Below are positions 1-64,000 of a DNA stretch of 64,000 nucleotides, piece after piece. The translations under genes were made by a program, and so were the position numbers. The stretch spans positions 1-64,000 of the forward strand of contig CAIKUQ010000005.1 in the NCBI GenBank assembly GCA_903830655.1, in the 5' to 3' direction. The notes under the pieces are model-generated. The model saw nothing but the letters and a program-made list of their open reading frames with translations, had not been told where the DNA came from and did no database searches. How positions within the stretch are numbered: the first letter of the stretch is position 1; every line of letters begins with the position of its first letter. Source of the DNA: an uncultured Actinomycetes bacterium (GTDB lineage: Bacteria; Actinomycetota; Acidimicrobiia; Acidimicrobiales; RAAP-2).

Positions 1-62
1 CTATTCATGTTTCCCCCAATACATTTCCTCGGAGGTTCCCCCAAAAACAGTTCCCCCGAACA
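1..62. mobile_element. possible insertion-sequence end (IS21-like repeats)
   Basis: Three copies of TTCCCCC lie at 11-17, 36-42 and 51-57, each followed by A or G. The block ends in GAACA at 58-62, so its outward reading would start TGTTC. IS21-family ends start with TGT and carry several short internal repeats, so this could be the right end of such an element whose body lies outside the window. No transposase is visible, so this is inference only. Confidence 0.25.
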
Positions 63-79
63 TCGCAATCTTGCGATGA

Positions 80-229
80 CCTAACCCTAACGAGAAGTGG
101 CCGTTGGGTCAAAGCGATTACCCTGCAATTAAGGAGTTTCTAGGTAAAAAGATTTCAGTAGGCCCGCCCTATCGACTAACACTGAGCGAGGGCTACTCTG
201 AACCTTACGGGCCAACGTACGGGGGTTAG
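80..229 (+). pseudogene. 3' tail of an unrecognised gene, probably truncated
   Basis: One frame is open from 80 to the TAG at 227-229 and reads like a real protein end, with segments such as KWPLGQSDYPAIKEFLGKK and a Tyr/Gly/Pro-rich tail GYSEPYGPTYGG. A TGA in the same frame at 77-79 cuts it off from the window start, next to the TTCCCCC repeats. It ends directly before the ATG of the next gene. There is a TTG at 104 but no convincing start. It may be a gene tail left by an insertion or a chance open frame; I do not recognise the family. Confidence 0.3.
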
Positions 230-1300
230 ATGGCCGATCAACTTTTAGAAACCGCGGTCGCCAACTGGGAACCGCGTTTCACGGTAAATGGTGTTGAAGC
301 GAATGACTACGCCCGAATTACTAAACCACTCACCGCATGGGGCCAATGGTGTCAAGCATGGTGCGATGGTGCCGAGGAGTATCTGGCCCTAGCGGAAATA
401 GCCAAAGCCGACGGGCATGCCATTTCGGCAGGTGAACACTTCGCCCGCGCCGCTACATATTTTCATTTTGGCAAGTTCCTCTTTGTGCACGATATGGAAC
501 AAATGCGCGCAGCGCACACTCGGGCCGTATCGGCGCTTACAAACGCATTACCTTTTTTTGTGCCACCGGCTTCGCGAATTGAAATTCCTTACGGTGGCGC
601 CAAAATTGTTGGGGTCTTGCGACGTCCCAACGCAACCGAACGCAAGTGGCCCACGGTAATTTTGATTCCTGGGCTCGATTCGACCAAAGAGGAATTCCGG
701 GATGTCGAAAAGGCATTTCATAAACGAGGGATGGCAACCTTTGCCATGGATGGGCCGGGGCAAGGCGAAGCAGAATACGACCTAAGAATCACTCCCAAAT
801 GGGACGAAGTTGGTACTGCCGTATTGGCAAAACTACTGTCCCTCCCAGATGTAGATGGTGAACGTATTGGCGTCTGGGGCGTAAGTCTTGGTGGTTTTTA
901 TGCTGCACGCCTAGCAGCGAGTGATCTACCAATCGTCGCAACTATTGCATTAGCTGGTCCTTACAACCTGGGTGAAACGTGGGATCGACTCAATCCACTT
1001 ACGAAGAGCGCCTTCATGGTGAGGTCACACTCGCATTCGATTGAAGAAGCAAAGGAAAAAGCCTTCGAATTAACACTCGAGGGCCATGCGCAGAAGATTA
1101 AGAAACCACTCTTAGTGATTATGGGTAAATTGGATCGACTGTTTCCGTACACCGAAGCAGAACGGCTAATCGCGGAGACGACAGGCCCGACGAAATTAAT
1201 TCTGCTCGAGCGTGGTAACCATGGTTGCGCGAACGTCATTCAAGAGCACCGCCCGTATTGCGCGGACTGGATGGCTGATCAGCTATCCGGCGAAGGGTAG
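230..1300 (+). CDS. alpha/beta hydrolase (FrsA/DUF1100-like esterase)
   Basis: A 356-residue alpha/beta hydrolase. The N-terminal ~120 residues are a helical cap-like domain. The hydrolase fold follows with the oxyanion region LIPGLDSTKEE, the nucleophile elbow GVSLGG (Ser), a likely acid Asp in GKLDRLFP and a catalytic His in ERGNHGCAN. This layout matches bacterial hydrolases related to 2,6-dihydroxypseudooxynicotine hydrolase, some of which cleave C-C bonds. The substrate cannot be read from the sequence. There is no signal peptide, so it is cytosolic. The ATG follows the upstream TAG directly. It lies 29 bp before an E2 acyltransferase gene and may be co-transcribed with it, which suggests a role in catabolism of an organic acid or aromatic compound. 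Confidence 0.8.
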   Translation: MADQLLETAVANWEPRFTVNGVEANDYARITKPLTAWGQWCQAWCDGAEEYLALAEIAKADGHAISAGEHFARAATYFHFGKFLFVHDMEQMRAAHTRAVSALTNALPFFVPPASRIEIPYGGAKIVGVLRRPNATERKWPTVILIPGLDSTKEEFRDVEKAFHKRGMATFAMDGPGQGEAEYDLRITPKWDEVGTAVLAKLLSLPDVDGERIGVWGVSLGGFYAARLAASDLPIVATIALAGPYNLGETWDRLNPLTKSAFMVRSHSHSIEEAKEKAFELTLEGHAQKIKKPLLVIMGKLDRLFPYTEAERLIAETTGPTKLILLERGNHGCANVIQEHRPYCADWMADQLSGEG

Positions 1301-1329
1301 TAGCGTGAAACTCGAAACCGGGGGAATGC

Positions 1330-2700
1330 ATGTCTGATGTCACGATGCCACAATTAGGAGAAACGGTCGCCGACGGTACCGTTACCAAGTGGTTTAAGGC
1401 GGTGGGTGACCAAATCGAAAAGGGTGAAACTCTTTTTGAAGTCGCCACCGACAAGGTGGACACCGAAATCCCCGCCCCAGCAACCGGAGTCCTAACGGCG
1501 ATCCTGGTGGCTGCTGGGCTAACTGTTGATGTGGGAACGATACTCGCGACCATCGATGGCGTCGCAACAACGAGTGACGGACCCACTGCGCCGACTTCTC
1601 CCACCGCTCCGACACCTTCAGAAACACCAAGTGCCGCACCAGTTAAGTCGGTGGCAGCGAGCGCGGTAGCTCTCAAGGCTGATGGTCGACTCTCTCCGGT
1701 TGTACGTCGACTACTTGGCGAACTGAATCTCCGTGCCGATCAGGTGACTGGGACGGGACCGAATGGGCGTATCAAGCGGACTGACGTACTGTCTTTTGCT
1801 CCCAGTGGCGTCCAGGTCGGAGCGCTCTCTCCGGTCGTGCGGCGTTTATTGGAAGAGCGTGGATTGCAGGCTAGTCAAATCATCGGCACTGGGGCTAACG
1901 GCCGATTGACTCGCAAAGATGTAGAGGCGTTCAAACCAAAGTCATCTTCGCCACCATTGAATTCAGCCTTCGTACCTTCGGCGTTGTCAGGCGATGAAGT
2001 GATTCCGTTCACCAAGATTCGGAAGTTGACCGCCGAGCATATGACACTTTCAAAGGCAATCTCCGCTCACACTTTGATGGCGAAAGAGATTGACTACGAA
2101 GCAGTCGAGCGAGTCCGTCGCGTGGCTGGTGGAGCGTTTAAACAAGAGGAGGGCTTCTCCCTCACTTTTCTCGCTTTCAACGCAGCCGCGACCCTGGAGG
2201 CACTTCGTGAGTTTCCACTCTTGAATGCTTCGGTTGGAGATAATGAATTAATTGTCCACCACAATCTGAATCTCGGTATCGCCGTTGATCTTGACTCCGA
2301 GGGTCTCGTGGTCCCTGTCATGAAGAACGCCGACCAACTTTCACTCCGTGAAATAGCTCGTTCCATTAGAGAACTGGCTACTCGTGCACGGGGCAAGAAG
2401 CTTTCGATTGATTCATTCAATGGTGGAACCTTTACCATCACTAATCCTGGCCCATTTGGCACGTTCATCACCGGGGCGGTAATTAACCAACCCCAAGTAG
2501 CAATCCTCTCGACCGATGGAGTGCAGCGAAAGCCCGTAGTCGTGAGTGCAGCGGATGGCTCCGAATCAATTGCCATCCATTCGGTCGGAATTCTCGCCCT
2601 GACCTTTGATCACCGGGCGGTGGATGGCGCCTACGCCGCACAATTCTTGGTCCGGATAGCGGAAATTATCGCTACTAGAGACTGGTTGAGCGAGCTCTAA
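1330..2700 (+). CDS. 2-oxo acid dehydrogenase E2 component with two E3-binding domains
   Basis: Dihydrolipoamide acyltransferase of a 2-oxo acid dehydrogenase complex, 456 residues. An N-terminal lipoyl domain carries the lipoyl lysine at residue 42 in TDKVDTEIPAP. An Ala/Pro/Thr linker follows, then two peripheral-subunit-binding domains at about residues 121-154 and 166-199, both starting LSPVVRRLL and ending NGRxxRxDV. The catalytic domain (about 218-456) has the active-site motif DHRAVDG near the C-terminus. The doubled E3-binding domain is unusual; E2 proteins normally vary in lipoyl domain number. No E1 or E3 gene is visible here, so whether it serves pyruvate, 2-oxoglutarate or branched-chain oxo acids is open. 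Confidence 0.9.
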   Translation: MSDVTMPQLGETVADGTVTKWFKAVGDQIEKGETLFEVATDKVDTEIPAPATGVLTAILVAAGLTVDVGTILATIDGVATTSDGPTAPTSPTAPTPSETPSAAPVKSVAASAVALKADGRLSPVVRRLLGELNLRADQVTGTGPNGRIKRTDVLSFAPSGVQVGALSPVVRRLLEERGLQASQIIGTGANGRLTRKDVEAFKPKSSSPPLNSAFVPSALSGDEVIPFTKIRKLTAEHMTLSKAISAHTLMAKEIDYEAVERVRRVAGGAFKQEEGFSLTFLAFNAAATLEALREFPLLNASVGDNELIVHHNLNLGIAVDLDSEGLVVPVMKNADQLSLREIARSIRELATRARGKKLSIDSFNGGTFTITNPGPFGTFITGAVINQPQVAILSTDGVQRKPVVVSAADGSESIAIHSVGILALTFDHRAVDGAYAAQFLVRIAEIIATRDWLSEL

Positions 2701-2722
2701 GTCGCCGAGGGCCTCAAGTGAG

Positions 2723-2728
2723 TAGCCT
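2723..2728 (+). promoter_or_regulatory. -10 box TAGCCT of the TetR gene
   Basis: TAGCCT ends 6 nt before the GTG at 2735, with no Shine-Dalgarno sequence between, as expected for a leaderless transcript. Confidence 0.4.
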
Positions 2729-2734
2729 GAACGA

Positions 2735-3340
2735 GTGACTAGAGATCGGATACTCGAAGCCGCGGCGAAGGAAATTGAAGCGAACGGCTTGACACAGTTT
2801 CGTGTCAAACGCGTGGCGTCCGAGGCCAATATTTCGGTGGCCCTCCTGTATTCCTACTTCGAGGACCGCGAAGGCCTTATTGCGGCAACCATTGTGCACC
2901 GTTTTCGCCAAGTCTTGGTCGGGACGGCTGAAATCTTCACTAAACCGTTGCGGAGTGTTGAAACCTCTGAACAGTTACAAAGGGCCCTGCACTCAATGAT
3001 TGCTGAAGCGCAGTCGCCCGAGCGTGACAACGCCCGTCTCATGCGAATTGAAGGCATCTCATTTGCTCGCCATAATCCGGTAGCCCGAGACGGTTTGGCC
3101 GACGCCCGGCGTGAAGCATCGACAATGATTATTGAAGTTGTGCGGCCCCTAGCTGAAAAAGGACTGCTAACCGAAGGGATGACCCCCGTTGCTTTCGCTC
3201 GAATTTGGTATGCACTCTTCTTCGGACAGATCTCCCTGGAGGGGGAGCACGACCTAGCTATCCCTCAAGATGAATGGCTCACCGCACTCGATACTCTGGC
3301 CGACGGAATTATTGCGCACACTATTCGCCAAACGACCTAA
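2735..3340 (+). CDS. TetR family transcriptional regulator
   Basis: A 201-residue TetR-type repressor. The N-terminal helix-turn-helix spans about residues 5-50 (TRDRILEAAAKEIEANG, then VASEANISVALLYSYFEDREGL), followed by an all-helical ligand/dimer domain. The GTG start is placed by the N-terminal domain boundary and by the TAGCCT box 6 nt upstream. The next gene starts 4 bp after its stop. The ligand is unknown; the flanking E2 acyltransferase and GH3-like genes are possible targets, or it may regulate only itself. Confidence 0.85.
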   Translation: MTRDRILEAAAKEIEANGLTQFRVKRVASEANISVALLYSYFEDREGLIAATIVHRFRQVLVGTAEIFTKPLRSVETSEQLQRALHSMIAEAQSPERDNARLMRIEGISFARHNPVARDGLADARREASTMIIEVVRPLAEKGLLTEGMTPVAFARIWYALFFGQISLEGEHDLAIPQDEWLTALDTLADGIIAHTIRQTT

Positions 3341-3344
3341 GGTC

Positions 3345-4475
3345 GTGCGGATAGTGCGCCGGCTTCTGGCTCTCTTACTCCTACTGTTAACACTGATGAT
3401 CCCAAAGGCGCTTGCCGCCTCGACAGCCACCACGTCGCCTTCGTGCCAAAACTCACTGGATCTGAACGGATTGACCGTTATGCAACTTGCCAGCATGCTC
3501 ATTGTTCCCACCGTCAGCGCAACCTCTTTGAGTGGGATAACGGCTATTTCTGCGGCTGGCTATGGCGGAGTGATGATTAGCGGAAATGTCGCGCCGAGAA
3601 ACTTCGCAACAAGCATCGGAGCGATGCAGAACGGCAGTGTTTGGCAAATGCCACTGTATGTAATGACGGATGCTGAGGGCGGTGGTGTAATGCGATTGGC
3701 GAATGCCCTTCCTAGTGTCCCGTGGGCCAAAAACATGGGGTCGTGGAGCGCAAGTCGCATTACAGCTCAGGCAAACTCGTTGGCACAGTCACTCCAAGCC
3801 CTTGGCATAAATATGGACCTTGCGCCAGTCGCTGATGTTGATGCGCGACATGACATCCCTGGAGCCACCAATCCCGATGGTCTTAGGAGTTTCTCGGGAA
3901 GTCCGACGATCGCCGCAACTGACGCTGCGGCGTTTATGGCTGGGCTTAAGGCGCAGCGGGTTACACCAGTGGCCAAACACTTTCCCGGAATCGGATATTC
4001 ATCTCGTAACTCTGACTATGGATCGGCCGCAACAAAATCTTGGTTAGCTCTGCAGTCGAGTGGACTTCTTGCCTTTAAAACCTTGATTGCCGCCCACGTT
4101 TCGGTGATCATGATGTCCAACGATTGGACCCCTGGATTTTCGAACTTGCCGGCCAGTATCTCGCCGTTGATGTACTCCTACTTGCGGAACTCACTACATT
4201 TCTCCGGACTTATCATTACGGATTCTCTTTCGGCCGGCGCGTTCAGCACTCTTCATGGGGGGCTATCAATGAGGGCCGTTCAGGCAATTGGCGCGGGGGC
4301 CGACTTGGTGCTCCTCGGGGGCTCCTCATCCGTCGCCCAGGCCATGTCAAATGCGAATGCCGCTCGAGCCACTATTGCGCTGGCCGTTCGAAATGGACAA
4401 CTGCCTCTACAAACTTTGCGCAATGCGGCCGGGGCGGTGTGGGCGGCTAAAGCAAACCAGTTCTGCGCGCGCTAG
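3345..4475 (+). CDS. secreted glycoside hydrolase family 3-like protein with altered catalytic loop
   Basis: GH3 N-terminal-domain protein of about 376 residues, related to NagZ-type beta-N-acetylhexosaminidases. I chose the GTG at 3345 rather than an ATG at 3270 because 3270 lies inside the TetR gene and the later start begins with a clean signal peptide: MRIVRRLL, a Leu-rich core and a cut near ALAAS. The family motif KHFPG is present (about 3975-3990) but reads KHFPGIGYSSRNSDYG, where NagZ has KHFPGHG followed by a Ser-His. The nucleophile Asp is kept in IITDSLSAGAF (about 4210). Loss of the His used as general acid/base suggests a changed mechanism or substrate, or a binding role. It acts outside the membrane. 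Confidence 0.8.
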   Translation: MRIVRRLLALLLLLLTLMIPKALAASTATTSPSCQNSLDLNGLTVMQLASMLIVPTVSATSLSGITAISAAGYGGVMISGNVAPRNFATSIGAMQNGSVWQMPLYVMTDAEGGGVMRLANALPSVPWAKNMGSWSASRITAQANSLAQSLQALGINMDLAPVADVDARHDIPGATNPDGLRSFSGSPTIAATDAAAFMAGLKAQRVTPVAKHFPGIGYSSRNSDYGSAATKSWLALQSSGLLAFKTLIAAHVSVIMMSNDWTPGFSNLPASISPLMYSYLRNSLHFSGLIITDSLSAGAFSTLHGGLSMRAVQAIGAGADLVLLGGSSSVAQAMSNANAARATIALAVRNGQLPLQTLRNAAGAVWAAKANQFCAR

Positions 4476-4606
4476 AGATAGTGGGGCGGGATTTCTGCGT
4501 CACTACGACGCGCAAGTCGTAACTGCTCTTGCAGTCGCTGTACTTCGTTGCGCAGGGCACTGATTATTGCTTCTAGATCTTCGACTGAGGGCTCGTTGTT
4601 ACTCAC
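4472..4606 (-). CDS. SlyX-like coiled-coil microprotein, 44 aa
   Basis: A small gene on the minus strand with a GTG start at 4606, preceded by GAGAGG at a normal distance, and a TAG stop at 4472-4474 that overlaps the stop of the convergent GH3-like gene. The product has a predicted coiled coil (VEDLEAIISALRNEVQRLQE) and ends in IPPHYL. SlyX of proteobacteria is a short coiled-coil protein that ends in PPPHY, so both layout and C-terminal signature match, although this protein is shorter than the roughly 70 residues usual for SlyX. Function of the family is unknown. The ribosome binding site, helix pattern and signature tail make it a real gene in my view. Confidence 0.65.
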   Translation of the reverse strand: MSNNEPSVEDLEAIISALRNEVQRLQEQLRLARRSDAEIPPHYL

Positions 4607-4769
4607 CTCTCAATTTTCTCATAAATTCATCGGAATTGTGCAAAGTTTTTTCACTATAAAATTCGGGTTTCCGAGCAGTAAGGGAGAAGAGTGCCAATTA
4701 TTAGCGCCGTGGTTAGTTAGCGTTGAGTTGTTACCCCAAAAGGGGAATGAATAAGCAAGGGAGACATTT
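4607..4769 (+). promoter_or_regulatory. intergenic promoter region of the APC permease
   Basis: AT-rich 163-bp gap between the divergently transcribed SlyX-like gene and the permease. A good -10-like TATAAAAT lies at 4655-4662, without a well-spaced -35. A short palindrome CCCCAAAAGGGG lies around 4733-4745, near the permease ribosome binding site GGGAGA. No open frame of interest. Confidence 0.35.
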
Positions 4770-6308
4770 ATGTCAGAACAAGGTATGAGGACCCAAGACG
4801 ATGTTCGTCTGCAGGCCCTCGGATACCGCCCAGAGCTGTCGCGAGTGCTTTCACTCTTTGACAACTTCTCGGTGGCCTTTAGTTATTTGAGCCCAATGGT
4901 AGGAATTTTCTCGCTGTTCGGCCTCGGTTTAGCCATGGGTGGTCCTCGTTATATCTGGACCATGCCAGTCGTTGTGGGCTTCATGACCCTCGTCGCGCTG
5001 GTTTTTGGTGAGCTGTCCAGCGAGTACCCATTGTCGGGGGCGCTCTACCAGTACGGTAAGTACAACGTTGGCGCTCGCTACGGCTGGTACGTCGGTTGGA
5101 TCTACGGATTCGCTCTCTTGGCCACCGTTGCTTCAGTGGACTCGGGTGTAGTCGGATACGTTGCCGCGTTGAGCCACAACATCTTTAAAACCAATTGGGA
5201 TCCCGCTAATCACCTAACCATCTTCATCATTACTGGAGCGGTTATCTTGCTCTCGACGGTGTTGAACTCGGTCGGAGCGAAGATCATGGGCCGTGTTGCC
5301 TCTATTGGTGTGTACATTGAGACCATTGGAACCTTCGGCGTGTTTATTACGCTTTGGATTAAGGGTTTTCACCAGGGCTTCGGCTCAATCTTTACCACCC
5401 AGCACGTTGAACAAGGTTCGATGTTTGGTGGCCACTGGTTGACTGGTGCAGCATTGGTTGCGGTCCTCGCCAACGTTTACATCTTCTTTGGCTTCGAATC
5501 CGCAGGAGACATTGCCGAAGAGACGGTAGACCCCGGTCGCCAGGTGCCGCGCGCTATGCGCAATGCGCTCTTGTACGGTGGCATTGCTTCCTTCGTCCTC
5601 GTCTTAGGGTTGCTGTTGGCAATTCCTAAGGGTGGTTTCGCGGCCGTCGCAACGGGTGGTGCTGGCGTGATCTTGGCAACCTTGCCAAGTGGCATCCAAA
5701 ACCTCTTCTTGTTGATGATCATCATCGCCTTCTTTAGCTGCGGTACCGCAGTACAGGGCGCTGGTGCTCGAGTGATCTTTGGCTTGGCTCGTGACGGGGG
5801 AGTTCCATTCTCCGAGAAGATGCGCGAAATTCACCCCAAGCACAAGACACCAAGTAACGCAATTTGGCTAGGTGCAGTTGTGCCGTTCCTCTTCTTGCTG
5901 CTCGTGCTGGTTAACCCATCGAACAATGTTCATGTTTTGTGGTTTGACTACCCAGCGCACATCAATGCGCTGTACGCACTGGTGTCGTTTGCCACTTCGG
6001 GTATTTACTTGTCATTCTTCCTTACTGTGCTCGGTGCATTGATTGCGCGTACGCGTGGTTGGAAGCCCTCTGGCCAGTTCACCCTTGGCAAGTGGGGCAT
6101 GCCCGTAACAATTACAGCTGCGGTGTACTTGCTCTTGATGCTGCTGAACATTGTTTGGCCAAGTTCGCTAGCGAGCGGCCGCGCCTACTTTAACTATGGC
6201 TGGATCACCCTAATGGTGATGCTCGTCATTGTTGTTTTAGGTGCGCTGTACGAGACGATTTCTCGTCCCGACCGCAAGATCTCCGCGCATCGCGTAGAGA
6301 AGAACTAG
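4770..6308 (+). CDS. APC family amino acid/amine permease
   Basis: A 512-residue integral membrane permease with about 12 hydrophobic segments. The start LQALGYRPELSRVLSLFDNFSVAFS and the following GPRYIWTMP and ELSSEYPLSGALYQY segments resemble the amino acid/choline (ACT) branch of the APC superfamily, which includes GABA and choline carriers. The ATG at 4770 has the binding site GGGAGA 9 nt upstream. The gene stands alone between a promoter region and a strong two-way terminator. It is convergent with glutamate dehydrogenase, so uptake of glutamate- or GABA-related substrates is possible, but the substrate is not determined. Confidence 0.85.
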   Translation: MSEQGMRTQDDVRLQALGYRPELSRVLSLFDNFSVAFSYLSPMVGIFSLFGLGLAMGGPRYIWTMPVVVGFMTLVALVFGELSSEYPLSGALYQYGKYNVGARYGWYVGWIYGFALLATVASVDSGVVGYVAALSHNIFKTNWDPANHLTIFIITGAVILLSTVLNSVGAKIMGRVASIGVYIETIGTFGVFITLWIKGFHQGFGSIFTTQHVEQGSMFGGHWLTGAALVAVLANVYIFFGFESAGDIAEETVDPGRQVPRAMRNALLYGGIASFVLVLGLLLAIPKGGFAAVATGGAGVILATLPSGIQNLFLLMIIIAFFSCGTAVQGAGARVIFGLARDGGVPFSEKMREIHPKHKTPSNAIWLGAVVPFLFLLLVLVNPSNNVHVLWFDYPAHINALYALVSFATSGIYLSFFLTVLGALIARTRGWKPSGQFTLGKWGMPVTITAAVYLLLMLLNIVWPSSLASGRAYFNYGWITLMVMLVIVVLGALYETISRPDRKISAHRVEKN

Positions 6309-6321
6309 CGCACTAAACAAG

Positions 6322-6356
6322 AAAACCCCCGAGCCCTAGGGCTCGGGGGTTTTTTG
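6322..6356. terminator. bidirectional intrinsic terminator
   Basis: A perfect GC-rich stem (CCCCCGAGCCC / GGGCTCGGGGG, loop TAG) with an A-run before and a T-run after. It can end both the permease mRNA (+) and the glutamate dehydrogenase mRNA (-). Confidence 0.9.
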
Positions 6357-6367
6357 TTGCCTAGGAA

Positions 6368-7684
6368 TCAGGGAAAGAGTCCGCGAACTTCCGTCGCTTC
6401 GGCGATGCGCTCGACGCCAACCGCAATTGCGGTCTCGCGCAGCGGCACTTTAAGTTCCTGGTGCCGCTTCCACACATGCTCGAAGGCGTCGTTCATAGTC
6501 TTTTCCAAGCGATGCATAAAGAGATCGGTCTCCCACATGTAGCCCTGAATGTCTTGGGCCCATTCGAAGTACGAGGCAACCACTCCACCGGCGTTAGCTA
6601 AAACATCTGGAACCGCAATGATGCCTCGCCGGTTGAGAACTTCGGCACCATCTCCCGTGGTGGGACCATTGGCGGCCTCAATAACGATGTTGGCCGACAT
6701 TGTTTCGGCAACATGCGCGTCGATGACGCCACCGAGGGCGGCGGGGATAGCAATCGTGCAAGGAATTGCAAAGAAGGCTTCCGAAGGCACTTCGGTCGCT
6801 CCAGCAAAGCCCATGACGGTTCCGGTGGCGGCAAAATGCTCGGCCAACTTAGTTGCGTCGATTCCTTCGGGTACGTGGATGGCCCCGCGAACGTCAGCGA
6901 TACCAACTACGCGAATACCACGTTCGGTGAGGAATTTGACCAACGGGGCTCCGACCTTGCCGTACCCTTGGATAATCACACTTTCATCGCCGACGGGACG
7001 ATCAAGGTGACGAAGTATTGCGAGGGTGCAAATTGTGACGCCGAGTGAGGTCGCACCGGCGTGGCCCAAGGTACCGCCGATTGAAAGTGGCTTACCGGTT
7101 ACGACACCGGGAGTGTTGTAACCACGGAGCATTGAAACGGTATCCATGATCCAGCTCATAATCTGCATATCGGTGTTGATGTCCGGCGCGGGAATATCAC
7201 GGTCGGGCCCAATAATTGGGGCAATAGAGAAGGCGTAGCGGCGAGTAAGCCGCTCAAGCTCAGCGCGACTCAGCTTCGTGGGGTCAACGCGAACGCCACC
7301 TTTGGCGCCACCGTAGGGAATGTTGACGACCGCACACTTAATAGACATGTCGCCACTCAACGCGGCAATTTCGTCTTCGTTGACGGACTGGTGGAAACGA
7401 ATACCACCCTTGCCAGGACCACGAGCGGTGTCGTGTTGGATGCGCCAGCCGGTGTACATCTGGACACTGCCGTTATCCATGCGCACGGGAATAGATACTT
7501 CGAGAACGCGCTCGGGGGCCACGATGCGCTGAACCAAATCTGGATCGAGTCCCAACAACTTTCCAGCTGACTCAATCAGGGAAACTACGCGCAACCAGGG
7601 GTTAAATTCTCCGTGGAGGACTTCATCTGGACGAGTGACCACGCTGTCACCAACCTTTGAACGGGGAGCCTCGTTGCTCCACAA
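6368..7684 (-). CDS. gdhA: Glu/Leu/Phe/Val dehydrogenase (glutamate dehydrogenase)
   Basis: NAD(P)-dependent oxidative deaminase, most likely glutamate dehydrogenase, linking glutamate with 2-oxoglutarate and ammonia. The substrate domain has GPGKGGIRFHQSV and the catalytic-lysine region PYGGAKGGVRVDP. The Rossmann domain has the dinucleotide loop IQGYGKVGAPL. EAANGPTTGDGAEVL and PDVLANAGGVVASYFEWAQ follow, all typical of the hexameric family at about 420-440 residues. The start is uncertain: TTG at 7684 gives 438 residues with no clear ribosome binding site; a GTG 14 codons downstream, after GGTGA, is an alternative and would remove only the variable N-terminus. Confidence 0.92.
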   Translation of the reverse strand: MWSNEAPRSKVGDSVVTRPDEVLHGEFNPWLRVVSLIESAGKLLGLDPDLVQRIVAPERVLEVSIPVRMDNGSVQMYTGWRIQHDTARGPGKGGIRFHQSVNEDEIAALSGDMSIKCAVVNIPYGGAKGGVRVDPTKLSRAELERLTRRYAFSIAPIIGPDRDIPAPDINTDMQIMSWIMDTVSMLRGYNTPGVVTGKPLSIGGTLGHAGATSLGVTICTLAILRHLDRPVGDESVIIQGYGKVGAPLVKFLTERGIRVVGIADVRGAIHVPEGIDATKLAEHFAATGTVMGFAGATEVPSEAFFAIPCTIAIPAALGGVIDAHVAETMSANIVIEAANGPTTGDGAEVLNRRGIIAVPDVLANAGGVVASYFEWAQDIQGYMWETDLFMHRLEKTMNDAFEHVWKRHQELKVPLRETAIAVGVERIAEATEVRGLFP

Positions 7685-7753
7685 ATAGCCTAGGACAGTC
7701 GCTCTAGTTCCTTCGAACTAGGAACCTAGGGAATTTAGGGATGTACGAAATTC

Positions 7754-9694
7754 TTACGCGCGGGTAGCGTCTCGCCCGCCCGCCGCGAGCCAGGCGGCGT
7801 ACATAGTGGCGTAAGCACCATTCTTCGCCAAAAGCTCAGCCGGGGTGCCCATCTCCACCACGCCACCGTGGTCCACCACCACAATGCGATCAGCACGTTG
7901 GGCGGTGGTAAGTCGGTGAGCAATCAAGATAGCGCTGCGACCTTCAAGAATCTTGTCTAGTGCCGCTTCAATAACCGTTTCGCTTTGGAGGTCGAGTGAG
8001 GAAGTGGCTTCATCAAGGATAAGTACGCGAGGGCGAGAGAGAAATGCGCGCGCCAGAGCCAAAAGCTGGCGCTCACCCGCGGACAAGGTTTGGCCCCGCT
8101 CGTGGACGACGGTGTTGATCCCCTGAGCAAGGCCATCAATCAGGGGAGCGAGACCCACAACGCGAATGGCCTCTTCGATTTCGGCGTCGGTGGCGTCGGG
8201 GCGACCAAATAGGAGATTGGTTTTGATTGATCCAGCAAACAAAAATGGTTCTTGGGGAACGACCCCAATTTGTGAACGCAACGACTGCAAAGTGACGGTC
8301 TTAATATCAACACCATCAATGAGAATTCGCCCATCCGTGGGGTCATAGAAGCGGTTAGCGAGTTTTGCCAGTGTCGACTTGCCCGCTCCAGTTGGCCCAA
8401 CGAAGGCTACTGACTCGCCGGGTGCAATTTCGAGATTCACGTGACTCAATACCGGGGTTGAAGCCAAATAGCCAAAGCTGACATCTTCAAAGGTGATTCG
8501 CCCACTAACGGCAGGCAGGGTGGTGGCCTCTGCGGACTGCTGGACCGAGGGATCGGTGAGAAGTAATTCACGGAGTCGAATAATTGATGAGCGGCTTGAC
8601 TGCAGTGAGTTGTACTGCTGGACGAGCAATTGAATCGGTTGGAAAAATCGATTCAAATACAAGAAGAAGGCAACTAAAGCACCGACTGACAACTGGTGAC
8701 GCAGAACCATATGCCCACCGATGAACAACAGCAAACCTTGACCGACAATGCCAATGGTCATGGTGGCGGGACCGTAGAAGCCATTCACCCGACCGGTGTA
8801 CAGGTTCGCATCACGGTAGAGCCCCACCACTTTGCGGTGGTGAGCGATGTTGATCTCTTGACGATTATTCGACGCCACCACACGAATGCCGTAGAGAGAT
8901 TCGGAAAGGTCGGCGAGAACCAAGGCAATCCGGTCTCGACTCATCAGATAGCCCTTTTCGGATGCACCGTGGAACCACCATGAAAGTCCGAACAGCAATG
9001 GAACCACTAGGCCAACGGTCCACAAAGCCAAGGTCACGTTGGTAGTGAACAAGATAATCGTGATGGCAATCATGGTTAGCCCCTGCAGGGCAAACTGGCT
9101 GATGCCATCTTGAATCAGCATCTGCAGATTTTCCACGTCACTTGTCATGCGGCTCATCAAAACGCCGACCTTTTCTTCGGTGAAAAAGTCCAGACTTAAT
9201 CGTTGAAGGTGGGTAAAGACCTTTAGGCGCAGATCTTTCATCACGTAGGCGGCGAGACGCCCGGTAACGAGTACTTGGGCGCGTTGAAAATACATGCCCA
9301 CGAGGGTAAGTGCGAGGTAAATCCCGGCGCACCAAGCAATCACCAGTACCGACTTATGCGTTCCGGTCATTCCTTTGTCGATGGCCCACTGGGTTATCCG
9401 GGGGCCGGCCTGTAAGACAATGCTGATCAAAATCACGTACAGCGAACCGGTGACTAACCAAAGCCGGTACTGCTGGACGAGGCGCAAAAGCGTAAGTGGT
9501 TTTTTGTCCTCCTCACTCGGATTCTGAGAGAAATCTAAATTGGCGGGCTCGTGTGCTGGCTCGGTTGCCAAAAGTTTGTTCGCATTTTCTTGAAGTTCCG
9601 TCGGAATACCACCAAAAGGGAGCCCGGAAGAACCGCCCGGTCCACCGAACATGTGCCCACCGCCGGGACCACCAAAGCCGCCGCCCCAACTCAT
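7754..9694 (-). CDS. heterodimeric ABC exporter, subunit B (consensus ATPase site Walker B)
   Basis: ABC half-transporter of 646 residues with an N-terminal Gly-rich tail, six membrane helices and a C-terminal ATPase domain. The ATPase has Walker A GPTGAGKST, signature LSAGERQL, Walker B VLILDEATSSLD and a His switch (IAHRL). Its start overlaps the stop of the partner gene as ATGA, so the two are translationally coupled. The catalytic Glu is present here while the partner has Asp, so the pair should form one consensus and one degenerate ATP site, as in TM287/288 and BmrCD. The signature LSAGE (rather than LSGGQ) faces the degenerate site. Likely exports drugs or lipids; substrate unknown. Confidence 0.93.
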   Translation of the reverse strand: MSWGGGFGGPGGGHMFGGPGGSSGLPFGGIPTELQENANKLLATEPAHEPANLDFSQNPSEEDKKPLTLLRLVQQYRLWLVTGSLYVILISIVLQAGPRITQWAIDKGMTGTHKSVLVIAWCAGIYLALTLVGMYFQRAQVLVTGRLAAYVMKDLRLKVFTHLQRLSLDFFTEEKVGVLMSRMTSDVENLQMLIQDGISQFALQGLTMIAITIILFTTNVTLALWTVGLVVPLLFGLSWWFHGASEKGYLMSRDRIALVLADLSESLYGIRVVASNNRQEINIAHHRKVVGLYRDANLYTGRVNGFYGPATMTIGIVGQGLLLFIGGHMVLRHQLSVGALVAFFLYLNRFFQPIQLLVQQYNSLQSSRSSIIRLRELLLTDPSVQQSAEATTLPAVSGRITFEDVSFGYLASTPVLSHVNLEIAPGESVAFVGPTGAGKSTLAKLANRFYDPTDGRILIDGVDIKTVTLQSLRSQIGVVPQEPFLFAGSIKTNLLFGRPDATDAEIEEAIRVVGLAPLIDGLAQGINTVVHERGQTLSAGERQLLALARAFLSRPRVLILDEATSSLDLQSETVIEAALDKILEGRSAILIAHRLTTAQRADRIVVVDHGGVVEMGTPAELLAKNGAYATMYAAWLAAGGRDATRA

Positions 9695-11514
9695 GGGCCG
9701 ACCTCAGTGGACATGTCATGCGAAAGGATGTCGTTGTAGAGGTCGCTGGTGGCCATGAGCTCTTCGTGGGTACCTGATACGGCCACGCGACCATCTTCAA
9801 TAACTAGCACGCGTGTGGCCAAAGCAATAGTGGATACGCGGTGGGCAATAACTAGGGTCGTGCGATGAAGCAAGAGAGCTCTCAACGCATCATAAATTGC
9901 GGTTTCCACGTGTACGTCAATGGCGCTGGTGGCGTCGTCCAAGATCAAGATGGGAGGGTTCGTGAGTAGGGTGCGCGAAATAGCCACGCGTTGACGCTGT
10001 CCACCAGACAACGTATATCCCCGCTCACCAACGACGGTGTCATAACCCTCCGGGAGGCGCTCGATAAATTCATGCGCATTAGCGGCGCGAGCGGCAGCTA
10101 CAACCTCTTCTCGAGAGGCGTCGGGACGTCCATAAGCAATGTTGTCGTGGATTGAGACACTAAACAAGAAGGGTTCGTCCATCACTACGCCGACGTGTGC
10201 GCGCAGTGAGTGCAAAGTAACGTTGCGAATATCTTGATCATCAATTTTTACCGCGCCACCCGTTACGTCATAAAAACGAGTGAGTAGGCGTGCGACGGTG
10301 GACTTACCCGAGCCGGTTCTTCCCACCAGGGCCACGGTTTCACCTGGTTGGATTTCGGCTGTGAAATCCTCAAGCACTTTGGTGCCGTTGGCGTAAGCAA
10401 ACTCTACGTGGTCAAAGTTGATTCGCCCCGAGATGTTTTCCAGAGAGCTGGCATTGGGTTGTTCGGTAATTTCTGAGTGCTCGTCAAGGATTTCGAAGAT
10501 GCGCCCGGCACTGGCCTTGGCTCGCTGTCCCATCATGACGAGTTGACCCAGCATCATGAAGGGAGCCTGCAGCATCAAGAGGTAAGCGTTGAAAGCCAGA
10601 ATGGCGCCAACACCAAGACTTCCTTGGTAGACCATCCAGCCACCGAAGAACAAAACGAGCACTAATCCAATTTGGGGAAGGTTCTGAATCCACGGCGCCC
10701 ACACGGCGCGCAACTCAGCGTCCTTTACGTAGGCCCAAGTCACACGCTCTGACGCATCGGCGAGTCGATTAACTTCGGCGTTCTCTTGGGCAAAAGACTT
10801 AACGACGCGAACGCCGTTGATATTCTCATCAACGATCGTCGCTACGTCGGCCAGGCGGGCTTGGGTGATCCAAGAGATTGGAAACATCACCTGTCGCATG
10901 CGTAACCCGATGAGATATAAAAAGGGCATCACCGAAATGGCCACGAAGGCCAGCTCTACGTTGATGCGGAGCATAAAGATAAAAGCCAAGACTCCAATGA
11001 ACAGCTGGACGATAATAAGTGGCGCGAATGTCGAGTACATCTGAACACTTCTGATGTCAGAGTTCGCCCGGCTAATCAACTGTCCCGACTGAACTCGGTC
11101 GTAGAAGGAAAAAGAAAGCCATGTCATGTGCTCGTAAATTAAGGAACGCAAGTCTGCTTCCACGTTGTAAGCGGTGGTAAAGACGTAGTTTCGCGAGATA
11201 ACGCCGGTAATGCCAGTAAGTATTCCGATGCCCACAATCCAGGTCACATCGTGGTTGAGGGATTGACCATTGTGTGCGATCAAGCCGGTGAGGGCGTAGT
11301 TCAGGTAGTTCGGAATGAGGGTTTGAAAGAAGAGACTCACAAAGGAGAGTGAAATTGCTACAAAAAAGGTGAAACGGTGCGAGACCAACACGGGGAGGAT
11401 TCGTCGCCACCACTCCAGCGACGCATCGGAAGAAACTCGGGCCTTGGGTCCGGCGTAGCGGGTCTTGGGGTTCGCGTCAGCCAATTTTGTACGCTCGGCG
11501 GGGGTTCTTGGCAC
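9691..11514 (-). CDS. heterodimeric ABC exporter, subunit A (degenerate ATPase site)
   Basis: First gene of the exporter pair, 607 residues, six membrane helices then an ATPase domain with Walker A GRTGSGKST, canonical signature LSGGQRQRV, and Walker B ILILDDATSAID. The residue after the Walker B Asp is Asp instead of the catalytic Glu, the hallmark of the non-hydrolysing site in heterodimeric exporters. The GTG start at 11514 sits 6 nt after TACTCT with no separate ribosome binding site, suggesting a leaderless mRNA. It is divergent from the uracil phosphoribosyltransferase gene across about 70 bp. Confidence 0.93.
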   Translation of the reverse strand: MPRTPAERTKLADANPKTRYAGPKARVSSDASLEWWRRILPVLVSHRFTFFVAISLSFVSLFFQTLIPNYLNYALTGLIAHNGQSLNHDVTWIVGIGILTGITGVISRNYVFTTAYNVEADLRSLIYEHMTWLSFSFYDRVQSGQLISRANSDIRSVQMYSTFAPLIIVQLFIGVLAFIFMLRINVELAFVAISVMPFLYLIGLRMRQVMFPISWITQARLADVATIVDENINGVRVVKSFAQENAEVNRLADASERVTWAYVKDAELRAVWAPWIQNLPQIGLVLVLFFGGWMVYQGSLGVGAILAFNAYLLMLQAPFMMLGQLVMMGQRAKASAGRIFEILDEHSEITEQPNASSLENISGRINFDHVEFAYANGTKVLEDFTAEIQPGETVALVGRTGSGKSTVARLLTRFYDVTGGAVKIDDQDIRNVTLHSLRAHVGVVMDEPFLFSVSIHDNIAYGRPDASREEVVAAARAANAHEFIERLPEGYDTVVGERGYTLSGGQRQRVAISRTLLTNPPILILDDATSAIDVHVETAIYDALRALLLHRTTLVIAHRVSTIALATRVLVIEDGRVAVSGTHEELMATSDLYNDILSHDMSTEVGP

Positions 11515-11520
11515 CTTGTA

Positions 11521-11526
11521 AGAGTA
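11521..11526 (-). promoter_or_regulatory. -10 box TACTCT of the ABC exporter operon
   Basis: Read on the minus strand, TACTCT ends 6 nt before the GTG start at 11514; no ribosome binding site lies between. Confidence 0.4.
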
Positions 11527-11584
11527 TCGGGAGTACTGAGTTTTTGAGCAAAGACACTAAGAAAGAACTTATTAGGCGTAAAGT

Positions 11585-12229
11585 TTGCACGTGTCTTCTC
11601 TCATAGTCCTCGACCACCCAGTTATCGCCGACAAGGTTCGCCAGTTGCGCAGCGTCACCACCTCTAACGCGGATTTCTTGCGCCTCGCCAACGAAATCAC
11701 CCGTTTTGTGGGTTACGAGGCCTTCCGTGATTTGCCGGTTTCTTCGACCTCGGTGACTACACCGGTGGTTGCCAATGTGCCAGCGCTGACTCTCGAAGAG
11801 GAGTACCTCGTCGTACCAATTTTGCGCGCCGGCCTAGGCATGGCCCCAGCGGTGCAAGAGCTTCTTCCGGTTCACCGGTTGTGTCTCATGGGACTTCGGC
11901 GAAATGAAGATACCTTGCAACCAGATATCTATCACGATGGTTTACCAAAGGACCTCAAGGGAGTGTCGATGGTTATTGTCGACCCGATGCTCGCTACCGG
12001 GGGATCAATCAGTGCGGTCGTGGATCTGGCTCGCTCGCGAGGAGTGGGCTCAATCAAGATTCTGTGCCTCATCGCCGCCCAACCGGGCGTAGACGCACTC
12101 TTCGCCAAGCACCAGGGCCTCGAAGTGTACGCAGCGGCGCTAGACCCCGAACTCAATGAGGTCGGGTACATCACGCCAGGCTTGGGAGATGCGGGGGACC
12201 GACTCTTCGGCGCCCCGGTTCGCCCCTAA
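11585..12229 (+). CDS. upp: uracil phosphoribosyltransferase
   Basis: Converts uracil and PRPP to UMP; 214 residues, the normal size. The N-terminal LIVLDHPVIADKVRQLR, the middle EEYLVVPILRAGLGMAPAVQELLP and the PRPP-binding loop VDPMLATGGSISA are all diagnostic of Upp, and the C-terminal uracil-binding region ITPGLGDAGDRLFG is intact. Two starts are possible: TTG at 11585 (AGG 7 nt upstream) or GTG at 11591. It is convergent with the cytosine deaminase gene, with the stop codons adjacent. Together they give a route cytosine to uracil to UMP. Confidence 0.95.
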   Translation: MHVSSLIVLDHPVIADKVRQLRSVTTSNADFLRLANEITRFVGYEAFRDLPVSSTSVTTPVVANVPALTLEEEYLVVPILRAGLGMAPAVQELLPVHRLCLMGLRRNEDTLQPDIYHDGLPKDLKGVSMVIVDPMLATGGSISAVVDLARSRGVGSIKILCLIAAQPGVDALFAKHQGLEVYAAALDPELNEVGYITPGLGDAGDRLFGAPVRP

Positions 12230-12700
12230 CTAGAGGCCGATGTCCTCGTGCCAGAGCTCAGGGTGTTCGTGGATAAAGGTGGCGAGTAGTTCCGTGCAAG
12301 CCGGGTCGTCGAGCAAGACAATTTCCACCCCGAGTTCTCTCAGCCAGTCGTGCCCCCCGTGGAAGTTCTTGGCTTCACCGATGACCACCGCACCAATGTT
12401 GAACTGACGGACTAGTCCTGAGCAGTACCAGCAGGGCGAGAGAGTGGTTACCATCACGGTATCGGCGTAGTTGCGACGACGACCCGCGCGTCGAAAGGCG
12501 TCGGTTTCGGCGTGAGTGGAGGCATCATGCTCTTGGACTCGGCGGTTGTGTCCTGAACCGATTAGTTCACCTTCGCGAGTAAAGAGCGCAGCCCCAATGG
12601 GGATGCCACCCTCACTGAGGCCCTTTTCGGCCTCTTGATAAGCGACCTGGAGCATAGTGGCGGCGAGGTTTCGGGAGAGGGGTTCGCGGTGTTGGGTCAT
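12230..12700 (-). CDS. cytosine deaminase, yeast Fcy1 type
   Basis: A 156-residue zinc deaminase of the cytidine deaminase superfamily. Zinc ligands are His63 in HAE and Cys90/Cys93 in SPCWYC; Glu65 is the proton shuttle. It matches yeast cytosine deaminase (158 residues) almost end to end: EGGIPIGAALF, GHNRR, TTLSPCWYC, VVIGEAKNF, and the C-terminal tail FIHEHPELWHEDIGL against FIDERPQDWFEDIGE. This is not the larger amidohydrolase CodA common in bacteria. Neighbouring uracil PRTase and NCS1 permease genes support cytosine as the substrate. A general nucleobase deaminase activity cannot be excluded. ATG start; only 22 bp separate it from the divergent gene. Confidence 0.88.
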   Translation of the reverse strand: MTQHREPLSRNLAATMLQVAYQEAEKGLSEGGIPIGAALFTREGELIGSGHNRRVQEHDASTHAETDAFRRAGRRRNYADTVMVTTLSPCWYCSGLVRQFNIGAVVIGEAKNFHGGHDWLRELGVEIVLLDDPACTELLATFIHEHPELWHEDIGL

Positions 12701-12722
12701 GTATTAAGTATGCTCCACATAC

Positions 12723-13331
12723 GTGAGTCCGCGCACCTATTCCGTTGAAGTTGGCAGTCAACATATTGATCTGCCCCTCGTCCCGCTGGGCGATGACCTC
12801 ACCCTCGCCCTGTTAATCACTGTCGATATGGGTATGAAGTTCATGACGACTGCGGGAGAGGAGCTTGCCGAAATTCTCCGCCCCTACAACGTGGACATTG
12901 TCGCGACAGTGGCCACGATGGGAATCCCCGTCGCGATTGAAGTGACGCGAGCTCTCAATCTTGATCAGTACGTTATTTTGCACAAGACGCCAAAAATCCA
13001 TCTGGCCGATGCGGTGCGTGAACCCGTGCGCTCTATCACCACTGACGCTGACCAGCAACTTCTCTTTGACCGAGTACGCATCCCCGACGTACAGGGCAAG
13101 CGCGTCGCGATTGTCGACGACGTCATTTCGACGGGAGCTTCTACGGGTGCAGCCCTACGCCTACTTCGCAGTGTGGGGGCAGATGTGGTGGCTATTGGTA
13201 CGTTGGTAACGGAAGCTTCGGTGTGGCGCACCTCGCTGGGCGATGATGCTGAAAAGGTTCGCGCCCTGGGTTCGATTCCAATTTTCCGTCCCGACGGACA
13301 GGGCGGTTTAATCGAGGACTGGGCCGGTTGA
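12723..13331 (+). CDS. phosphoribosyltransferase, adenine PRTase-like
   Basis: A 202-residue type I phosphoribosyltransferase. The PRPP motif is VAIVDDVISTGAST and the flexible-loop region includes ILHKTPKIHLADAV, resembling adenine/xanthine-type enzymes and orotate-type regulators. A purine base is the likely acceptor, forming AMP or a related nucleotide. The GTG at 12723 lies 8 nt after TATGCT (12709-12714) with no ribosome binding site. It sits among cytosine salvage genes and ends at a two-way terminator shared with the permease. Confidence 0.8.
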   Translation: MSPRTYSVEVGSQHIDLPLVPLGDDLTLALLITVDMGMKFMTTAGEELAEILRPYNVDIVATVATMGIPVAIEVTRALNLDQYVILHKTPKIHLADAVREPVRSITTDADQQLLFDRVRIPDVQGKRVAIVDDVISTGASTGAALRLLRSVGADVVAIGTLVTEASVWRTSLGDDAEKVRALGSIPIFRPDGQGGLIEDWAG

Positions 13332-13346
13332 AAGATTTCGCAAAAT

Positions 13347-13384
13347 AAAAATCCCCCGGACCCTCACAGTCCGGGGGATTTTTA
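13347..13384. terminator. bidirectional intrinsic terminator
   Basis: Stem ATCCCCCGGA / TCCGGGGGAT with an A-run before and T-run after, placed between the convergent PRTase and permease genes. Confidence 0.9.
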
Positions 13385-13394
13385 GTTAGATCTA

Positions 13395-14951
13395 CTACTT
13401 GGTGGCGAGCTCGTTCTGACGCTGAACCTGAGTGGAAACATGACCGGTGATCTTTTCGGCAACGTAGTACACGAGTGCACCAACGATGATGCCGACGGGA
13501 ACCGAGAAGTCCGCTCCACCCAGCCAACCAGCGGTGCACACGCCCTTGACCGGAGTTCCCGCGCAGGCTGAACCGAAGTGGTTAGAGATTGGGGTCATCC
13601 AGTGGAAGGGGAAGTTCACGGGTGGTGGTGCCTTGGAGAAGCACAAGGTCGCACTGACAACACCCACCGCGAAGGCGATGATGCCATTCCAGTTAATACC
13701 GGTGCGTCCCATGAAGTAGATGCTGCCCGAATCACGACGCTGCAGTTCAGCGGCGTTGTAACGGTACTTGCGCAAGATCCAGTCCATGATGAAAATACCA
13801 AACCAAGGAGCAATCCATACAATGATGACGCCGACAAACTCCTTCATGTACAACGAGAAGGTTGACTGAAAGGTTGCGTAGATGGTGAGCAGGCAGGCAA
13901 TAAATGAATCCAAGACCACGGCCTGGTAGCGCTTTAGCTTGAGTCCAACGGCCTGAAGCGAAACACCTGAGGAGTAGAGGTCGAGGGAATTAATGCCAAA
14001 GAGTTGGACGATTGCGAACAGCAAGAAAATCACAACGAACCAACTTGGGATGAAGTGCTGCCCCAAGAGTGCCTCGAAGGGGTTAGCTGAGTTCCAAGCA
14101 GCAAACTGTGCCGAAGAGCTCAAGAAGGTAAAGGTGAGAGCACCCAAGGTCATCATGAGCATTTCTGGAACGGCGGTCGCCAAGAACAGCCAGCCAACGA
14201 GCTCACCCTTCTTTACGTCGCGAGGAACGTACCGGGTGTAGTCATTACCGCACTCGGTCCATCCCAGCCCCGAAAGAGCAATAGTAAATGCGAGGCCTGC
14301 GGTGTAGAGCTGCCAAGTGCTACCCCACTCGGCGGCCTTGAAACTGGCTGAACCGTGCTGGATAGCGAAGTAGGCGAGAACGGCAAAGATCAAACCAAAA
14401 GGAATGATGAGTGCGTTCAAAACCTTAACCATGGTGGCGTGTCCGAAGTAGGGCATCAACGCTTGAATACCTGCAGCCAAGATGATGAGAATCACCGTGG
14501 TGGGCTTGTTGATTGTGATACCTCCCAACTTGAAGAGCACCGCTACGGCACCGACAATCAAGATGAGACCTTCAGTTTCGAAACCGAGTTGTGTGATCCA
14601 GTTAAAGAACGCAACGATTCGCGACCCTTGCGTACCAAATGGCGCACGCGAGATCGTGAACGCAGTGGTTCCGGTTTCTGGACCTTGTAGTGATGCGAGT
14701 CCTAAGAAGAAGAAACTCAGGTTACCGATGACAATCAGGCTCAGTGCGGTGTAAAAGCTGAAACCAAAGCCCATGAGCAACGCACCGTAAATGAAGTATT
14801 CGACATTGATTGCCGAACCTGCCCACATACCGGCGATGTTCTTGGCCGTAGCCCAACGCTCTGATTCTGGAATGAAATCGATCCCGTGTTGTTCTACCTG
14901 GAATGATTGGTCGCCCGACGAAGTGCCGTGCATTTTTTCTGTAGTTGCCAC
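13395..14951 (-). CDS. NCS1 family cytosine/purine permease
   Basis: Membrane permease of about 518 residues with 12 hydrophobic segments. The segment FIPESERWATAKNIAGMWAGSAINVEYFIYGALL and the later GWTECGNDYTRYVP are typical of nucleobase:cation symporters of the NCS1 family, close to fungal purine-cytosine permeases (Fcy2 type). I place the start at GTG 14951 because GGGAGG lies 9 nt upstream; an in-frame ATG at 14984 is upstream of that ribosome binding site and is unlikely. With the Fcy1-type deaminase and Upp it completes an uptake-to-UMP route for cytosine. Confidence 0.88.
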   Translation of the reverse strand: MATTEKMHGTSSGDQSFQVEQHGIDFIPESERWATAKNIAGMWAGSAINVEYFIYGALLMGFGFSFYTALSLIVIGNLSFFFLGLASLQGPETGTTAFTISRAPFGTQGSRIVAFFNWITQLGFETEGLILIVGAVAVLFKLGGITINKPTTVILIILAAGIQALMPYFGHATMVKVLNALIIPFGLIFAVLAYFAIQHGSASFKAAEWGSTWQLYTAGLAFTIALSGLGWTECGNDYTRYVPRDVKKGELVGWLFLATAVPEMLMMTLGALTFTFLSSSAQFAAWNSANPFEALLGQHFIPSWFVVIFLLFAIVQLFGINSLDLYSSGVSLQAVGLKLKRYQAVVLDSFIACLLTIYATFQSTFSLYMKEFVGVIIVWIAPWFGIFIMDWILRKYRYNAAELQRRDSGSIYFMGRTGINWNGIIAFAVGVVSATLCFSKAPPPVNFPFHWMTPISNHFGSACAGTPVKGVCTAGWLGGADFSVPVGIIVGALVYYVAEKITGHVSTQVQRQNELATK

Positions 14952-15174
14952 TTGTGTGGTCCTCCCTAATAGATAGTTGTTCATCTGGCATCCCCCCGTG
15001 AGGTGCTGGGGATGTCCCCACTACTCTGCCTTATTTAAGAGTGGTCGGCAGGGCAATTCCGCAGAAATCTCAGGAAAACTTTTAGACCCCCCTTACCCGA
15101 AATTTGGGCGATTTAGATGTCGCGCCGGCAGGATGTGGGTGTCTTGAAGTCAGGACTCGGAAAGAAGGAAACAT
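14952..15174. promoter_or_regulatory. divergent intergenic region with a leader hairpin
   Basis: 223 bp between the permease (-) and the small secreted gene (+). A hairpin TGGGGATGTCCCCA lies near 15007-15020 in the presumed permease leader. On the plus side a strong ribosome binding site (AGAAGGAAA) precedes the ATG at 15175. I see no gene and no recognised riboswitch. Confidence 0.35.
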
Positions 15175-15498
15175 ATGTACCGCTCAGCTAAGAAGAAGAT
15201 GGTTAGGCGCTTGGGACTCTCCTCGGTGGTCGCGATGACCGCCCTGGGCGTGGGAATAACCGTGGCCGCTGCATCTCCCGACCACCAAGTCGGAACTCAC
15301 TCGGTCGCCACTAAAGCCTTCGCTGAACCTCCCGAAGCCTCAAAGGTAGGTGCTGAGCACCCCAGCGCTGCGCGGGTTACTGGGACTACTCGCCCTTCTG
15401 GACTCACGGCGGCGAGTCGAGCTACCTCTACGAAGGCCCCAGTCGTTGGTTACCTTGATGACAGCAGGGCTTCGGTAAGCCCCAACGGCGACTACTAA
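15175..15498 (+). CDS. small secreted protein of unknown function
   Basis: 107 residues. A Sec signal peptide is clear: a basic start (MYRSAKKKMVRRLG), a hydrophobic core (LSSVVAMTALGVGITVAAA) and a likely cut near AAASP. The mature part is about 75 residues, rich in Ala, Ser, Thr and Pro, without Cys or any domain I recognise, so it looks disordered. AGAAGGAAA 5 nt before the ATG makes it a convincing gene. It is followed by a hairpin and is convergent with an MFS gene. Confidence 0.65.
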   Translation: MYRSAKKKMVRRLGLSSVVAMTALGVGITVAAASPDHQVGTHSVATKAFAEPPEASKVGAEHPSAARVTGTTRPSGLTAASRATSTKAPVVGYLDDSRASVSPNGDY

Positions 15499-15514
15499 AC
15501 ACTCGGCAAATCGT

Positions 15515-15538
15515 GCCCCCTAGGGAATTCTAGGGGGC
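15515..15538. terminator. terminator-like hairpin
   Basis: GCCCCCTAG / CTAGGGGGC, 9-bp perfect stem with a 6-nt loop between two convergent genes; the following T content is low, so termination strength is uncertain. Confidence 0.55.
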
Positions 15539-15542
15539 GCCC

Positions 15543-16706
15543 TTATTTCGTGAGCGCAGTGGTGACGTGCCCCGGCACTCGGCGCCATGTGACAAAGGAG
15601 GCCACACCGAGCACGGTCGCGGTGATTGCGGCGATTGTGAAAGGCAGTGTGGGGCTGTGCGCAAAAAGGGCTCCGGCGATAGAGGCGGCGATGGCGAGTG
15701 ACGCGGTATCAGCGGTGGTGTAGAGGCCTTGACGACGGCCCATCTCGCGGTTGTCAGCCCCTTGAGTGAGATAGGAAGAGATGGAGGGGACGCTGAGCAC
15801 CGAAAAGATTGATTCGCAGGATCCGGCAATCAACATGACCACATTGTTGTGGATGTGTGGGTAGATGGCCATGAAGGCTGCACCGCCTAAGACCCCCATC
15901 GTTGCGACGTATCGCCGATTCCAGTGGTCGGCGATGTACCCGCCCAAAGGGCTCATGAGAACCCAGGGCAAGCAGAATACGGTCCAGCTCAAACGAATTT
16001 GGAAGGTACTGGCGTGATGCGAATGCATTAAGAGAGTCCAACAGGCCTCATAGACGCCAATCGAAATTCCCGCAGCACAGCCTGCGCCTAACGCTCCGAT
16101 TAGTTGGGGGTTCCATGAAATGGGAGGTAGAGGGGTGGGATCGTGTGCACTGTCACCGAGATCAACGGAGAAGGTGACAAAGGCCGCAACCAAGCTCACC
16201 ACGCCAGTAGCAAAAAAAGCCCAACCAAGTTGAGAGACAGTGACCACCGCGCCGAGCATGGGCCCAACAGCAAAACCAAGAAGTTGGGCCGCAAGAATTT
16301 GACTCATCGCTTTTCCACGAGTCTCTTCGGGAAAGAGCGCAGCGACAGCGGACATTGAAGCAACTTCGAAGGCGCCGGCGGCGGCACCTTGAAAGATTCG
16401 CACCAGAATGAACCAACTCGCATGCATGGGCACGATATAAAAACCACTCGCAACCGCGTAGATGACCAAGCTGATAACGAGAATGGGACGTCGCCCAAAT
16501 TTATCGGCTAAGTGGCCAAAAAAGTACTGCGAGATGACGCCGGCAAAGAAGAAGCTCGCCATGATGAAGCCGATAATTGTCGGATCACCACCCCGGTGCT
16601 CGAGGAAAAGTGGGAGGAGAGGAAGGCCCAAAGTGGCACCCATGAATTGAATGGTCACAATGATGCGCAAGCGTTGCAGCGTTTGTTGGGGGGTGCTCCG
16701 AGCCAT
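15543..16706 (-). CDS. MFS transporter
   Basis: Major facilitator of 387 residues with about 12 membrane segments. The loop 2-3 signature is GHLADKFGRRPIL, and the fifth helix has GFAVGPMLGA, typical of drug/sugar efflux-type MFS proteins. The ATG at 16706 is 6 nt after TAGCGT on the minus strand, with no ribosome binding site. No partner gene suggests the substrate. Confidence 0.85.
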   Translation of the reverse strand: MARSTPQQTLQRLRIIVTIQFMGATLGLPLLPLFLEHRGGDPTIIGFIMASFFFAGVISQYFFGHLADKFGRRPILVISLVIYAVASGFYIVPMHASWFILVRIFQGAAAGAFEVASMSAVAALFPEETRGKAMSQILAAQLLGFAVGPMLGAVVTVSQLGWAFFATGVVSLVAAFVTFSVDLGDSAHDPTPLPPISWNPQLIGALGAGCAAGISIGVYEACWTLLMHSHHASTFQIRLSWTVFCLPWVLMSPLGGYIADHWNRRYVATMGVLGGAAFMAIYPHIHNNVVMLIAGSCESIFSVLSVPSISSYLTQGADNREMGRRQGLYTTADTASLAIAASIAGALFAHSPTLPFTIAAITATVLGVASFVTWRRVPGHVTTALTK

Positions 16707-16712
16707 GCCACC

Positions 16713-16718
16713 ACGCTA
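16713..16718 (-). promoter_or_regulatory. -10 box TAGCGT of the MFS gene
   Basis: TAGCGT on the minus strand ends 6 nt before the ATG at 16706, consistent with leaderless transcription. Confidence 0.4.
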
Positions 16719-16821
16719 GTTGTGCGTATTTTGCGAAGGGCCATAACGGTGGGTATTCATCTTCTTATTTACTGGTGAGTTCGCCGGAAAAGCGAAATTA
16801 TCGAGAACTAGGCTGATTGGT

Positions 16822-17787
16822 GTGAATACCCTTGTCGGAGCGCCCACTGCGCAACAGCTCGAAGACGCGCGCGAGGTAGTCAAACGGTACCTGTTGCCCA
16901 CGCCATCAGTGGCTATTTCTATTCGGGGCCGCGAGGTCTACGCCAAACTCGACAATCTTCAGGTCACGGGCGCCTTTAAGGTCCGAGGCGCCCTCGCGGC
17001 CCTTGACGCAGTGCGCCGCGAGGATCCTTCGATTGGAGTTATCACCTCGTCGGCGGGCAACCACGGACTGGGAATCGCCCACGCATCATTCTTGTTGGGG
17101 GTCAAGGCCACCGTTGTGGTCCCGGCCAACGCCTCAGCGGTAAAAGTGGCGAAGATTGGTCACTACGATGTCGAGCTAATCCAGTTTGGCTCCTCCTATG
17201 ACGAAGCCCAGGCCCATGCGCGCGAGTTATCCGAACAGCGTGGACTTCGGTTTGTTTCTCCATTTAATAACCCCAACGTAGTGGCCGGACAAGCGACGGC
17301 CTTTGACGAATTCTTAGATGTCTTTCCCGACGTCGAACACGTCGTGGTGTCGGTGGGTGGTGGAGGCTGGATCTCGGGAGCGTTGGTTTCTCGAGCGGCG
17401 AATAATCGTGAAGACATCACCATTACCGGCGTGCAGGCGGAGAACTCCGCCGCGATGGCGGCGTTCGCTCGAGGGGAAGATCCAGAAGCGGTTGTGCACC
17501 TGGCGACCATCGCCGACGGTTTGGCCGGCGGCGTGGACCCCGGCTCGATTACCAATGAAATCATTCTTTCGAGTGGGATAAAAATCGTGACCGTCAGTGA
17601 ATCTTCAATTCGCCAGGCGGTCCGTGAAAGTGTTGAGAATAATGGCTTGGTAATGGAGGGCTCCTCAGCGGCAAGTTACGCACTGATTGGTGAGGAGCTG
17701 GCTCACGAGCACTCTAAAATTGGGATGCTGGTGAGTGGACGCAATATTGCCTTTGAGTTATTGCGAGAAATTCTTAACGAAGGTTAA
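16822..17787 (+). CDS. threonine/serine dehydratase-like PLP enzyme
   Basis: Fold type II PLP enzyme of 321 residues. The Schiff-base lysine is in NLQVTGAFKVRGA, the substrate loop is SSAGNHGLGIA and the phosphate-binding Gly-rich loop is SVGGGGWISGA. These fit the catabolic threonine dehydratase/serine racemase group, which deaminates Thr or Ser to 2-oxobutyrate or pyruvate. No ACT regulatory domain is present, so it is unlikely to be the feedback-controlled biosynthetic IlvA. GTG start at 16822, 7 nt after TAGGCT (16809-16814). Confidence 0.85.
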   Translation: MNTLVGAPTAQQLEDAREVVKRYLLPTPSVAISIRGREVYAKLDNLQVTGAFKVRGALAALDAVRREDPSIGVITSSAGNHGLGIAHASFLLGVKATVVVPANASAVKVAKIGHYDVELIQFGSSYDEAQAHARELSEQRGLRFVSPFNNPNVVAGQATAFDEFLDVFPDVEHVVVSVGGGGWISGALVSRAANNREDITITGVQAENSAAMAAFARGEDPEAVVHLATIADGLAGGVDPGSITNEIILSSGIKIVTVSESSIRQAVRESVENNGLVMEGSSAASYALIGEELAHEHSKIGMLVSGRNIAFELLREILNEG

Positions 17788-17809
17788 GACGAAGCACGGG
17801 CGCTACCGA

Positions 17810-17815
17810 TAGGGT
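17810..17815 (+). promoter_or_regulatory. -10 box TAGGGT before the secreted-protein gene
   Basis: TAGGGT ends 6 nt before the ATG at 17822. GAGG in the spacer could also serve as a weak ribosome binding site if transcription begins upstream. Confidence 0.3.
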
Positions 17816-17821
17816 GAGGTC

Positions 17822-18589
17822 ATGACAGGTTCATTCAAAGGCCCCGCAATCTTGATTGCCGTGGCCGCGTTTGTTCTCAGCGCCACCGGCGTTGTTCTCG
17901 CCGCGACCGACTCCAATCCCCACGGTTACCAAGTCGACCCCCTTGGCCTCCACGGCTATGTGCCAAAGAGTGCCGATATCCAAATCACCATTGCCGCTAA
18001 TTCGAGCCCATTGATAACTGGCGAGATGCAGGTCGACTTCGGTCGTTCGGTCGGTGATTTGAAAATGGGGACTTCAGTCTTGGCGATTGGTGCCCAGTTG
18101 CACATGATTTTGGCGCACGAGCACGTCTACCTAGTCAACGGCGGCACGCTCAACCGCCCCTACGTCAACCTCGGGAAGGTTGGCGTTTCATGGCTAGGCG
18201 TGTCCTTTGAAATGGCCCACCCGCAGGTCAACTTGCTCGCGGGAGCGGGAGCGCATGACACCGTTACCACCAACGCTCAAGGTGAAACGGTTCACACCCT
18301 TAACATCACGAGCGGATCTTTAAAACTGGGTGGGAATTTCTCGATGGGCTCGGTGGCCAAGCTCGAAATTACCGTAGGGCGTGGGGGTGAGTTGACCGGC
18401 GTCAAGGTGCAGCTTCGCTCGCAAAAGTCCTCTGAGGACATCACTCTCAAGGTGCTTTCGTACAATCAAAAGGTGCAAGTCACAGCGCCCCGACCCTCTC
18501 AGATTGCAACAAAGTCCGGGGGGCTTGGACAGTTGCTCAAGTTGCTAAATGTTTCGAGCGCCATCGGTGGCCTCACGAAAACGGCATAA
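17822..18589 (+). CDS. exported beta-rich protein of unknown function
   Basis: 255 residues with an N-terminal signal peptide or anchor (LIAVAAFVLSATGVVLAAT). The mature part alternates short hydrophobic and polar stretches, as in an all-beta fold, and contains NRPYVNLGKVGVSWLGVSF. The pattern recalls the LppX/LprG or LolA-like beta-clamp proteins that carry lipids, but there is no lipobox Cys and I cannot confirm the family. The next gene follows after 5 bp, so the two form an operon acting at the envelope. Confidence 0.65.
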   Translation: MTGSFKGPAILIAVAAFVLSATGVVLAATDSNPHGYQVDPLGLHGYVPKSADIQITIAANSSPLITGEMQVDFGRSVGDLKMGTSVLAIGAQLHMILAHEHVYLVNGGTLNRPYVNLGKVGVSWLGVSFEMAHPQVNLLAGAGAHDTVTTNAQGETVHTLNITSGSLKLGGNFSMGSVAKLEITVGRGGELTGVKVQLRSQKSSEDITLKVLSYNQKVQVTAPRPSQIATKSGGLGQLLKLLNVSSAIGGLTKTA

Positions 18590-18594
18590 GTTCC

Positions 18595-19236
18595 ATGACA
18601 CCAGAAAACCTGAAGGAGCCACACTGGCCCGCGTCAATCGCACTCTTGGTGTGCGCGGGGCTCTATTTGGCCTTGCCGAACCGTTTGGTGGTTGGCCCTC
18701 GGTGGCTTCTGCCCATTTTGATTGTGCTGCCCCTCATTCCCTTGTCACTAAGAAAGAACCGCGAGGCCGACGAGTCTCAGTGGGTTCGAGCCACCACCTT
18801 GACACTGATCGGGGCGATAACGCTCGCCAACGTGACCTCGATGGCCCTATTGGTGCACCACTTGCTTCGCGCGCAGGTTTCGGCCGGCCGTTCGCTGATC
18901 TACTCGGCCATCGCGGTGTGGATTACCAACGTGGTCGTCTACGGACTCTGGTTTTGGGAGATTGATCGGGGTGGACCGCATCGACGGGCGAATGGTGAGG
19001 TCATCTACCCCGACATCCAATTTCCTCAAATGGAAAATCCTAAGCTGGCCCCGGAGAACTGGCGTCCGCACTTTACCGACTATCTCTACACCTCTTTCGC
19101 CAACGGCACGAGCTTCGCGCCCGCTGACGCGATGCCTTTAACGTTGCGGGTCAAGGCGCTGTTCATGGCCGAATCAGTAGTCTCGCTGGTCACGATCGCC
19201 ATTGTGGCGGCACGCGCAGTCAATATCTTGCACTAG
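18595..19236 (+). CDS. DUF1345-like integral membrane protein
   Basis: 213 residues with about five membrane helices. The C-terminal part FTDYLYTSFANGTSFAPADAMPL followed by a last helix resembles the DUF1345 pattern (DFLYFSFxxxMTFQVSD), a family distantly like two-helix ion channels. The ATG is 5 bp after the preceding exported-protein gene and the operon ends at a strong terminator. Function unknown. Confidence 0.7.
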   Translation: MTPENLKEPHWPASIALLVCAGLYLALPNRLVVGPRWLLPILIVLPLIPLSLRKNREADESQWVRATTLTLIGAITLANVTSMALLVHHLLRAQVSAGRSLIYSAIAVWITNVVVYGLWFWEIDRGGPHRRANGEVIYPDIQFPQMENPKLAPENWRPHFTDYLYTSFANGTSFAPADAMPLTLRVKALFMAESVVSLVTIAIVAARAVNILH

Positions 19237-19244
19237 ATAAATAA

Positions 19245-19276
19245 AAAAGCCCCCTCCCAACTAGGAGGGGGCTTTT
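19245..19276. terminator. bidirectional intrinsic terminator
   Basis: A-run, AGCCCCCTCC stem, short loop, GGAGGGGGCT and T-run between convergent genes. Confidence 0.9.
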
Positions 19277-19287
19277 CTTATTCGTAC

Positions 19288-20709
19288 TTAGATGTGGTGC
19301 TTGACCGCTTCGGTGAAAACTTCACGCAAGGTACCGACCATGTAGTCAATGTCCTCGCGAGTTGAAATGAGCGGAGGGGCGAGCTGGACGACGGGGTCGC
19401 CTCGATCGTCCGAGCGACAAATTAAACCACGGCGGAACATCTCGGGTGAGATGAAGCCACGCAAGAGGCGCTCAGCCTCATCGCCGCTCCAGGTTTCCTT
19501 GGTGGTCTGGTTCTTCACGAGCTCGACGCCCCAGAAGTAGCCAGTGCCTCGAACGTCACCCACAATTGGCAAATCCTTCAAGCCTTCGAGCTGAGCCTGG
19601 AAGTAGTCCTGGTTTGCGCGAACGTTCTCAAGAACCTTTTCGTTCTCGAGAATCTCGATGGACTTAAGAGCAACGGCCGTGGAAACCGGGTGACCGGCCC
19701 AGGTGTAGCCGTGCAAGAAGGCCGTGTTGTCGTGCATGAAGTAGTCCGCCACGCGGTCCGAGACAATCATGGCTCCGAGGGGGGCGTAACCAGAGGTAAT
19801 TCCCTTGGCGCAGGTGATGATGTCTGGCGCGAAGGCGTACTTGTGACCGGAGAACCATTCACCCAAACGACCGAATCCACAGATGACCTCATCGGCCACC
19901 ATCAAGATGTCATATTTGGCGCAGACCTCCTTGACTGCGGCGAGATATCCAGGTGGCGGAGTAAAGCAACCACCAGAGTTCTGCACGGGCTCGACGAAGA
20001 ATGCGGCGATAGTTTCGGGACCTTCGCGCAAAATCGCCTCTTCGAGCAGATCCACGTTCCACTGGCCAAAGGCCACGAGGTCATCCGCGTGCTCGGCGGC
20101 GCGGTAGAAGTTAACGCTCGGGATCTTCACGGCACCGGGAACCAAAGGCGCAAAGGGCTCGCGGTACATCGGAATCGAGGTGATGGTGAGTGCGCCCAAG
20201 GTGGTGCCGTGGTAAGCAATGTCGCGACTGATCACCTTGTAACGGTCGGTACGACCCTTGAGACGGTGGTACATGCGCGCGAGCTTCCAGGCCGACTCGT
20301 TGGCCTCAGCGCCACCGGTGGTGAAAAAGACCTTGTTCAAGTCGCCCGGAGCGAGTGAAGCAATTTTCTCCGCCAGCCCAATACCAGTTGGGTTGGCGTA
20401 GGTCCACATTGGGAAATAGGCCATCTCTTCCATCTGCTTGGCGGCAGCGGCGGCGATGTCTTTACGGCCGTGTCCGAGCATGTTGGTGAACAGTCCCGAA
20501 AGTCCGTCGAAATACTTGTTGCCGTTGGCGTCAAAGACGTAGGTGCCTTCCCCGCGGACCATGATTGGAATTTCGTGGTGCTCGTCATAAGAACCCATGC
20601 GTGACATCTGTAGCCACAAGTTCTTCCTGGCTCGCTCCGAGTACTGGTGACTCGGTTGTTTTATATCACTGACGGAAATACCATCGGTGATGATTTCTTC
20701 GATACTCAT
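19288..20709 (-). CDS. class III aminotransferase (putrescine/omega-amine:pyruvate type)
   Basis: PLP aminotransferase of about 473 residues. Diagnostic parts are TTGGAEANESAWKLAR, YHGTTLGALT, the PLP Asp in DEVICGFGRLG and the Schiff-base lysine in CAKGITSGYAPLGA. The N-terminal GLSGLFTNMLGHGR fits omega-amino acid/polyamine:pyruvate transaminases such as SpuC. I start it at ATG 20709, which overlaps the Lrp stop as ATGA; an ATG four codons upstream is inside the Lrp frame. The cluster with an aminobutyraldehyde dehydrogenase, permease and alanine dehydrogenase suggests transfer of an amine group to pyruvate, giving alanine. The exact amine is inferred, not shown. Confidence 0.88.
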   Translation of the reverse strand: MSIEEIITDGISVSDIKQPSHQYSERARKNLWLQMSRMGSYDEHHEIPIMVRGEGTYVFDANGNKYFDGLSGLFTNMLGHGRKDIAAAAAKQMEEMAYFPMWTYANPTGIGLAEKIASLAPGDLNKVFFTTGGAEANESAWKLARMYHRLKGRTDRYKVISRDIAYHGTTLGALTITSIPMYREPFAPLVPGAVKIPSVNFYRAAEHADDLVAFGQWNVDLLEEAILREGPETIAAFFVEPVQNSGGCFTPPPGYLAAVKEVCAKYDILMVADEVICGFGRLGEWFSGHKYAFAPDIITCAKGITSGYAPLGAMIVSDRVADYFMHDNTAFLHGYTWAGHPVSTAVALKSIEILENEKVLENVRANQDYFQAQLEGLKDLPIVGDVRGTGYFWGVELVKNQTTKETWSGDEAERLLRGFISPEMFRRGLICRSDDRGDPVVQLAPPLISTREDIDYMVGTLREVFTEAVKHHI

Positions 20710-21230
20710 TTTGCACCCCATGCATAGGTCTGCTTTGAAAGTTTCAAATACAGAAAAGTCTCAACTTCGGTCACCCCAGGAATACTCCGGATGGAGTCAT
20801 TCAAGAGGTGCACCAAGGCGTTGTCATCCTCGGCAATAACTTCCGCCAAAATGTCGAAGCTACCCGCGGTCATAACCACGTAGTTCGCTTCGGTAATTGC
20901 GGCCACCTTGTCGGCTACGAGCCGAACGTCACCGTGAACGCGAATACCGATCAAGGCCTCACGGCCATATCCCAATTGAAGAGGGTCGGTAATCGCAACA
21001 ATCTGCATGACGCCCGCATCTTTCAGTCGCTGCACTCGGCGACGAACGGCCGCTTCGGAGAGTCCAATCTCCTCGGCGATCGAGCCGTAGGCCCGACGTC
21101 CATCGTGCTGAAGGGCAATGATGATTTTGCGGTCAAGCGAGTCGAGGCCATTTGAAGAACTCGGTAGGAGTTCGATCAAGGAACGCTCGGTACTCGGGGC
21201 GCTAGTGCGCTGTGGTTGGTTAGTTGCCAT
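20706..21230 (-). CDS. Lrp/AsnC family transcriptional regulator
   Basis: 174 residues: a long polar N-terminus, a helix-turn-helix (LDSLDRKIIIALQHDG ... EEIGLSEAAVRRRVQRL) and a C-terminal RAM/ACT-like ligand domain. The ATG at 21230 follows AGAGGAAAAC, a good ribosome binding site, so the open frame further upstream is not used. It overlaps the aminotransferase by 4 bp and is divergent from the aldehyde dehydrogenase, so it is the likely local regulator of the amine cluster, responding to an amino acid. Confidence 0.88.
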   Translation of the reverse strand: MATNQPQRTSAPSTERSLIELLPSSSNGLDSLDRKIIIALQHDGRRAYGSIAEEIGLSEAAVRRRVQRLKDAGVMQIVAITDPLQLGYGREALIGIRVHGDVRLVADKVAAITEANYVVMTAGSFDILAEVIAEDDNALVHLLNDSIRSIPGVTEVETFLYLKLSKQTYAWGAK

Positions 21231-21246
21231 TGTTTTCCTCTGAGCC

Positions 21247-21275
21247 TTGTGGGCTACGGATATAGACAGTATAGG
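21247..21275 (+). promoter_or_regulatory. sigma-70-type promoter of the amine catabolism operon
   Basis: TTGTGG (21247-21252), 17-bp spacer, TATAGG (21270-21275), pointing to the aldehyde dehydrogenase. Downstream, TGGGG and CCCCA arms at 21313-21333 form an inverted repeat that could bind the Lrp-type regulator. Confidence 0.45.
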
Positions 21276-21399
21276 GGCATCACACGCCGATTTGAGTCGC
21301 CTAGGGGGCATATGGGGACTAATTTCAGCCCCACGAACCCTTGGAAATCTAGTACTTTACGAAAGTGGCAACTTTGCCAAGGAAATAAAGGGGTTCAGA

Positions 21400-22827
21400 A
21401 TGCGCCGTCTAGCTAACTTCATCAACGGAGAATACGTCGAGCCAAAGAGTGGCCAATACGTTGAGTTGCTGAGTCCAGTGACCGGCCTACCCTTTGCCGA
21501 GAGTCCCGTTTCTAACGCCGCCGACGTTGACGCCGCAGTCCTCTCAGCAGAGAAGGCGTTCGCCTCATGGAGGCGGACCACTCCCAGTCAGCGCAGCCTG
21601 GCATTACTCAAAATCGCCGACGTGCTCGAAGCCAACGCTGAGCGACTCGTCGCCGTTGAAGCAGAGAACACCGGAAAGATTGTCGCGGTGACACTCGCCG
21701 AAGAAATCCCACCCATGGTCGACCAGATTCGGTTCTTCGCCTCCGCCGCTCGTTTGCTCGAGGGTCGCGGCGCCACCGAATACTTGGCCGGCCACACTTC
21801 ATACATTCGTCGCGAGCCAGTTGGAGTTTGCGCGGCGGTGACTCCTTGGAACTACCCATTGCTAATGGCGGTGTGGAAGTGGGCGCCCGCTATTGCGGCC
21901 GGCAACACGATGGTGCTGAAGCCCTCAGACACCACTCCTGCTTCAACCCTGTTGATGGCCGAGCTGATGGCGCAGGTACTTCCCGCTGGCGTACTCAACA
22001 TTGTCTGTGGTGATCGTGACACTGGTCGCATGCTCGTTGAGCACCCCACCCCCGCGATGGTTTCGGTGACTGGCTCGGTTCGCGCCGGACAAGAGGTCGC
22101 CGCGACCGCCTCCCAGTCACTCAAGCGAGTGCACCTGGAGCTCGGTGGCAAGGCCCCCGTCATCGTTTTTGACGATGTTGACATCGAAGCCGCCGCTCAA
22201 GGCATCGCCATTGGTGGTTATTTCAACGCTGGACAAGACTGCACCGCGGCGACTCGTGTTATCGCTGGACCAAAGGTCTACGGGGACTTCGTTGACGCGC
22301 TCGCCGAGGCCGCTAAGTCAATGACGACCGGTCCTATCGACTCCGAAGACGCGTTCTTTGGGCCAATTAACAACATCAACCAGTTCAACCGCGTTAAGGG
22401 ATTCCTGCAGAACAAGCCCGGTCATGCCACGATTGCCGCCGGCGGAGCCCAAATCGGTGACGCTGGGTACTACCTGGGTGCCACCGTTGTGGCGGACCTC
22501 GAGCAGAACGACGAGATGATTCAAAACGAAATCTTCGGCCCGGTCATCACCGTCCAGAAGTTCTCTGACGAGGCCAAGGCCCTGGAGTACGCCAACGGTG
22601 TCAACTACGGACTCGCCTCATCGGTGTGGACGCGTGACCACGGACGCGCACTTCGCTTCGCCCGCGACCTCGACTTCGGTGTGGTGTGGATCAACACCCA
22701 TATTCCAATCGTCGCGGAAATGCCTCACGGTGGATTTAAGAAGTCTGGATACGGGAAAGACCTTTCCGTTTACGGCTTCGAGGACTACACCCGCATTAAG
22801 CACGTGATGCACAACATCGAGTTCTAA
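21400..22827 (+). CDS. patD: gamma-aminobutyraldehyde dehydrogenase-like
   Basis: NAD-dependent aldehyde dehydrogenase, 475 residues, nearly the same length as E. coli PatD (474). Motifs: VTPWNYPLLMAVWK, the Glu-bearing LELGGKAPVIVFDD, catalytic Cys in YFNAGQDCTAATR, and the C-terminal EMPHGGFKKSGYGKDLSVYG, which closely follows the PatD ending. The ATG at 21400 has AAAGGGG just upstream; the frame stays open back to 21247 but that part lies over the promoter. The likely reaction is 4-aminobutanal to GABA after transamination of putrescine. Confidence 0.87.
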   Translation: MRRLANFINGEYVEPKSGQYVELLSPVTGLPFAESPVSNAADVDAAVLSAEKAFASWRRTTPSQRSLALLKIADVLEANAERLVAVEAENTGKIVAVTLAEEIPPMVDQIRFFASAARLLEGRGATEYLAGHTSYIRREPVGVCAAVTPWNYPLLMAVWKWAPAIAAGNTMVLKPSDTTPASTLLMAELMAQVLPAGVLNIVCGDRDTGRMLVEHPTPAMVSVTGSVRAGQEVAATASQSLKRVHLELGGKAPVIVFDDVDIEAAAQGIAIGGYFNAGQDCTAATRVIAGPKVYGDFVDALAEAAKSMTTGPIDSEDAFFGPINNINQFNRVKGFLQNKPGHATIAAGGAQIGDAGYYLGATVVADLEQNDEMIQNEIFGPVITVQKFSDEAKALEYANGVNYGLASSVWTRDHGRALRFARDLDFGVVWINTHIPIVAEMPHGGFKKSGYGKDLSVYGFEDYTRIKHVMHNIEF

Positions 22828-22861
22828 ACACACTCGTTACAACTAAATAAAGGGGGATGGC

Positions 22862-24361
22862 ATGTCCATCAATGATGTAACTGGCCCATTTGGCGCACCC
22901 GTTCCAGATAGTGAGGTCCCCCAACAGTTGCGAGCTGATGAACTAAACCTCTTCGATGCCACCGCGGTAGCGGTTTCGTCGGTCGCACCGGCCTATTCCA
23001 TTGCTTCAACGATGACGGCGGTATTTGTCATTGCGGGAATCGGGCTCGCCGCACCTTCGGTGTTGTTGGTCTCCTTCGTGCCGGTACTCTTCATCGCCCT
23101 GGCGTATTTTCATCTCAACCGTCGTAATCCAAACTGCGGCGCGAGTTACTCCTGGCTGAGCCAAATCGTCAGCCCCGGTGTTGGTTGGGTGAACGGCTGG
23201 ATTCAGGTGTGGACCTCGGTGCTTTTTTGCACGACCGCACCGTTGCTCGCAGGCGGTTACACGCTGCAGTTCTTGCACACCGCCTTTAACGCCGTAAGTC
23301 TCTCGAGCGTCAACAACCCCAAGGACGTGGCCGTGGCGGCGGCCCTGTGGCTCTTTCTCGTAGTCGCGATCTGCGTGTACGGCATTCGGTGGACGACTAA
23401 CGCCCAGTGGGTCATGGTGTTGATTGAGTACATCGCGGTAGTGGGCTTTTCCATTGGCGGCATTATCAAGGTGATTATTTCTCACCCCGTTCACTCGCTC
23501 AACTTTTCCTTCTCCTGGCTAAACCCCATGCACATTCATGGATATTCAGCACTGGCTTCGGGTCTCGCTCTCGGCGTGTTCTTCTTCTGGGGCTGGGACA
23601 CCGCGATGAATCTAAATGAGGAGTCCAAGGATTCGACTCGGACTCCGGGACGAGCGGGGTTGATCTCAATGTGGCTGCTCCTCTTTGTCTTTATTCTCAA
23701 CTTTGTCGCGGCCCAAATGCTTCTCGGTTCTCACGCGGTGGCCAGCCAGGGTCCCGAAGTGTTGTTCTACTTTGGCCAACAGTTCGCCGGAAAGTGGGCG
23801 AGTTACGTCATGATTTTTGCCGTCCTTTCGTCAACGGTTGCCACGACCCAAACGACCGTATTGCCCGCGGCGCGCATCACCTACGCCATGGCTCGAGACG
23901 GGGTGTTGCCTAAACTCTTCGCTACGGTCCACGAAAAGTACAAGACTCCGGCGCTCGGCACGGTCATCGTGGGGCTGCTTTCGATGTTCGGGATTTTGCT
24001 AACGACCTTCTCGAATAGCTCGGCGAGCGTCTTTAATAACCTGGTCGCCAATATTGGCGTGCTGGTTGCTTTTTATTACGGCGTGACGGGTCTGGCCTGC
24101 GCCTGGGCCTTTCGCAAGACCATTGGTCACAATTTCAAGAGCAACCTCACCATGATTTATTTGCCGTTTATTGGTGGGGCGATCTTGCTGTTCGTTTGTT
24201 ACCAGGTCATAGTCTCGGGAGGCAGCACCGCCATTCCCGACATCATTGTTTTGGGTTCGGGAATACCTCTTTATCTGCTGATGAAACTGCGAATTGGCAA
24301 GAAGGTTGCATATTTCAAGCAACCCAAGATTTCGTACGACACCATTGACGGGCTCGATTGA
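22862..24361 (+). CDS. APC family amine/amino acid permease
   Basis: 499-residue permease with about 12 helices. The start LNLFDATAVAVSSVAPAYSIASTM and the conserved GWDTAMNLNEESKD match APC superfamily carriers often found with amine catabolism genes. GGGGG lies just before the ATG. It sits between the aldehyde dehydrogenase and alanine dehydrogenase, so it probably brings in the amine or amino acid used by this operon. Confidence 0.85.
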   Translation: MSINDVTGPFGAPVPDSEVPQQLRADELNLFDATAVAVSSVAPAYSIASTMTAVFVIAGIGLAAPSVLLVSFVPVLFIALAYFHLNRRNPNCGASYSWLSQIVSPGVGWVNGWIQVWTSVLFCTTAPLLAGGYTLQFLHTAFNAVSLSSVNNPKDVAVAAALWLFLVVAICVYGIRWTTNAQWVMVLIEYIAVVGFSIGGIIKVIISHPVHSLNFSFSWLNPMHIHGYSALASGLALGVFFFWGWDTAMNLNEESKDSTRTPGRAGLISMWLLLFVFILNFVAAQMLLGSHAVASQGPEVLFYFGQQFAGKWASYVMIFAVLSSTVATTQTTVLPAARITYAMARDGVLPKLFATVHEKYKTPALGTVIVGLLSMFGILLTTFSNSSASVFNNLVANIGVLVAFYYGVTGLACAWAFRKTIGHNFKSNLTMIYLPFIGGAILLFVCYQVIVSGGSTAIPDIIVLGSGIPLYLLMKLRIGKKVAYFKQPKISYDTIDGLD

Positions 24362-24400
24362 GTAGCGTAGATATTGGCCAAATAGAAAGGATGATCAAAG

Positions 24401-25519
24401 ATGATCATCGGCGTACCTAAAGAAGTTAAAACTGACGAACACCGCGTGGCCATTACGCCCGCTGGTGTTAAGGAAATGGTGAGATCGGGTCACAAGGTCA
24501 TCATCGAAAAGAGTGCCGGTGTGGGTTCTTCCATCACCGACGCTGACTTTGTGAATGTTGGCGCCACCATCATCGACAATGTTGATGACGTCTGGGCCAC
24601 CGCGGACATGGTCATGAAAGTTAAAGAGCCAATTGCCCAAGAGTATCCACGACTTGGCGCGCGTAAAGATCAGGTCCTCTTCACCTATCTCCACCTCGCC
24701 GCCGAAAAGGCCTGTACCGATGCGATGATTGCCGGGGGCAACGTGGGCATCGCCTACGAGACCGTTCGACTCACTGACAACTCTCTTCCCCTCCTTACTC
24801 CTATGAGCGAGGTCGCTGGTCGGATGGCCCCGTTAATGGGTGCCCACCATTTGATGCGACCAGGCGGTGGCAAGGGCTCACTGATTGGTGGAGTAGCGGG
24901 TACCGCAAAGTCCAACGTCGTGATCATTGGTGGTGGCGTAGCGGGATTTAACGCGGCTCAAATGGCACTGGGACTTCACGCCAACGTGACCATCTTGGAC
25001 CGCAACCTTGAGCGTTTGCGTCACCTCGACGCAACGTTCGATGGGAAGGTCCAAACTATGGCCTCATCGGCACTCTCGCTCGAAGAAGCGTGCTTGGGCG
25101 CAGACATTGTCATCGGCGCGGTACTGGTCGTCGGAGCCAAGGCCCCCAAGCTCGTGAGCAACGACTTGGTTTCACGCATGAAGCATGGTTCGGTACTCGT
25201 GGACATCTCCGTTGACCAAGGCGGTTGCTTCGAGGCCACCAAGGCGACGACGCATTCAAATCCAACCTTTGAGATCAATGGTTCGGTGTTCTACTGTGTG
25301 GCGAACATGCCTGGGGCAGTCCCCAATACCTCGACCTACGCATTGACGAACGCCACGTTGCCGTACGCCTTGAAGTTGGCGAATGAAGGTTGGAAGAAGG
25401 CCGTCGCTGACGATGGAGCGCTGCGCGAAGGCGTGAATGTAGTCAATGGGGCAGTGACCTACGCTCCTGTCTCAGAAGCGCACGGAATGGCCTTCACTCC
25501 AGTAGAATCGTTCTTGTAA
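24401..25519 (+). CDS. ald: alanine dehydrogenase
   Basis: L-alanine:NAD oxidoreductase, 372 residues, the usual length. Visible features: MIIGVPKEVKTDEHRVAITP (substrate Arg), MVMKVKEP (catalytic Lys), FTYLHLAAEK (catalytic His), the Rossmann loop IIGGGVAGFNAAQMA, and the signature DISVDQGGC. AAAGGATGATC gives a ribosome binding site. In this cluster it would regenerate pyruvate from the alanine made by the transaminase and release ammonia. A strong terminator follows, so this is the operon end. Confidence 0.95.
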   Translation: MIIGVPKEVKTDEHRVAITPAGVKEMVRSGHKVIIEKSAGVGSSITDADFVNVGATIIDNVDDVWATADMVMKVKEPIAQEYPRLGARKDQVLFTYLHLAAEKACTDAMIAGGNVGIAYETVRLTDNSLPLLTPMSEVAGRMAPLMGAHHLMRPGGGKGSLIGGVAGTAKSNVVIIGGGVAGFNAAQMALGLHANVTILDRNLERLRHLDATFDGKVQTMASSALSLEEACLGADIVIGAVLVVGAKAPKLVSNDLVSRMKHGSVLVDISVDQGGCFEATKATTHSNPTFEINGSVFYCVANMPGAVPNTSTYALTNATLPYALKLANEGWKKAVADDGALREGVNVVNGAVTYAPVSEAHGMAFTPVESFL

Positions 25520-25539
25520 TTCCCCCATCCACCGATCGA

Positions 25540-25569
25540 GGCGCATGGAGTTGCTCCATGCGCCTTTTT
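25540..25569 (+). terminator. intrinsic terminator after ald
   Basis: GGCGCATGGAG / CTCCATGCGCC stem, loop TTG, followed by TTTTT. Confidence 0.92.
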
Positions 25570-25590
25570 CTAACCCTCTCAAGGACCTAA

Positions 25591-27093
25591 ATGTCAAGCA
25601 AAAAAGAGAACAATGTCGTCCACGCCGATGTGGCGGACCCCCGTCGCTGGTTTGCGCTGGTGGTAATTGCCATCGCTCAGTTGATGGTGGTGCTCGACTC
25701 TTCGATCGTGAACATCGCGTTGCCTCACGCCGCGTTGCCTCACGCCCTGGGTGGACTGAACATCGCCGCCAAGGATTACCAGTGGGCCGTTACTGCGTAC
25801 ACCTTGACCTTCGGCGGTTTCTTGTTGCTCGGTGGCCGCATCGGTGACTACATGGGTCGAAAGAAGGCCTTCCTCATTGGGCTCGTCGGATTTGCGACCG
25901 CCTCTTTGCTAGGTGGATTTGCCCAAAATATGCAGATGCTCTTTGGCGCTCGCGCGCTGCAAGGTTTGTTTGGTGCCCTGCTCGCTCCCGCCGCTCTGTC
26001 ACTGATCTCGGTTACCTTCACTGACTCCAAGGAGCGCGCGAAGGCTTTTGGTGTCTACGGTGCGCTTTCCGGTGTCGGTGCTGCAGTTGGCCTGATCTCC
26101 GGTGGACTACTCACCCAGTATTTCTCATGGCGGTGGTGCATGTTTGTTAACACTCCCATGGCGATGATCGCATTCTTCCTCGCGATTCGTAATGTGAAAG
26201 AGTCCAAGGTTGAAGGACACCCCCATTACGACGTTCCCGGCGCATTGACCGCCACTGCGGGAATGATTTCCATTGTTTATGGTGTCTCCCAAGCCTCCAC
26301 CAACTCGTGGGGTTCAACCACCGCATGGCCCTTCATTGCCCTCGGTGCGGCCTTGCTCGCTGTCTTTTTGACCATCGAGTCGCGCGTCGACCAGCCGCTC
26401 ATGCCTATTCGCTTGCTCAAGGATCGTGTTCGTGGGGGAGCGTACTTGGGTCAGATCTTGGTGTCGTTGGCACTTTATGGCATGTTCCTCTTCATGACCT
26501 TCTACTTCCAGCAGATCCACGGATACTCCGCCGTTTGTTCGGGCTTGTTGTTCTTGCCATTCTCAATGGGGGTTATCTTCTCGGCCATTTTGGCGAGCAA
26601 GCTGTTGCCTAAGTTTGGGCCACGCCCACTCGCAACTATTGGAACGCTGATGGGTGCCGCGGGATTGTTGTTCCTCTCGCAGGTGACTTCAACTTCGAGC
26701 TACGCGTTGCACATCTTGCCGGGCATGTTGATTATTTCATTGGGCATGGGTCTCGTATTTGTTCCCACCTCATCAACCGCTTTGTTTAATGTGCGCCCCC
26801 AAGACACTGGCTCGGCGTCGGCAATTTTGAACACCTCCCAGCAGATTGGTGGTTCATTCGGAACGGCGATTCAAAACACCATTGCAGTTTCCAGTGCCGC
26901 CGCTTTCTTGAAGGTCCCCCACATGGGCTCCAAGCTGCTCGTTATGGCTGAAGCTCGTGTACACGGCTACGACATGGCCTTTCGCTTCGGCGCGTTGATG
27001 TTTCTCGTTGCCTCGGCGGTGTTCTTCTTCATGGTCAACATTGACCGTCACCACCTCGGCCAGCACGACGCTCCGGCCGCGGCCGCGCACTAG
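25591..27093 (+). CDS. DHA2-type (14-helix) MFS drug transporter
   Basis: 500-residue efflux carrier of the EmrB/QacA group with about 14 helices. The first helix has the family signature LDSSIVNIALP, loop 2-3 has GGRIGDYMGRKKAF, and helix 5 region reads YGALSGVGAAVGLISGG. AAGGA precedes the ATG. Directly after the first signature the sequence shows an in-frame 15-bp tandem duplication giving ALPHAALPHAL. Substrate unknown; multidrug export is typical of the family. Confidence 0.88.
   Translation: MSSKKENNVVHADVADPRRWFALVVIAIAQLMVVLDSSIVNIALPHAALPHALGGLNIAAKDYQWAVTAYTLTFGGFLLLGGRIGDYMGRKKAFLIGLVGFATASLLGGFAQNMQMLFGARALQGLFGALLAPAALSLISVTFTDSKERAKAFGVYGALSGVGAAVGLISGGLLTQYFSWRWCMFVNTPMAMIAFFLAIRNVKESKVEGHPHYDVPGALTATAGMISIVYGVSQASTNSWGSTTAWPFIALGAALLAVFLTIESRVDQPLMPIRLLKDRVRGGAYLGQILVSLALYGMFLFMTFYFQQIHGYSAVCSGLLFLPFSMGVIFSAILASKLLPKFGPRPLATIGTLMGAAGLLFLSQVTSTSSYALHILPGMLIISLGMGLVFVPTSSTALFNVRPQDTGSASAILNTSQQIGGSFGTAIQNTIAVSSAAAFLKVPHMGSKLLVMAEARVHGYDMAFRFGALMFLVASAVFFFMVNIDRHHLGQHDAPAAAAH
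25717..25746 (+). repeat. perfect 15-bp tandem duplication inside the DHA2 gene
   Basis: GCGTTGCCTCACGCC occurs twice back to back (25717-25731, 25732-25746), adding five residues after the first transmembrane signature without breaking the frame. Confidence 0.95.
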
Positions 27094-27101
27094 TTCTCGT
27101 A

Positions 27102-27136
27102 TTCCTATCCGTCGCCCTGAGGGCGGCGGATAGGAA
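27102..27136 (+). terminator. long hairpin after the DHA2 gene
   Basis: A stem of about 16 bp (with a G-T pair) and loop TGA, followed by a second small hairpin (AGAGGA/TCCTCT). There is no T-run, so it may be a weak terminator or an mRNA-stabilising structure. Confidence 0.5.
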
Positions 27137-27150
27137 GAGGAATCTTCCTC

Positions 27151-27156
27151 TAAAGT
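27151..27156 (+). promoter_or_regulatory. -10 box TAAAGT of the peroxidase gene
   Basis: TAAAGT ends 6 nt before the ATG at 27163, with no ribosome binding site. Confidence 0.4.
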
Positions 27157-27162
27157 GCTGGC

Positions 27163-27645
27163 ATGAGTATTTTCAACCAGCCCATTGCCACCCGGGCCGG
27201 CGAGGTCACCTCGCTTGAGCCGCTTCGCCCCAAGACCCTTCTCCTGGTGAACGTCGCTTCAGCTTGTGGTCTCACGCCCCAGTACAAGGGACTCGAAGCT
27301 CTGCAACTGAAGTACGAAGGGCGAGGATTCTCGGTCGTGGGGTTTCCCTGTAACCAATTCATGGGTCAAGAGCCCGGTACTGCTGAAGAGATCCAAGAAT
27401 TCTGCTCAACCACCTACGGTGTGACCTTCCCCCTCATGGAAAAGATTGATGTAAATGGCGAGGGCCAGCACCCGATTTACGCGGAACTCAACAAGGTGAC
27501 CGACGCGCAAGGGTACAGCGGAGAGATTCGTTGGAACTTTGAAAAATTCCTAGTGGCCAGTGACGGCACGGTTACGCGTTTCAATCCAGAGATTGAGCCG
27601 GAAGACCCCGTCATCGTCGGCGCCATCGAAGCCGCCCTTCAGTAG
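27163..27645 (+). CDS. glutathione peroxidase family thiol peroxidase
   Basis: 160-residue thioredoxin-fold peroxidase. The peroxidatic Cys is in NVASACGLTPQY (Cys where animals have selenocysteine); Gln is in FPCNQFMGQEPG and Trp in IRWNFEKFLV, completing the usual active site. The second Cys in FPCNQ matches the family. Actinobacterial members mostly use thioredoxin rather than glutathione. Likely removes lipid or hydrogen peroxides in the cytosol. It appears to be a single-gene leaderless transcript. Confidence 0.92.
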   Translation: MSIFNQPIATRAGEVTSLEPLRPKTLLLVNVASACGLTPQYKGLEALQLKYEGRGFSVVGFPCNQFMGQEPGTAEEIQEFCSTTYGVTFPLMEKIDVNGEGQHPIYAELNKVTDAQGYSGEIRWNFEKFLVASDGTVTRFNPEIEPEDPVIVGAIEAALQ

Positions 27646-27688
27646 AGATTCGTCGCTGCGCTAGTCGCGGCGAGTGAGAAAATAGGAC

Positions 27689-28360
27689 ATGCCCCTTTCT
27701 GCCACTCTCTTTGACATGGATGGACTCTTAATTGACTCCGAAATACTTTGGCATAAGGCCGAGGTTGAAATATTTGGCGCCCTCGGAGTTCCCTTCGACA
27801 CTATTGATGGTCGCAAGACCAAGGGCGTCTACGTAGATGAAGTTGTGAGTTACTGGCGATCACTTTTTCCATGGAGCGGTCCGAGCAACGAAGAGGTAGT
27901 TGACACTCTCATGGTCCGCGTCGGTGAACTTGTACGAACCGAGGGGCGACTCTTGCCTGGCGCGGAACGTGCGCTTTCGCTCTGCGCCGAACGTGGCCCC
28001 ATCGCCCTAGCCTCGTCGACCCCTAAACCTCTGATTGTGAGCTGCCTTGATCACTTCGGTTTGCGAGATCGGTTCGTGTCAATTCATTCCGCCGACGTCG
28101 AACCATTCGGCAAGCCTCATCCTGGAGTGTTTCTCTCGGCCGCCGCTTCGCTCGGGGTTGACCCTACTGAGTGCTTGGTTTTTGAGGATTCGCCCGCGGG
28201 AACGCTCGCGGGTAAAGCTGGCCGCATGACAGTGGTGGCGGTACCCGTTGCCGAAGATCGGGACAACCCGGCCATTGCCCTAGCGGACTTAATTCTCACT
28301 TCGCTCGAGGAACTTGATCCAGCCTGGCTGGATGAGCGTTTTACTGTAAAAATTTCTTGA
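27689..28360 (+). CDS. HAD family sugar-phosphate phosphatase (HxpB/YniC-like)
   Basis: 223-residue haloacid dehalogenase-type hydrolase. Motif I is FDMDGLLIDSE (nucleophile and acid Asp), motif II Ser/Thr is in ALASSTPK, motif III Lys in PFGKPHP and motif IV in VFEDSPAG. The cap domain sits between motifs I and II. The profile matches hexitol/2-deoxyglucose-6-phosphate phosphatases. Its last 20 bp overlap the end of the convergent GNAT gene. Confidence 0.87.
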   Translation: MPLSATLFDMDGLLIDSEILWHKAEVEIFGALGVPFDTIDGRKTKGVYVDEVVSYWRSLFPWSGPSNEEVVDTLMVRVGELVRTEGRLLPGAERALSLCAERGPIALASSTPKPLIVSCLDHFGLRDRFVSIHSADVEPFGKPHPGVFLSAAASLGVDPTECLVFEDSPAGTLAGKAGRMTVVAVPVAEDRDNPAIALADLILTSLEELDPAWLDERFTVKIS

Positions 28361-28817
28361 ACTTAATTCCCGTGGGGTAGCTATAGGCACCCTCGGGAAA
28401 GTCTTCGACCGGTTCCCAGTCGATCGTTTCGTAGAGGGCCACCGCTTCGGGCTGCTTAATGCCCGTTTCAAGGTAGAGTTCGCGATAGCCACGCTCGCGT
28501 GCGGAGTCTTCAATCTCGAGCATCAAACGCTTGGCGATGCCGTACCGGCGTAAATCGGGTCGCACCCAGAGCCGCTTGAGTTCGCCCGTCTTGAGTGCGG
28601 GATCGAGGATGGGACGCAGACCAATGCCCCCAACGGGGTGCCCTTCGTGACGCACCACAACAAAGGCCCCGAGCGGGCCACCCATTTCCTCCGGAGAGAG
28701 CTTTAAGCGCTCTTCGCTACTGCCGTACCGTCGCTCGAGTTCATCGATGGCGTTCCAAATCATGGCGAGGGCCCCCGCACCAGTACTGGGCTCTTCTTGG
28801 TAGGTGAATTCAAGCAT
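28341..28817 (-). CDS. GNAT family N-acetyltransferase
   Basis: 158 residues with a GNAT fold: VVVRHEGHPVGGIGLRPI (strand 4 region), LWVRPDLRRYGIAKRLM (acetyl-CoA loop, R-x2-x-G-x-A) and YLETGIKQPEAVALYETIDWEPV. I start it at ATG 28817 because TACGAT lies exactly 6 nt upstream on the minus strand and the longer frame has no start signal. Substrate unknown. Confidence 0.85.
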   Translation of the reverse strand: MLEFTYQEEPSTGAGALAMIWNAIDELERRYGSSEERLKLSPEEMGGPLGAFVVVRHEGHPVGGIGLRPILDPALKTGELKRLWVRPDLRRYGIAKRLMLEIEDSARERGYRELYLETGIKQPEAVALYETIDWEPVEDFPEGAYSYPTGIKFKKFLQ

Positions 28818-28823
28818 TAGTAA

Positions 28824-28829
28824 ATCGTA
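28824..28829 (-). promoter_or_regulatory. -10 box TACGAT of the GNAT gene
   Basis: Read on the minus strand, TACGAT ends 6 nt before the ATG at 28817. A separate TACGAT on the plus strand near 28853 could serve ileS. Confidence 0.4.
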
Positions 28830-28881
28830 GGGGGAGTGAGCATTCCTTCGGTACGATAGACAAATCATTTAAGGAGATTTC

Positions 28882-31800
28882 GTGTTTCGCCCTATCAGCG
28901 CAGAGTTTGATTTTGTGGCCCTCGAAGAGGCCGAATTAGAGCGGTGGAGCCAACACGACATTTTTGCGCGCTCGATGCAACAGCGTGAGGGGGCCCCCGC
29001 TTGGGTCTTCTACGAAGGACCGCCCACTGCGAACGGTAAACCCGGCTTGCACCACGTATGGGCGCGAATCTATAAGGACTTATTCTGTCGGTACCAAACA
29101 ATGCAGGGGCACTACGTTGCTCGTCGCGCTGGCTGGGACACCCACGGACTTCCCGTGGAGGTCCAAGTCGAAAAGCAACTGGGAATTTCTGGCAAGAAGG
29201 CCATCGAAGAGCAGGTCGGAATTGCCGAGTTCACGAGACTGTGCAAAGAGTCGGTGCTCACCTACATTGGCGATTTTGAAAAGCTCACCAGCCGCATTGG
29301 CTACTGGACTGATATGGCTAACGCCTATTACACCTTTAACCCCAGTTACGTGGAGTCGGTTTGGTGGCAGCTGCAACAGCTCTTTGATCGCGGACTGCTC
29401 TACGAAGATCTCAAGGTCATCCCGTACTGCCCGCGTTGTGGCACCTCGCTCTCTTCGCACGAACTTGGACAACCCGGCGTCTACACCGACGAGGTGGATG
29501 AATCTTGTTACGTGCTGTTTCCCATCACCGATGCCGATCAGCACAACGCGCTCCAAGGCGCAACGCACCTAGCGGTGTGGACAACAACACCGTGGACGCT
29601 GCTCTCGAACGTGGCGGTCGCGGTAAACCCAGCGGTGACCTACGCGGTCGTCGACGGCTCGGTTGTCGCGCAAGAACTTGTCGAAGAGGTCTTTGGCGAA
29701 GGCGCACAGGTTTCGGCAACCATCAAGGGTGCCGATCTCGCCGGCGTTCACTACCAGCGCCCCTTTACGGACGTTCCGTACGACGATGGTATTGACGTCA
29801 ACTACGTCGTCCTAGCGGACTACGTAACGACCGAAGACGGAACGGGGCTCGTTCACCAGTCACCGGCCTTTGGTGAGATCGACCGCCAAGTGGCCCGAGC
29901 GAATGGCCTGCCCACGGTTAATCCCGTTGGTCCCGATGGTGCGTTTACTAGTGAAGTCCCGTGGCTCGAGGGCATTCAAGTTCGAGAGGCGAACCACCAA
30001 ATCAATGATGAATTAGAGAAGCGTGGTTTCTTGCTTCGCCGCTTTAACTACAGCCACTCCCTCCCACACTGCTGGCGTTGTGGCACCGTCTTGATCTATT
30101 GGGGCAAGCCCTCTTGGTACATCGCGACGAGTCAATTCAAAGATCAATTGATTGGCGAAAACGCAGGTATTGATTGGCACCCCGCGCATATTCGCGAAGG
30201 GCGAATGGGTGAGTGGCTTCAAAACAATGTGGACTGGGCCCTGTCGCGCGACCGATTCTGGGGAACGCCACTGCCCATATGGCGCTGCGAAGACAAGCAC
30301 TACACCTGTGTGGGATCACGAGCCGAACTTTCTGAGTTAGCTGGTCGTGATGTCAACGACATCGATCCACACCGTCCCGCAATTGACGAAGTCACCATTA
30401 ACTGTCGCACCTGCCAGAAGCCCGCTCAACGTATCGCCCCGGTGATTGACGCCTGGTTTGACTCAGGCTCAATGCCCGCCGCCCAAGTCGGCTACCCCCA
30501 CGTCGAGGGCAGTGAAGCGGCCATGCAATTCCCCGCGCAGCTCATCGTCGAGGCGATTGACCAGACTCGCGGATGGTTCTACTCACTACTGGCGGTAAAT
30601 ACCTTGGTCTTTGGCGCGACCCCCTACGAACACGTCCTGTGCCTGGGTCACATCGTTGACGAAAATGGCAAGAAGATGAGCAAGTCCCAAGGCAACGTGA
30701 TTGACCCGTGGGATGTGCTCTCTACTCGCGGTGCTGATCCACTTCGCTGGTGGATGTTCTCGCAAGGTTCCCCGTGGACCTCGACTCGCGCGGGACTCGG
30801 AGCAATTGACCATTCTTTGCGCGAGACCATCGCGACCTGGTGGAATACCTACAGCTTCTTCACGACCTACGCATCCCTGAACGGCTTCGACCCTGCTGAT
30901 GGGGAGATTCCCACGTGGGCGGATCGACCGGAGATTGACCGCTGGATTTTGTCGCGCCTGGAATCGGTCACCGTCGAGGTCACCGAATCACTCGAAGGGT
31001 ACGAACCCCTCTCGGCCACCTTGCCCTTAGCCGCATTTATTGATGAACTCTCAAACTGGTACGTTCGACGTTCTCGCCGCCGCTTCTGGCGCACCGATCC
31101 CACGGCCCCGCGTTCAGACTCACTGGCGGCCCAAGCGACCTTGCTCGAAGTACTACAACGGCTCACACTTTTGATGGCCCCCTTCTGCCCCTTCATTACC
31201 GACTCAATGTATCGAGAGCTCTTTGCGGCGGCCGAATCGGACTCTGTTCACCTGGCTGATTGGCCTTCGAGTGAACCAGCCAAGCGCAACGTCGAACTCG
31301 AGCGCGCCATGGAGGTTGCTCGACGCTTGACCTCACTCGGTCGCGCCGCTCGAGCCGAAGCTCACGTCAAGGTTCGTCAACCATTGGCTCGAGCACTGGT
31401 CTTTATCCCCAGTGGGGAAGTACACCCACCGGCGGGCATTGTGGAAGATGAGTTGAACGTGGACCTTTTGGAATACGGACAAGAGCTAGCCGAAGTACTC
31501 AGTTTTGAACTAGTACCGAATTTCCGAACGGTGGGGCCACGCCTCGGCGAAGCGGTCAAGGAATTGAAGCCCGCCCTAGCAGCGCTTGACTCGGTGGTCG
31601 CCGCCGAAGCGCTCGAAGCCGGTCAGGCCATCTCGGTGACGCTTTCGACGGGGGTATTTGAACTCAGTGGAGAGGATGTTGAATTACGCGTCAAGAGCCA
31701 GGGTGGATTTGCCGTGTCGCGCGAAGGCGGCGAAGTCATCGCCCTCGACCTGACGCTCAACGATGAACTTTTGCGTCGCGGATACTTGCGTGATGTCGTG

Positions 31801-32016
31801 CGTCAAGTCCAAGACCTTCGAAAGACCACCGGACTAGAGGTGTCTGACCGCATTGTCCTTCACGTAACGGGTATTGATGACCTATCGGATGGATTCGCCA
31901 CATTGGCGAGCGAAGTGTTGGCCATCGACGTCATCACGGGTGAAGGAGTCGGTGAAGGTGCGAAGCTGGAGTTGGACGATGAGCGCGAGGCTTTCGCCTG
32001 GCTCGTCAAGGCCTAG
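28882..32016 (+). CDS. ileS: isoleucyl-tRNA synthetase, type 2 with GXHH signature
   Basis: Charges tRNA-Ile with isoleucine; 1044 residues. GTG start with AAGGAG 7 nt upstream. The N-terminal catalytic core has FYEGPPTANGKPGLHHVWAR: the class I HIGH motif reads G55-L56-H57-H58 instead of HxGH. KKMSKSQGN is the second signature. The editing domain includes WTTTPWTLLSNVA and GTGLVHQSPAFG; zinc-type Cys pairs occur in CPRCGTSLSSHE and CWRCGT. The long C-terminal domain resembles Thermus and eukaryotic-type IleRS2. From the literature, type 2 enzymes resist mupirocin, and those with the swapped GXHH signature are reported as hyper-resistant. Confidence 0.97.
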   Translation: MFRPISAEFDFVALEEAELERWSQHDIFARSMQQREGAPAWVFYEGPPTANGKPGLHHVWARIYKDLFCRYQTMQGHYVARRAGWDTHGLPVEVQVEKQLGISGKKAIEEQVGIAEFTRLCKESVLTYIGDFEKLTSRIGYWTDMANAYYTFNPSYVESVWWQLQQLFDRGLLYEDLKVIPYCPRCGTSLSSHELGQPGVYTDEVDESCYVLFPITDADQHNALQGATHLAVWTTTPWTLLSNVAVAVNPAVTYAVVDGSVVAQELVEEVFGEGAQVSATIKGADLAGVHYQRPFTDVPYDDGIDVNYVVLADYVTTEDGTGLVHQSPAFGEIDRQVARANGLPTVNPVGPDGAFTSEVPWLEGIQVREANHQINDELEKRGFLLRRFNYSHSLPHCWRCGTVLIYWGKPSWYIATSQFKDQLIGENAGIDWHPAHIREGRMGEWLQNNVDWALSRDRFWGTPLPIWRCEDKHYTCVGSRAELSELAGRDVNDIDPHRPAIDEVTINCRTCQKPAQRIAPVIDAWFDSGSMPAAQVGYPHVEGSEAAMQFPAQLIVEAIDQTRGWFYSLLAVNTLVFGATPYEHVLCLGHIVDENGKKMSKSQGNVIDPWDVLSTRGADPLRWWMFSQGSPWTSTRAGLGAIDHSLRETIATWWNTYSFFTTYASLNGFDPADGEIPTWADRPEIDRWILSRLESVTVEVTESLEGYEPLSATLPLAAFIDELSNWYVRRSRRRFWRTDPTAPRSDSLAAQATLLEVLQRLTLLMAPFCPFITDSMYRELFAAAESDSVHLADWPSSEPAKRNVELERAMEVARRLTSLGRAARAEAHVKVRQPLARALVFIPSGEVHPPAGIVEDELNVDLLEYGQELAEVLSFELVPNFRTVGPRLGEAVKELKPALAALDSVVAAEALEAGQAISVTLSTGVFELSGEDVELRVKSQGGFAVSREGGEVIALDLTLNDELLRRGYLRDVVRQVQDLRKTTGLEVSDRIVLHVTGIDDLSDGFATLASEVLAIDVITGEGVGEGAKLELDDEREAFAWLVKA

Positions 32017-32468
32017 TGCGCGTTCAGTTTTTCGAGCAGTTCCGCTAGTGATGTACGCTCACGGTCATTCAAACGTTCTGCGAGTTTTGCTTCTAAGAAG
32101 CCCAAGTGCATCTCGAGGGCTTCATCCAACTTTTCGTTGCCCTTAGGGGTAATGGACACATAAATTGCCCGACGGTCAGAAGGGCAGTGTTCGCGGACAA
32201 CAAAACTGGCCGCTTCGAGGCCGTCAACGAGACGAGTGGTGCCGCCGGTGGAGTGAACGATCGCGTCGGCTATTTCATTCATTTTGAGCCGACCAGATTC
32301 CGCCTTTCGCAAGTGCAAGAGGGCATCAAACCAGGCGAGTGGTAATTGACAGTCTCTCTCGAGCTCATCATTAAGGTCGCGAGTAAGCCTGGCGTTGGTA
32401 TCCATCAAGAGGCCAAAGAGGAGGACCTTTTCATCCCCCGAGGGGCAAATCGTCGGCTTGCGGCTCAT
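32013..32468 (-). CDS. MarR family transcriptional regulator
   Basis: 151-residue winged-helix regulator. The DNA-binding part includes LRKAESGRLKMNEIADAIVHSTGGTTRLVDGLEA, followed by the wing HCPSDRRAIYVSITPKG; helices at both ends form the dimer. The ATG at 32468 lies 6 nt after TAGGAT with no ribosome binding site. Its stop overlaps that of ileS by 3-4 bp. It is divergent from the YceI gene across palindromic sites, so control of YceI and of itself is likely. Confidence 0.9.
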   Translation of the reverse strand: MSRKPTICPSGDEKVLLFGLLMDTNARLTRDLNDELERDCQLPLAWFDALLHLRKAESGRLKMNEIADAIVHSTGGTTRLVDGLEAASFVVREHCPSDRRAIYVSITPKGNEKLDEALEMHLGFLEAKLAERLNDRERTSLAELLEKLNAH

Positions 32469-32474
32469 GAGGAA

Positions 32475-32480
32475 ATCCTA
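32475..32480 (-). promoter_or_regulatory. -10 box TAGGAT of the marR gene
   Basis: TAGGAT on the minus strand ends 6 nt before the ATG at 32468 and directly abuts the palindromic operator region. Confidence 0.4.
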
Positions 32481-32485
32481 GCGAA

Positions 32486-32522
32486 TAGTTGCGTAGCAAA
32501 TAGTTGTATAAGCAACTATACT
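32486..32522 (+). promoter_or_regulatory. MarR operator region and YceI promoter
   Basis: An 18-bp inverted repeat TAGTTGTATAAGCAACTA spans 32501-32518, and a second smaller palindrome TTGCGTAGCAA spans 32489-32499. TATACT at 32517-32522 overlaps the first repeat and could be the -10 box of the YceI gene, so repressor binding would block it. Confidence 0.6.
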
Positions 32523-32565
32523 GTGCAGGTGCACAAAAGTGTCCATAGTTCATAAGGAGAAATTA

Positions 32566-33108
32566 ATGAGCAACCTTCCCGCTCCCGGTGTTTACGCCAT
32601 CGACTCAGTCCACTCACACGTTGGTTTCAACGTTCGTCACTTGGTGGCCGCCAAGGTACGCGGTGAGTTCACCGAATACAGCGGCACCGTAACCATTGGC
32701 GAAAGCGCCGAGAGCTCATCAGTCGAGGCCACCGTGAACGCAGCGTCGATCACCACGAACAACGACATGCGCGACGGCCACTTGAAGTCACCAGATTTTC
32801 TTGACCTCGAGAATCACCCCAAGATGACCTTCAAGTCAACCGCCATCAAGGCCAAGGGTGATAACTACGTAATGACCGGCGACCTCACCCTTCGCGGCGT
32901 TACCAAGTCTGTTGACTTTGACCTCGAGTTTCTCGGCACCGGACCATCGGCTCAGCCCGGTGTAACCATGGCCGGTTTCGAAGCCAAGACCGAAATTGAC
33001 CGTCGCGACTTCAACGTTAATTTTGAAGCCACCCTCGAAAATGGTGGACTTGTTGTTGGCAACAAGGTCACCCTCGAGCTAAACATCGAAATCAACAAGG
33101 CTGACTAA
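32566..33108 (+). CDS. YceI family protein
   Basis: 180-residue lipocalin-like beta-barrel protein that in the family binds isoprenoid chains. The start is YAIDSVHSHVGFNVRHL; conserved parts include SITTNNDMRDGHLKSPDFLD, MTFKST, GDLTLRGVTKSVDFDLEF and EIDRRDFNVNF. ATG at 32566 follows AAGGAGAAATTA. There is no signal peptide, so this copy is cytosolic. MarR-YceI pairs are common and often respond to stress. A terminator follows. Confidence 0.93.
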   Translation: MSNLPAPGVYAIDSVHSHVGFNVRHLVAAKVRGEFTEYSGTVTIGESAESSSVEATVNAASITTNNDMRDGHLKSPDFLDLENHPKMTFKSTAIKAKGDNYVMTGDLTLRGVTKSVDFDLEFLGTGPSAQPGVTMAGFEAKTEIDRRDFNVNFEATLENGGLVVGNKVTLELNIEINKAD

Positions 33109-33127
33109 GTACCGCCTGTTCGCAATT

Positions 33128-33154
33128 GACCGGGGGCCATGCCCCCGGTCTTTT
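33128..33154 (+). terminator. intrinsic terminator after YceI
   Basis: GACCGGGGGC / GCCCCCGGTC, loop CAT, then TTTT. Confidence 0.92.
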
Positions 33155-33180
33155 GCTTTTACTGGGTATCGTTAGTACCC

Positions 33181-34431
33181 ATGGCCTTTGCTTCTTTTGC
33201 TCCCCTCCGTCATCGAAGCTTCGCTCTCGCCTTATCTTCATCATTCATCTCTTCGACCGGAACCTGGATGCAATCGGTGGCACTGGGCGTGTACTTAACC
33301 CAAACCACGCACAATCCCGAGTGGCTCGGCCTCATTACGTTGGCGGCGTGGTTGCCGGCGTTGATCGGATCGCCTCTGGGTGGGGTGATGGCCGACCGCA
33401 AGCATCGACAGCGGTGGATTCAGATGATGAATGGCGCAATGGCGCTGAGCGCCACCGCTTTAGCCGCGACGCAATTAACGGGGCACTTAACGCCAACGCT
33501 CGCGTGTTATCTCGCCCTCGTGGAGGGATTTTGTGGGGCGGCTTCGTGGGCGGCCTGGCAGTCTCTCATGCCCGACCTCGTAGATGCCGATGAGGTACTC
33601 GCAGCAGTTTCGATGGCCTCAGCACAGTTCAACTTGGGCCGAATCATTGGGCCACTCCTCGCGGGAGTTGCGTTGGCTCTGGGTTCACCCGGATGGTGCT
33701 TTGCGATTAATGCGGCCTCGTTCTTAGTGGTGGTCGTGATGTTCTCCTACGTGCGTAGCCCGCCGCGCGCGACCGTCACCACGAAACTCGCCTTCTTCTC
33801 TGAGATGCGGGCCGGAGCGAAAGAGGCCTGGCGAGTGAAGGGCTGTCGGTACCCCATTGTGGCGGTGGGCACCCTGGCTTTTGTCATTAGCCCCTTTATT
33901 GCGCTGGTTCCCGCGATGGCGATTGATGTTCTTAAGGCCGGCAAGATTGGAACCTCCTGGTTGGTCACCGCCCAAGGGGTCGGTGCCGTGGTGGGCGCGA
34001 TATTTCTTCCGCACTTCGCCAAGCGCACCTCACGGGTGGCGGTACTGCGTATCGCGATGGTGGGTTTAGTGCTCGGTATTGCCGGATACGCCCTGGCGCA
34101 AACATTGCTCGTCAGTGTCTTGTGCCTAACGGTCGTGGGCCTTTGCTACGTCGGAACATTGAATGGGTTAAACGCATCAGTGCAGATTCACGCTCCCGTT
34201 AAGGTCCGGTCTCGAGTCCTCTCGCTCTACACCTTGTCCTTATCGGTCTGGTATCCCTTCGGGGCGGTTTTGCAGTCTTTCATCGCGAAACACTGGGGCG
34301 TGCGCCACATCACTATGGTGAGCGCCGGAGTCATGGGCCTTTTGCTGGTGGGAACCTTGGCACTTAAGCCAGAGTTCTTTAGGGCCATGGGACCAGCACC
34401 CGCTGACGTAGAGGAATTACTGGCAGAATAG
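33181..34431 (+). CDS. MFS transporter (MFS_3/transmembrane secretion effector type)
   Basis: About 416 residues with 12 helices. The first part FASFAPLRHRSFALALSSSFISSTGTWMQSVALG and GSPLGGVMADRKHRQRW is typical of the MFS_3 group, which includes the siderophore exporter EntS. I start at ATG 33181 because the frame further upstream lies inside the YceI terminator. TATCGT sits 8 nt before this ATG. Substrate unknown. Confidence 0.85.
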   Translation: MAFASFAPLRHRSFALALSSSFISSTGTWMQSVALGVYLTQTTHNPEWLGLITLAAWLPALIGSPLGGVMADRKHRQRWIQMMNGAMALSATALAATQLTGHLTPTLACYLALVEGFCGAASWAAWQSLMPDLVDADEVLAAVSMASAQFNLGRIIGPLLAGVALALGSPGWCFAINAASFLVVVVMFSYVRSPPRATVTTKLAFFSEMRAGAKEAWRVKGCRYPIVAVGTLAFVISPFIALVPAMAIDVLKAGKIGTSWLVTAQGVGAVVGAIFLPHFAKRTSRVAVLRIAMVGLVLGIAGYALAQTLLVSVLCLTVVGLCYVGTLNGLNASVQIHAPVKVRSRVLSLYTLSLSVWYPFGAVLQSFIAKHWGVRHITMVSAGVMGLLLVGTLALKPEFFRAMGPAPADVEELLAE

Positions 34432-34435
34432 GGGT

Positions 34436-35800
34436 ATGCCCTTTATTGCCACGAATCCAGCCAACGGCAAAGTACTTGCCGAATACCCCGCCTTCAGCGC
34501 CGCTGAGGTTGAGAGTGCACTCGCCGAAGCACAGTCCGGGTACGAAACCTGGTCGGCCATGAGCTTCGCCGATCGCGCCACGCTGATGGTTCGCGCCGCT
34601 GAACTCCTCGAGAGTGAAATTCCCGTAGTCGCCGAGTTAATGACCAGCGAGATGGGTAAAACCTTCGCGGCCGCCAAAGGTGAGGCTGCCAAGTGTGCGA
34701 TGAGCATGCGCTACTACGCCGAGCACGCCGAAGAACTATTGACCGAACAGATTATTAAGACCAGTGGATCTCGCTCGGGAGTTCGTTATGAGCCAGTTGG
34801 CGTTATTTTTGCCGTTATGCCCTGGAACTTTCCGCTGTGGCAAGTCATTCGTATGGCCGCCCCGACCATCATGGCTGGAAACGCAGTTGCCTTTAAGCAC
34901 GCTCCCAATGTCCCGGGTTGTGCGCTCTACATGCACGACCTCTTTATTCGATCCGGCTTCCCCAAAGGAGTGCTTCGCAACATGTTTGTGGAAGTCGAAC
35001 AGGTGGCTGACATCATCGCCGACGACCGTATCGTGGGAGTATCCCTTACTGGTTCTGAGCGCGCTGGTCGAAGCATCGCGGCGGTAGCTGGACAAAACCT
35101 GAAAAAGGTTCTCCTCGAGCTCGGCGGTTCGGATCCCTTCATCGTGGCCTCCTCGGCGGACATGGATCACACGATTCCACTGGCCGTTACCGCGCGAGTT
35201 CAAAACAACGGACAGGCCTGTATTGCTTCGAAGCGCTACATCGTCGTACAAGAACGCGCCGAAGAGTTCATCGAAAAGTTCACTGCCGCCATGGCCGCGG
35301 TGCCCGTCGGTGACCCACTGTCGCCCGAAACAGTCGTTGGACCACTGGTAAATAAGTCGCAGCTCGACATTTTGACCCGCCAGGTCAAAGAGTCAGTTGC
35401 CAAGGGCGCCAAGATCTTGACCGGTGGTGCCCCACTGGGGGGTGAGGGTTTCTACTTCCCCCCAACGGTGTTGGTGGATACCGCTATGGATTCTCCAGCG
35501 AACTGTGAAGAACTCTTTGGGCCGGTGGCCGTTATTCACGTCGTCAAGGACCTTGACGAGGCCATCACGCTGGCCAACGATATTCCGTGGGGCCTCGGTG
35601 GATCAATCTGGGCGACCGACGACGCAGAAATTGAAAAGGCCATAAACGGCATTGACGCCGGCATGGTGTTCGCGAACGCGGTCGTGGTTTCGATGCCCGA
35701 GTTACCCTTTGGTGGCACTAAGCAGTCTGGCTTTGGTCGTGAACTCACCGCTTTTGGTATGCGCGAATTCACCAACCAGAAGTCCTACTTCGTCGCGTGA
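34436..35800 (+). CDS. gabD: succinate-semialdehyde dehydrogenase
   Basis: NAD(P)-dependent aldehyde dehydrogenase, 454 residues, of the GabD1 group. Features: VMPWNFPLWQVIRMAAPTIMAGN, LELGGSDPFIVASSAD (general base Glu), the catalytic Cys in NNGQACIASKRYIV, and LPFGGTKQSGFGRELTAFG at the end. The reaction is succinate semialdehyde to succinate, the last step of GABA breakdown. It could follow the putrescine-to-GABA genes at 19-25 kb, but no GABA transaminase is obvious here other than the class III enzyme. It overlaps the next gene by 4 bp. Confidence 0.88.
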   Translation: MPFIATNPANGKVLAEYPAFSAAEVESALAEAQSGYETWSAMSFADRATLMVRAAELLESEIPVVAELMTSEMGKTFAAAKGEAAKCAMSMRYYAEHAEELLTEQIIKTSGSRSGVRYEPVGVIFAVMPWNFPLWQVIRMAAPTIMAGNAVAFKHAPNVPGCALYMHDLFIRSGFPKGVLRNMFVEVEQVADIIADDRIVGVSLTGSERAGRSIAAVAGQNLKKVLLELGGSDPFIVASSADMDHTIPLAVTARVQNNGQACIASKRYIVVQERAEEFIEKFTAAMAAVPVGDPLSPETVVGPLVNKSQLDILTRQVKESVAKGAKILTGGAPLGGEGFYFPPTVLVDTAMDSPANCEELFGPVAVIHVVKDLDEAITLANDIPWGLGGSIWATDDAEIEKAINGIDAGMVFANAVVVSMPELPFGGTKQSGFGRELTAFGMREFTNQKSYFVA

Positions 35801-36954
35801 GCCTGTACTACTTCGATCACGCCGCCTCGGCTCCCCGTCGCGACGAAGTGTCCGAAGCGATGGCGCCCTTTCAACACGGGGTCGTTGGCAATCCGAGCGG
35901 CATGCACAAAGCGGCGCGCGAGGCGCGCCGAGTAATTGAAGACGCCCGCGACCAAATCGCCGCCTTTGTTGGTGCCGCACCGGGACAGGTGGTCTTCACC
36001 GGCGGGGGAACTGAATCCTGTCACATGGCAATTGCCGGAGCAGCGAATGCCTACCGACGAGCTCATGGGACGGCCCACCTCATCACATCGGCGATTGAGC
36101 ACCACGCCGTCATGGACTGCGTCACCACTCTGCAACGCGACTACCCAACTCTCACCCACGACGAACTTGGCGTGGATGGAGATGGGGTCATCCGACTCGA
36201 CGAACTCGCACGACTGGTCAAAGCAGAGACCGCTGTCGTTTCGGTGATGAATGCCAATAACGAAACTGGTGTCATTCAACCGCTGCACGCCTTGGCTCAA
36301 ACCTTGCGAGAAATCAACCCGGAGATTGTCACCCACACCGATGCGGTAGCGGCGGCTCCGTGGTTGGACTTGGCGGAGAGCACCAAAGAGATTGATCTCG
36401 TTTCTCTGTGCGCACACAAAATTGGGGGACCAGTTAACGCGGGTGCGCTCATCATTCGCCGAGCCCTCCCCTTCGACGCGATTATCCCCGGTGGGGGACA
36501 AGAACGTGGTCAACGTGGAGGCACCGTGGACGTGGCCGCAGCGGTGGGACTGGCTTGCGCCACTCAACTCATCTCGAGAGAACGGGCACAAGCCATCAGC
36601 AAAGTGACGGCCTTTCAGCGTCAATTAGGTGACGCGTTGGCCGCAATCCCCGGATGTTTCGTGACCGCACCGAGTGCGAACAAACTCCCCGGTACCGTCC
36701 ACGTCACCTTTGAGGGTATTGCCAGTGACGAATTGCTCTTCTTGTTGGACCACGCCGGTATCTGCGCTTCGGCGGCGGCGAGCTGCTCTTCGGGAGCGGC
36801 TAAACCGAGTCATGTTCTCGACGCCATGGGAGTGAGTGACGCCCGGGCTCGTGGATCCTTGCGACTTTCAATGGGTATTGAGACAACCCAAGCTGAAGTG
36901 GACTATGTGATCGCCAATGTTGCGAGAATCGCTACCCAATTGACCTCGGCCTAG
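35797..36954 (+). CDS. cysteine desulfurase (IscS/NifS-like)
   Basis: PLP enzyme, 385 residues, that releases sulfur from cysteine as a persulfide. Features: YYFDHAASAPRRDEV, FTGGGTESCHMAIAGA, IEHHAVMD, PLP lysine in SLCAHKIGGP, and the sulfur-carrying Cys in a Ser-rich loop near SAAASCSSGAAKPSHVL. GTG start overlapping the gabD stop as GTGA. It sits directly before mnmA, so it most likely supplies sulfur for tRNA 2-thiouridine; Fe-S assembly is also possible. Confidence 0.93.
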   Translation: MSLYYFDHAASAPRRDEVSEAMAPFQHGVVGNPSGMHKAAREARRVIEDARDQIAAFVGAAPGQVVFTGGGTESCHMAIAGAANAYRRAHGTAHLITSAIEHHAVMDCVTTLQRDYPTLTHDELGVDGDGVIRLDELARLVKAETAVVSVMNANNETGVIQPLHALAQTLREINPEIVTHTDAVAAAPWLDLAESTKEIDLVSLCAHKIGGPVNAGALIIRRALPFDAIIPGGGQERGQRGGTVDVAAAVGLACATQLISRERAQAISKVTAFQRQLGDALAAIPGCFVTAPSANKLPGTVHVTFEGIASDELLFLLDHAGICASAAASCSSGAAKPSHVLDAMGVSDARARGSLRLSMGIETTQAEVDYVIANVARIATQLTSA

Positions 36955-36983
36955 CCTGCTCCCCAAACTGGCAAACTAGAGCT

Positions 36984-40069
<3,086 letters not shown>

Positions 40070-40094
40070 GGAAACGATAAAGAGGTATTTGACT

Positions 40095-41984
40095 ATGTCC
40101 GCATCAACGTTCTCCGCAGGACACGTACTCGCGAAGCGCTACCAGATTCAGCAACTTATTGAAGTCGGCATGACGGCCGAGGTGTATCTCGCCGAGGACC
40201 TGTCCTTGCACCGCACGATTGTGGTGAAGGTGCTCTTGCCAGAACTGGCGGCCCACAATGATGTGCGCAATGAGTTCCGTGATCACATTGTGCGCGGAGC
40301 AACGCTGAGCCACCCGAGCATCGCAAAAATCTTTGATGGGGGCCAAGACGCCGGTGCCTACTTCATGGTTACTGAATATTTGCCGGGCGGTTCACTCGCA
40401 GATTTGATGAGTGGTGGAAAAGTCCTCTCGGTGGCGGATGCCGCAAAAATTGGCCATGACGTGGCTTCGGCCCTGGACTACCTCGCGCGAGAAGGCTTCA
40501 CGCTCGGTACTTTGACTCCCGCCAAGTTGCTGTTTGACCAAGATGGCAATATCCGCATTGCTGATGTTGCGTTAGCGGGTCTAGCGGACAATTATCGTCA
40601 CGACTTCACCTTGAACCAAGTGCGCTACCTGAGCCCCGAACAGGCACAGGGCCTCGCCGCTACCGACAAGAGTGACGTATACGCATTAGCCCTCATTATC
40701 TTTGAAGCACTGACCGGCGAACACGCCTTCCCCGGTAATTCTGCCGAGCAGGTTTTGCGCGATCGCATTGCTGCACCAATTCCGGCCCGTGCCGAGCTCG
40801 GCACTCTAGATATGGTTCTGGCCCAGGCCACCGTCCCCGACCCCACCATGCGCATTGATGCCTCGCAGCTCGAGCAACGCCTTTCGGGGATTGTGGAAAC
40901 CATTCCTTCGTATTCCGAAATTCCGGCCGATGGTTCGAGCCAGCCCTACGACTGGGGTTTCGAAGAAGATGAGCAGGTACCAGCCTTTGATGAGGCCGTA
41001 CCGACTTTTGATGAGTCGGTGCCCGCACCATTTAAAGTCCGCGAACTGCCAGACCGTGGCGCCTCAATTGGATTTAATCCTGATGCGGTTCAAATATCGG
41101 GCGGCCGTCGCGCACGCGACGTCGTAAGCACTCGCGAGTTCCAGCCCATCGAGGATGATCGCGACCAAATCCTCAAAGCGCCCGCGGCGCCTCGTGGTCG
41201 ACGCGTTGACCAAGACTTTGCTTCGGTAAGTCGTCCTCGTGGTTCACGGCGTGCATTGGTGCTCGCGAGCATTGTAATTATTGTTTTGCTGGTCGCCGGG
41301 GGAGGCGTATTCGTTACCGGCATGCTCTCATCAAAGACCACCATTCCATCTCTGGTTGGTAAATCAATGACGCAGGCGAGCAAAATTACTACGAAGGCGG
41401 GCGTGACTTTGACGGTCACCAGCCACCGGCACTCCTCTTCGGTGCCGATGAACGACATCATCAGTCAAACTCCTAGCTCGGGCGCCAACTCGAAGTCAGT
41501 CAGTGTGGTTGTTTCCGATGGCCCGATTATGACGACTATCCCGACGGGAATTAAGGGTCTGGATTGTGCGGCCGCTACGGCAAAACTTTCCAAAGTTGGT
41601 CTGAGCGCCACCTGTCCCAGCACCCAGCACATCGCCAGTGCCACAGTCCCACTTGGACGCGTGGCGGAGCTTCTCTACAACTCCAGCGTCAATCCGGTTT
41701 CGGTGCCCGCTGGATCGAGTGTAATTCTGGCGCTCTCCTCCGGCAAGGCCGCTGGTGGGGGGACCACCACCACCACAACCACGACGGTCGCGGGGCCGAA
41801 GGTGCCGAATTTCGTGGGAATGTCACCGACTCAGGTCAACGCCCTGTCGGTTTCATCGGGTTACTACTACCACACCGTTGGCGTACACGCGGGAACTAAC
41901 GGGTGGACGAAGGTGCTGAGCCAGAGCCCAGCAGCGGGAACTTCACTGCAAAAGTCCAGCGTCGTTACCCTGAACGTTAACTAA
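40095..41984 (+). CDS. PASTA-domain Ser/Thr protein kinase homolog, probable pseudokinase
   Basis: About 629 residues, with the layout of PknB/StkP: cytosolic kinase-like domain (about 10-270), acidic/charged linker, one membrane helix (about 387-411) and three extracellular PASTA-like repeats, the last two separated by a Thr-rich linker. The kinase domain is degenerate. The Gly loop reads EVGMTAEVYLA; the ATP lysine remains in IVVKVLL; the catalytic HRDxKPxN loop is replaced by GTLTPAK (about 40500-40532), losing the catalytic Asp; DFG reads DVA. It should not phosphorylate by the usual mechanism and may instead sense cell wall fragments and act as a scaffold. ATG 40095 is chosen; a start two codons earlier is possible. 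Confidence 0.88.
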   Translation: MSASTFSAGHVLAKRYQIQQLIEVGMTAEVYLAEDLSLHRTIVVKVLLPELAAHNDVRNEFRDHIVRGATLSHPSIAKIFDGGQDAGAYFMVTEYLPGGSLADLMSGGKVLSVADAAKIGHDVASALDYLAREGFTLGTLTPAKLLFDQDGNIRIADVALAGLADNYRHDFTLNQVRYLSPEQAQGLAATDKSDVYALALIIFEALTGEHAFPGNSAEQVLRDRIAAPIPARAELGTLDMVLAQATVPDPTMRIDASQLEQRLSGIVETIPSYSEIPADGSSQPYDWGFEEDEQVPAFDEAVPTFDESVPAPFKVRELPDRGASIGFNPDAVQISGGRRARDVVSTREFQPIEDDRDQILKAPAAPRGRRVDQDFASVSRPRGSRRALVLASIVIIVLLVAGGGVFVTGMLSSKTTIPSLVGKSMTQASKITTKAGVTLTVTSHRHSSSVPMNDIISQTPSSGANSKSVSVVVSDGPIMTTIPTGIKGLDCAAATAKLSKVGLSATCPSTQHIASATVPLGRVAELLYNSSVNPVSVPAGSSVILALSSGKAAGGGTTTTTTTTVAGPKVPNFVGMSPTQVNALSVSSGYYYHTVGVHAGTNGWTKVLSQSPAAGTSLQKSSVVTLNVN

Positions 41985-42050
41985 CCGGAGAAGATTCCCG
42001 AGAGCGAGGGTAGGCTAGAGCCTCAAACCGTTCGAGAAGAGTCCACCAAC

Positions 42051-42353
42051 ATGAGTAGCCCCCTCTCTAGAGATGAGGTCGCCAAGGTCGCGAAATTGGC
42101 ACGTTTGCGCATCACCGATGCCGAACTTGAACAATTCACTGAACAACTTGGCCAAATCCTCGAGCACGCGAATGACATGACCTCGCTGAACCTCGCTGAG
42201 GTAGAGCCCACTGGTCATCCCTTTGGCCTGATCAATGTCATGCGCGAAGACGAGGTGCGCCCCTCACTGGATCGCGATGCCGTCTTATCGCAAGCGCCCG
42301 ACGCCTTCGAGGGCCGATTCGGAGTGCCCCGCATTATGGGAGAAGCACCGTGA
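42051..42353 (+). CDS. gatC: Asp/Glu-tRNA amidotransferase subunit C
   Basis: 100-residue small subunit of GatCAB, which converts Glu-tRNA(Gln) and Asp-tRNA(Asn) to the correct amides. Typical start LSRDEVAKVAKLARLRITDAELEQFTEQLGQILEH and C-terminal LRDD-like MREDEVRPSLDRD. It wraps the A-B interface. AGAAG precedes the ATG. It overlaps gatA by 4 bp. Confidence 0.96.
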   Translation: MSSPLSRDEVAKVAKLARLRITDAELEQFTEQLGQILEHANDMTSLNLAEVEPTGHPFGLINVMREDEVRPSLDRDAVLSQAPDAFEGRFGVPRIMGEAP

Positions 42354-43771
42354 AGCACGCCATCGATATTGCCGCAGCGGTTAATGCTAAAGAGAGCAGC
42401 GCGAGTGCCGAACTCGCGACCTCTCTGGCAGTCATCGCCGAAAAAAATGAAGCAATTAACGCATTCTTATTTGTTGACACTGACGGCGCGAAATCTTTTG
42501 CCGCCACGGTTGACGAGCGCATCGCCAAGGGTGAGCAGTTGCCGCTAGCTGGTGTGCCAGTCGCAATCAAAGACAACCTCTGTCAGACGGGCGTGCCAAC
42601 GACCTGTTCATCAAAAATTCTTGCCGACTGGCGTCCGCCCTACACCGCAACGGTCGTAGAACGCCTGATTGCTGCCGGAGCAATCCCCGTAGGTAAGACC
42701 AACTTGGATGAGTTCGCGATGGGCTCTTCAACTGAGACCTCCGCCTTTGGACCAACCAAGAACCCCTTGGACCTGTCACGAGTTCCGGGCGGCTCCTCGG
42801 GTGGATCGGCGGCCGCCGTTGCCGCGGAGATGACGCCCATCTCGTTGGGGTCGGACACGGGTGGTTCGATTCGTCAACCCGCCGCACTCTGTGGTCTCGT
42901 GGGCATCAAACCCACCTACGGCCTCGTCTCTCGCTACGGTCTGATTGCCTTTGCCTCTTCGCTCGATCAAGTTGGCCCCTTCGCCAAAACTGTTACCGAC
43001 GCCGCACTGGTTCTCGAGGTCATTGCGGGCCATGACCCGATGGATTCAACCTCATTACCCGAGCCCGCGCCATCACTGGTCGCTCACGTCAATGACGGGG
43101 TTGTGGGCAAGCGAATTGCCCTGGTCAAGGAACTCTACGAAGGCGCCGACGAAGAGGTGGTCGCTTCGGTGAAGAATGCCGTTGCCGCCCTCGAGGCCGC
43201 CGGAGCCACCATTATTGAACTCTCCATCCCCGAACTCCGATTGGGTCTTAGTGCCTACTACTTAATTGCCCCAGCGGAAGCTTCGAGCAACCTCGCTCGG
43301 TACGACGGTGTGCGCTTCGGACTTCGCGAAGAGGGCGACGATGTAACTGAAATGTACGAAGCTACTCGTACCGCCGGCTTCGGCGCCGAAGTTAAACGCC
43401 GCATCATGCTCGGAACCTACGCTCTCTCGGCCGGTTACTTTGATGCGTATTACGGACAGGCGCTCAAGGTGCGCACACAAATGATCAAAGCTTTTGCCAA
43501 AGCCTACGAGCAGGCGGACATGCTGATTGGGGCAACCACGCCGACGGTTGCCTTCGAATTCGGTTCCAAAACCTCAAATCCAATGGCTATGTACCTTTCG
43601 GACGTCTTCACGATTCCGACCAACTTGGCTGGCGATGCCGCCGTTTCCGTGCCCTTTGGAACGGGGGAGAACAACCTGCCGATTGGTGTTCAGATCCTCG
43701 GACCTGGTCGAAGTGAAGCTACCCTGCTCGCCGCCGCGCGGGTGCTGGAAATTGCGGACGGTCGAGCATGA
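42350..43771 (+). CDS. gatA: Asp/Glu-tRNA amidotransferase subunit A
   Basis: Amidase that frees ammonia from glutamine; 473 residues. The Ser-cisSer-Lys triad is in PVAIKDNLC (Lys), VPGGSSGGSAAAVAAEM (Ser/cis-Ser) and SLGSDTGGSIRQPAALCG. GTG start overlapping gatC; ends overlapping gatB as ATGA, so the three are coupled. Confidence 0.97.
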   Translation: MKHAIDIAAAVNAKESSASAELATSLAVIAEKNEAINAFLFVDTDGAKSFAATVDERIAKGEQLPLAGVPVAIKDNLCQTGVPTTCSSKILADWRPPYTATVVERLIAAGAIPVGKTNLDEFAMGSSTETSAFGPTKNPLDLSRVPGGSSGGSAAAVAAEMTPISLGSDTGGSIRQPAALCGLVGIKPTYGLVSRYGLIAFASSLDQVGPFAKTVTDAALVLEVIAGHDPMDSTSLPEPAPSLVAHVNDGVVGKRIALVKELYEGADEEVVASVKNAVAALEAAGATIIELSIPELRLGLSAYYLIAPAEASSNLARYDGVRFGLREEGDDVTEMYEATRTAGFGAEVKRRIMLGTYALSAGYFDAYYGQALKVRTQMIKAFAKAYEQADMLIGATTPTVAFEFGSKTSNPMAMYLSDVFTIPTNLAGDAAVSVPFGTGENNLPIGVQILGPGRSEATLLAAARVLEIADGRA

Positions 43772-45195
43772 CCTTGCCAAACGGATGGGAAATGGTGGTG
43801 GGACTTGAGGTCCACTCCGAACTAAAGACCGCAACGAAGATGTTCTGTGGATGTGCGAACTCTTTTGGTTCCGAGCCGAACACGAATGTCTGCCCCGTGT
43901 GCTTGGGACTACCGGGGTCATTGCCAGTGCTCAACCAGATGGCGGTCGAACTAGCAATGGCCATTGGCGTTGCACTGCACTGCACCATTGCACCGTCGAC
44001 CTTTCACCGCAAGAACTACTTCTATCCGGATATGCCTAAGGACTTCCAGATTTCGCAGTACGACCTGCCAATTAATTCCCGGGGATATCTCGATCTCCCC
44101 GATGGAACTCAAGTAAGCGTTGAGCGTGCCCACCTCGAAGAGGACACCGGAAAGTCGACCCACCTGGGTGGCTCTGGACGTATTCACGGCGCCGACCACT
44201 CATTAGTTGACTACAACCGTTCGGGCGTGCCCCTGGTGGAAATTGTTTCGGGCCCCGATATTCGTTCCTCGGCGCAAGCTCGCGCCTACGCCTCTGAGCT
44301 CCGTGGCATTTTGATTGCCACTGGTGCATCTGATGGGCGCATGGAAGAAGGCTCGATGCGCATTGACGCGAACGTCTCGGTTCGCAAGGCGGGAGCGCCT
44401 TTTGGAACGCGATGCGAAATCAAAAATCTGAACTCACTTCGTTCGCTGCAACGGGCCATTGATTACGAAGCGCTTCGCCAGACCGAAGTTCTCGATGAGG
44501 GCGGGACGATCCGTCAGGAAACTCGCCACTGGGATGAGAATCGAGGCGAGACCTCAACGATGCGCACCAAAGAAGAGGCTGAGGACTATCGGTACTTCCG
44601 CGAACCCGATTTGGTTGAACTCGACCCCGACCAAGCTTGGCAAGATCGAGTTCGCGCCGCACTGCCCCCAATGCCCGCCGCTCGCCGTGCCCGACTCGAA
44701 GGCCTGGTCAGTGATCTCTCTGACGCTCAACGAGACGCCATTGGCACCGTTGTTGAACTCGACCTCGACCACTTCGTTATCGCCGCATCTGAGGCTAAGG
44801 CGGATGTCTCGGTGGCTCTGGCTCGATCGGCGAACGAAATCGCAGCCGGGATTGAACATGTCGACAAACTCAGTGTTGAGAATTTCGTAACCACTGTTGC
44901 CATGGAGCAAAAGGGTGAGTTGTCAGCCACCCAGGCTAAGAAGGTTTTGGGCGTACTGCTCGAAAGCGGGGGAGACCCTGGCGCCATTGCCAAGTCACTC
45001 GGATTTGAACAATTGGGCGAAGGAGCCCTAGGCGAGCTCGTGGCCACGTGCATCGAGGAAAACCCTTCTGAATGGGCGCGGTACCGAGAGGGTGATGAGA
45101 AGCTTTCACAGTTCTTCATTGGGCTGATCATGAAACTCACCAAGGGCCAGGCCAATGGAAAAGCCGTTATCGCTGAGTTACAGCGACGCAAATAG
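43768..45195 (+). CDS. gatB: Asp/Glu-tRNA amidotransferase subunit B
   Basis: Kinase/amidotransferase subunit, 475 residues. The N-terminus has GLEVHSELKTATKMFCGC and NVCPVCLGLPGSLP with the Cys residues of the zinc site; YPDMPKDFQISQYDLPI and HLEEDTGKSTH form the active-site cradle. The C-terminal YqeY-like helical domain binds the tRNA elbow. Presence of GatCAB means Gln-tRNA (and possibly Asn-tRNA) is made indirectly. Confidence 0.97.
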   Translation: MTLPNGWEMVVGLEVHSELKTATKMFCGCANSFGSEPNTNVCPVCLGLPGSLPVLNQMAVELAMAIGVALHCTIAPSTFHRKNYFYPDMPKDFQISQYDLPINSRGYLDLPDGTQVSVERAHLEEDTGKSTHLGGSGRIHGADHSLVDYNRSGVPLVEIVSGPDIRSSAQARAYASELRGILIATGASDGRMEEGSMRIDANVSVRKAGAPFGTRCEIKNLNSLRSLQRAIDYEALRQTEVLDEGGTIRQETRHWDENRGETSTMRTKEEAEDYRYFREPDLVELDPDQAWQDRVRAALPPMPAARRARLEGLVSDLSDAQRDAIGTVVELDLDHFVIAASEAKADVSVALARSANEIAAGIEHVDKLSVENFVTTVAMEQKGELSATQAKKVLGVLLESGGDPGAIAKSLGFEQLGEGALGELVATCIEENPSEWARYREGDEKLSQFFIGLIMKLTKGQANGKAVIAELQRRK

Positions 45196-45204
45196 GCCTT
45201 CCGC

Positions 45205-45210
45205 TACATT
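45205..45210 (+). promoter_or_regulatory. -10 box TACATT of the ROK kinase gene
   Basis: TACATT ends 6 nt before the GTG at 45217, with no ribosome binding site. It suggests that the sugar locus has its own promoter just after gatB. Confidence 0.4.
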
Positions 45211-45216
45211 CTTTTG

Positions 45217-45975
45217 GTGGATAAACCCCAAATGTTTCTAGCCGTTGATATCGGAGCGACTTCGGTGAAGTTCGCGAGCGTCGGATTGGATGGCGAGTTC
45301 GCTAGCGAGGTCGGTCAAATTCCAACCCCCTACCCATGTGAGCCCACTCGAATGGTGGAACTCGTTGCCGAAATCATCTCCCGTTTTGAAGGAATGCCAG
45401 TGGGGGTGGGTTTTCCTGGAGACTTCGCCGACGGCACGGTTATTCAACCCGGCAACCTTTCTCGCCGGGCTGGTTTTGATAGCCCGATTGATCCAGACAC
45501 TCACGCGCGATGGGAAGGCTTCCCGCTGCAAAATGCATTGCGTGAAGCAACGGGAAGAACCGTGCGAGTGGTGAATGATGCGGCGATGGCCGCTATTGGC
45601 TATTCCGATGGCGAAGGACGTGAATTGACCTTCACCCTAGGAACCGGATTGGGCATTGCCTTAATCGTTGATGGGCAGTTCACCAGGATTCGCGATGTGG
45701 GATCCGAAGAGTTCAAGGACTACGGAACCTACGACGAAGTCTTGGGTGAATTCTCGCGAAACAAAGACCCCGAGGCGTGGCGAGCGCACCTACACGAAGC
45801 GGTGGCGGCGTTTGTTAAGGAGTTCGAAATCACCAAGGTCCACTTTGGTGGCGGTAACGCTCGGCGATTGCCAAAGAACGAATTCGACGAACTGGGAATT
45901 CCAGTCAAATTCAATGACAACAACGGTACGCTCAAGTCAGTGTTAAAACTCTTCTCCGACGAGCTTTCAAAGTAG
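45217..45975 (+). CDS. ROK family sugar kinase (polyphosphate-glucokinase-like)
   Basis: About 252 residues. The ATP/phosphate loop is AVDIGATSVKFASV; VGVGFPGDFADG, VVNDAAMAAIGY and LGTGLGIALIVDG are the usual ROK/PpgK elements, and the length fits the polyphosphate glucokinase branch. The zinc motif of longer ROK kinases is absent. TACATT 6 nt before GTG 45217 supports this start over the TTG one codon earlier. Next to the SIS-domain and chitobiose-type genes it may phosphorylate GlcNAc, glucosamine or glucose; the substrate is inferred. Confidence 0.82.
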   Translation: MDKPQMFLAVDIGATSVKFASVGLDGEFASEVGQIPTPYPCEPTRMVELVAEIISRFEGMPVGVGFPGDFADGTVIQPGNLSRRAGFDSPIDPDTHARWEGFPLQNALREATGRTVRVVNDAAMAAIGYSDGEGRELTFTLGTGLGIALIVDGQFTRIRDVGSEEFKDYGTYDEVLGEFSRNKDPEAWRAHLHEAVAAFVKEFEITKVHFGGGNARRLPKNEFDELGIPVKFNDNNGTLKSVLKLFSDELSK

Positions 45976-45989
45976 CGAGGGGCTAGCCC

Positions 45990-47015
45990 ATGTCGACAAA
46001 TTTTGAGTCGGAAATCCGTTCTCAAGGCGCAATTCTCGCCGCTCGAGCAGCTCGTTCGCAGGAGTTGGCCGAGCGGACCAAGGAATTGTGGCGCGACACC
46101 AGCTATCTCCTAGTTGCCGCACGTGGGTCGAGTGATAACGCCGCGCTGTACTTTCAATACCTTGTTGGTCAGCACGTTGGCAAAGTGGTGGCCTTAGCCA
46201 CTCCATCGTTATTTGAAAATGGCCATTCACTGGATATGAAGAATGCTGGCGTCTTAGCAATTAGCCAATCTGGCCGCTCGCCTGGCATTGTTGACGTGGT
46301 ACAGGCTGCACGCCAACAGGGTTGTCCAGTATCGGGTATTACTAATGCGGTTGATTCCCCCCTCGCGCAGAATTGCAACCTCGTTATAGGTCTTGAAGTG
46401 GGGCCCGAGTTTGCAATCGCGTCGACAAAGACCTTTACGGCTACGGCACAAACTCTGGCTCAGATGGCGAGCACCTTGGGTGAGCGTCCGCTCCCCGAGT
46501 TAGAGCGTTTTGCTTCTTATGTCGCAGCGGTAGTTGAGTTTGCTCTGAACGCCGAGCTCCCTTTGCACTTACTGAATCAAGAACGAGGTTTCACTGTTGT
46601 TGGGCGAGGCGTCGGATTCGCGGCGGCCGCAGAAATTTCATTAAAGATCCGTGAAGTAACTGGAATCAAAGCTGAGGCGTATTCGGCAGCCGATTTTGTG
46701 CATGGCCCGATCGGTGCGGACGGCCAAAATGCCGCGCTCCTGGTTGTGGTGACCGACGAAATGTCTGATGAATTGGTGGCCAAGCTGCTGGCCGACTGCT
46801 CGGCCAAGGGAATGCAGACGGTAGTTGTGCGCCCACCAAATCGCCAAGGATTCTCAGCTTCTGGGGAAATTGTGCTTCCTGAACATGCGCCTAACTGGCT
46901 GGTTCCGATGGGCCAAGTCGCCCTAGGCCAGGTTTTGGCTCTACGACTGGGTATTTTGCGAGGTCGACCCATCGATACCGCCCCTGGTTTGGCCAAAGTC
47001 ACACTTACGGCCTGA
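45990..47015 (+). CDS. SIS-domain glucosamine-6-phosphate deaminase/isomerase-like protein
   Basis: 341 residues with two SIS domains and no glutaminase domain. VAARGSSDNAALYFQYL, AISQSGRSPGIVDVV and IASTKTFTATAQTLAQM match the isomerase half of GlmS; the second domain has VVGRGVGFAAAAEISLKIREVTGIKAEAYSAADFVHGP. Stand-alone proteins of this kind (NagB-II/AgaS group) convert amino sugar phosphates to ketose phosphates with release of ammonia. It is 14 bp after the ROK kinase and ahead of the importer and hexosaminidase, which fits a role in GlcNAc use. Confidence 0.87.
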   Translation: MSTNFESEIRSQGAILAARAARSQELAERTKELWRDTSYLLVAARGSSDNAALYFQYLVGQHVGKVVALATPSLFENGHSLDMKNAGVLAISQSGRSPGIVDVVQAARQQGCPVSGITNAVDSPLAQNCNLVIGLEVGPEFAIASTKTFTATAQTLAQMASTLGERPLPELERFASYVAAVVEFALNAELPLHLLNQERGFTVVGRGVGFAAAAEISLKIREVTGIKAEAYSAADFVHGPIGADGQNAALLVVVTDEMSDELVAKLLADCSAKGMQTVVVRPPNRQGFSASGEIVLPEHAPNWLVPMGQVALGQVLALRLGILRGRPIDTAPGLAKVTLTA

Positions 47016-47213
47016 TTCTTCACACTTTGTCACATCTGTACTTCGGTTAGGTTAGCGACGGGTGCATAAGAGGGGGAGGCCGTTGGCCGGGGCGGAGAGA
47101 ATCTGCCCAGAACTAACGGTTTCACATCGATCGCGTGTGTCTAAAACTTAACATCGAGCCACTTTTGTGGCTCGATGGGTCGAAAGGCCCATAACTAAAT
47201 AAGGAGTAACACA
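47016..47213 (+). promoter_or_regulatory. leader of the ABC importer operon with two overlapping hairpins
   Basis: 198 bp before the binding-protein gene. TTGTCA (47028) and TAGGTT (47048) could form a poorly spaced promoter. CATCGAGCCAC/GTGGCTCGATG with a TTTT loop (47152-47177) is a perfect 11-bp stem. A second stem ATGGG/CCCAT (47175-47192) shares its bases with the first, so the two may exclude each other. AAGGAG follows. No known riboswitch was recognised. Confidence 0.45.
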
Positions 47214-48884
47214 ATGATTGGAAAGTTCAAAGCGGGTATGTTCGCTTCGGCACTCGCCATCGTTGCTAGCACGGTCGTTATTGCGCCCGCTGTTACCAAC
47301 GTAGCTTCGGCCGGTGCAACGACCGCATCAACACCACTAAACCTGGCTAACGAGCAGGGCATGTTGTGGTCCTGTTCATTTAACCCCTTCAACCCGTCAT
47401 ACCTTCCGTACTCGGTTGGTCTGACTTACGAGACGCTTGACTTCGTCAATGCTCTCGGAAATGCGAAGGTAACACCTTGGCTGGCTAAGAGCTACGCCTG
47501 GTCTAACTCGAACAAGACCTTGACCTTCACCATTCGTGATGGTGTCAAGTGGTCAGATGGTGTTGCATTTACCGCCGCTGACGTTGCGTACACCTTCAAC
47601 ATGTTGAAGACGCACTCAGCTCTTGACCTCAACGCGGTGTGGACAGTGCTTTCGAGTGTGAGCACGACGGGCAACACCGTTACGTTCAACTTCATGAATG
47701 CTGCTGTGCCGTTCTTCTATTACATCGCTGGCCAAGTTGCCATCGTGCCTCAGCACATCTGGAGCAAGATCGCTAACCCAGTGACTGACCCCATCACTAA
47801 GCCAGTAGGTACTGGTGGATACTTGATGAACAAGTGCACCCCACAGAACATTCAGTGGACTCGCAACGCGAACTACTGGCAGAAGGGCAAGGCGGTCATC
47901 AAGACTGTCAACATGCCTGCGTTCTTGGACAACAACACCTGCAACCTGTACCTCGCTCAGGGCAAGTCACAATGGGGTTCTCAGTTCATTCCAAGCATCA
48001 AGTCTTCATACGTCGCTAAGAGTGCCGGTAACTCCTACTGGTTCCCACCAGTAGCGAACGTGGTGCTCTTCCCGAACCTAACCAAGGCGCCGCTGAGCGA
48101 CGTTGCGGTTCGTAAGGCGATTAGCTACGGCATTAACCGCAGTTCAGTGTCGAAGATCGGCGAGTACGGTTACGAGCCTGCCGCGAGCCAGACTGGAATT
48201 GTTGCTCCCACCTTCTCGAAGTGGTTAAGTGCCGCTGCGAAGAGTGCCCAGGGCAAGTCCTACAACCCTACGAAGGCTAAGAACCTTCTGAAGGCTGCTG
48301 GTTACGCGAAGGACGCTAATGGTTACTTTGCTAAGGGTGGCAAGGAACTTGCTGTGACCATTAAGACCAACGGGGGTTACTCCGACTGGGTTGCGTCGAT
48401 GCAGGTAGTGGCTACAAACTTGAAGGCGATTGGCATTAACGCCACTGTCGTTCCAGAGGCCGCCAACACCTTCTACGCCGACGTGTACAACGGCAACTTC
48501 GACTTGGCGTACAACGCTGAGTCGGGTGGCCCAACACCGTTCTACGAGTTCCGCCAGTGGCTCTACTCGAAGAACAGTGCCGCAATCGGTACCGCCGCCG
48601 CTTCGAACTGGGAGCGCTTCAACTCACCAGCCGTTGACTCGCTGTTGAACCAGTACACCGCTACTGTTTCGGCCGCAACTCAAAAGTCAATCATGAACAA
48701 GCTCCAGAACATTCTCGTGAACCAAGTTCCCGTGATTCCGGTCTTGGAAGAGGTTGACTGGTTCCAGTTCAACAAGTTGGCCTTCACCGGCTTCCCTTCA
48801 GCTAAGAACCCTTACGCTCAGCCCGGTTTGTACAACGAGCCTGACTGGGGCTACGTCTTGGACAACCTGAAGCCAATTAAGTAG
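47214..48884 (+). CDS. ABC importer solute-binding protein, family 5 (peptide/chitobiose type)
   Basis: 556-residue extracellular binding protein (SBP_bac_5). A signal peptide is clear (FKAGMFASALAIVASTVVIAPA, cut near VASA). Family segments include YETLDFVNALGNAKVTPWLAKSY, FTIRDGVKWSDGVAFTAADVAYTFNML and FWQKGKAV-like NYWQKGKAVI. There is no lipobox Cys, unlike most binding proteins of cells with one membrane. Members of this family bind peptides, but also chitobiose and other beta-glycosides when encoded beside glycosidases, as in Vibrio and Thermotoga. The cytosolic GH20 gene at the end of this operon favours chitobiose. Confidence 0.9.
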   Translation: MIGKFKAGMFASALAIVASTVVIAPAVTNVASAGATTASTPLNLANEQGMLWSCSFNPFNPSYLPYSVGLTYETLDFVNALGNAKVTPWLAKSYAWSNSNKTLTFTIRDGVKWSDGVAFTAADVAYTFNMLKTHSALDLNAVWTVLSSVSTTGNTVTFNFMNAAVPFFYYIAGQVAIVPQHIWSKIANPVTDPITKPVGTGGYLMNKCTPQNIQWTRNANYWQKGKAVIKTVNMPAFLDNNTCNLYLAQGKSQWGSQFIPSIKSSYVAKSAGNSYWFPPVANVVLFPNLTKAPLSDVAVRKAISYGINRSSVSKIGEYGYEPAASQTGIVAPTFSKWLSAAAKSAQGKSYNPTKAKNLLKAAGYAKDANGYFAKGGKELAVTIKTNGGYSDWVASMQVVATNLKAIGINATVVPEAANTFYADVYNGNFDLAYNAESGGPTPFYEFRQWLYSKNSAAIGTAAASNWERFNSPAVDSLLNQYTATVSAATQKSIMNKLQNILVNQVPVIPVLEEVDWFQFNKLAFTGFPSAKNPYAQPGLYNEPDWGYVLDNLKPIK

Positions 48885-48905
48885 TACATCGGAGTCGTCG
48901 GGGGA

Positions 48906-49889
48906 ATGAGGTATTTAGTTAGACGAATTGGATTCTTGCTCATTGCATTATGGGCAGCCATTACGTTGAACTTCTTCATCCCCCGACTGATGCCCGGTAA
49001 CCCGGCCATCGCAATGATGGCTAAATTCCATGGCCACCTCAATCCGGCGAGTCTGCACGCGATTGAGGTGGCTTTTGGCATCCATACGCACGAAAACATC
49101 TTCGTGGCCTATGTGCAATACATCGGTAACACCCTGCAGGGCAATTTCGGCACCTCCCTCAGTAACTTTCCCAACTCGGTGACTTCAGTGATTTCTAAGG
49201 CGCTCCCGTGGACTTTGGGCCTCGTGGGTATCACGACAATCCTTGGCTTTATTATCGGCACCGCCGTCGGCGCCATCGCCGCGTGGCGTCGTGGTGGGGT
49301 GCTCGACTCGGTACTGCCGCCCGTCTTCATTGTCGTCTCGGCTTTTCCCTACTTCTGGATCGGCCTCATGGCCATTTGGCTCTTCGCCATTACCCTCAAC
49401 TGGCTGCCCTTCTTGGGTGGCTACACCGAGACAGTTACGCCCACATTCACGGTGAGTTTTATTCTCGATATTTTGAATCACGCCGTCTTGCCGGCCTTTA
49501 CGATTCTGATCACCTCCATAGGTGGGTGGATCTTGACGATGCGTAACAACATGATCACCGTCGTGGCCGAAGATTACGTAAAGATGGCTCGGGCTAAGGG
49601 ACTGCGTCCGCGTCGCATTCTGTGGCAATACGCGGGCCGTAATGCCTTACTTCCCAATCTCACCGGTTTCGCGATGTCACTGGGCTTTGTGATTTCGGGT
49701 GCGATTTTGGTTGAATTCGTCTTCAACTATCCCGGCGTAGGTTTCATGCTCTTGCAGGCAGTGGAAAATGAAGATTATCCACTGATGCAAGCACTCTTCT
49801 TGCTCATTACGGTGGCCGTACTGGTAGCAATTTTCCTCTCCGACATCGCGACCGCAATCCTCGACCCGAGAACTCGGAATCAAGAATGA
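48906..49889 (+). CDS. ABC importer permease, DppB type
   Basis: 327 residues, six membrane helices. The start MRYLVRRIGFLLIALWAAITLNFFIPRLMPGNP is classic for DppB/OppB proteins, and the coupling loop reads EDYVKMARAKGLRPRRILWQYAGRNALLP (EAA motif). It follows the binding-protein gene by 21 bp and overlaps the next permease as ATGA. Confidence 0.93.
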   Translation: MRYLVRRIGFLLIALWAAITLNFFIPRLMPGNPAIAMMAKFHGHLNPASLHAIEVAFGIHTHENIFVAYVQYIGNTLQGNFGTSLSNFPNSVTSVISKALPWTLGLVGITTILGFIIGTAVGAIAAWRRGGVLDSVLPPVFIVVSAFPYFWIGLMAIWLFAITLNWLPFLGGYTETVTPTFTVSFILDILNHAVLPAFTILITSIGGWILTMRNNMITVVAEDYVKMARAKGLRPRRILWQYAGRNALLPNLTGFAMSLGFVISGAILVEFVFNYPGVGFMLLQAVENEDYPLMQALFLLITVAVLVAIFLSDIATAILDPRTRNQE

Positions 49890-50773
49890 AGTTCTCCACA
49901 ATTGTTAAGGGAATCTGGAGCTTCATCCGACGCGACAAGAAGGCCATGGCGGGAACCTTCATTTTGTTCGGATTACTTCTCATTGCGGCCTTCCCAAATT
50001 TTTTCACCCCTCACGACCCAGCCGCTGAGGTGTACATGCCGGGTGTGGGGCTCTCGTGGAATCACATTCTGGGTACGACCTCCTTCGGGCAAGATGTTTT
50101 CTCTCAGTTAATTGCGGGAACGCGTCAGTCCATGATGATCGCCTTGGTCGTGGGCTTCTTGTGCACCATTTTGTCGGTGCTAGTCGGCATCACGGCGGCC
50201 TACGCCGGTGGCTGGCTCGACGACCTCCTTTCGCTCATGACTGACGTCGTTCTTGTTATCCCGACTTTCCCGCTCATCATTGTGATTACGGCGTACCTAA
50301 AGAGCGCCAGCTTCTGGTTGATGGTCTTTGTACTGGTTGTCACGGGCTGGTCCTACGGTGCACGGCAGCTTCGAGTGCAGGCACTTTCGCTACGCAACCG
50401 TGACTACCTGTTGGCGGCCCGGGCTCGCGGTGAGTCAAGTATCTACGTAATTTTTGTCGAACTCATCCCACCGATGACCTCATTGATTGTGGCGAACTTC
50501 CTCGGGGCCGCACTTTACGCGGTCCTCGCAGAATCGAGCTTGCAGTTCATTGGTCTTGGTGACATCAGTACCCAAAGCTGGGGCACGATGCTCTACTGGG
50601 CGCAGAACAACGCCGCACTCAATGCTGGATTTCCCATTTGGGCTCTGGCCCCGGGAATTGCGATCGCCCTGCTTGGCTCGGCACTCGCCTTGCTGAACTA
50701 CGCCTTTGACGAGATCGCTAACCCCGCGCTACGTCCCGTCCGGGCCAAGCAGTTACGAGCAGTTAAGTCATGA
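49886..50773 (+). CDS. ABC importer permease, DppC type
   Basis: 295 residues. The start is cytosolic (WSFIRRDKKAMAG) followed by a helix and the periplasmic-side segment HDPAAEVYMPG ... HILGTTSFGQDVFSQLIAGTRQSM, typical of DppC/OppC. The EAA loop is RNRDYLLAARARGESSIYVIFVELIPP. It pairs with the upstream permease and overlaps both neighbours by 4 bp. Confidence 0.93.
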   Translation: MKFSTIVKGIWSFIRRDKKAMAGTFILFGLLLIAAFPNFFTPHDPAAEVYMPGVGLSWNHILGTTSFGQDVFSQLIAGTRQSMMIALVVGFLCTILSVLVGITAAYAGGWLDDLLSLMTDVVLVIPTFPLIIVITAYLKSASFWLMVFVLVVTGWSYGARQLRVQALSLRNRDYLLAARARGESSIYVIFVELIPPMTSLIVANFLGAALYAVLAESSLQFIGLGDISTQSWGTMLYWAQNNAALNAGFPIWALAPGIAIALLGSALALLNYAFDEIANPALRPVRAKQLRAVKS

Positions 50774-51738
50774 GCAACATTCTCCAAGTTCGCGATCTCG
50801 AAGTGCAATATCAAACCCCAAACGGCCCAGCGCAAGCGGTCAACGGAGTGAGTTTTGACTTGGCCCATGGCGAATTCTTAGCGGTGGTGGGCGAGTCGGG
50901 CTGTGGCAAGTCGACCATGCTGTTTGCCATCGCCCAGTTGTTGACCTACCCCGCATCTCAAACTGGTGGCCAAGTGTTGTTCGATGGCGTCGACCTTACG
51001 AAACTCGATGATGAGGCGCTACGTCTTCGTCGCTGGCGTGACATCTCCGTCGTCATGCAGAGCGCGATGAATGCACTCAATCCCACTCTGACTATTGGTG
51101 CTCAATTGGCCGACACCTGTCGTGCCCACACTGACTGGGATGACAAGCAAATTGCCGAACGCAGCGCTGAAGTGCTGGCGATGGTTTCCATAGACCGGGC
51201 GCACCTGGCTAGCTACCCCTTCCAGCTCTCGGGCGGTATGAGACAGCGCGCCATGATTGCCATGGCACTGCTCCTTGAGCCAAAGCTCATCATCATGGAC
51301 GAACCCACCTCGGCGCTCGATGTGGTGGCCCAAAAATCCTTGATGCGCCAAGTCGAGACACTTCGTCAGAAACTGGGATTCTCGGTACTCTTCGTTACTC
51401 ACGACATGAGTGTGGTGTCCCACTTCTCCGACCGTTTGGCGGTCATGTACGCCGGTGAGATTGTTGAGTTGGGCGAAACTCGTGAGGTCTTTGATCGACC
51501 TAAGCACCCCTATTCGATAGGCCTCATGGAAGCTTTTCCCTCGTTGCTGGGCCAAGCCAAAGAGTTGACGGGCATTCCGGGCAATCCACCATCGTTGGTA
51601 AATCCTCCGAAGGGTTGCCTCTTTGCTGATCGCTGCCCGAAGGTGATGGATGACTGTCGAGAAAGTTCGCCCACGCTCGTCGCTAATGGGCCGCACAGTG
51701 TCAGGTGTCATTTAGTGAATCCGGTAGTGCGCTCATGA
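50770..51738 (+). CDS. ABC importer ATPase, DppD type
   Basis: 322 residues. Walker A GESGCGKST, signature LSGGMRQRAMIA, Walker B LIIMDEPTSALD and His switch FVTHDMSV are complete. The C-terminal oligopeptide/dipeptide domain has CLFADRCPKVMDDC, whose Cys residues in this family often bind an Fe-S cluster. Works with the next gene as the ATPase pair. Confidence 0.94.
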   Translation: MSNILQVRDLEVQYQTPNGPAQAVNGVSFDLAHGEFLAVVGESGCGKSTMLFAIAQLLTYPASQTGGQVLFDGVDLTKLDDEALRLRRWRDISVVMQSAMNALNPTLTIGAQLADTCRAHTDWDDKQIAERSAEVLAMVSIDRAHLASYPFQLSGGMRQRAMIAMALLLEPKLIIMDEPTSALDVVAQKSLMRQVETLRQKLGFSVLFVTHDMSVVSHFSDRLAVMYAGEIVELGETREVFDRPKHPYSIGLMEAFPSLLGQAKELTGIPGNPPSLVNPPKGCLFADRCPKVMDDCRESSPTLVANGPHSVRCHLVNPVVRS

Positions 51739-52700
51739 GTGAGGCCATTCTTAAAGTCACGAATTTGACACGCACCTTCCGCGTCGGAGGGTTTCGTTCG
51801 CGCGGGACCTTGCACGCTATTGACGATGTGAATTTCGAGGTTCGTACTGGTCAGATTGTGGCCCTCGTGGGTGAGTCGGGTTCGGGAAAATCAACCATCG
51901 CTCGAGTGCTCGCGGGTCTCTATCCTCCGACCTCGGGCACGATTGAATTCGAAGGTAAAACCTTAGGCAAGAAGATGAGCCGACAGGTGCGTGGTCGAAT
52001 GCCGATGGTCTTCCAAGATCCATTCGGCTCAATAAATCCAGTCTTGCGGGTTGGTCACGCCTTGTACCGCGCCCTCAAACTTCACCGCCCAGAACTCACC
52101 AAGGCCGAACGCAACCAACTCGCTATTGAATTAGCCAACTCCGTGGGACTTGTTCCGGGCGAAGAGGTTCTCGCACGTTTTCCCCATGAACTTTCTGGTG
52201 GGCAGCGCCAGCGCCTGGGGTTCGCCCAAGCATTGGCCTCAAACCCCGCCTTGATCTTGGCCGACGAGCCAGTCTCGATGCTCGACGTTTCTATCCGAAT
52301 TGGCTTGTTGAACGTCATGCGCAAGCTCCGTGACGAACAGGGTGCTTCACTGCTCTACATCACGCACGACCTCGCTAGTGCGAGGTACGTGGCCGATCGA
52401 ATGATTGTTCTCTACGCTGGTCGCATCGTCGAAGAGGGAACGAGCGAAGAGGTCATCGCGGCCCCTAAGCATCCCTACACCAAGCTCTTAATGTCCACCG
52501 CCCCGGACCCCCGTTTGCCACTGGGTGGCAGTGAGGGCGCTGACGACCTGGGTGAACCACCCAAGGTCATTGACCCCGTGGCGGGATGTCGTTTCGCTCC
52601 ACGATGCGCACTCGCGAGTGATGTCTGCCGAACGACTGACCCCGTAAAGGTTCAGATCTCAAACTCTCACCACGTCGCCTGCTTTGCCGTTAAGGAGTAG
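51735..52700 (+). CDS. ABC importer ATPase, DppF type
   Basis: 321 residues from ATG 51735, which overlaps the preceding stop as ATGA; an upstream in-frame start at 51705 would lie inside the preceding gene. Walker A GESGSGKST, signature LSGGQRQRLGFA, Walker B LILADEPVSMLD and His switch YITHDLA are intact. The C-terminal CRFAPRCALASDVC matches the oligopeptide ATPase tail. Confidence 0.94.
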   Translation: MSEAILKVTNLTRTFRVGGFRSRGTLHAIDDVNFEVRTGQIVALVGESGSGKSTIARVLAGLYPPTSGTIEFEGKTLGKKMSRQVRGRMPMVFQDPFGSINPVLRVGHALYRALKLHRPELTKAERNQLAIELANSVGLVPGEEVLARFPHELSGGQRQRLGFAQALASNPALILADEPVSMLDVSIRIGLLNVMRKLRDEQGASLLYITHDLASARYVADRMIVLYAGRIVEEGTSEEVIAAPKHPYTKLLMSTAPDPRLPLGGSEGADDLGEPPKVIDPVAGCRFAPRCALASDVCRTTDPVKVQISNSHHVACFAVKE

Positions 52701-52702
52701 CG

Positions 52703-54223
52703 GTGAATGTTCTTCCCCAACCACAACAGGTAACGCTTCTTGAGGGGACTACGACTCTTGTTTCACCACTGCGGGTCTTCGCCTGGGAGTGGCAAGACGA
52801 AGTAGCGGCGTGGGCCGAGGATCTCGCGAAGAGCACACGCATTGACGTTGAATTCGTGGACATTGATGAAGCGGACATCGTCTTTAGCCTCGCTTCCGAT
52901 ATCGACGGATATCGGCTGGTCATTGATGGCGCGGTGCACATTCTCTGCTCCTGGTCCGATGGTGTCACGCAAGCACTGACCACCCTGCGCCAACTGGGAC
53001 CCGTGGAACTGTATTCGGCCGAACAACTTCCAATTTCGAGTTTTGACGTTCCCAACTGTGAGGTCTCGGACTGGCCCGCGTTCGGATGGCGCGGCGCTCA
53101 TTTGGATGTGGCGCGCCACTTCTGGGACGTTGAGACGGTCAAGCGGTACGTCGATCTCCTAGTGATGCACAAACTCAACATTCTGCACCTGCACCTGAAT
53201 GATGACCAGGGTTGGCGTGTTGAAATTCCAAATTGGCCCAAACTGACCTCAGTTGGTGCTTGGCGCGATGGTTCACCAATTGGGCATGAAGATGACGACC
53301 GCAGAGATACGGTTCGCCACGGGGGTTTCTATACCCGTGAAGAGCTAGAAGACATCTCGGCGTACTGCGCCCGCCGTGGGGTTTCGGTCGTGCCAGAAAT
53401 CGACCTGCCGGGTCACGCCCAAGCCGTACTCGCGGCCTACCCCGGGCTCGGCAACAACCCGGAGGTGACGCTCGAAGTATGGCAACACTGGGGTATCTCT
53501 GACCACGTTCTCAACGTGAGTACCGAGGCGTTGGATTTTGCGGTGGAGGTTGTTTCCTACGTCGCCAGCATTTTTCCCAATGCGACGGTGCATATCGGTG
53601 GGGACGAATGTCCGACCACTGAGTGGGAGGCGAGCGAGCACGCTAAGGCGGTCATGGAGCAACATGGTTTCGAATCGGCTCAACAGTTACAGGGCCTCTT
53701 TACCTCCAAGCTCTGTGAAGTACTCGAAGAGTCTGGGCACCAGGTCATTGCCTGGGACGAGGTTCTGGATGCCGAAGTACCCGAAACCACGGTGATCGCT
53801 GCGTGGCGTTCGGTGGAAAAGGCGATCGAAGCTGTTGACCGTGGTCACTATGTTGTCATGATGCCCATGCAGTACGTCTACTTCGATTGGCTTTCGAGTG
53901 AGGATCCGAGTGAACCGATTGCGGTGCACCCAGCGCCCTTCGTGACCACCTGGGAAAAGACCTACTCCTTTGAGGTAACGCCGCCAGAGTTAAATTCACT
54001 CCAGCGCCGACAAATTTTGGGTGCGCAGGCCCAATTGTGGACCGAATACATCACCACCCGCGATCGCATGGATTACATGGCCTATCCCAGACTCTCGGCT
54101 TTTTCTGAGGTGGTCTGGGGGACACAAGAAGAACTTTCAGCTTTTCGTCCCCGTTTAGTCAGCCACCTCGAACGACTTCGCGCGGCTGGAGTAAAGTTTC
54201 GCCCCCTCGATAGCGGTGAGTGA
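52703..54223 (+). CDS. GH20 beta-N-acetylhexosaminidase, cytosolic
   Basis: 506 residues. An N-terminal GH20b alpha/beta domain (about 1-115) is followed by the TIM barrel: FGWRGAHLDVARHFWDV, LHLHLNDDQGWRVEI, VVPEIDLPGHAQAVL, and the catalytic Asp-Glu pair in VHIGGDECPTTEW. Substrate-assisted cleavage of terminal GlcNAc or GalNAc is expected. There is no signal peptide, so it acts inside the cell on sugar brought in by the preceding ABC importer, whose last ATPase gene ends 2 bp upstream. GTG start. Overlaps the next gene by 8 bp. Confidence 0.94.
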   Translation: MNVLPQPQQVTLLEGTTTLVSPLRVFAWEWQDEVAAWAEDLAKSTRIDVEFVDIDEADIVFSLASDIDGYRLVIDGAVHILCSWSDGVTQALTTLRQLGPVELYSAEQLPISSFDVPNCEVSDWPAFGWRGAHLDVARHFWDVETVKRYVDLLVMHKLNILHLHLNDDQGWRVEIPNWPKLTSVGAWRDGSPIGHEDDDRRDTVRHGGFYTREELEDISAYCARRGVSVVPEIDLPGHAQAVLAAYPGLGNNPEVTLEVWQHWGISDHVLNVSTEALDFAVEVVSYVASIFPNATVHIGGDECPTTEWEASEHAKAVMEQHGFESAQQLQGLFTSKLCEVLEESGHQVIAWDEVLDAEVPETTVIAAWRSVEKAIEAVDRGHYVVMMPMQYVYFDWLSSEDPSEPIAVHPAPFVTTWEKTYSFEVTPPELNSLQRRQILGAQAQLWTEYITTRDRMDYMAYPRLSAFSEVVWGTQEELSAFRPRLVSHLERLRAAGVKFRPLDSGE

Positions 54224-55211
54224 CACTGAAGTCTTAATGGCTATGCAAGAGTTCTTTCCGGCAGGGAATGAACGCTCCTTTGGCGCAATTGCCGCACTCA
54301 CCGCCGAAGAAGTTGCTACCAAGTTAGGAATCTGCGGAGTTGGCGAACAAGACCGAGCCGAGGTGGCTGCACAGTGGGAAAAATTCAAGTCCGAAGCCGA
54401 CTTGGTCGAACTGTTGGCGGCTATCGACACCTGGCTCGCGGTAAATCTCGGGAAACCGCAGCCGGACTTTCCGATTTGGGACGATCTGTTTGAACGTGGA
54501 GCGAGTGGTCGGTACCTCTACCTCTACGCTGCGGCCATGGGAGTAGATCGTGTTAGCAAGTACTTTGATTCCATTGGTGTCAGTCAAGTAGTAATTTCAG
54601 CGACGCTGCAAGTAGTTCCACGGCATCTCACAATTTATAAAAAAAAGTGGAATCACATTGGCACCGATGCTGGTTGGTGGCAACTACTCACGTTGCGCGG
54701 TGTTTTGCTTCAGTGCGGATCTTTGCAGTTTCATCGGCTTGAGTTAGGGTCGAGCATCTTGGCCCCACATCCTTGGTACGACGAAGCCAAGGCGCAGGAG
54801 CTAGGACCTGGTTTCCAGCCGGGAGACGAAATTTTTGGAATTCATATTCCTCAAGGTACGGACCTGAGTCCTTCGGCGGTAGACCAATCACTTAATTCAG
54901 CACGTGTCCTGCTCGAATCAATTTGGCCCAGTGAGAAGCAACGGCTCTTTACCCTGCAGTCTTGGTTGCTTGATCCACAACTACGCAAGTTCCTTAAGCC
55001 CGAGAGCAACATTGTTAGGTTGCAGGATCGTTTCACCTTGCTGGAGGGTGCCCCAATCGCCGATGAGGACACCCTAGAGTTCGTCTTTCGTCGACCCGGA
55101 GTCGCACTTGAGGATTTACCCCGGAACAGCTCCCTAGAAAGGGCCGTCCTTTCGGTTCTCGAGTCTGGTGGCCACTGGCACGCCGTCGCCGGCTGGAGTA
55201 ATCAGCACTAG
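54216..55211 (+). CDS. NAT_N/GNAT_C acyltransferase-like protein
   Basis: 331 residues. An N-terminal helical domain and a C-terminal GNAT-like domain fit the acyltransferase family described by the NAT_N (PF18082) and GNAT_C (PF18164) domains: LRHLTIYKK-type middle (VVPRHLTIYKKKW), WWQLLTLRGVLLQCGSLQFHRLE, GIHIPQGTDLSPSAVDQSL, and LQSWLLDPQLRKFLKPESNIVRLQDRF. The biochemical role of the family is unknown to me. GTG start overlapping the GH20 stop by 8 bp means it belongs to the amino sugar operon, so a sugar acyl transfer is one possibility. An alternative is a start further downstream. Confidence 0.75.
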   Translation: MSDTEVLMAMQEFFPAGNERSFGAIAALTAEEVATKLGICGVGEQDRAEVAAQWEKFKSEADLVELLAAIDTWLAVNLGKPQPDFPIWDDLFERGASGRYLYLYAAAMGVDRVSKYFDSIGVSQVVISATLQVVPRHLTIYKKKWNHIGTDAGWWQLLTLRGVLLQCGSLQFHRLELGSSILAPHPWYDEAKAQELGPGFQPGDEIFGIHIPQGTDLSPSAVDQSLNSARVLLESIWPSEKQRLFTLQSWLLDPQLRKFLKPESNIVRLQDRFTLLEGAPIADEDTLEFVFRRPGVALEDLPRNSSLERAVLSVLESGGHWHAVAGWSNQH

Positions 55212-55229
55212 TCGGGAAGACTCGAATAT

Positions 55230-55274
55230 GTGAATAATTCACAATTCAAGTTGTGTAATGTGAAAAAATCACAT
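55230..55274 (+). promoter_or_regulatory. triple palindrome operator before the DeoR gene
   Basis: Three inverted repeats follow each other: GTGAATAATTCAC (55230-55242), CACAATTCAAGTTGTG (55240-55255) and ATGTGAAAAAATCACAT (55258-55274). All share GTGA/TCAC or CACAA/TTGTG arms. The last abuts a -10-like TAACCT (55274-55279) that ends 6 nt before the DeoR start, so repressor binding would block its own promoter. Confidence 0.7.
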
Positions 55275-55285
55275 AACCTGAGAGA

Positions 55286-56056
55286 ATGGATTCCAAGGCC
55301 CGTCGAGCACTAATCGCTGACAAATTGCGCATAAGCGGAGAGGCATCGATAGTCCTCTTGGCCCAGGAATTCGGTACGTCGGAGATGACTATTCGCCGAG
55401 ACCTCGACGCCCTAGAGCTCGAGGGTCTGGCTCGACGCTCACGCGGTGGTGCGATCTCAGTACAGAGTCGGTCTTTTGAGCCGCCAATCTTGCAACGGGC
55501 CTCACACTCCTTTGCCGCCAAAAATCGTATTGGTCAGGCTGCCGTTTCTCTCTTGCGAAAGGATGAAACGGTGATCATCGACGTGGGTTCGACCACCCAA
55601 GCGATGGCGAGACTGGTGAGCGAAAACCTCAACTTAACGGTTATGACGAGTTCCTTGCTCGTGGCATCTGAGTTAAGCGGTAAGCAGAATGTCCGCACCA
55701 TCGTGAGCGGTGGGGTAGTTCGCTCCGGTGAACTCTCGCTTATTGGACCTAGGGCTGTTGAGTCCTATGAGGATCTCAACTGCGACACGGCCTTCATCGG
55801 CGTAGCGGGAGTGAGTGCCGTTAAGGGTCTTACCGAATACAACCTCGACGACGCCGCCGTAAAACGCGCAGCCATGTCGGCGAGTCGACGCATTGTTGTT
55901 TTAGCCGACGCTACGAAACTCGGAACCGTAGCGCTCGTTACCGTGGCCCCGATACTCAAGATTGACGTCTTGATTACCGACGCCACACCGGATGATCCCG
56001 AAATCAAATTGATTGCCAACAAGGGTATTGAAATCATGTTTGTCAATCCCAACTAA
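55286..56056 (+). CDS. DeoR/GlpR family transcriptional regulator
   Basis: 256 residues. The N-terminal winged helix has SIVLLAQEFGTSEMTIRRDLDALELEGLARRSRGGA; the C-terminal DeoR sensor domain, which binds sugar phosphates in this family, has VIIDVGSTTQAMARLV and CDTAFIGVAGVSAVKGLTEYNLDDAAVKRAA. The first gene of a four-gene operon, started at ATG 55286 beside three palindromes. It likely represses the operon and is released by the phosphorylated product of the FGGY kinase. Confidence 0.92.
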   Translation: MDSKARRALIADKLRISGEASIVLLAQEFGTSEMTIRRDLDALELEGLARRSRGGAISVQSRSFEPPILQRASHSFAAKNRIGQAAVSLLRKDETVIIDVGSTTQAMARLVSENLNLTVMTSSLLVASELSGKQNVRTIVSGGVVRSGELSLIGPRAVESYEDLNCDTAFIGVAGVSAVKGLTEYNLDDAAVKRAAMSASRRIVVLADATKLGTVALVTVAPILKIDVLITDATPDDPEIKLIANKGIEIMFVNPN

Positions 56057-56068
56057 TAGGAGTACCTC

Positions 56069-56869
56069 ATGTCCCGTTTTAAGAGCATCTTTCCCAATGT
56101 GGCCAAGCCCTTGATTGCCATGGCCCACGTGCCGCCACTGCCTGGCACACCCCTCTTTGATGAGAAAGCCGGGGTCCAAGGGCTAATTGATCACGTCAAG
56201 CGAGACACCGAACTTTTGCTCGCCGGTGGCTTCGACGCGATCTTGTTCTGTAACGAAGGCGACCGTCCCTACAAGCTCAACGCTGGACTTGAGGCCTCAG
56301 CGGTGATGACCCGTGTCACCACCGAGTGCAAGCCCACCGATCGCCCCTTTGGCGTGGACTACCTCTGGGACGCCCAGTGTGCGTTGGCGATTGCCGTCGG
56401 TACCGGCGCGAGCTTCATGCGTGAAGTAATCACTGGTGCTTGGGAGTCAGACATGGGTCCGTGGAATCCTGACGCGGCCAAGCTCTTGCGCGATCGCCGT
56501 GCTTTTGGCCGTGACGACCTTGGTATCTTCGCCAATATCACTCCAGAATTTGCCTCCAGCATCGGAAACCGGACCGCCGCTCAGGTGGCTAAGTCAACAG
56601 TCGTTTCGTCGCTGCCCGACGTCATCTTGGTTTCTGGTCCCATGGCCGGGTCTGAGCCCGACGTTCGCACCGTGGCCGAAGTTCGCGAAGCAATCGATCC
56701 CAGCATTCCCGTGCTGTTAAACACCGGCGCCAAGTCGGGAACAATCAAAGAATTCTTCAAGTACGCCGATGGCTGCATTGTGGGTTCAGACCTTAAGCGC
56801 GACGGTTACACGTGGAACGAAGTAGACCCTGAGCGCGTCAAGCGCTTCATCGACGCTGCTCGGTCATAG
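56069..56869 (+). CDS. BtpA/SgcQ family TIM-barrel protein
   Basis: 266 residues. The start KPLIAMAHVPPLPGTPLFDE, FCNEGDRPY, GVDYLWDAQCALAIAVGTGASFMREVITG and the C-terminal GCIVGSDLKRDGY are diagnostic of the BtpA family. BtpA was linked to photosystem I in cyanobacteria, but in heterotrophs (SgcQ) the family occurs with sugar genes; the enzyme activity is not established. AGGAG precedes the ATG. It overlaps the kinase gene by 1 bp. Confidence 0.9.
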   Translation: MSRFKSIFPNVAKPLIAMAHVPPLPGTPLFDEKAGVQGLIDHVKRDTELLLAGGFDAILFCNEGDRPYKLNAGLEASAVMTRVTTECKPTDRPFGVDYLWDAQCALAIAVGTGASFMREVITGAWESDMGPWNPDAAKLLRDRRAFGRDDLGIFANITPEFASSIGNRTAAQVAKSTVVSSLPDVILVSGPMAGSEPDVRTVAEVREAIDPSIPVLLNTGAKSGTIKEFFKYADGCIVGSDLKRDGYTWNEVDPERVKRFIDAARS

Positions 56870-58353
56870 TGGCTCAAAAACTGCTACTCGGTATCGACCT
56901 GGGCTCTTCGGGGGTCAAGGCAATTTTGCTCGACCCCGAACGGGGCATCGTCGCTTCGGCCTCCCACGAAGTTGATCTCTTTAGTGATCAGCCCGGCTGG
57001 GCGGAAGCCGATACTGATCAGTGGTGGACAGCGGTAGTTTCACTCGTTCCCAAGTTATTAGTCGAAGCCAATGTGACTAAGGACGACGTGAGCGGCATCG
57101 CCACCTCCGGAATGGTTCCAGCGGTCGTCTGTGTAAATGAGGCGGGGTTGCCATTGCGTCGAGCAATGCTTCAAAATGATGCGCGAGCAACCGCTGAGAT
57201 AAGTGAACTGCGAGCGTCACTGGCTGAGGTTGATTTGCTCCGATTGACTGGTTCGATTCTGAGCCAACAGTCAGTAGCCCCGACGGCTCTGTGGTTGGCG
57301 CGCAATGAGCCAAAGATTTGGGCCGAAACCAAGCATCTCGTGGGCTCATACGACTGGATGCTAATGAGAATGGGTGCGCCCGTTCACGTCGAGAAGAACT
57401 GGGCTCTCGAGAGTGGACTGTACGACCTTGAGTTGAACCCTCTTCTCGAGGTGACTGCCGCCACGGGTATCGTGTGGCCTCAACTCGCTGAGGTCAAGTC
57501 CCCTTCGAGCCCAGTGGGGAATCTATCGAGCTCGGCCGCTTCTCAATTGGGTCTCCTCGCCGGTACGCCACTCTTTGTTGGTGGTGCGGACCACGTCTTG
57601 TCGGCCTACGGTGCGGGTCTCGTGAACGCTGGCGATGTTCTCGTCAAGTTGGGCGGTGCGGGTGACATTCTCGCGGTGACCGACGAGGTCTTCGTTGATT
57701 CGCGCCTGTACCTTGATGCGCATCCGATTCCCGGAAAGTGGTTGCCGAATGGCTGCATGGCTACGTCGGGCTCACTGCTGCGTTGGGAGCAGGCGCTCTT
57801 TGGAGGACTCTCACTCACCGAACTCGATGACCAAGCTGAGAACTCCCAGCCGGGAGCACTACTGGCTCTGCCGTATTTTCTTGGCGAGAAGACTCCTCTG
57901 CACGACCCTAATTTGCGAGGAGTGATTGTTGGGCTCCACCTGGGAACGACCCGCGGAGACATTCATCGGTCCTTCTTAGAGGCGATTGCCTACGGATTCC
58001 GCTCCCACTTTGAAATTTTGGCGGAAGGTGGCGTGCGCATTGGCTCGGTGCGCATCACTAATGGGGGCTCGAAATCACGGCTCTGGCGCCAAATTCTCGC
58101 TGACGTTTTGAATCGCGATTTGATTTCCATCATCAATCATCCGGGTGCGAGTTACGGAGCTGCGGTGATGGCGGGGCTGGGGAGTGGAGCAATCAGCGAC
58201 TGGTCCTACGTGGCCGGATCGCTCGAGCCGGGCGAAATCATCTCTCCCAACCCCGACAACGTTGCTCGCTACGCTGAACGGTACGAAGAGTTTGTGGCCC
58301 TCACGGCGGCGACGACCGAGTTTTCACATTTATTAGCAAGGAGTCAATCATGA
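56869..58353 (+). CDS. FGGY family carbohydrate kinase (xylulokinase-like)
   Basis: 494 residues. GIDLGSSGVKAILLD (phosphate loop) and LPYFLGEKTPLHDPNLRGVIVGL, plus GGGxKS-like TNGGSKSRLWRQILADVLN, show an FGGY sugar or polyol kinase. VGGADHVLSAYGAGLV is the ATP-binding Gly-rich part. GTG start overlapping the btpA stop. Substrate not determined; the neighbours (BtpA, SDR) suggest an uncommon pentose, tetrose or polyol. Confidence 0.9.
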   Translation: MAQKLLLGIDLGSSGVKAILLDPERGIVASASHEVDLFSDQPGWAEADTDQWWTAVVSLVPKLLVEANVTKDDVSGIATSGMVPAVVCVNEAGLPLRRAMLQNDARATAEISELRASLAEVDLLRLTGSILSQQSVAPTALWLARNEPKIWAETKHLVGSYDWMLMRMGAPVHVEKNWALESGLYDLELNPLLEVTAATGIVWPQLAEVKSPSSPVGNLSSSAASQLGLLAGTPLFVGGADHVLSAYGAGLVNAGDVLVKLGGAGDILAVTDEVFVDSRLYLDAHPIPGKWLPNGCMATSGSLLRWEQALFGGLSLTELDDQAENSQPGALLALPYFLGEKTPLHDPNLRGVIVGLHLGTTRGDIHRSFLEAIAYGFRSHFEILAEGGVRIGSVRITNGGSKSRLWRQILADVLNRDLISIINHPGASYGAAVMAGLGSGAISDWSYVAGSLEPGEIISPNPDNVARYAERYEEFVALTAATTEFSHLLARSQS

Positions 58354-59114
58354 GTTCACCCATCGCTGCAGTTACCGGAGCTGGATCGGGAATTGGCAAG
58401 GCCATCGCCCTGGAGTTGGGGAGGCGTGGTTACTACGTCGTTGTCACCGACATCGACCTAACGGCCGCGACCGCTGTGGCTACAGAGATTGGCGCTGCTC
58501 AAGCCATGAAGCTCGATGTTCGCGACCCCCAACAATGCGAAGCGGTGGTCGAAGCAATTGTTGCTGAACACGCGGCACTTGACGTGTGGGTCTCTAACGC
58601 GGGAGTTTCGAAGATGCAGCGGTTTGTTGACATCACCCCTGAAGATCTCGCCTTTAACTTTGAAATCAACACCTACGGTGTTTTCTACTGTGGGCAAGCT
58701 GCCGCTAGGGCAATGATTAAGTTGGGCAAGATTGGCCGAATCATCAATACCGCCTCAATGGCATCCAAGCAGGGCCGCGTGCCCTTCCTGGCTGACTATG
58801 TTGCATCCAAGTTTGCGGTCTTGGGGCTCACCCAAGCGATGGCCTTCGAACTAGCCCCTCACAACATTCGAGTGAACTGTGTTTGCCCGGGTTTTGTGGC
58901 AACGCCAATGCAGACACGCGAACTCGCCTGGGAGGCTGAACTGAGTGGCTCAACGCCAGAAAAAGTCAAGCAGGGTTGGATTGATGCGACCCCCTTGGCT
59001 CGTTTGCAGACCCCCGAGGATGTCGCCAAGGTGGTTGGCTTTCTGGCCTCCGATGACGCCGAATTCATTACCGGAGAAGCAATCTCCGTTAATGGTGGCG
59101 CCTACATGGACTGA
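58350..59114 (+). CDS. short-chain dehydrogenase/reductase
   Basis: 254 residues. Cofactor loop TGAGSGIGKAIA, Asp in VTDIDLTAA (NAD preference), NAGVS, catalytic Ser in INTASMASKQG, and Tyr-Lys in YVASKFAV are complete, with the C-terminal ITGEAISVNGGAYMD. It closes the operon (ATGA overlap with the kinase). Probably oxidises a sugar alcohol or acetoin-like substrate in the same pathway. Confidence 0.9.
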   Translation: MSSPIAAVTGAGSGIGKAIALELGRRGYYVVVTDIDLTAATAVATEIGAAQAMKLDVRDPQQCEAVVEAIVAEHAALDVWVSNAGVSKMQRFVDITPEDLAFNFEINTYGVFYCGQAAARAMIKLGKIGRIINTASMASKQGRVPFLADYVASKFAVLGLTQAMAFELAPHNIRVNCVCPGFVATPMQTRELAWEAELSGSTPEKVKQGWIDATPLARLQTPEDVAKVVGFLASDDAEFITGEAISVNGGAYMD

Positions 59115-59151
59115 TTCTGTCGCGACCTCGCTTGGTAAACAGCCTCTCTCT

Positions 59152-59157
59152 TAGAAT
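59152..59157 (+). promoter_or_regulatory. -10 box TAGAAT of ilvD
   Basis: TAGAAT, a near-consensus -10, ends 6 nt before the ATG at 59164, with no ribosome binding site between. Confidence 0.45.
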
Positions 59158-59163
59158 GGTTTG

Positions 59164-60843
59164 ATGAGTACCCATCCCACCCCGCGATCGACTGACGTCA
59201 CCCTAGGTAAGGGTCGCGCCCCCGCGCGGGCAATGTTGCGAGCCATGGGGCTCGGTGACGAGGACATGGTCAAGCCGCAAATTGGTGTGGCTTCGAGCTG
59301 GAACGAAGTTACTCCCTGTAATCTCCCGCTGGAACGGCTCGCGAAGCGCGCGAAAGTGGCGGTGCGAGATTCAGGTGGAGTGCCATTTGAGTTTGTGACC
59401 ATTGCTGTTTCTGACGGGATCTCGATGGGCCATGAGGGCATGCGAGCCTCGCTGGTTTCGCGAGAGGTGATTGCGGACTCGGTCGAAACGGTTATGCACG
59501 CCGAGCGATTTGATGCCATGGTGACTTTGGCCGGGTGCGACAAGTCCCTGCCGGGCATGCTGATGGCGGCCGCCCGGCTCGATGTTCCCAGTGTCTTCCT
59601 TTACGGTGGAACAATTATGCCCGGGCACCTCAATGGCGAAGCTCTCGATATCACTTCAGTATTTGAAGCGGTTGGCGCAAATGCGGTTGGAAAAATCTCT
59701 GACGCAGAATTAAAAGCCATTGAGTGCGCAGCCTGTCCCGGAGAAGGCAGCTGTGCTGGGATGTTCACGGCCAACACGATGGCGAGCGTCGGCGAAGCTC
59801 TGGGCATGTCTCTCTTGGGCTCCGCCTCGGCTCCTTCGATTGATGGGCGTCGCGACGAGTTCGCCTACGCTTCGGGCCAGGCGGTGTTGAACCTGTTGGA
59901 TAAAGGAATTACTGCTCGCCAAATCATTACTAAGAAATCTTTGGAAAATGCCATCGCCATCGTTATGGCATTGGGGGGATCGACGAACGCAGTACTTCAC
60001 CTACTGGCTATTGCCCACGAAGCACGAGTTGAGCTTGAACTAGAAGATTTCAACAAAATAGCCAAACGCGTTCCTCACATTGCCGACACCAAACCACACG
60101 GGAAATACCACATGAGCGACTTGGACCAGATTGGTGGTGTGCCGGTCGTGCTTAACCACCTTCTCGAGGCGGGACTACTGCACGGAGATGTCATGACGGT
60201 TAGTGGCCAGACAATGGCCGAAAATCTTGCGGCCTACAACGCTCCCGCCCCCGATGGGGAGGTGGTTCACCCACTCTCTAATCCCATCCACGCCCAAGGC
60301 GGCATTGTGGTGCTGACTGGCTCACTCGCTCCTAAGGGCGCGGTGGTAAAAGTTGCTGGCATCGACAAACTGCAATTCACCGGATCGGCACGGGTCTTTG
60401 ATGGCGAAGATGCTGCTATGGCTGCGATTATGGCCAATGAGATTGTGCCCAATACGGTCGTTGTCATTCGCTACGAGGGACCCAAAGCTGGTCCGGGCAT
60501 GCGAGAGATGCTGGCCGTTACCGGGGCGATGAAGGGAGTTGGCCGAGGGGCCGATTGCGCGCTTATTACCGATGGACGTTTCAGCGGTGGCACCCACGGC
60601 TTCTGCGTGGGCCACGTGGCCCCCGAAGCGCTCGATGGGGGGCCAATTGGGCTCATAGAAGATGGCGACACCATAGCCATTGACTGCGAGGCCCTCACAA
60701 TTGATCTTCTGGTGGAGCCGGCCGAACTCGAACGCCGCCGGCAAGAACAAAAGCCATTCATTCCTCGCTACACGACGGGGGTTTTAGAGAAGTTTGCCCG
60801 ACTGGTCCAGGGTGCCGAAAAAGGTGCGGTCACCACTCGCTAA
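59164..60843 (+). CDS. ilvD: dihydroxy-acid dehydratase
   Basis: Fe-S enzyme of valine, leucine and isoleucine synthesis that dehydrates 2,3-dihydroxy acids; 559 residues. Motifs: [13 protein letters not shown], the Fe-S Cys in [12 protein letters not shown] and [36 protein letters not shown], and [20 protein letters not shown]. The ATG at 59164 is preferred to the adjoining TTG because of the TAGAAT box 6 nt upstream. It lies upstream of the ilvBNC attenuator. Confidence 0.97.
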
Positions 60844-60883
60844 AGAGTTGTGCCACTCCTCGGTCGTGTGCAAAGATAAAGGC

Positions 60884-60934
60884 GTGAAGACAAATCTACG
60901 AGTCGTGGTGGTGCTAGGCGCGCGGCGCCGGTAA
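60884..60934 (+). CDS. ilvB leader peptide
   Basis: 16-residue open frame MKTNLRVVVVLGARRR with GTG start, AAAGG just upstream and a TAA stop. Six of its codons specify valine or leucine, four valines in a row. It precedes a terminator hairpin and the ilvB gene. Actinobacterial ilvB leaders are known to have such a Val-rich run followed by Ala-Arg-Arg; stalling at valine or leucine codons would favour read-through. Confidence 0.85.
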   Translation: MKTNLRVVVVLGARRR

Positions 60935-60958
60935 CTCGACTTTTCTCGTCGTACCGGA

Positions 60959-60983
60959 GCCTCCCAAAAAGGGAGGTTTTTTG
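60959..60983 (+). terminator. ilvB transcription attenuator
   Basis: CCTCCC AAAAA GGGAGG followed by TTTTTT lies 25 bp after the leader peptide stop. A competing upstream stem CCGGT...CGAC/GTCG...ACCGG (about 60928-60956) overlaps the end of the leader frame. The exact antiterminator pairing is not resolved here. Confidence 0.85.
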
Positions 60984-61007
60984 TTTATTGGAGTGAAAGG
61001 AAAGGCA

Positions 61008-62720
61008 ATGGAACTCACTGGCGCACAGGCTCTCATTAAGAGCCTCGAGCACGAGGGTGTGGAGACCATCTTTGGTTTACCCGGTGGCGCGATTCTTCCC
61101 GTCTACGACCCCATCCGAGATTCATCCATCCGTCACGTACTTGTTCGCCACGAACAAGGTGCCGGCCACATGGCCGAGGGATACGCCTTAGCGACCGGCA
61201 AACCTGGTGTGGCCATTGTCACGAGTGGTCCCGGCGCCACCAACATCGTCACCCCCATTGCTAACGCCTACATGGACTCCACCCCGCTCGTTGTTATCAC
61301 CGGTCAAGTGGCCTCGGCCTCAATTGGCACCGACGCCTTTCAAGAATGTGACATTACGGGTATCACGATGGGTATTACTAAGCACAACTTCTTGATTACG
61401 AGTGCCGAGGAAATCCCTCGCGTCGTGGCGGCCGCCTTTCACATCGCTACAACCGGTCGGCCCGGTCCAGTGCTGATTGACTTCCCCAAGGACATCGCTC
61501 AGTCAAAGATGGAGTGGTGGTACCCCGAATCAATCGACGAGCTCGACCTTCCGGGCTACAAGCCAGAGATTGTTCTGGACCTCAGCAGCATCGAAGCGGC
61601 GGTGGCGCTCATCAGCGAAGCCGAACGGCCCGTCTTGTACGTGGGTGGAGGGACACTGAAGTCCGATGCGACTGCGCAGCTGGTGGCCTTCGCGGAACGA
61701 ACGAAGATGCCCGTGGTGACCACCCTGATGGCGCGGGGAGCCTTTCCCGACAGCCACCCCCAACACCTGGGTATGCCCGGTATGCACGGGACGTACACGG
61801 CGGTGACCGCTATTCAGAAATCAGACCTGCTCATCTCCCTCGGTGCTCGGTTTGATGACCGCGTGACCGGAAAAATTTCAGCCTTCGCCGCAGGGGCGAA
61901 AATCATTCATGTTGATATCGATCCGGCCGAGTTCAATAAGGTTAAGCCCGCCACCGTGTCGGTTCGAAGCGATATTGCGACCGCGCTCGAGGCATTCGAT
62001 GCCGCGAAGGCGATCTCCAAGAATCTTGATCCATGGTGGGAGATGCTTAATGGATGGCGCGAGCAGTACCCACTGGTGTATGCCCCAACTGACGACCCCG
62101 CCTTATTGCGACCCCAAGAGATCATTGAAGCGATCGCCGCTTCGGCCAAGCCCGGGACGATTGTTTCTTCCGGTGTTGGACAACACCAAATGTGGACGAG
62201 CCAGTTTTGGAAGTTTGATGAACCTCGAACATGGATTAACTCTGGGGGAGCGGGGACTATGGGGTTTGGCGTGCCGGCCGCCATTGGGGCCAAGGCCGCT
62301 CGACCTGACGTTGACGTGTGGTGCATCGATGGTGACGGCTGTTTCCAGATGACCGCGCAGGAGCTTGTTACCGCCACCTCAGAAGGATTTCCCATCAAGG
62401 TGGCGATTCTCAACAACGCCTACCTCGGGATGGTTCGTCAGTGGCAAGAGATGTTCTACGAAGAACGTTTCTCCGAAGTCTTCTTAGATGCTGATTTACC
62501 CGATTACGTTAAGTGGGCAGAGTCAATGGGAGCCGTAGGACTCCGGGCGCGAACCATTGAAGAGATGCATGACGCGATTCGCCAAGCTAACGAAATTCAT
62601 GATCGGTCAGTCGTTATTGATTTTCGCACCCCCGCTTCGGAAATGGTATTTCCAATGGTGGCGGCTGGTGCGTCAAATGACGACATCATGGTTCATCCCC
62701 TTCAGGAGGTAAAGAACTAG
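61008..62720 (+). CDS. ilvB: acetolactate synthase large subunit
   Basis: ThDP enzyme, 570 residues, first common step of branched-chain synthesis. Features: LPGGAILPVYDP, the ThDP-activating Glu in RHEQGAGHMAEGYA, AFQECDITGIT, the FAD/beta domain GARFDDRVTGK, and the ThDP motif GDGCFQMTAQEL ending in NN. ATG 61008 follows AAAGGAAAGG; the open frame from 60981 begins in the terminator T-run. Overlaps ilvN by 1 bp. Confidence 0.97.
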   Translation: MELTGAQALIKSLEHEGVETIFGLPGGAILPVYDPIRDSSIRHVLVRHEQGAGHMAEGYALATGKPGVAIVTSGPGATNIVTPIANAYMDSTPLVVITGQVASASIGTDAFQECDITGITMGITKHNFLITSAEEIPRVVAAAFHIATTGRPGPVLIDFPKDIAQSKMEWWYPESIDELDLPGYKPEIVLDLSSIEAAVALISEAERPVLYVGGGTLKSDATAQLVAFAERTKMPVVTTLMARGAFPDSHPQHLGMPGMHGTYTAVTAIQKSDLLISLGARFDDRVTGKISAFAAGAKIIHVDIDPAEFNKVKPATVSVRSDIATALEAFDAAKAISKNLDPWWEMLNGWREQYPLVYAPTDDPALLRPQEIIEAIAASAKPGTIVSSGVGQHQMWTSQFWKFDEPRTWINSGGAGTMGFGVPAAIGAKAARPDVDVWCIDGDGCFQMTAQELVTATSEGFPIKVAILNNAYLGMVRQWQEMFYEERFSEVFLDADLPDYVKWAESMGAVGLRARTIEEMHDAIRQANEIHDRSVVIDFRTPASEMVFPMVAAGASNDDIMVHPLQEVKN

Positions 62721-63259
62721 TGGCTCCCGAACCATTCTTGGGTGATGTTGATCGCTCTCCGGTCACACACCACATTCTTTCGGTTCTCGTAGAGAACAAG
62801 GCTGGTGTTCTGGCGCGCATCGCCGGGCTCTTTGCTCGTAGAGGATTTAACATCTATTCTTTGGCAGTCGCCCCATCCGAAGGGCAGGCCCGCTTTTCGC
62901 GTGTGACTATCGTGGTGGACGCCGAATCGGCGCCAATAGAACAGATCGTTGGTCAACTCAACAAGCTCATCAACGTAGTGGCCATAACCGATCTCGCCCC
63001 CAAGGACGCTCTCGAGCGCGAGCTCCTGCTGGCTTCGGTGGTCACCAATAGTGAGAATCGTGCTCAAATTTTAGGACTAGTCGAATCGTTCAATGCGTCC
63101 ATCGTGGATGTTGACGCGCGTTCGCTCACTTTGATGTTGGCGGGGACCCCCCGAGCCTGTGATGAACTTGAGAAATCCCTTGAAGTTTTCGCCGAAGTTG
63201 AATTACACCGAACGGGCCGTGTTGCATTACCTAGACTTACCAAGACCGAAGAGAACTAA
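62720..63259 (+). CDS. ilvN: acetolactate synthase small (regulatory) subunit
   Basis: 179 residues. The N-terminal ACT domain begins HHILSVLVENKAGVLARIAGLFARRGFNIYSLAVAPSE and binds valine for feedback inhibition; the C-terminal domain follows after ALERELLLASV. GTG start overlapping the ilvB TAG. The holoenzyme is formed with the preceding gene. Confidence 0.96.
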   Translation: MAPEPFLGDVDRSPVTHHILSVLVENKAGVLARIAGLFARRGFNIYSLAVAPSEGQARFSRVTIVVDAESAPIEQIVGQLNKLINVVAITDLAPKDALERELLLASVVTNSENRAQILGLVESFNASIVDVDARSLTLMLAGTPRACDELEKSLEVFAEVELHRTGRVALPRLTKTEEN

Positions 63260-63266
63260 GGATTAG

Positions 63267-64000
<734 letters not shown>

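Follow-up and report, generated by a model that had tools for sequence, protein, structure and literature searches.

A type 2 isoleucyl-tRNA synthetase with a swapped HIGH motif, predicted to be hyper-resistant to mupirocin, in an uncultured actinobacterium

Background

Can an isoleucyl-tRNA synthetase (IleRS) that reads GLHH at the place of its HXGH signature be the housekeeping enzyme of its organism, and what would this motif mean for the action of mupirocin? We asked this question for an ileS gene found on a stretch of 64,000 nucleotides from an uncultured actinobacterium (the window in the following). The relevant features are:

28882..32016, + strand: ileS, type 2 isoleucyl-tRNA synthetase, 1044 amino acids, GTG start (open reading frame; TIGR00392; PF00133, PF08264, PF19302/DUF5915; PDB matches to PmIleRS2 and TtIleRS2)
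29044..29055, + strand: GLHH, swapped class I signature at the HXGH position, residues 55-58 (translation; kept in the genus and in the wider actinobacterial clade)
30673..30687, + strand: KMSKS signature, intact, residues 598-602 (coordinates computed from residue 598)

Results

The gene and its signatures

The open reading frame of ileS is unbroken and has full length. Its product scores 884 bits against the ileS model TIGR00392 (cut-off 621), and its domains are the class I synthetase domain PF00133, the anticodon-binding domain PF08264 and, at the C-terminus, PF19302/DUF5915. The original prediction had placed a GLHH motif at codons 29044-29055, within an otherwise intact PPTANGKP...VWAR context. 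The translation agrees with it on both points: the codons give Gly55-Leu56-His57-His58, and the context reads YEGPPTANGKP-GLHH-VWARIYKDLF, with GHIVDENGKKMSKSQ downstream of the motif. GLHH thus has Gly at the first position and His at the third and fourth positions, which is the definition of the G/AXHH form. Furthermore, H590 and K601 align with His582 and Lys593 of the Priestia megaterium enzyme PmIleRS2, that is, both residues are kept.

GLHH is found in every member of the genus for which the N-terminus was read (the conservation was scored on these members only), with protein identities of about 72-94% to the window IleRS. Since all of them share the identical four residues, and since these residues recur in dozens of independently assembled genomes, chance is excluded, and the probability that the HIGH codons reflect faulty sequencing or assembly is practically negligible. 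In a public genome collection, most records that contain the same gene bear the label Acidimicrobiaceae, Actinomycetes or uncultured actinobacterium. One contig (L068) was deposited as Acidobacteria; it carries a genus-typical GLHH IleRS (79% identity) with the same neighbours as in the genus, and its label is probably a binning or naming error.

Assignment to type 2

The best matches among solved structures are the PmIleRS2 chains, which score 846-855 bits and cover query residues 18-1013; the alignment reaches residue 1000 of PmIleRS2. The top-scoring chain, 8c8w (855 bits), aligns with PGVHH at the motif position and is therefore itself of the swapped form; its swap was engineered, the wild type of P. 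megaterium being HVGH (PMC10485003), whereas that of the window enzyme is natural. The structure of the Thermus thermophilus enzyme (TtIleRS2) scores 826 bits. IleRS1 structures are far behind: PmIleRS1 and those of the 1ffy type reach 347-361 bits (PmIleRS1 361). This comparison with IleRS2 enzymes, proposed along with the original prediction, was run here against solved structures. The closeness to IleRS2 rather than IleRS1 over the whole length, the DUF5915 C-terminus and the separation from IleRS1 in the tree described below all point in the same direction. Judged by its sequence, the enzyme is a type 2 (eukaryote-like) IleRS, and the earlier claim that it belongs to this type and bears the GXHH signature described in the literature is upheld.

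Distribution of the swapped motif

To survey the class, we searched 198 genomes with the degenerate DNA patterns GPPxANGxP[G/A]xHH and GPPxANGxPHxGH. The GXHH pattern was present in 67 genomes and the canonical type 2 HXGH pattern in another 36, and none of the 198 contained both. The remaining genomes fit neither pattern; in a sample of them we read HYGH, HYGN, GVHT or a GLHH whose context deviates slightly from the pattern. Among the type 2 enzymes fetched from a sample of 80 genomes of the phylum, GXHH made up the majority, X being L, I, V, F, S, T or A. The rarity that had been implied for the motif is contradicted by these frequencies, as well as by a published survey, in which 86 of 379 sampled IleRS were G/AXHH IleRS2 (Brkic et al. 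2023, PMC10485003).

Copy number and surroundings

The source genome comprises 1,403,840 bases in 74 contigs and is 94.9% complete. The window ileS is its sole gene above the TIGR00392 cut-off, and protein and TIGR00392 searches for a second ileS in this draft found none. The next protein matches are a ValRS-like gene on contig C53, the HIGH motif of which reads HIGH, a gene on contig C51, presumably LeuRS, and other, weak matches to class I synthetases. At a threshold of E <= 1e-100, 59 of 60 relatives possess one ileS gene; where two matches occur, as in a few relatives, the query ranges indicate a single gene that is split or broken.

One could still suppose that the GLHH enzyme is an accessory or degenerate copy and that a canonical ileS lies elsewhere in the genome, which is, after all, an incomplete draft in many contigs. 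This is very improbable, given that no other gene passes the family cut-off, that each relative from the genus has one ileS, that no genome of the class combines both motif patterns and that the reading frame is intact and full length. An overlooked second ileS is unlikely at this completeness. We have also rejected a pseudogene or accessory copy on the grounds of conservation, intact reading frame and single-copy searches. Within the limits of the draft genome, the results support the window ileS as the sole, housekeeping copy; the search for a second gene, suggested with the original prediction, has come out in favour of its claim, and the relatives in the genus are single-copy too.

The neighbours of ileS are an MFS transporter, glutathione peroxidase, HAD hydrolase, GNAT, MarR regulator, YceI and a second MFS gene; the ends of the MarR gene and of ileS overlap over four bases. 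Because most of these neighbours are found again around ileS in the relatives from the genus, the context is a stable chromosomal one and not a mobile resistance island. MupA and MupB (NCBIfam NF000257 and NF000258) are homologous, mupirocin-resistant IleRS, and the window enzyme stays below their cut-offs, with 745 and 732 bits vs 1900. Unlike them, it is encoded by a sole copy in stable surroundings. An acquired resistance gene was ruled out, as glutathione peroxidase, HAD, GNAT, MarR and YceI recur in the genus and the MupA and MupB cut-offs are not reached.

Tree and lineage history

For 81 IleRS we calculated a maximum-likelihood tree by a quick method, leaving out the motif columns and using SH-aLRT only. 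The window IleRS is placed within its genus, then its family and then a clade of members of the class and phylum in which all enzymes are GXHH. Sister families have canonical HYGH enzymes, which form a separate clade and share about 36-40% identity with the window IleRS; families of one order thus differ by ileS lineage and not by point change. Within the class, the swapped or canonical form tracks the ileS lineage that each genome carries, and within the genus the GXHH motif is handed down vertically. For the whole tree, 3 changes between the swapped and the canonical form are enough, vs 23.5 with shuffled labels; with many deep forks open, the number and direction of the changes are provisional.

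Other ileS variants in related genomes

Several other variants came up among the collected sequences. A deep IleRS clade has both class I signatures altered: L189 (G072), L063 (G039) and L064 (G037) read DGPVTANKTL-[G/A]VHT, with REMHGSW at the KMSKS position, and L159 (G296) and L104 (Myxococcota) read GVHH with PMHKS or EMHKS. In G072, G039, G037 and G296 no ileS other than the altered gene exceeds the family cut-off. A literature search on the two IleRS signatures in connection with Chloroflexi turned up no paper on this clade, which looks more surprising than the GLHH of the window.

In L154, L182 and L184-L188, IleRS2 enzymes from several families of the class and including genomes of about 1 Mb, the motif is HYGN or HFGN, that is, the fourth residue of HIGH is Asn instead of His; the three such genomes tested (G061, G064, G105) have a single ileS over the cut-off. 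Finally, L161 (G289) is an IleRS1 with HLGT at the HXGH position, while HXGH was found in all IleRS1 sampled in the 2023 paper (PMC10485003).

Discussion

How might an IleRS with this motif work? Our literature searches singled out one study that bears directly on the swap, that of Brkic et al. 2023. In IleRS2 structures the tip of alpha-1 is shifted, so that the third His takes the catalytic place of the first, and modelling shows that this third His would clash with mupirocin; Ki values of G/AXHH enzymes go up to the millimolar range (PMC10485003). For mupirocin, DrIleRS2 from Deinococcus radiodurans (ALHH) has a Ki of 6.6 mM in the same study, and it loses 823-fold when its motif is converted to HVGH. 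Conversely, GVHH mutants of TtIleRS2 and PmIleRS2 are active, with Ki rising from 0.20 to 35 uM and from 1.08 to 460 uM, respectively, a gain in resistance of about 200-fold or greater. IleRS1 does not tolerate the swap (PMC10485003).

The natural G/AXHH enzymes of that study, from Streptomyces griseus and D. radiodurans, are likewise of type 2 with positions 1 and 3 of HXGH swapped, and the KMSKS of the window enzyme is intact too. The window enzyme differs from them by sequence divergence alone; it has GLHH and is known from sequence, in an uncultured Acidimicrobiaceae-like actinobacterium.

Taking the published enzymes together with the motif, type, conservation, tree position and single copy in the draft genome observed here, we arrive at the following reading, with a probability of roughly 0.93. 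The gene would encode the housekeeping type 2 IleRS, which would activate Ile and charge tRNA-Ile despite the swapped HIGH motif. By homology, His57 would be the catalytic His, and its predicted clash with mupirocin would make the enzyme intrinsically hyper-resistant. This hyper-resistance is predicted on sound grounds of homology (PMC10485003), and the upkeep of the motif in this uncultured organism need not be due to it.

Indeed, the swap is perhaps an old, catalytically neutral alternative within type 2 IleRS that is kept by descent, with resistance as a by-product and not a selected trait, a view that differs from the reading above in the origin and upkeep of the motif only and not in how the enzyme works. 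We would give it slightly less than an even chance. GXHH is spread widely among the sampled genomes of phylum and class without sign of recent gain, the whole genus has the motif, and the surroundings of ileS are ordinary and stable in the genus. On the other hand, selection by antibiotics has been proposed (PMC10485003), and laboratory swaps in PmIleRS2 and TtIleRS2 shift kcat or KM by up to about 10-fold, which suggests that the swap is costly in some backgrounds. More tentatively, GXHH may be the old default form of the active site in Acidimicrobiia, the HYGH of the sister families going back to whole-gene replacement and not to motif reversion, with resistance being incidental.

Conclusions

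The kind of swap seen in this enzyme has already been published (Brkic et al. 2023, PMC10485003) and is common in this lineage; the window IleRS adds another case and brings no new mechanism. What it does is to extend a published natural variant of the class I signature to an uncultured genus where this variant is universal, inside a class where swapped and canonical forms are partitioned by ileS lineage.
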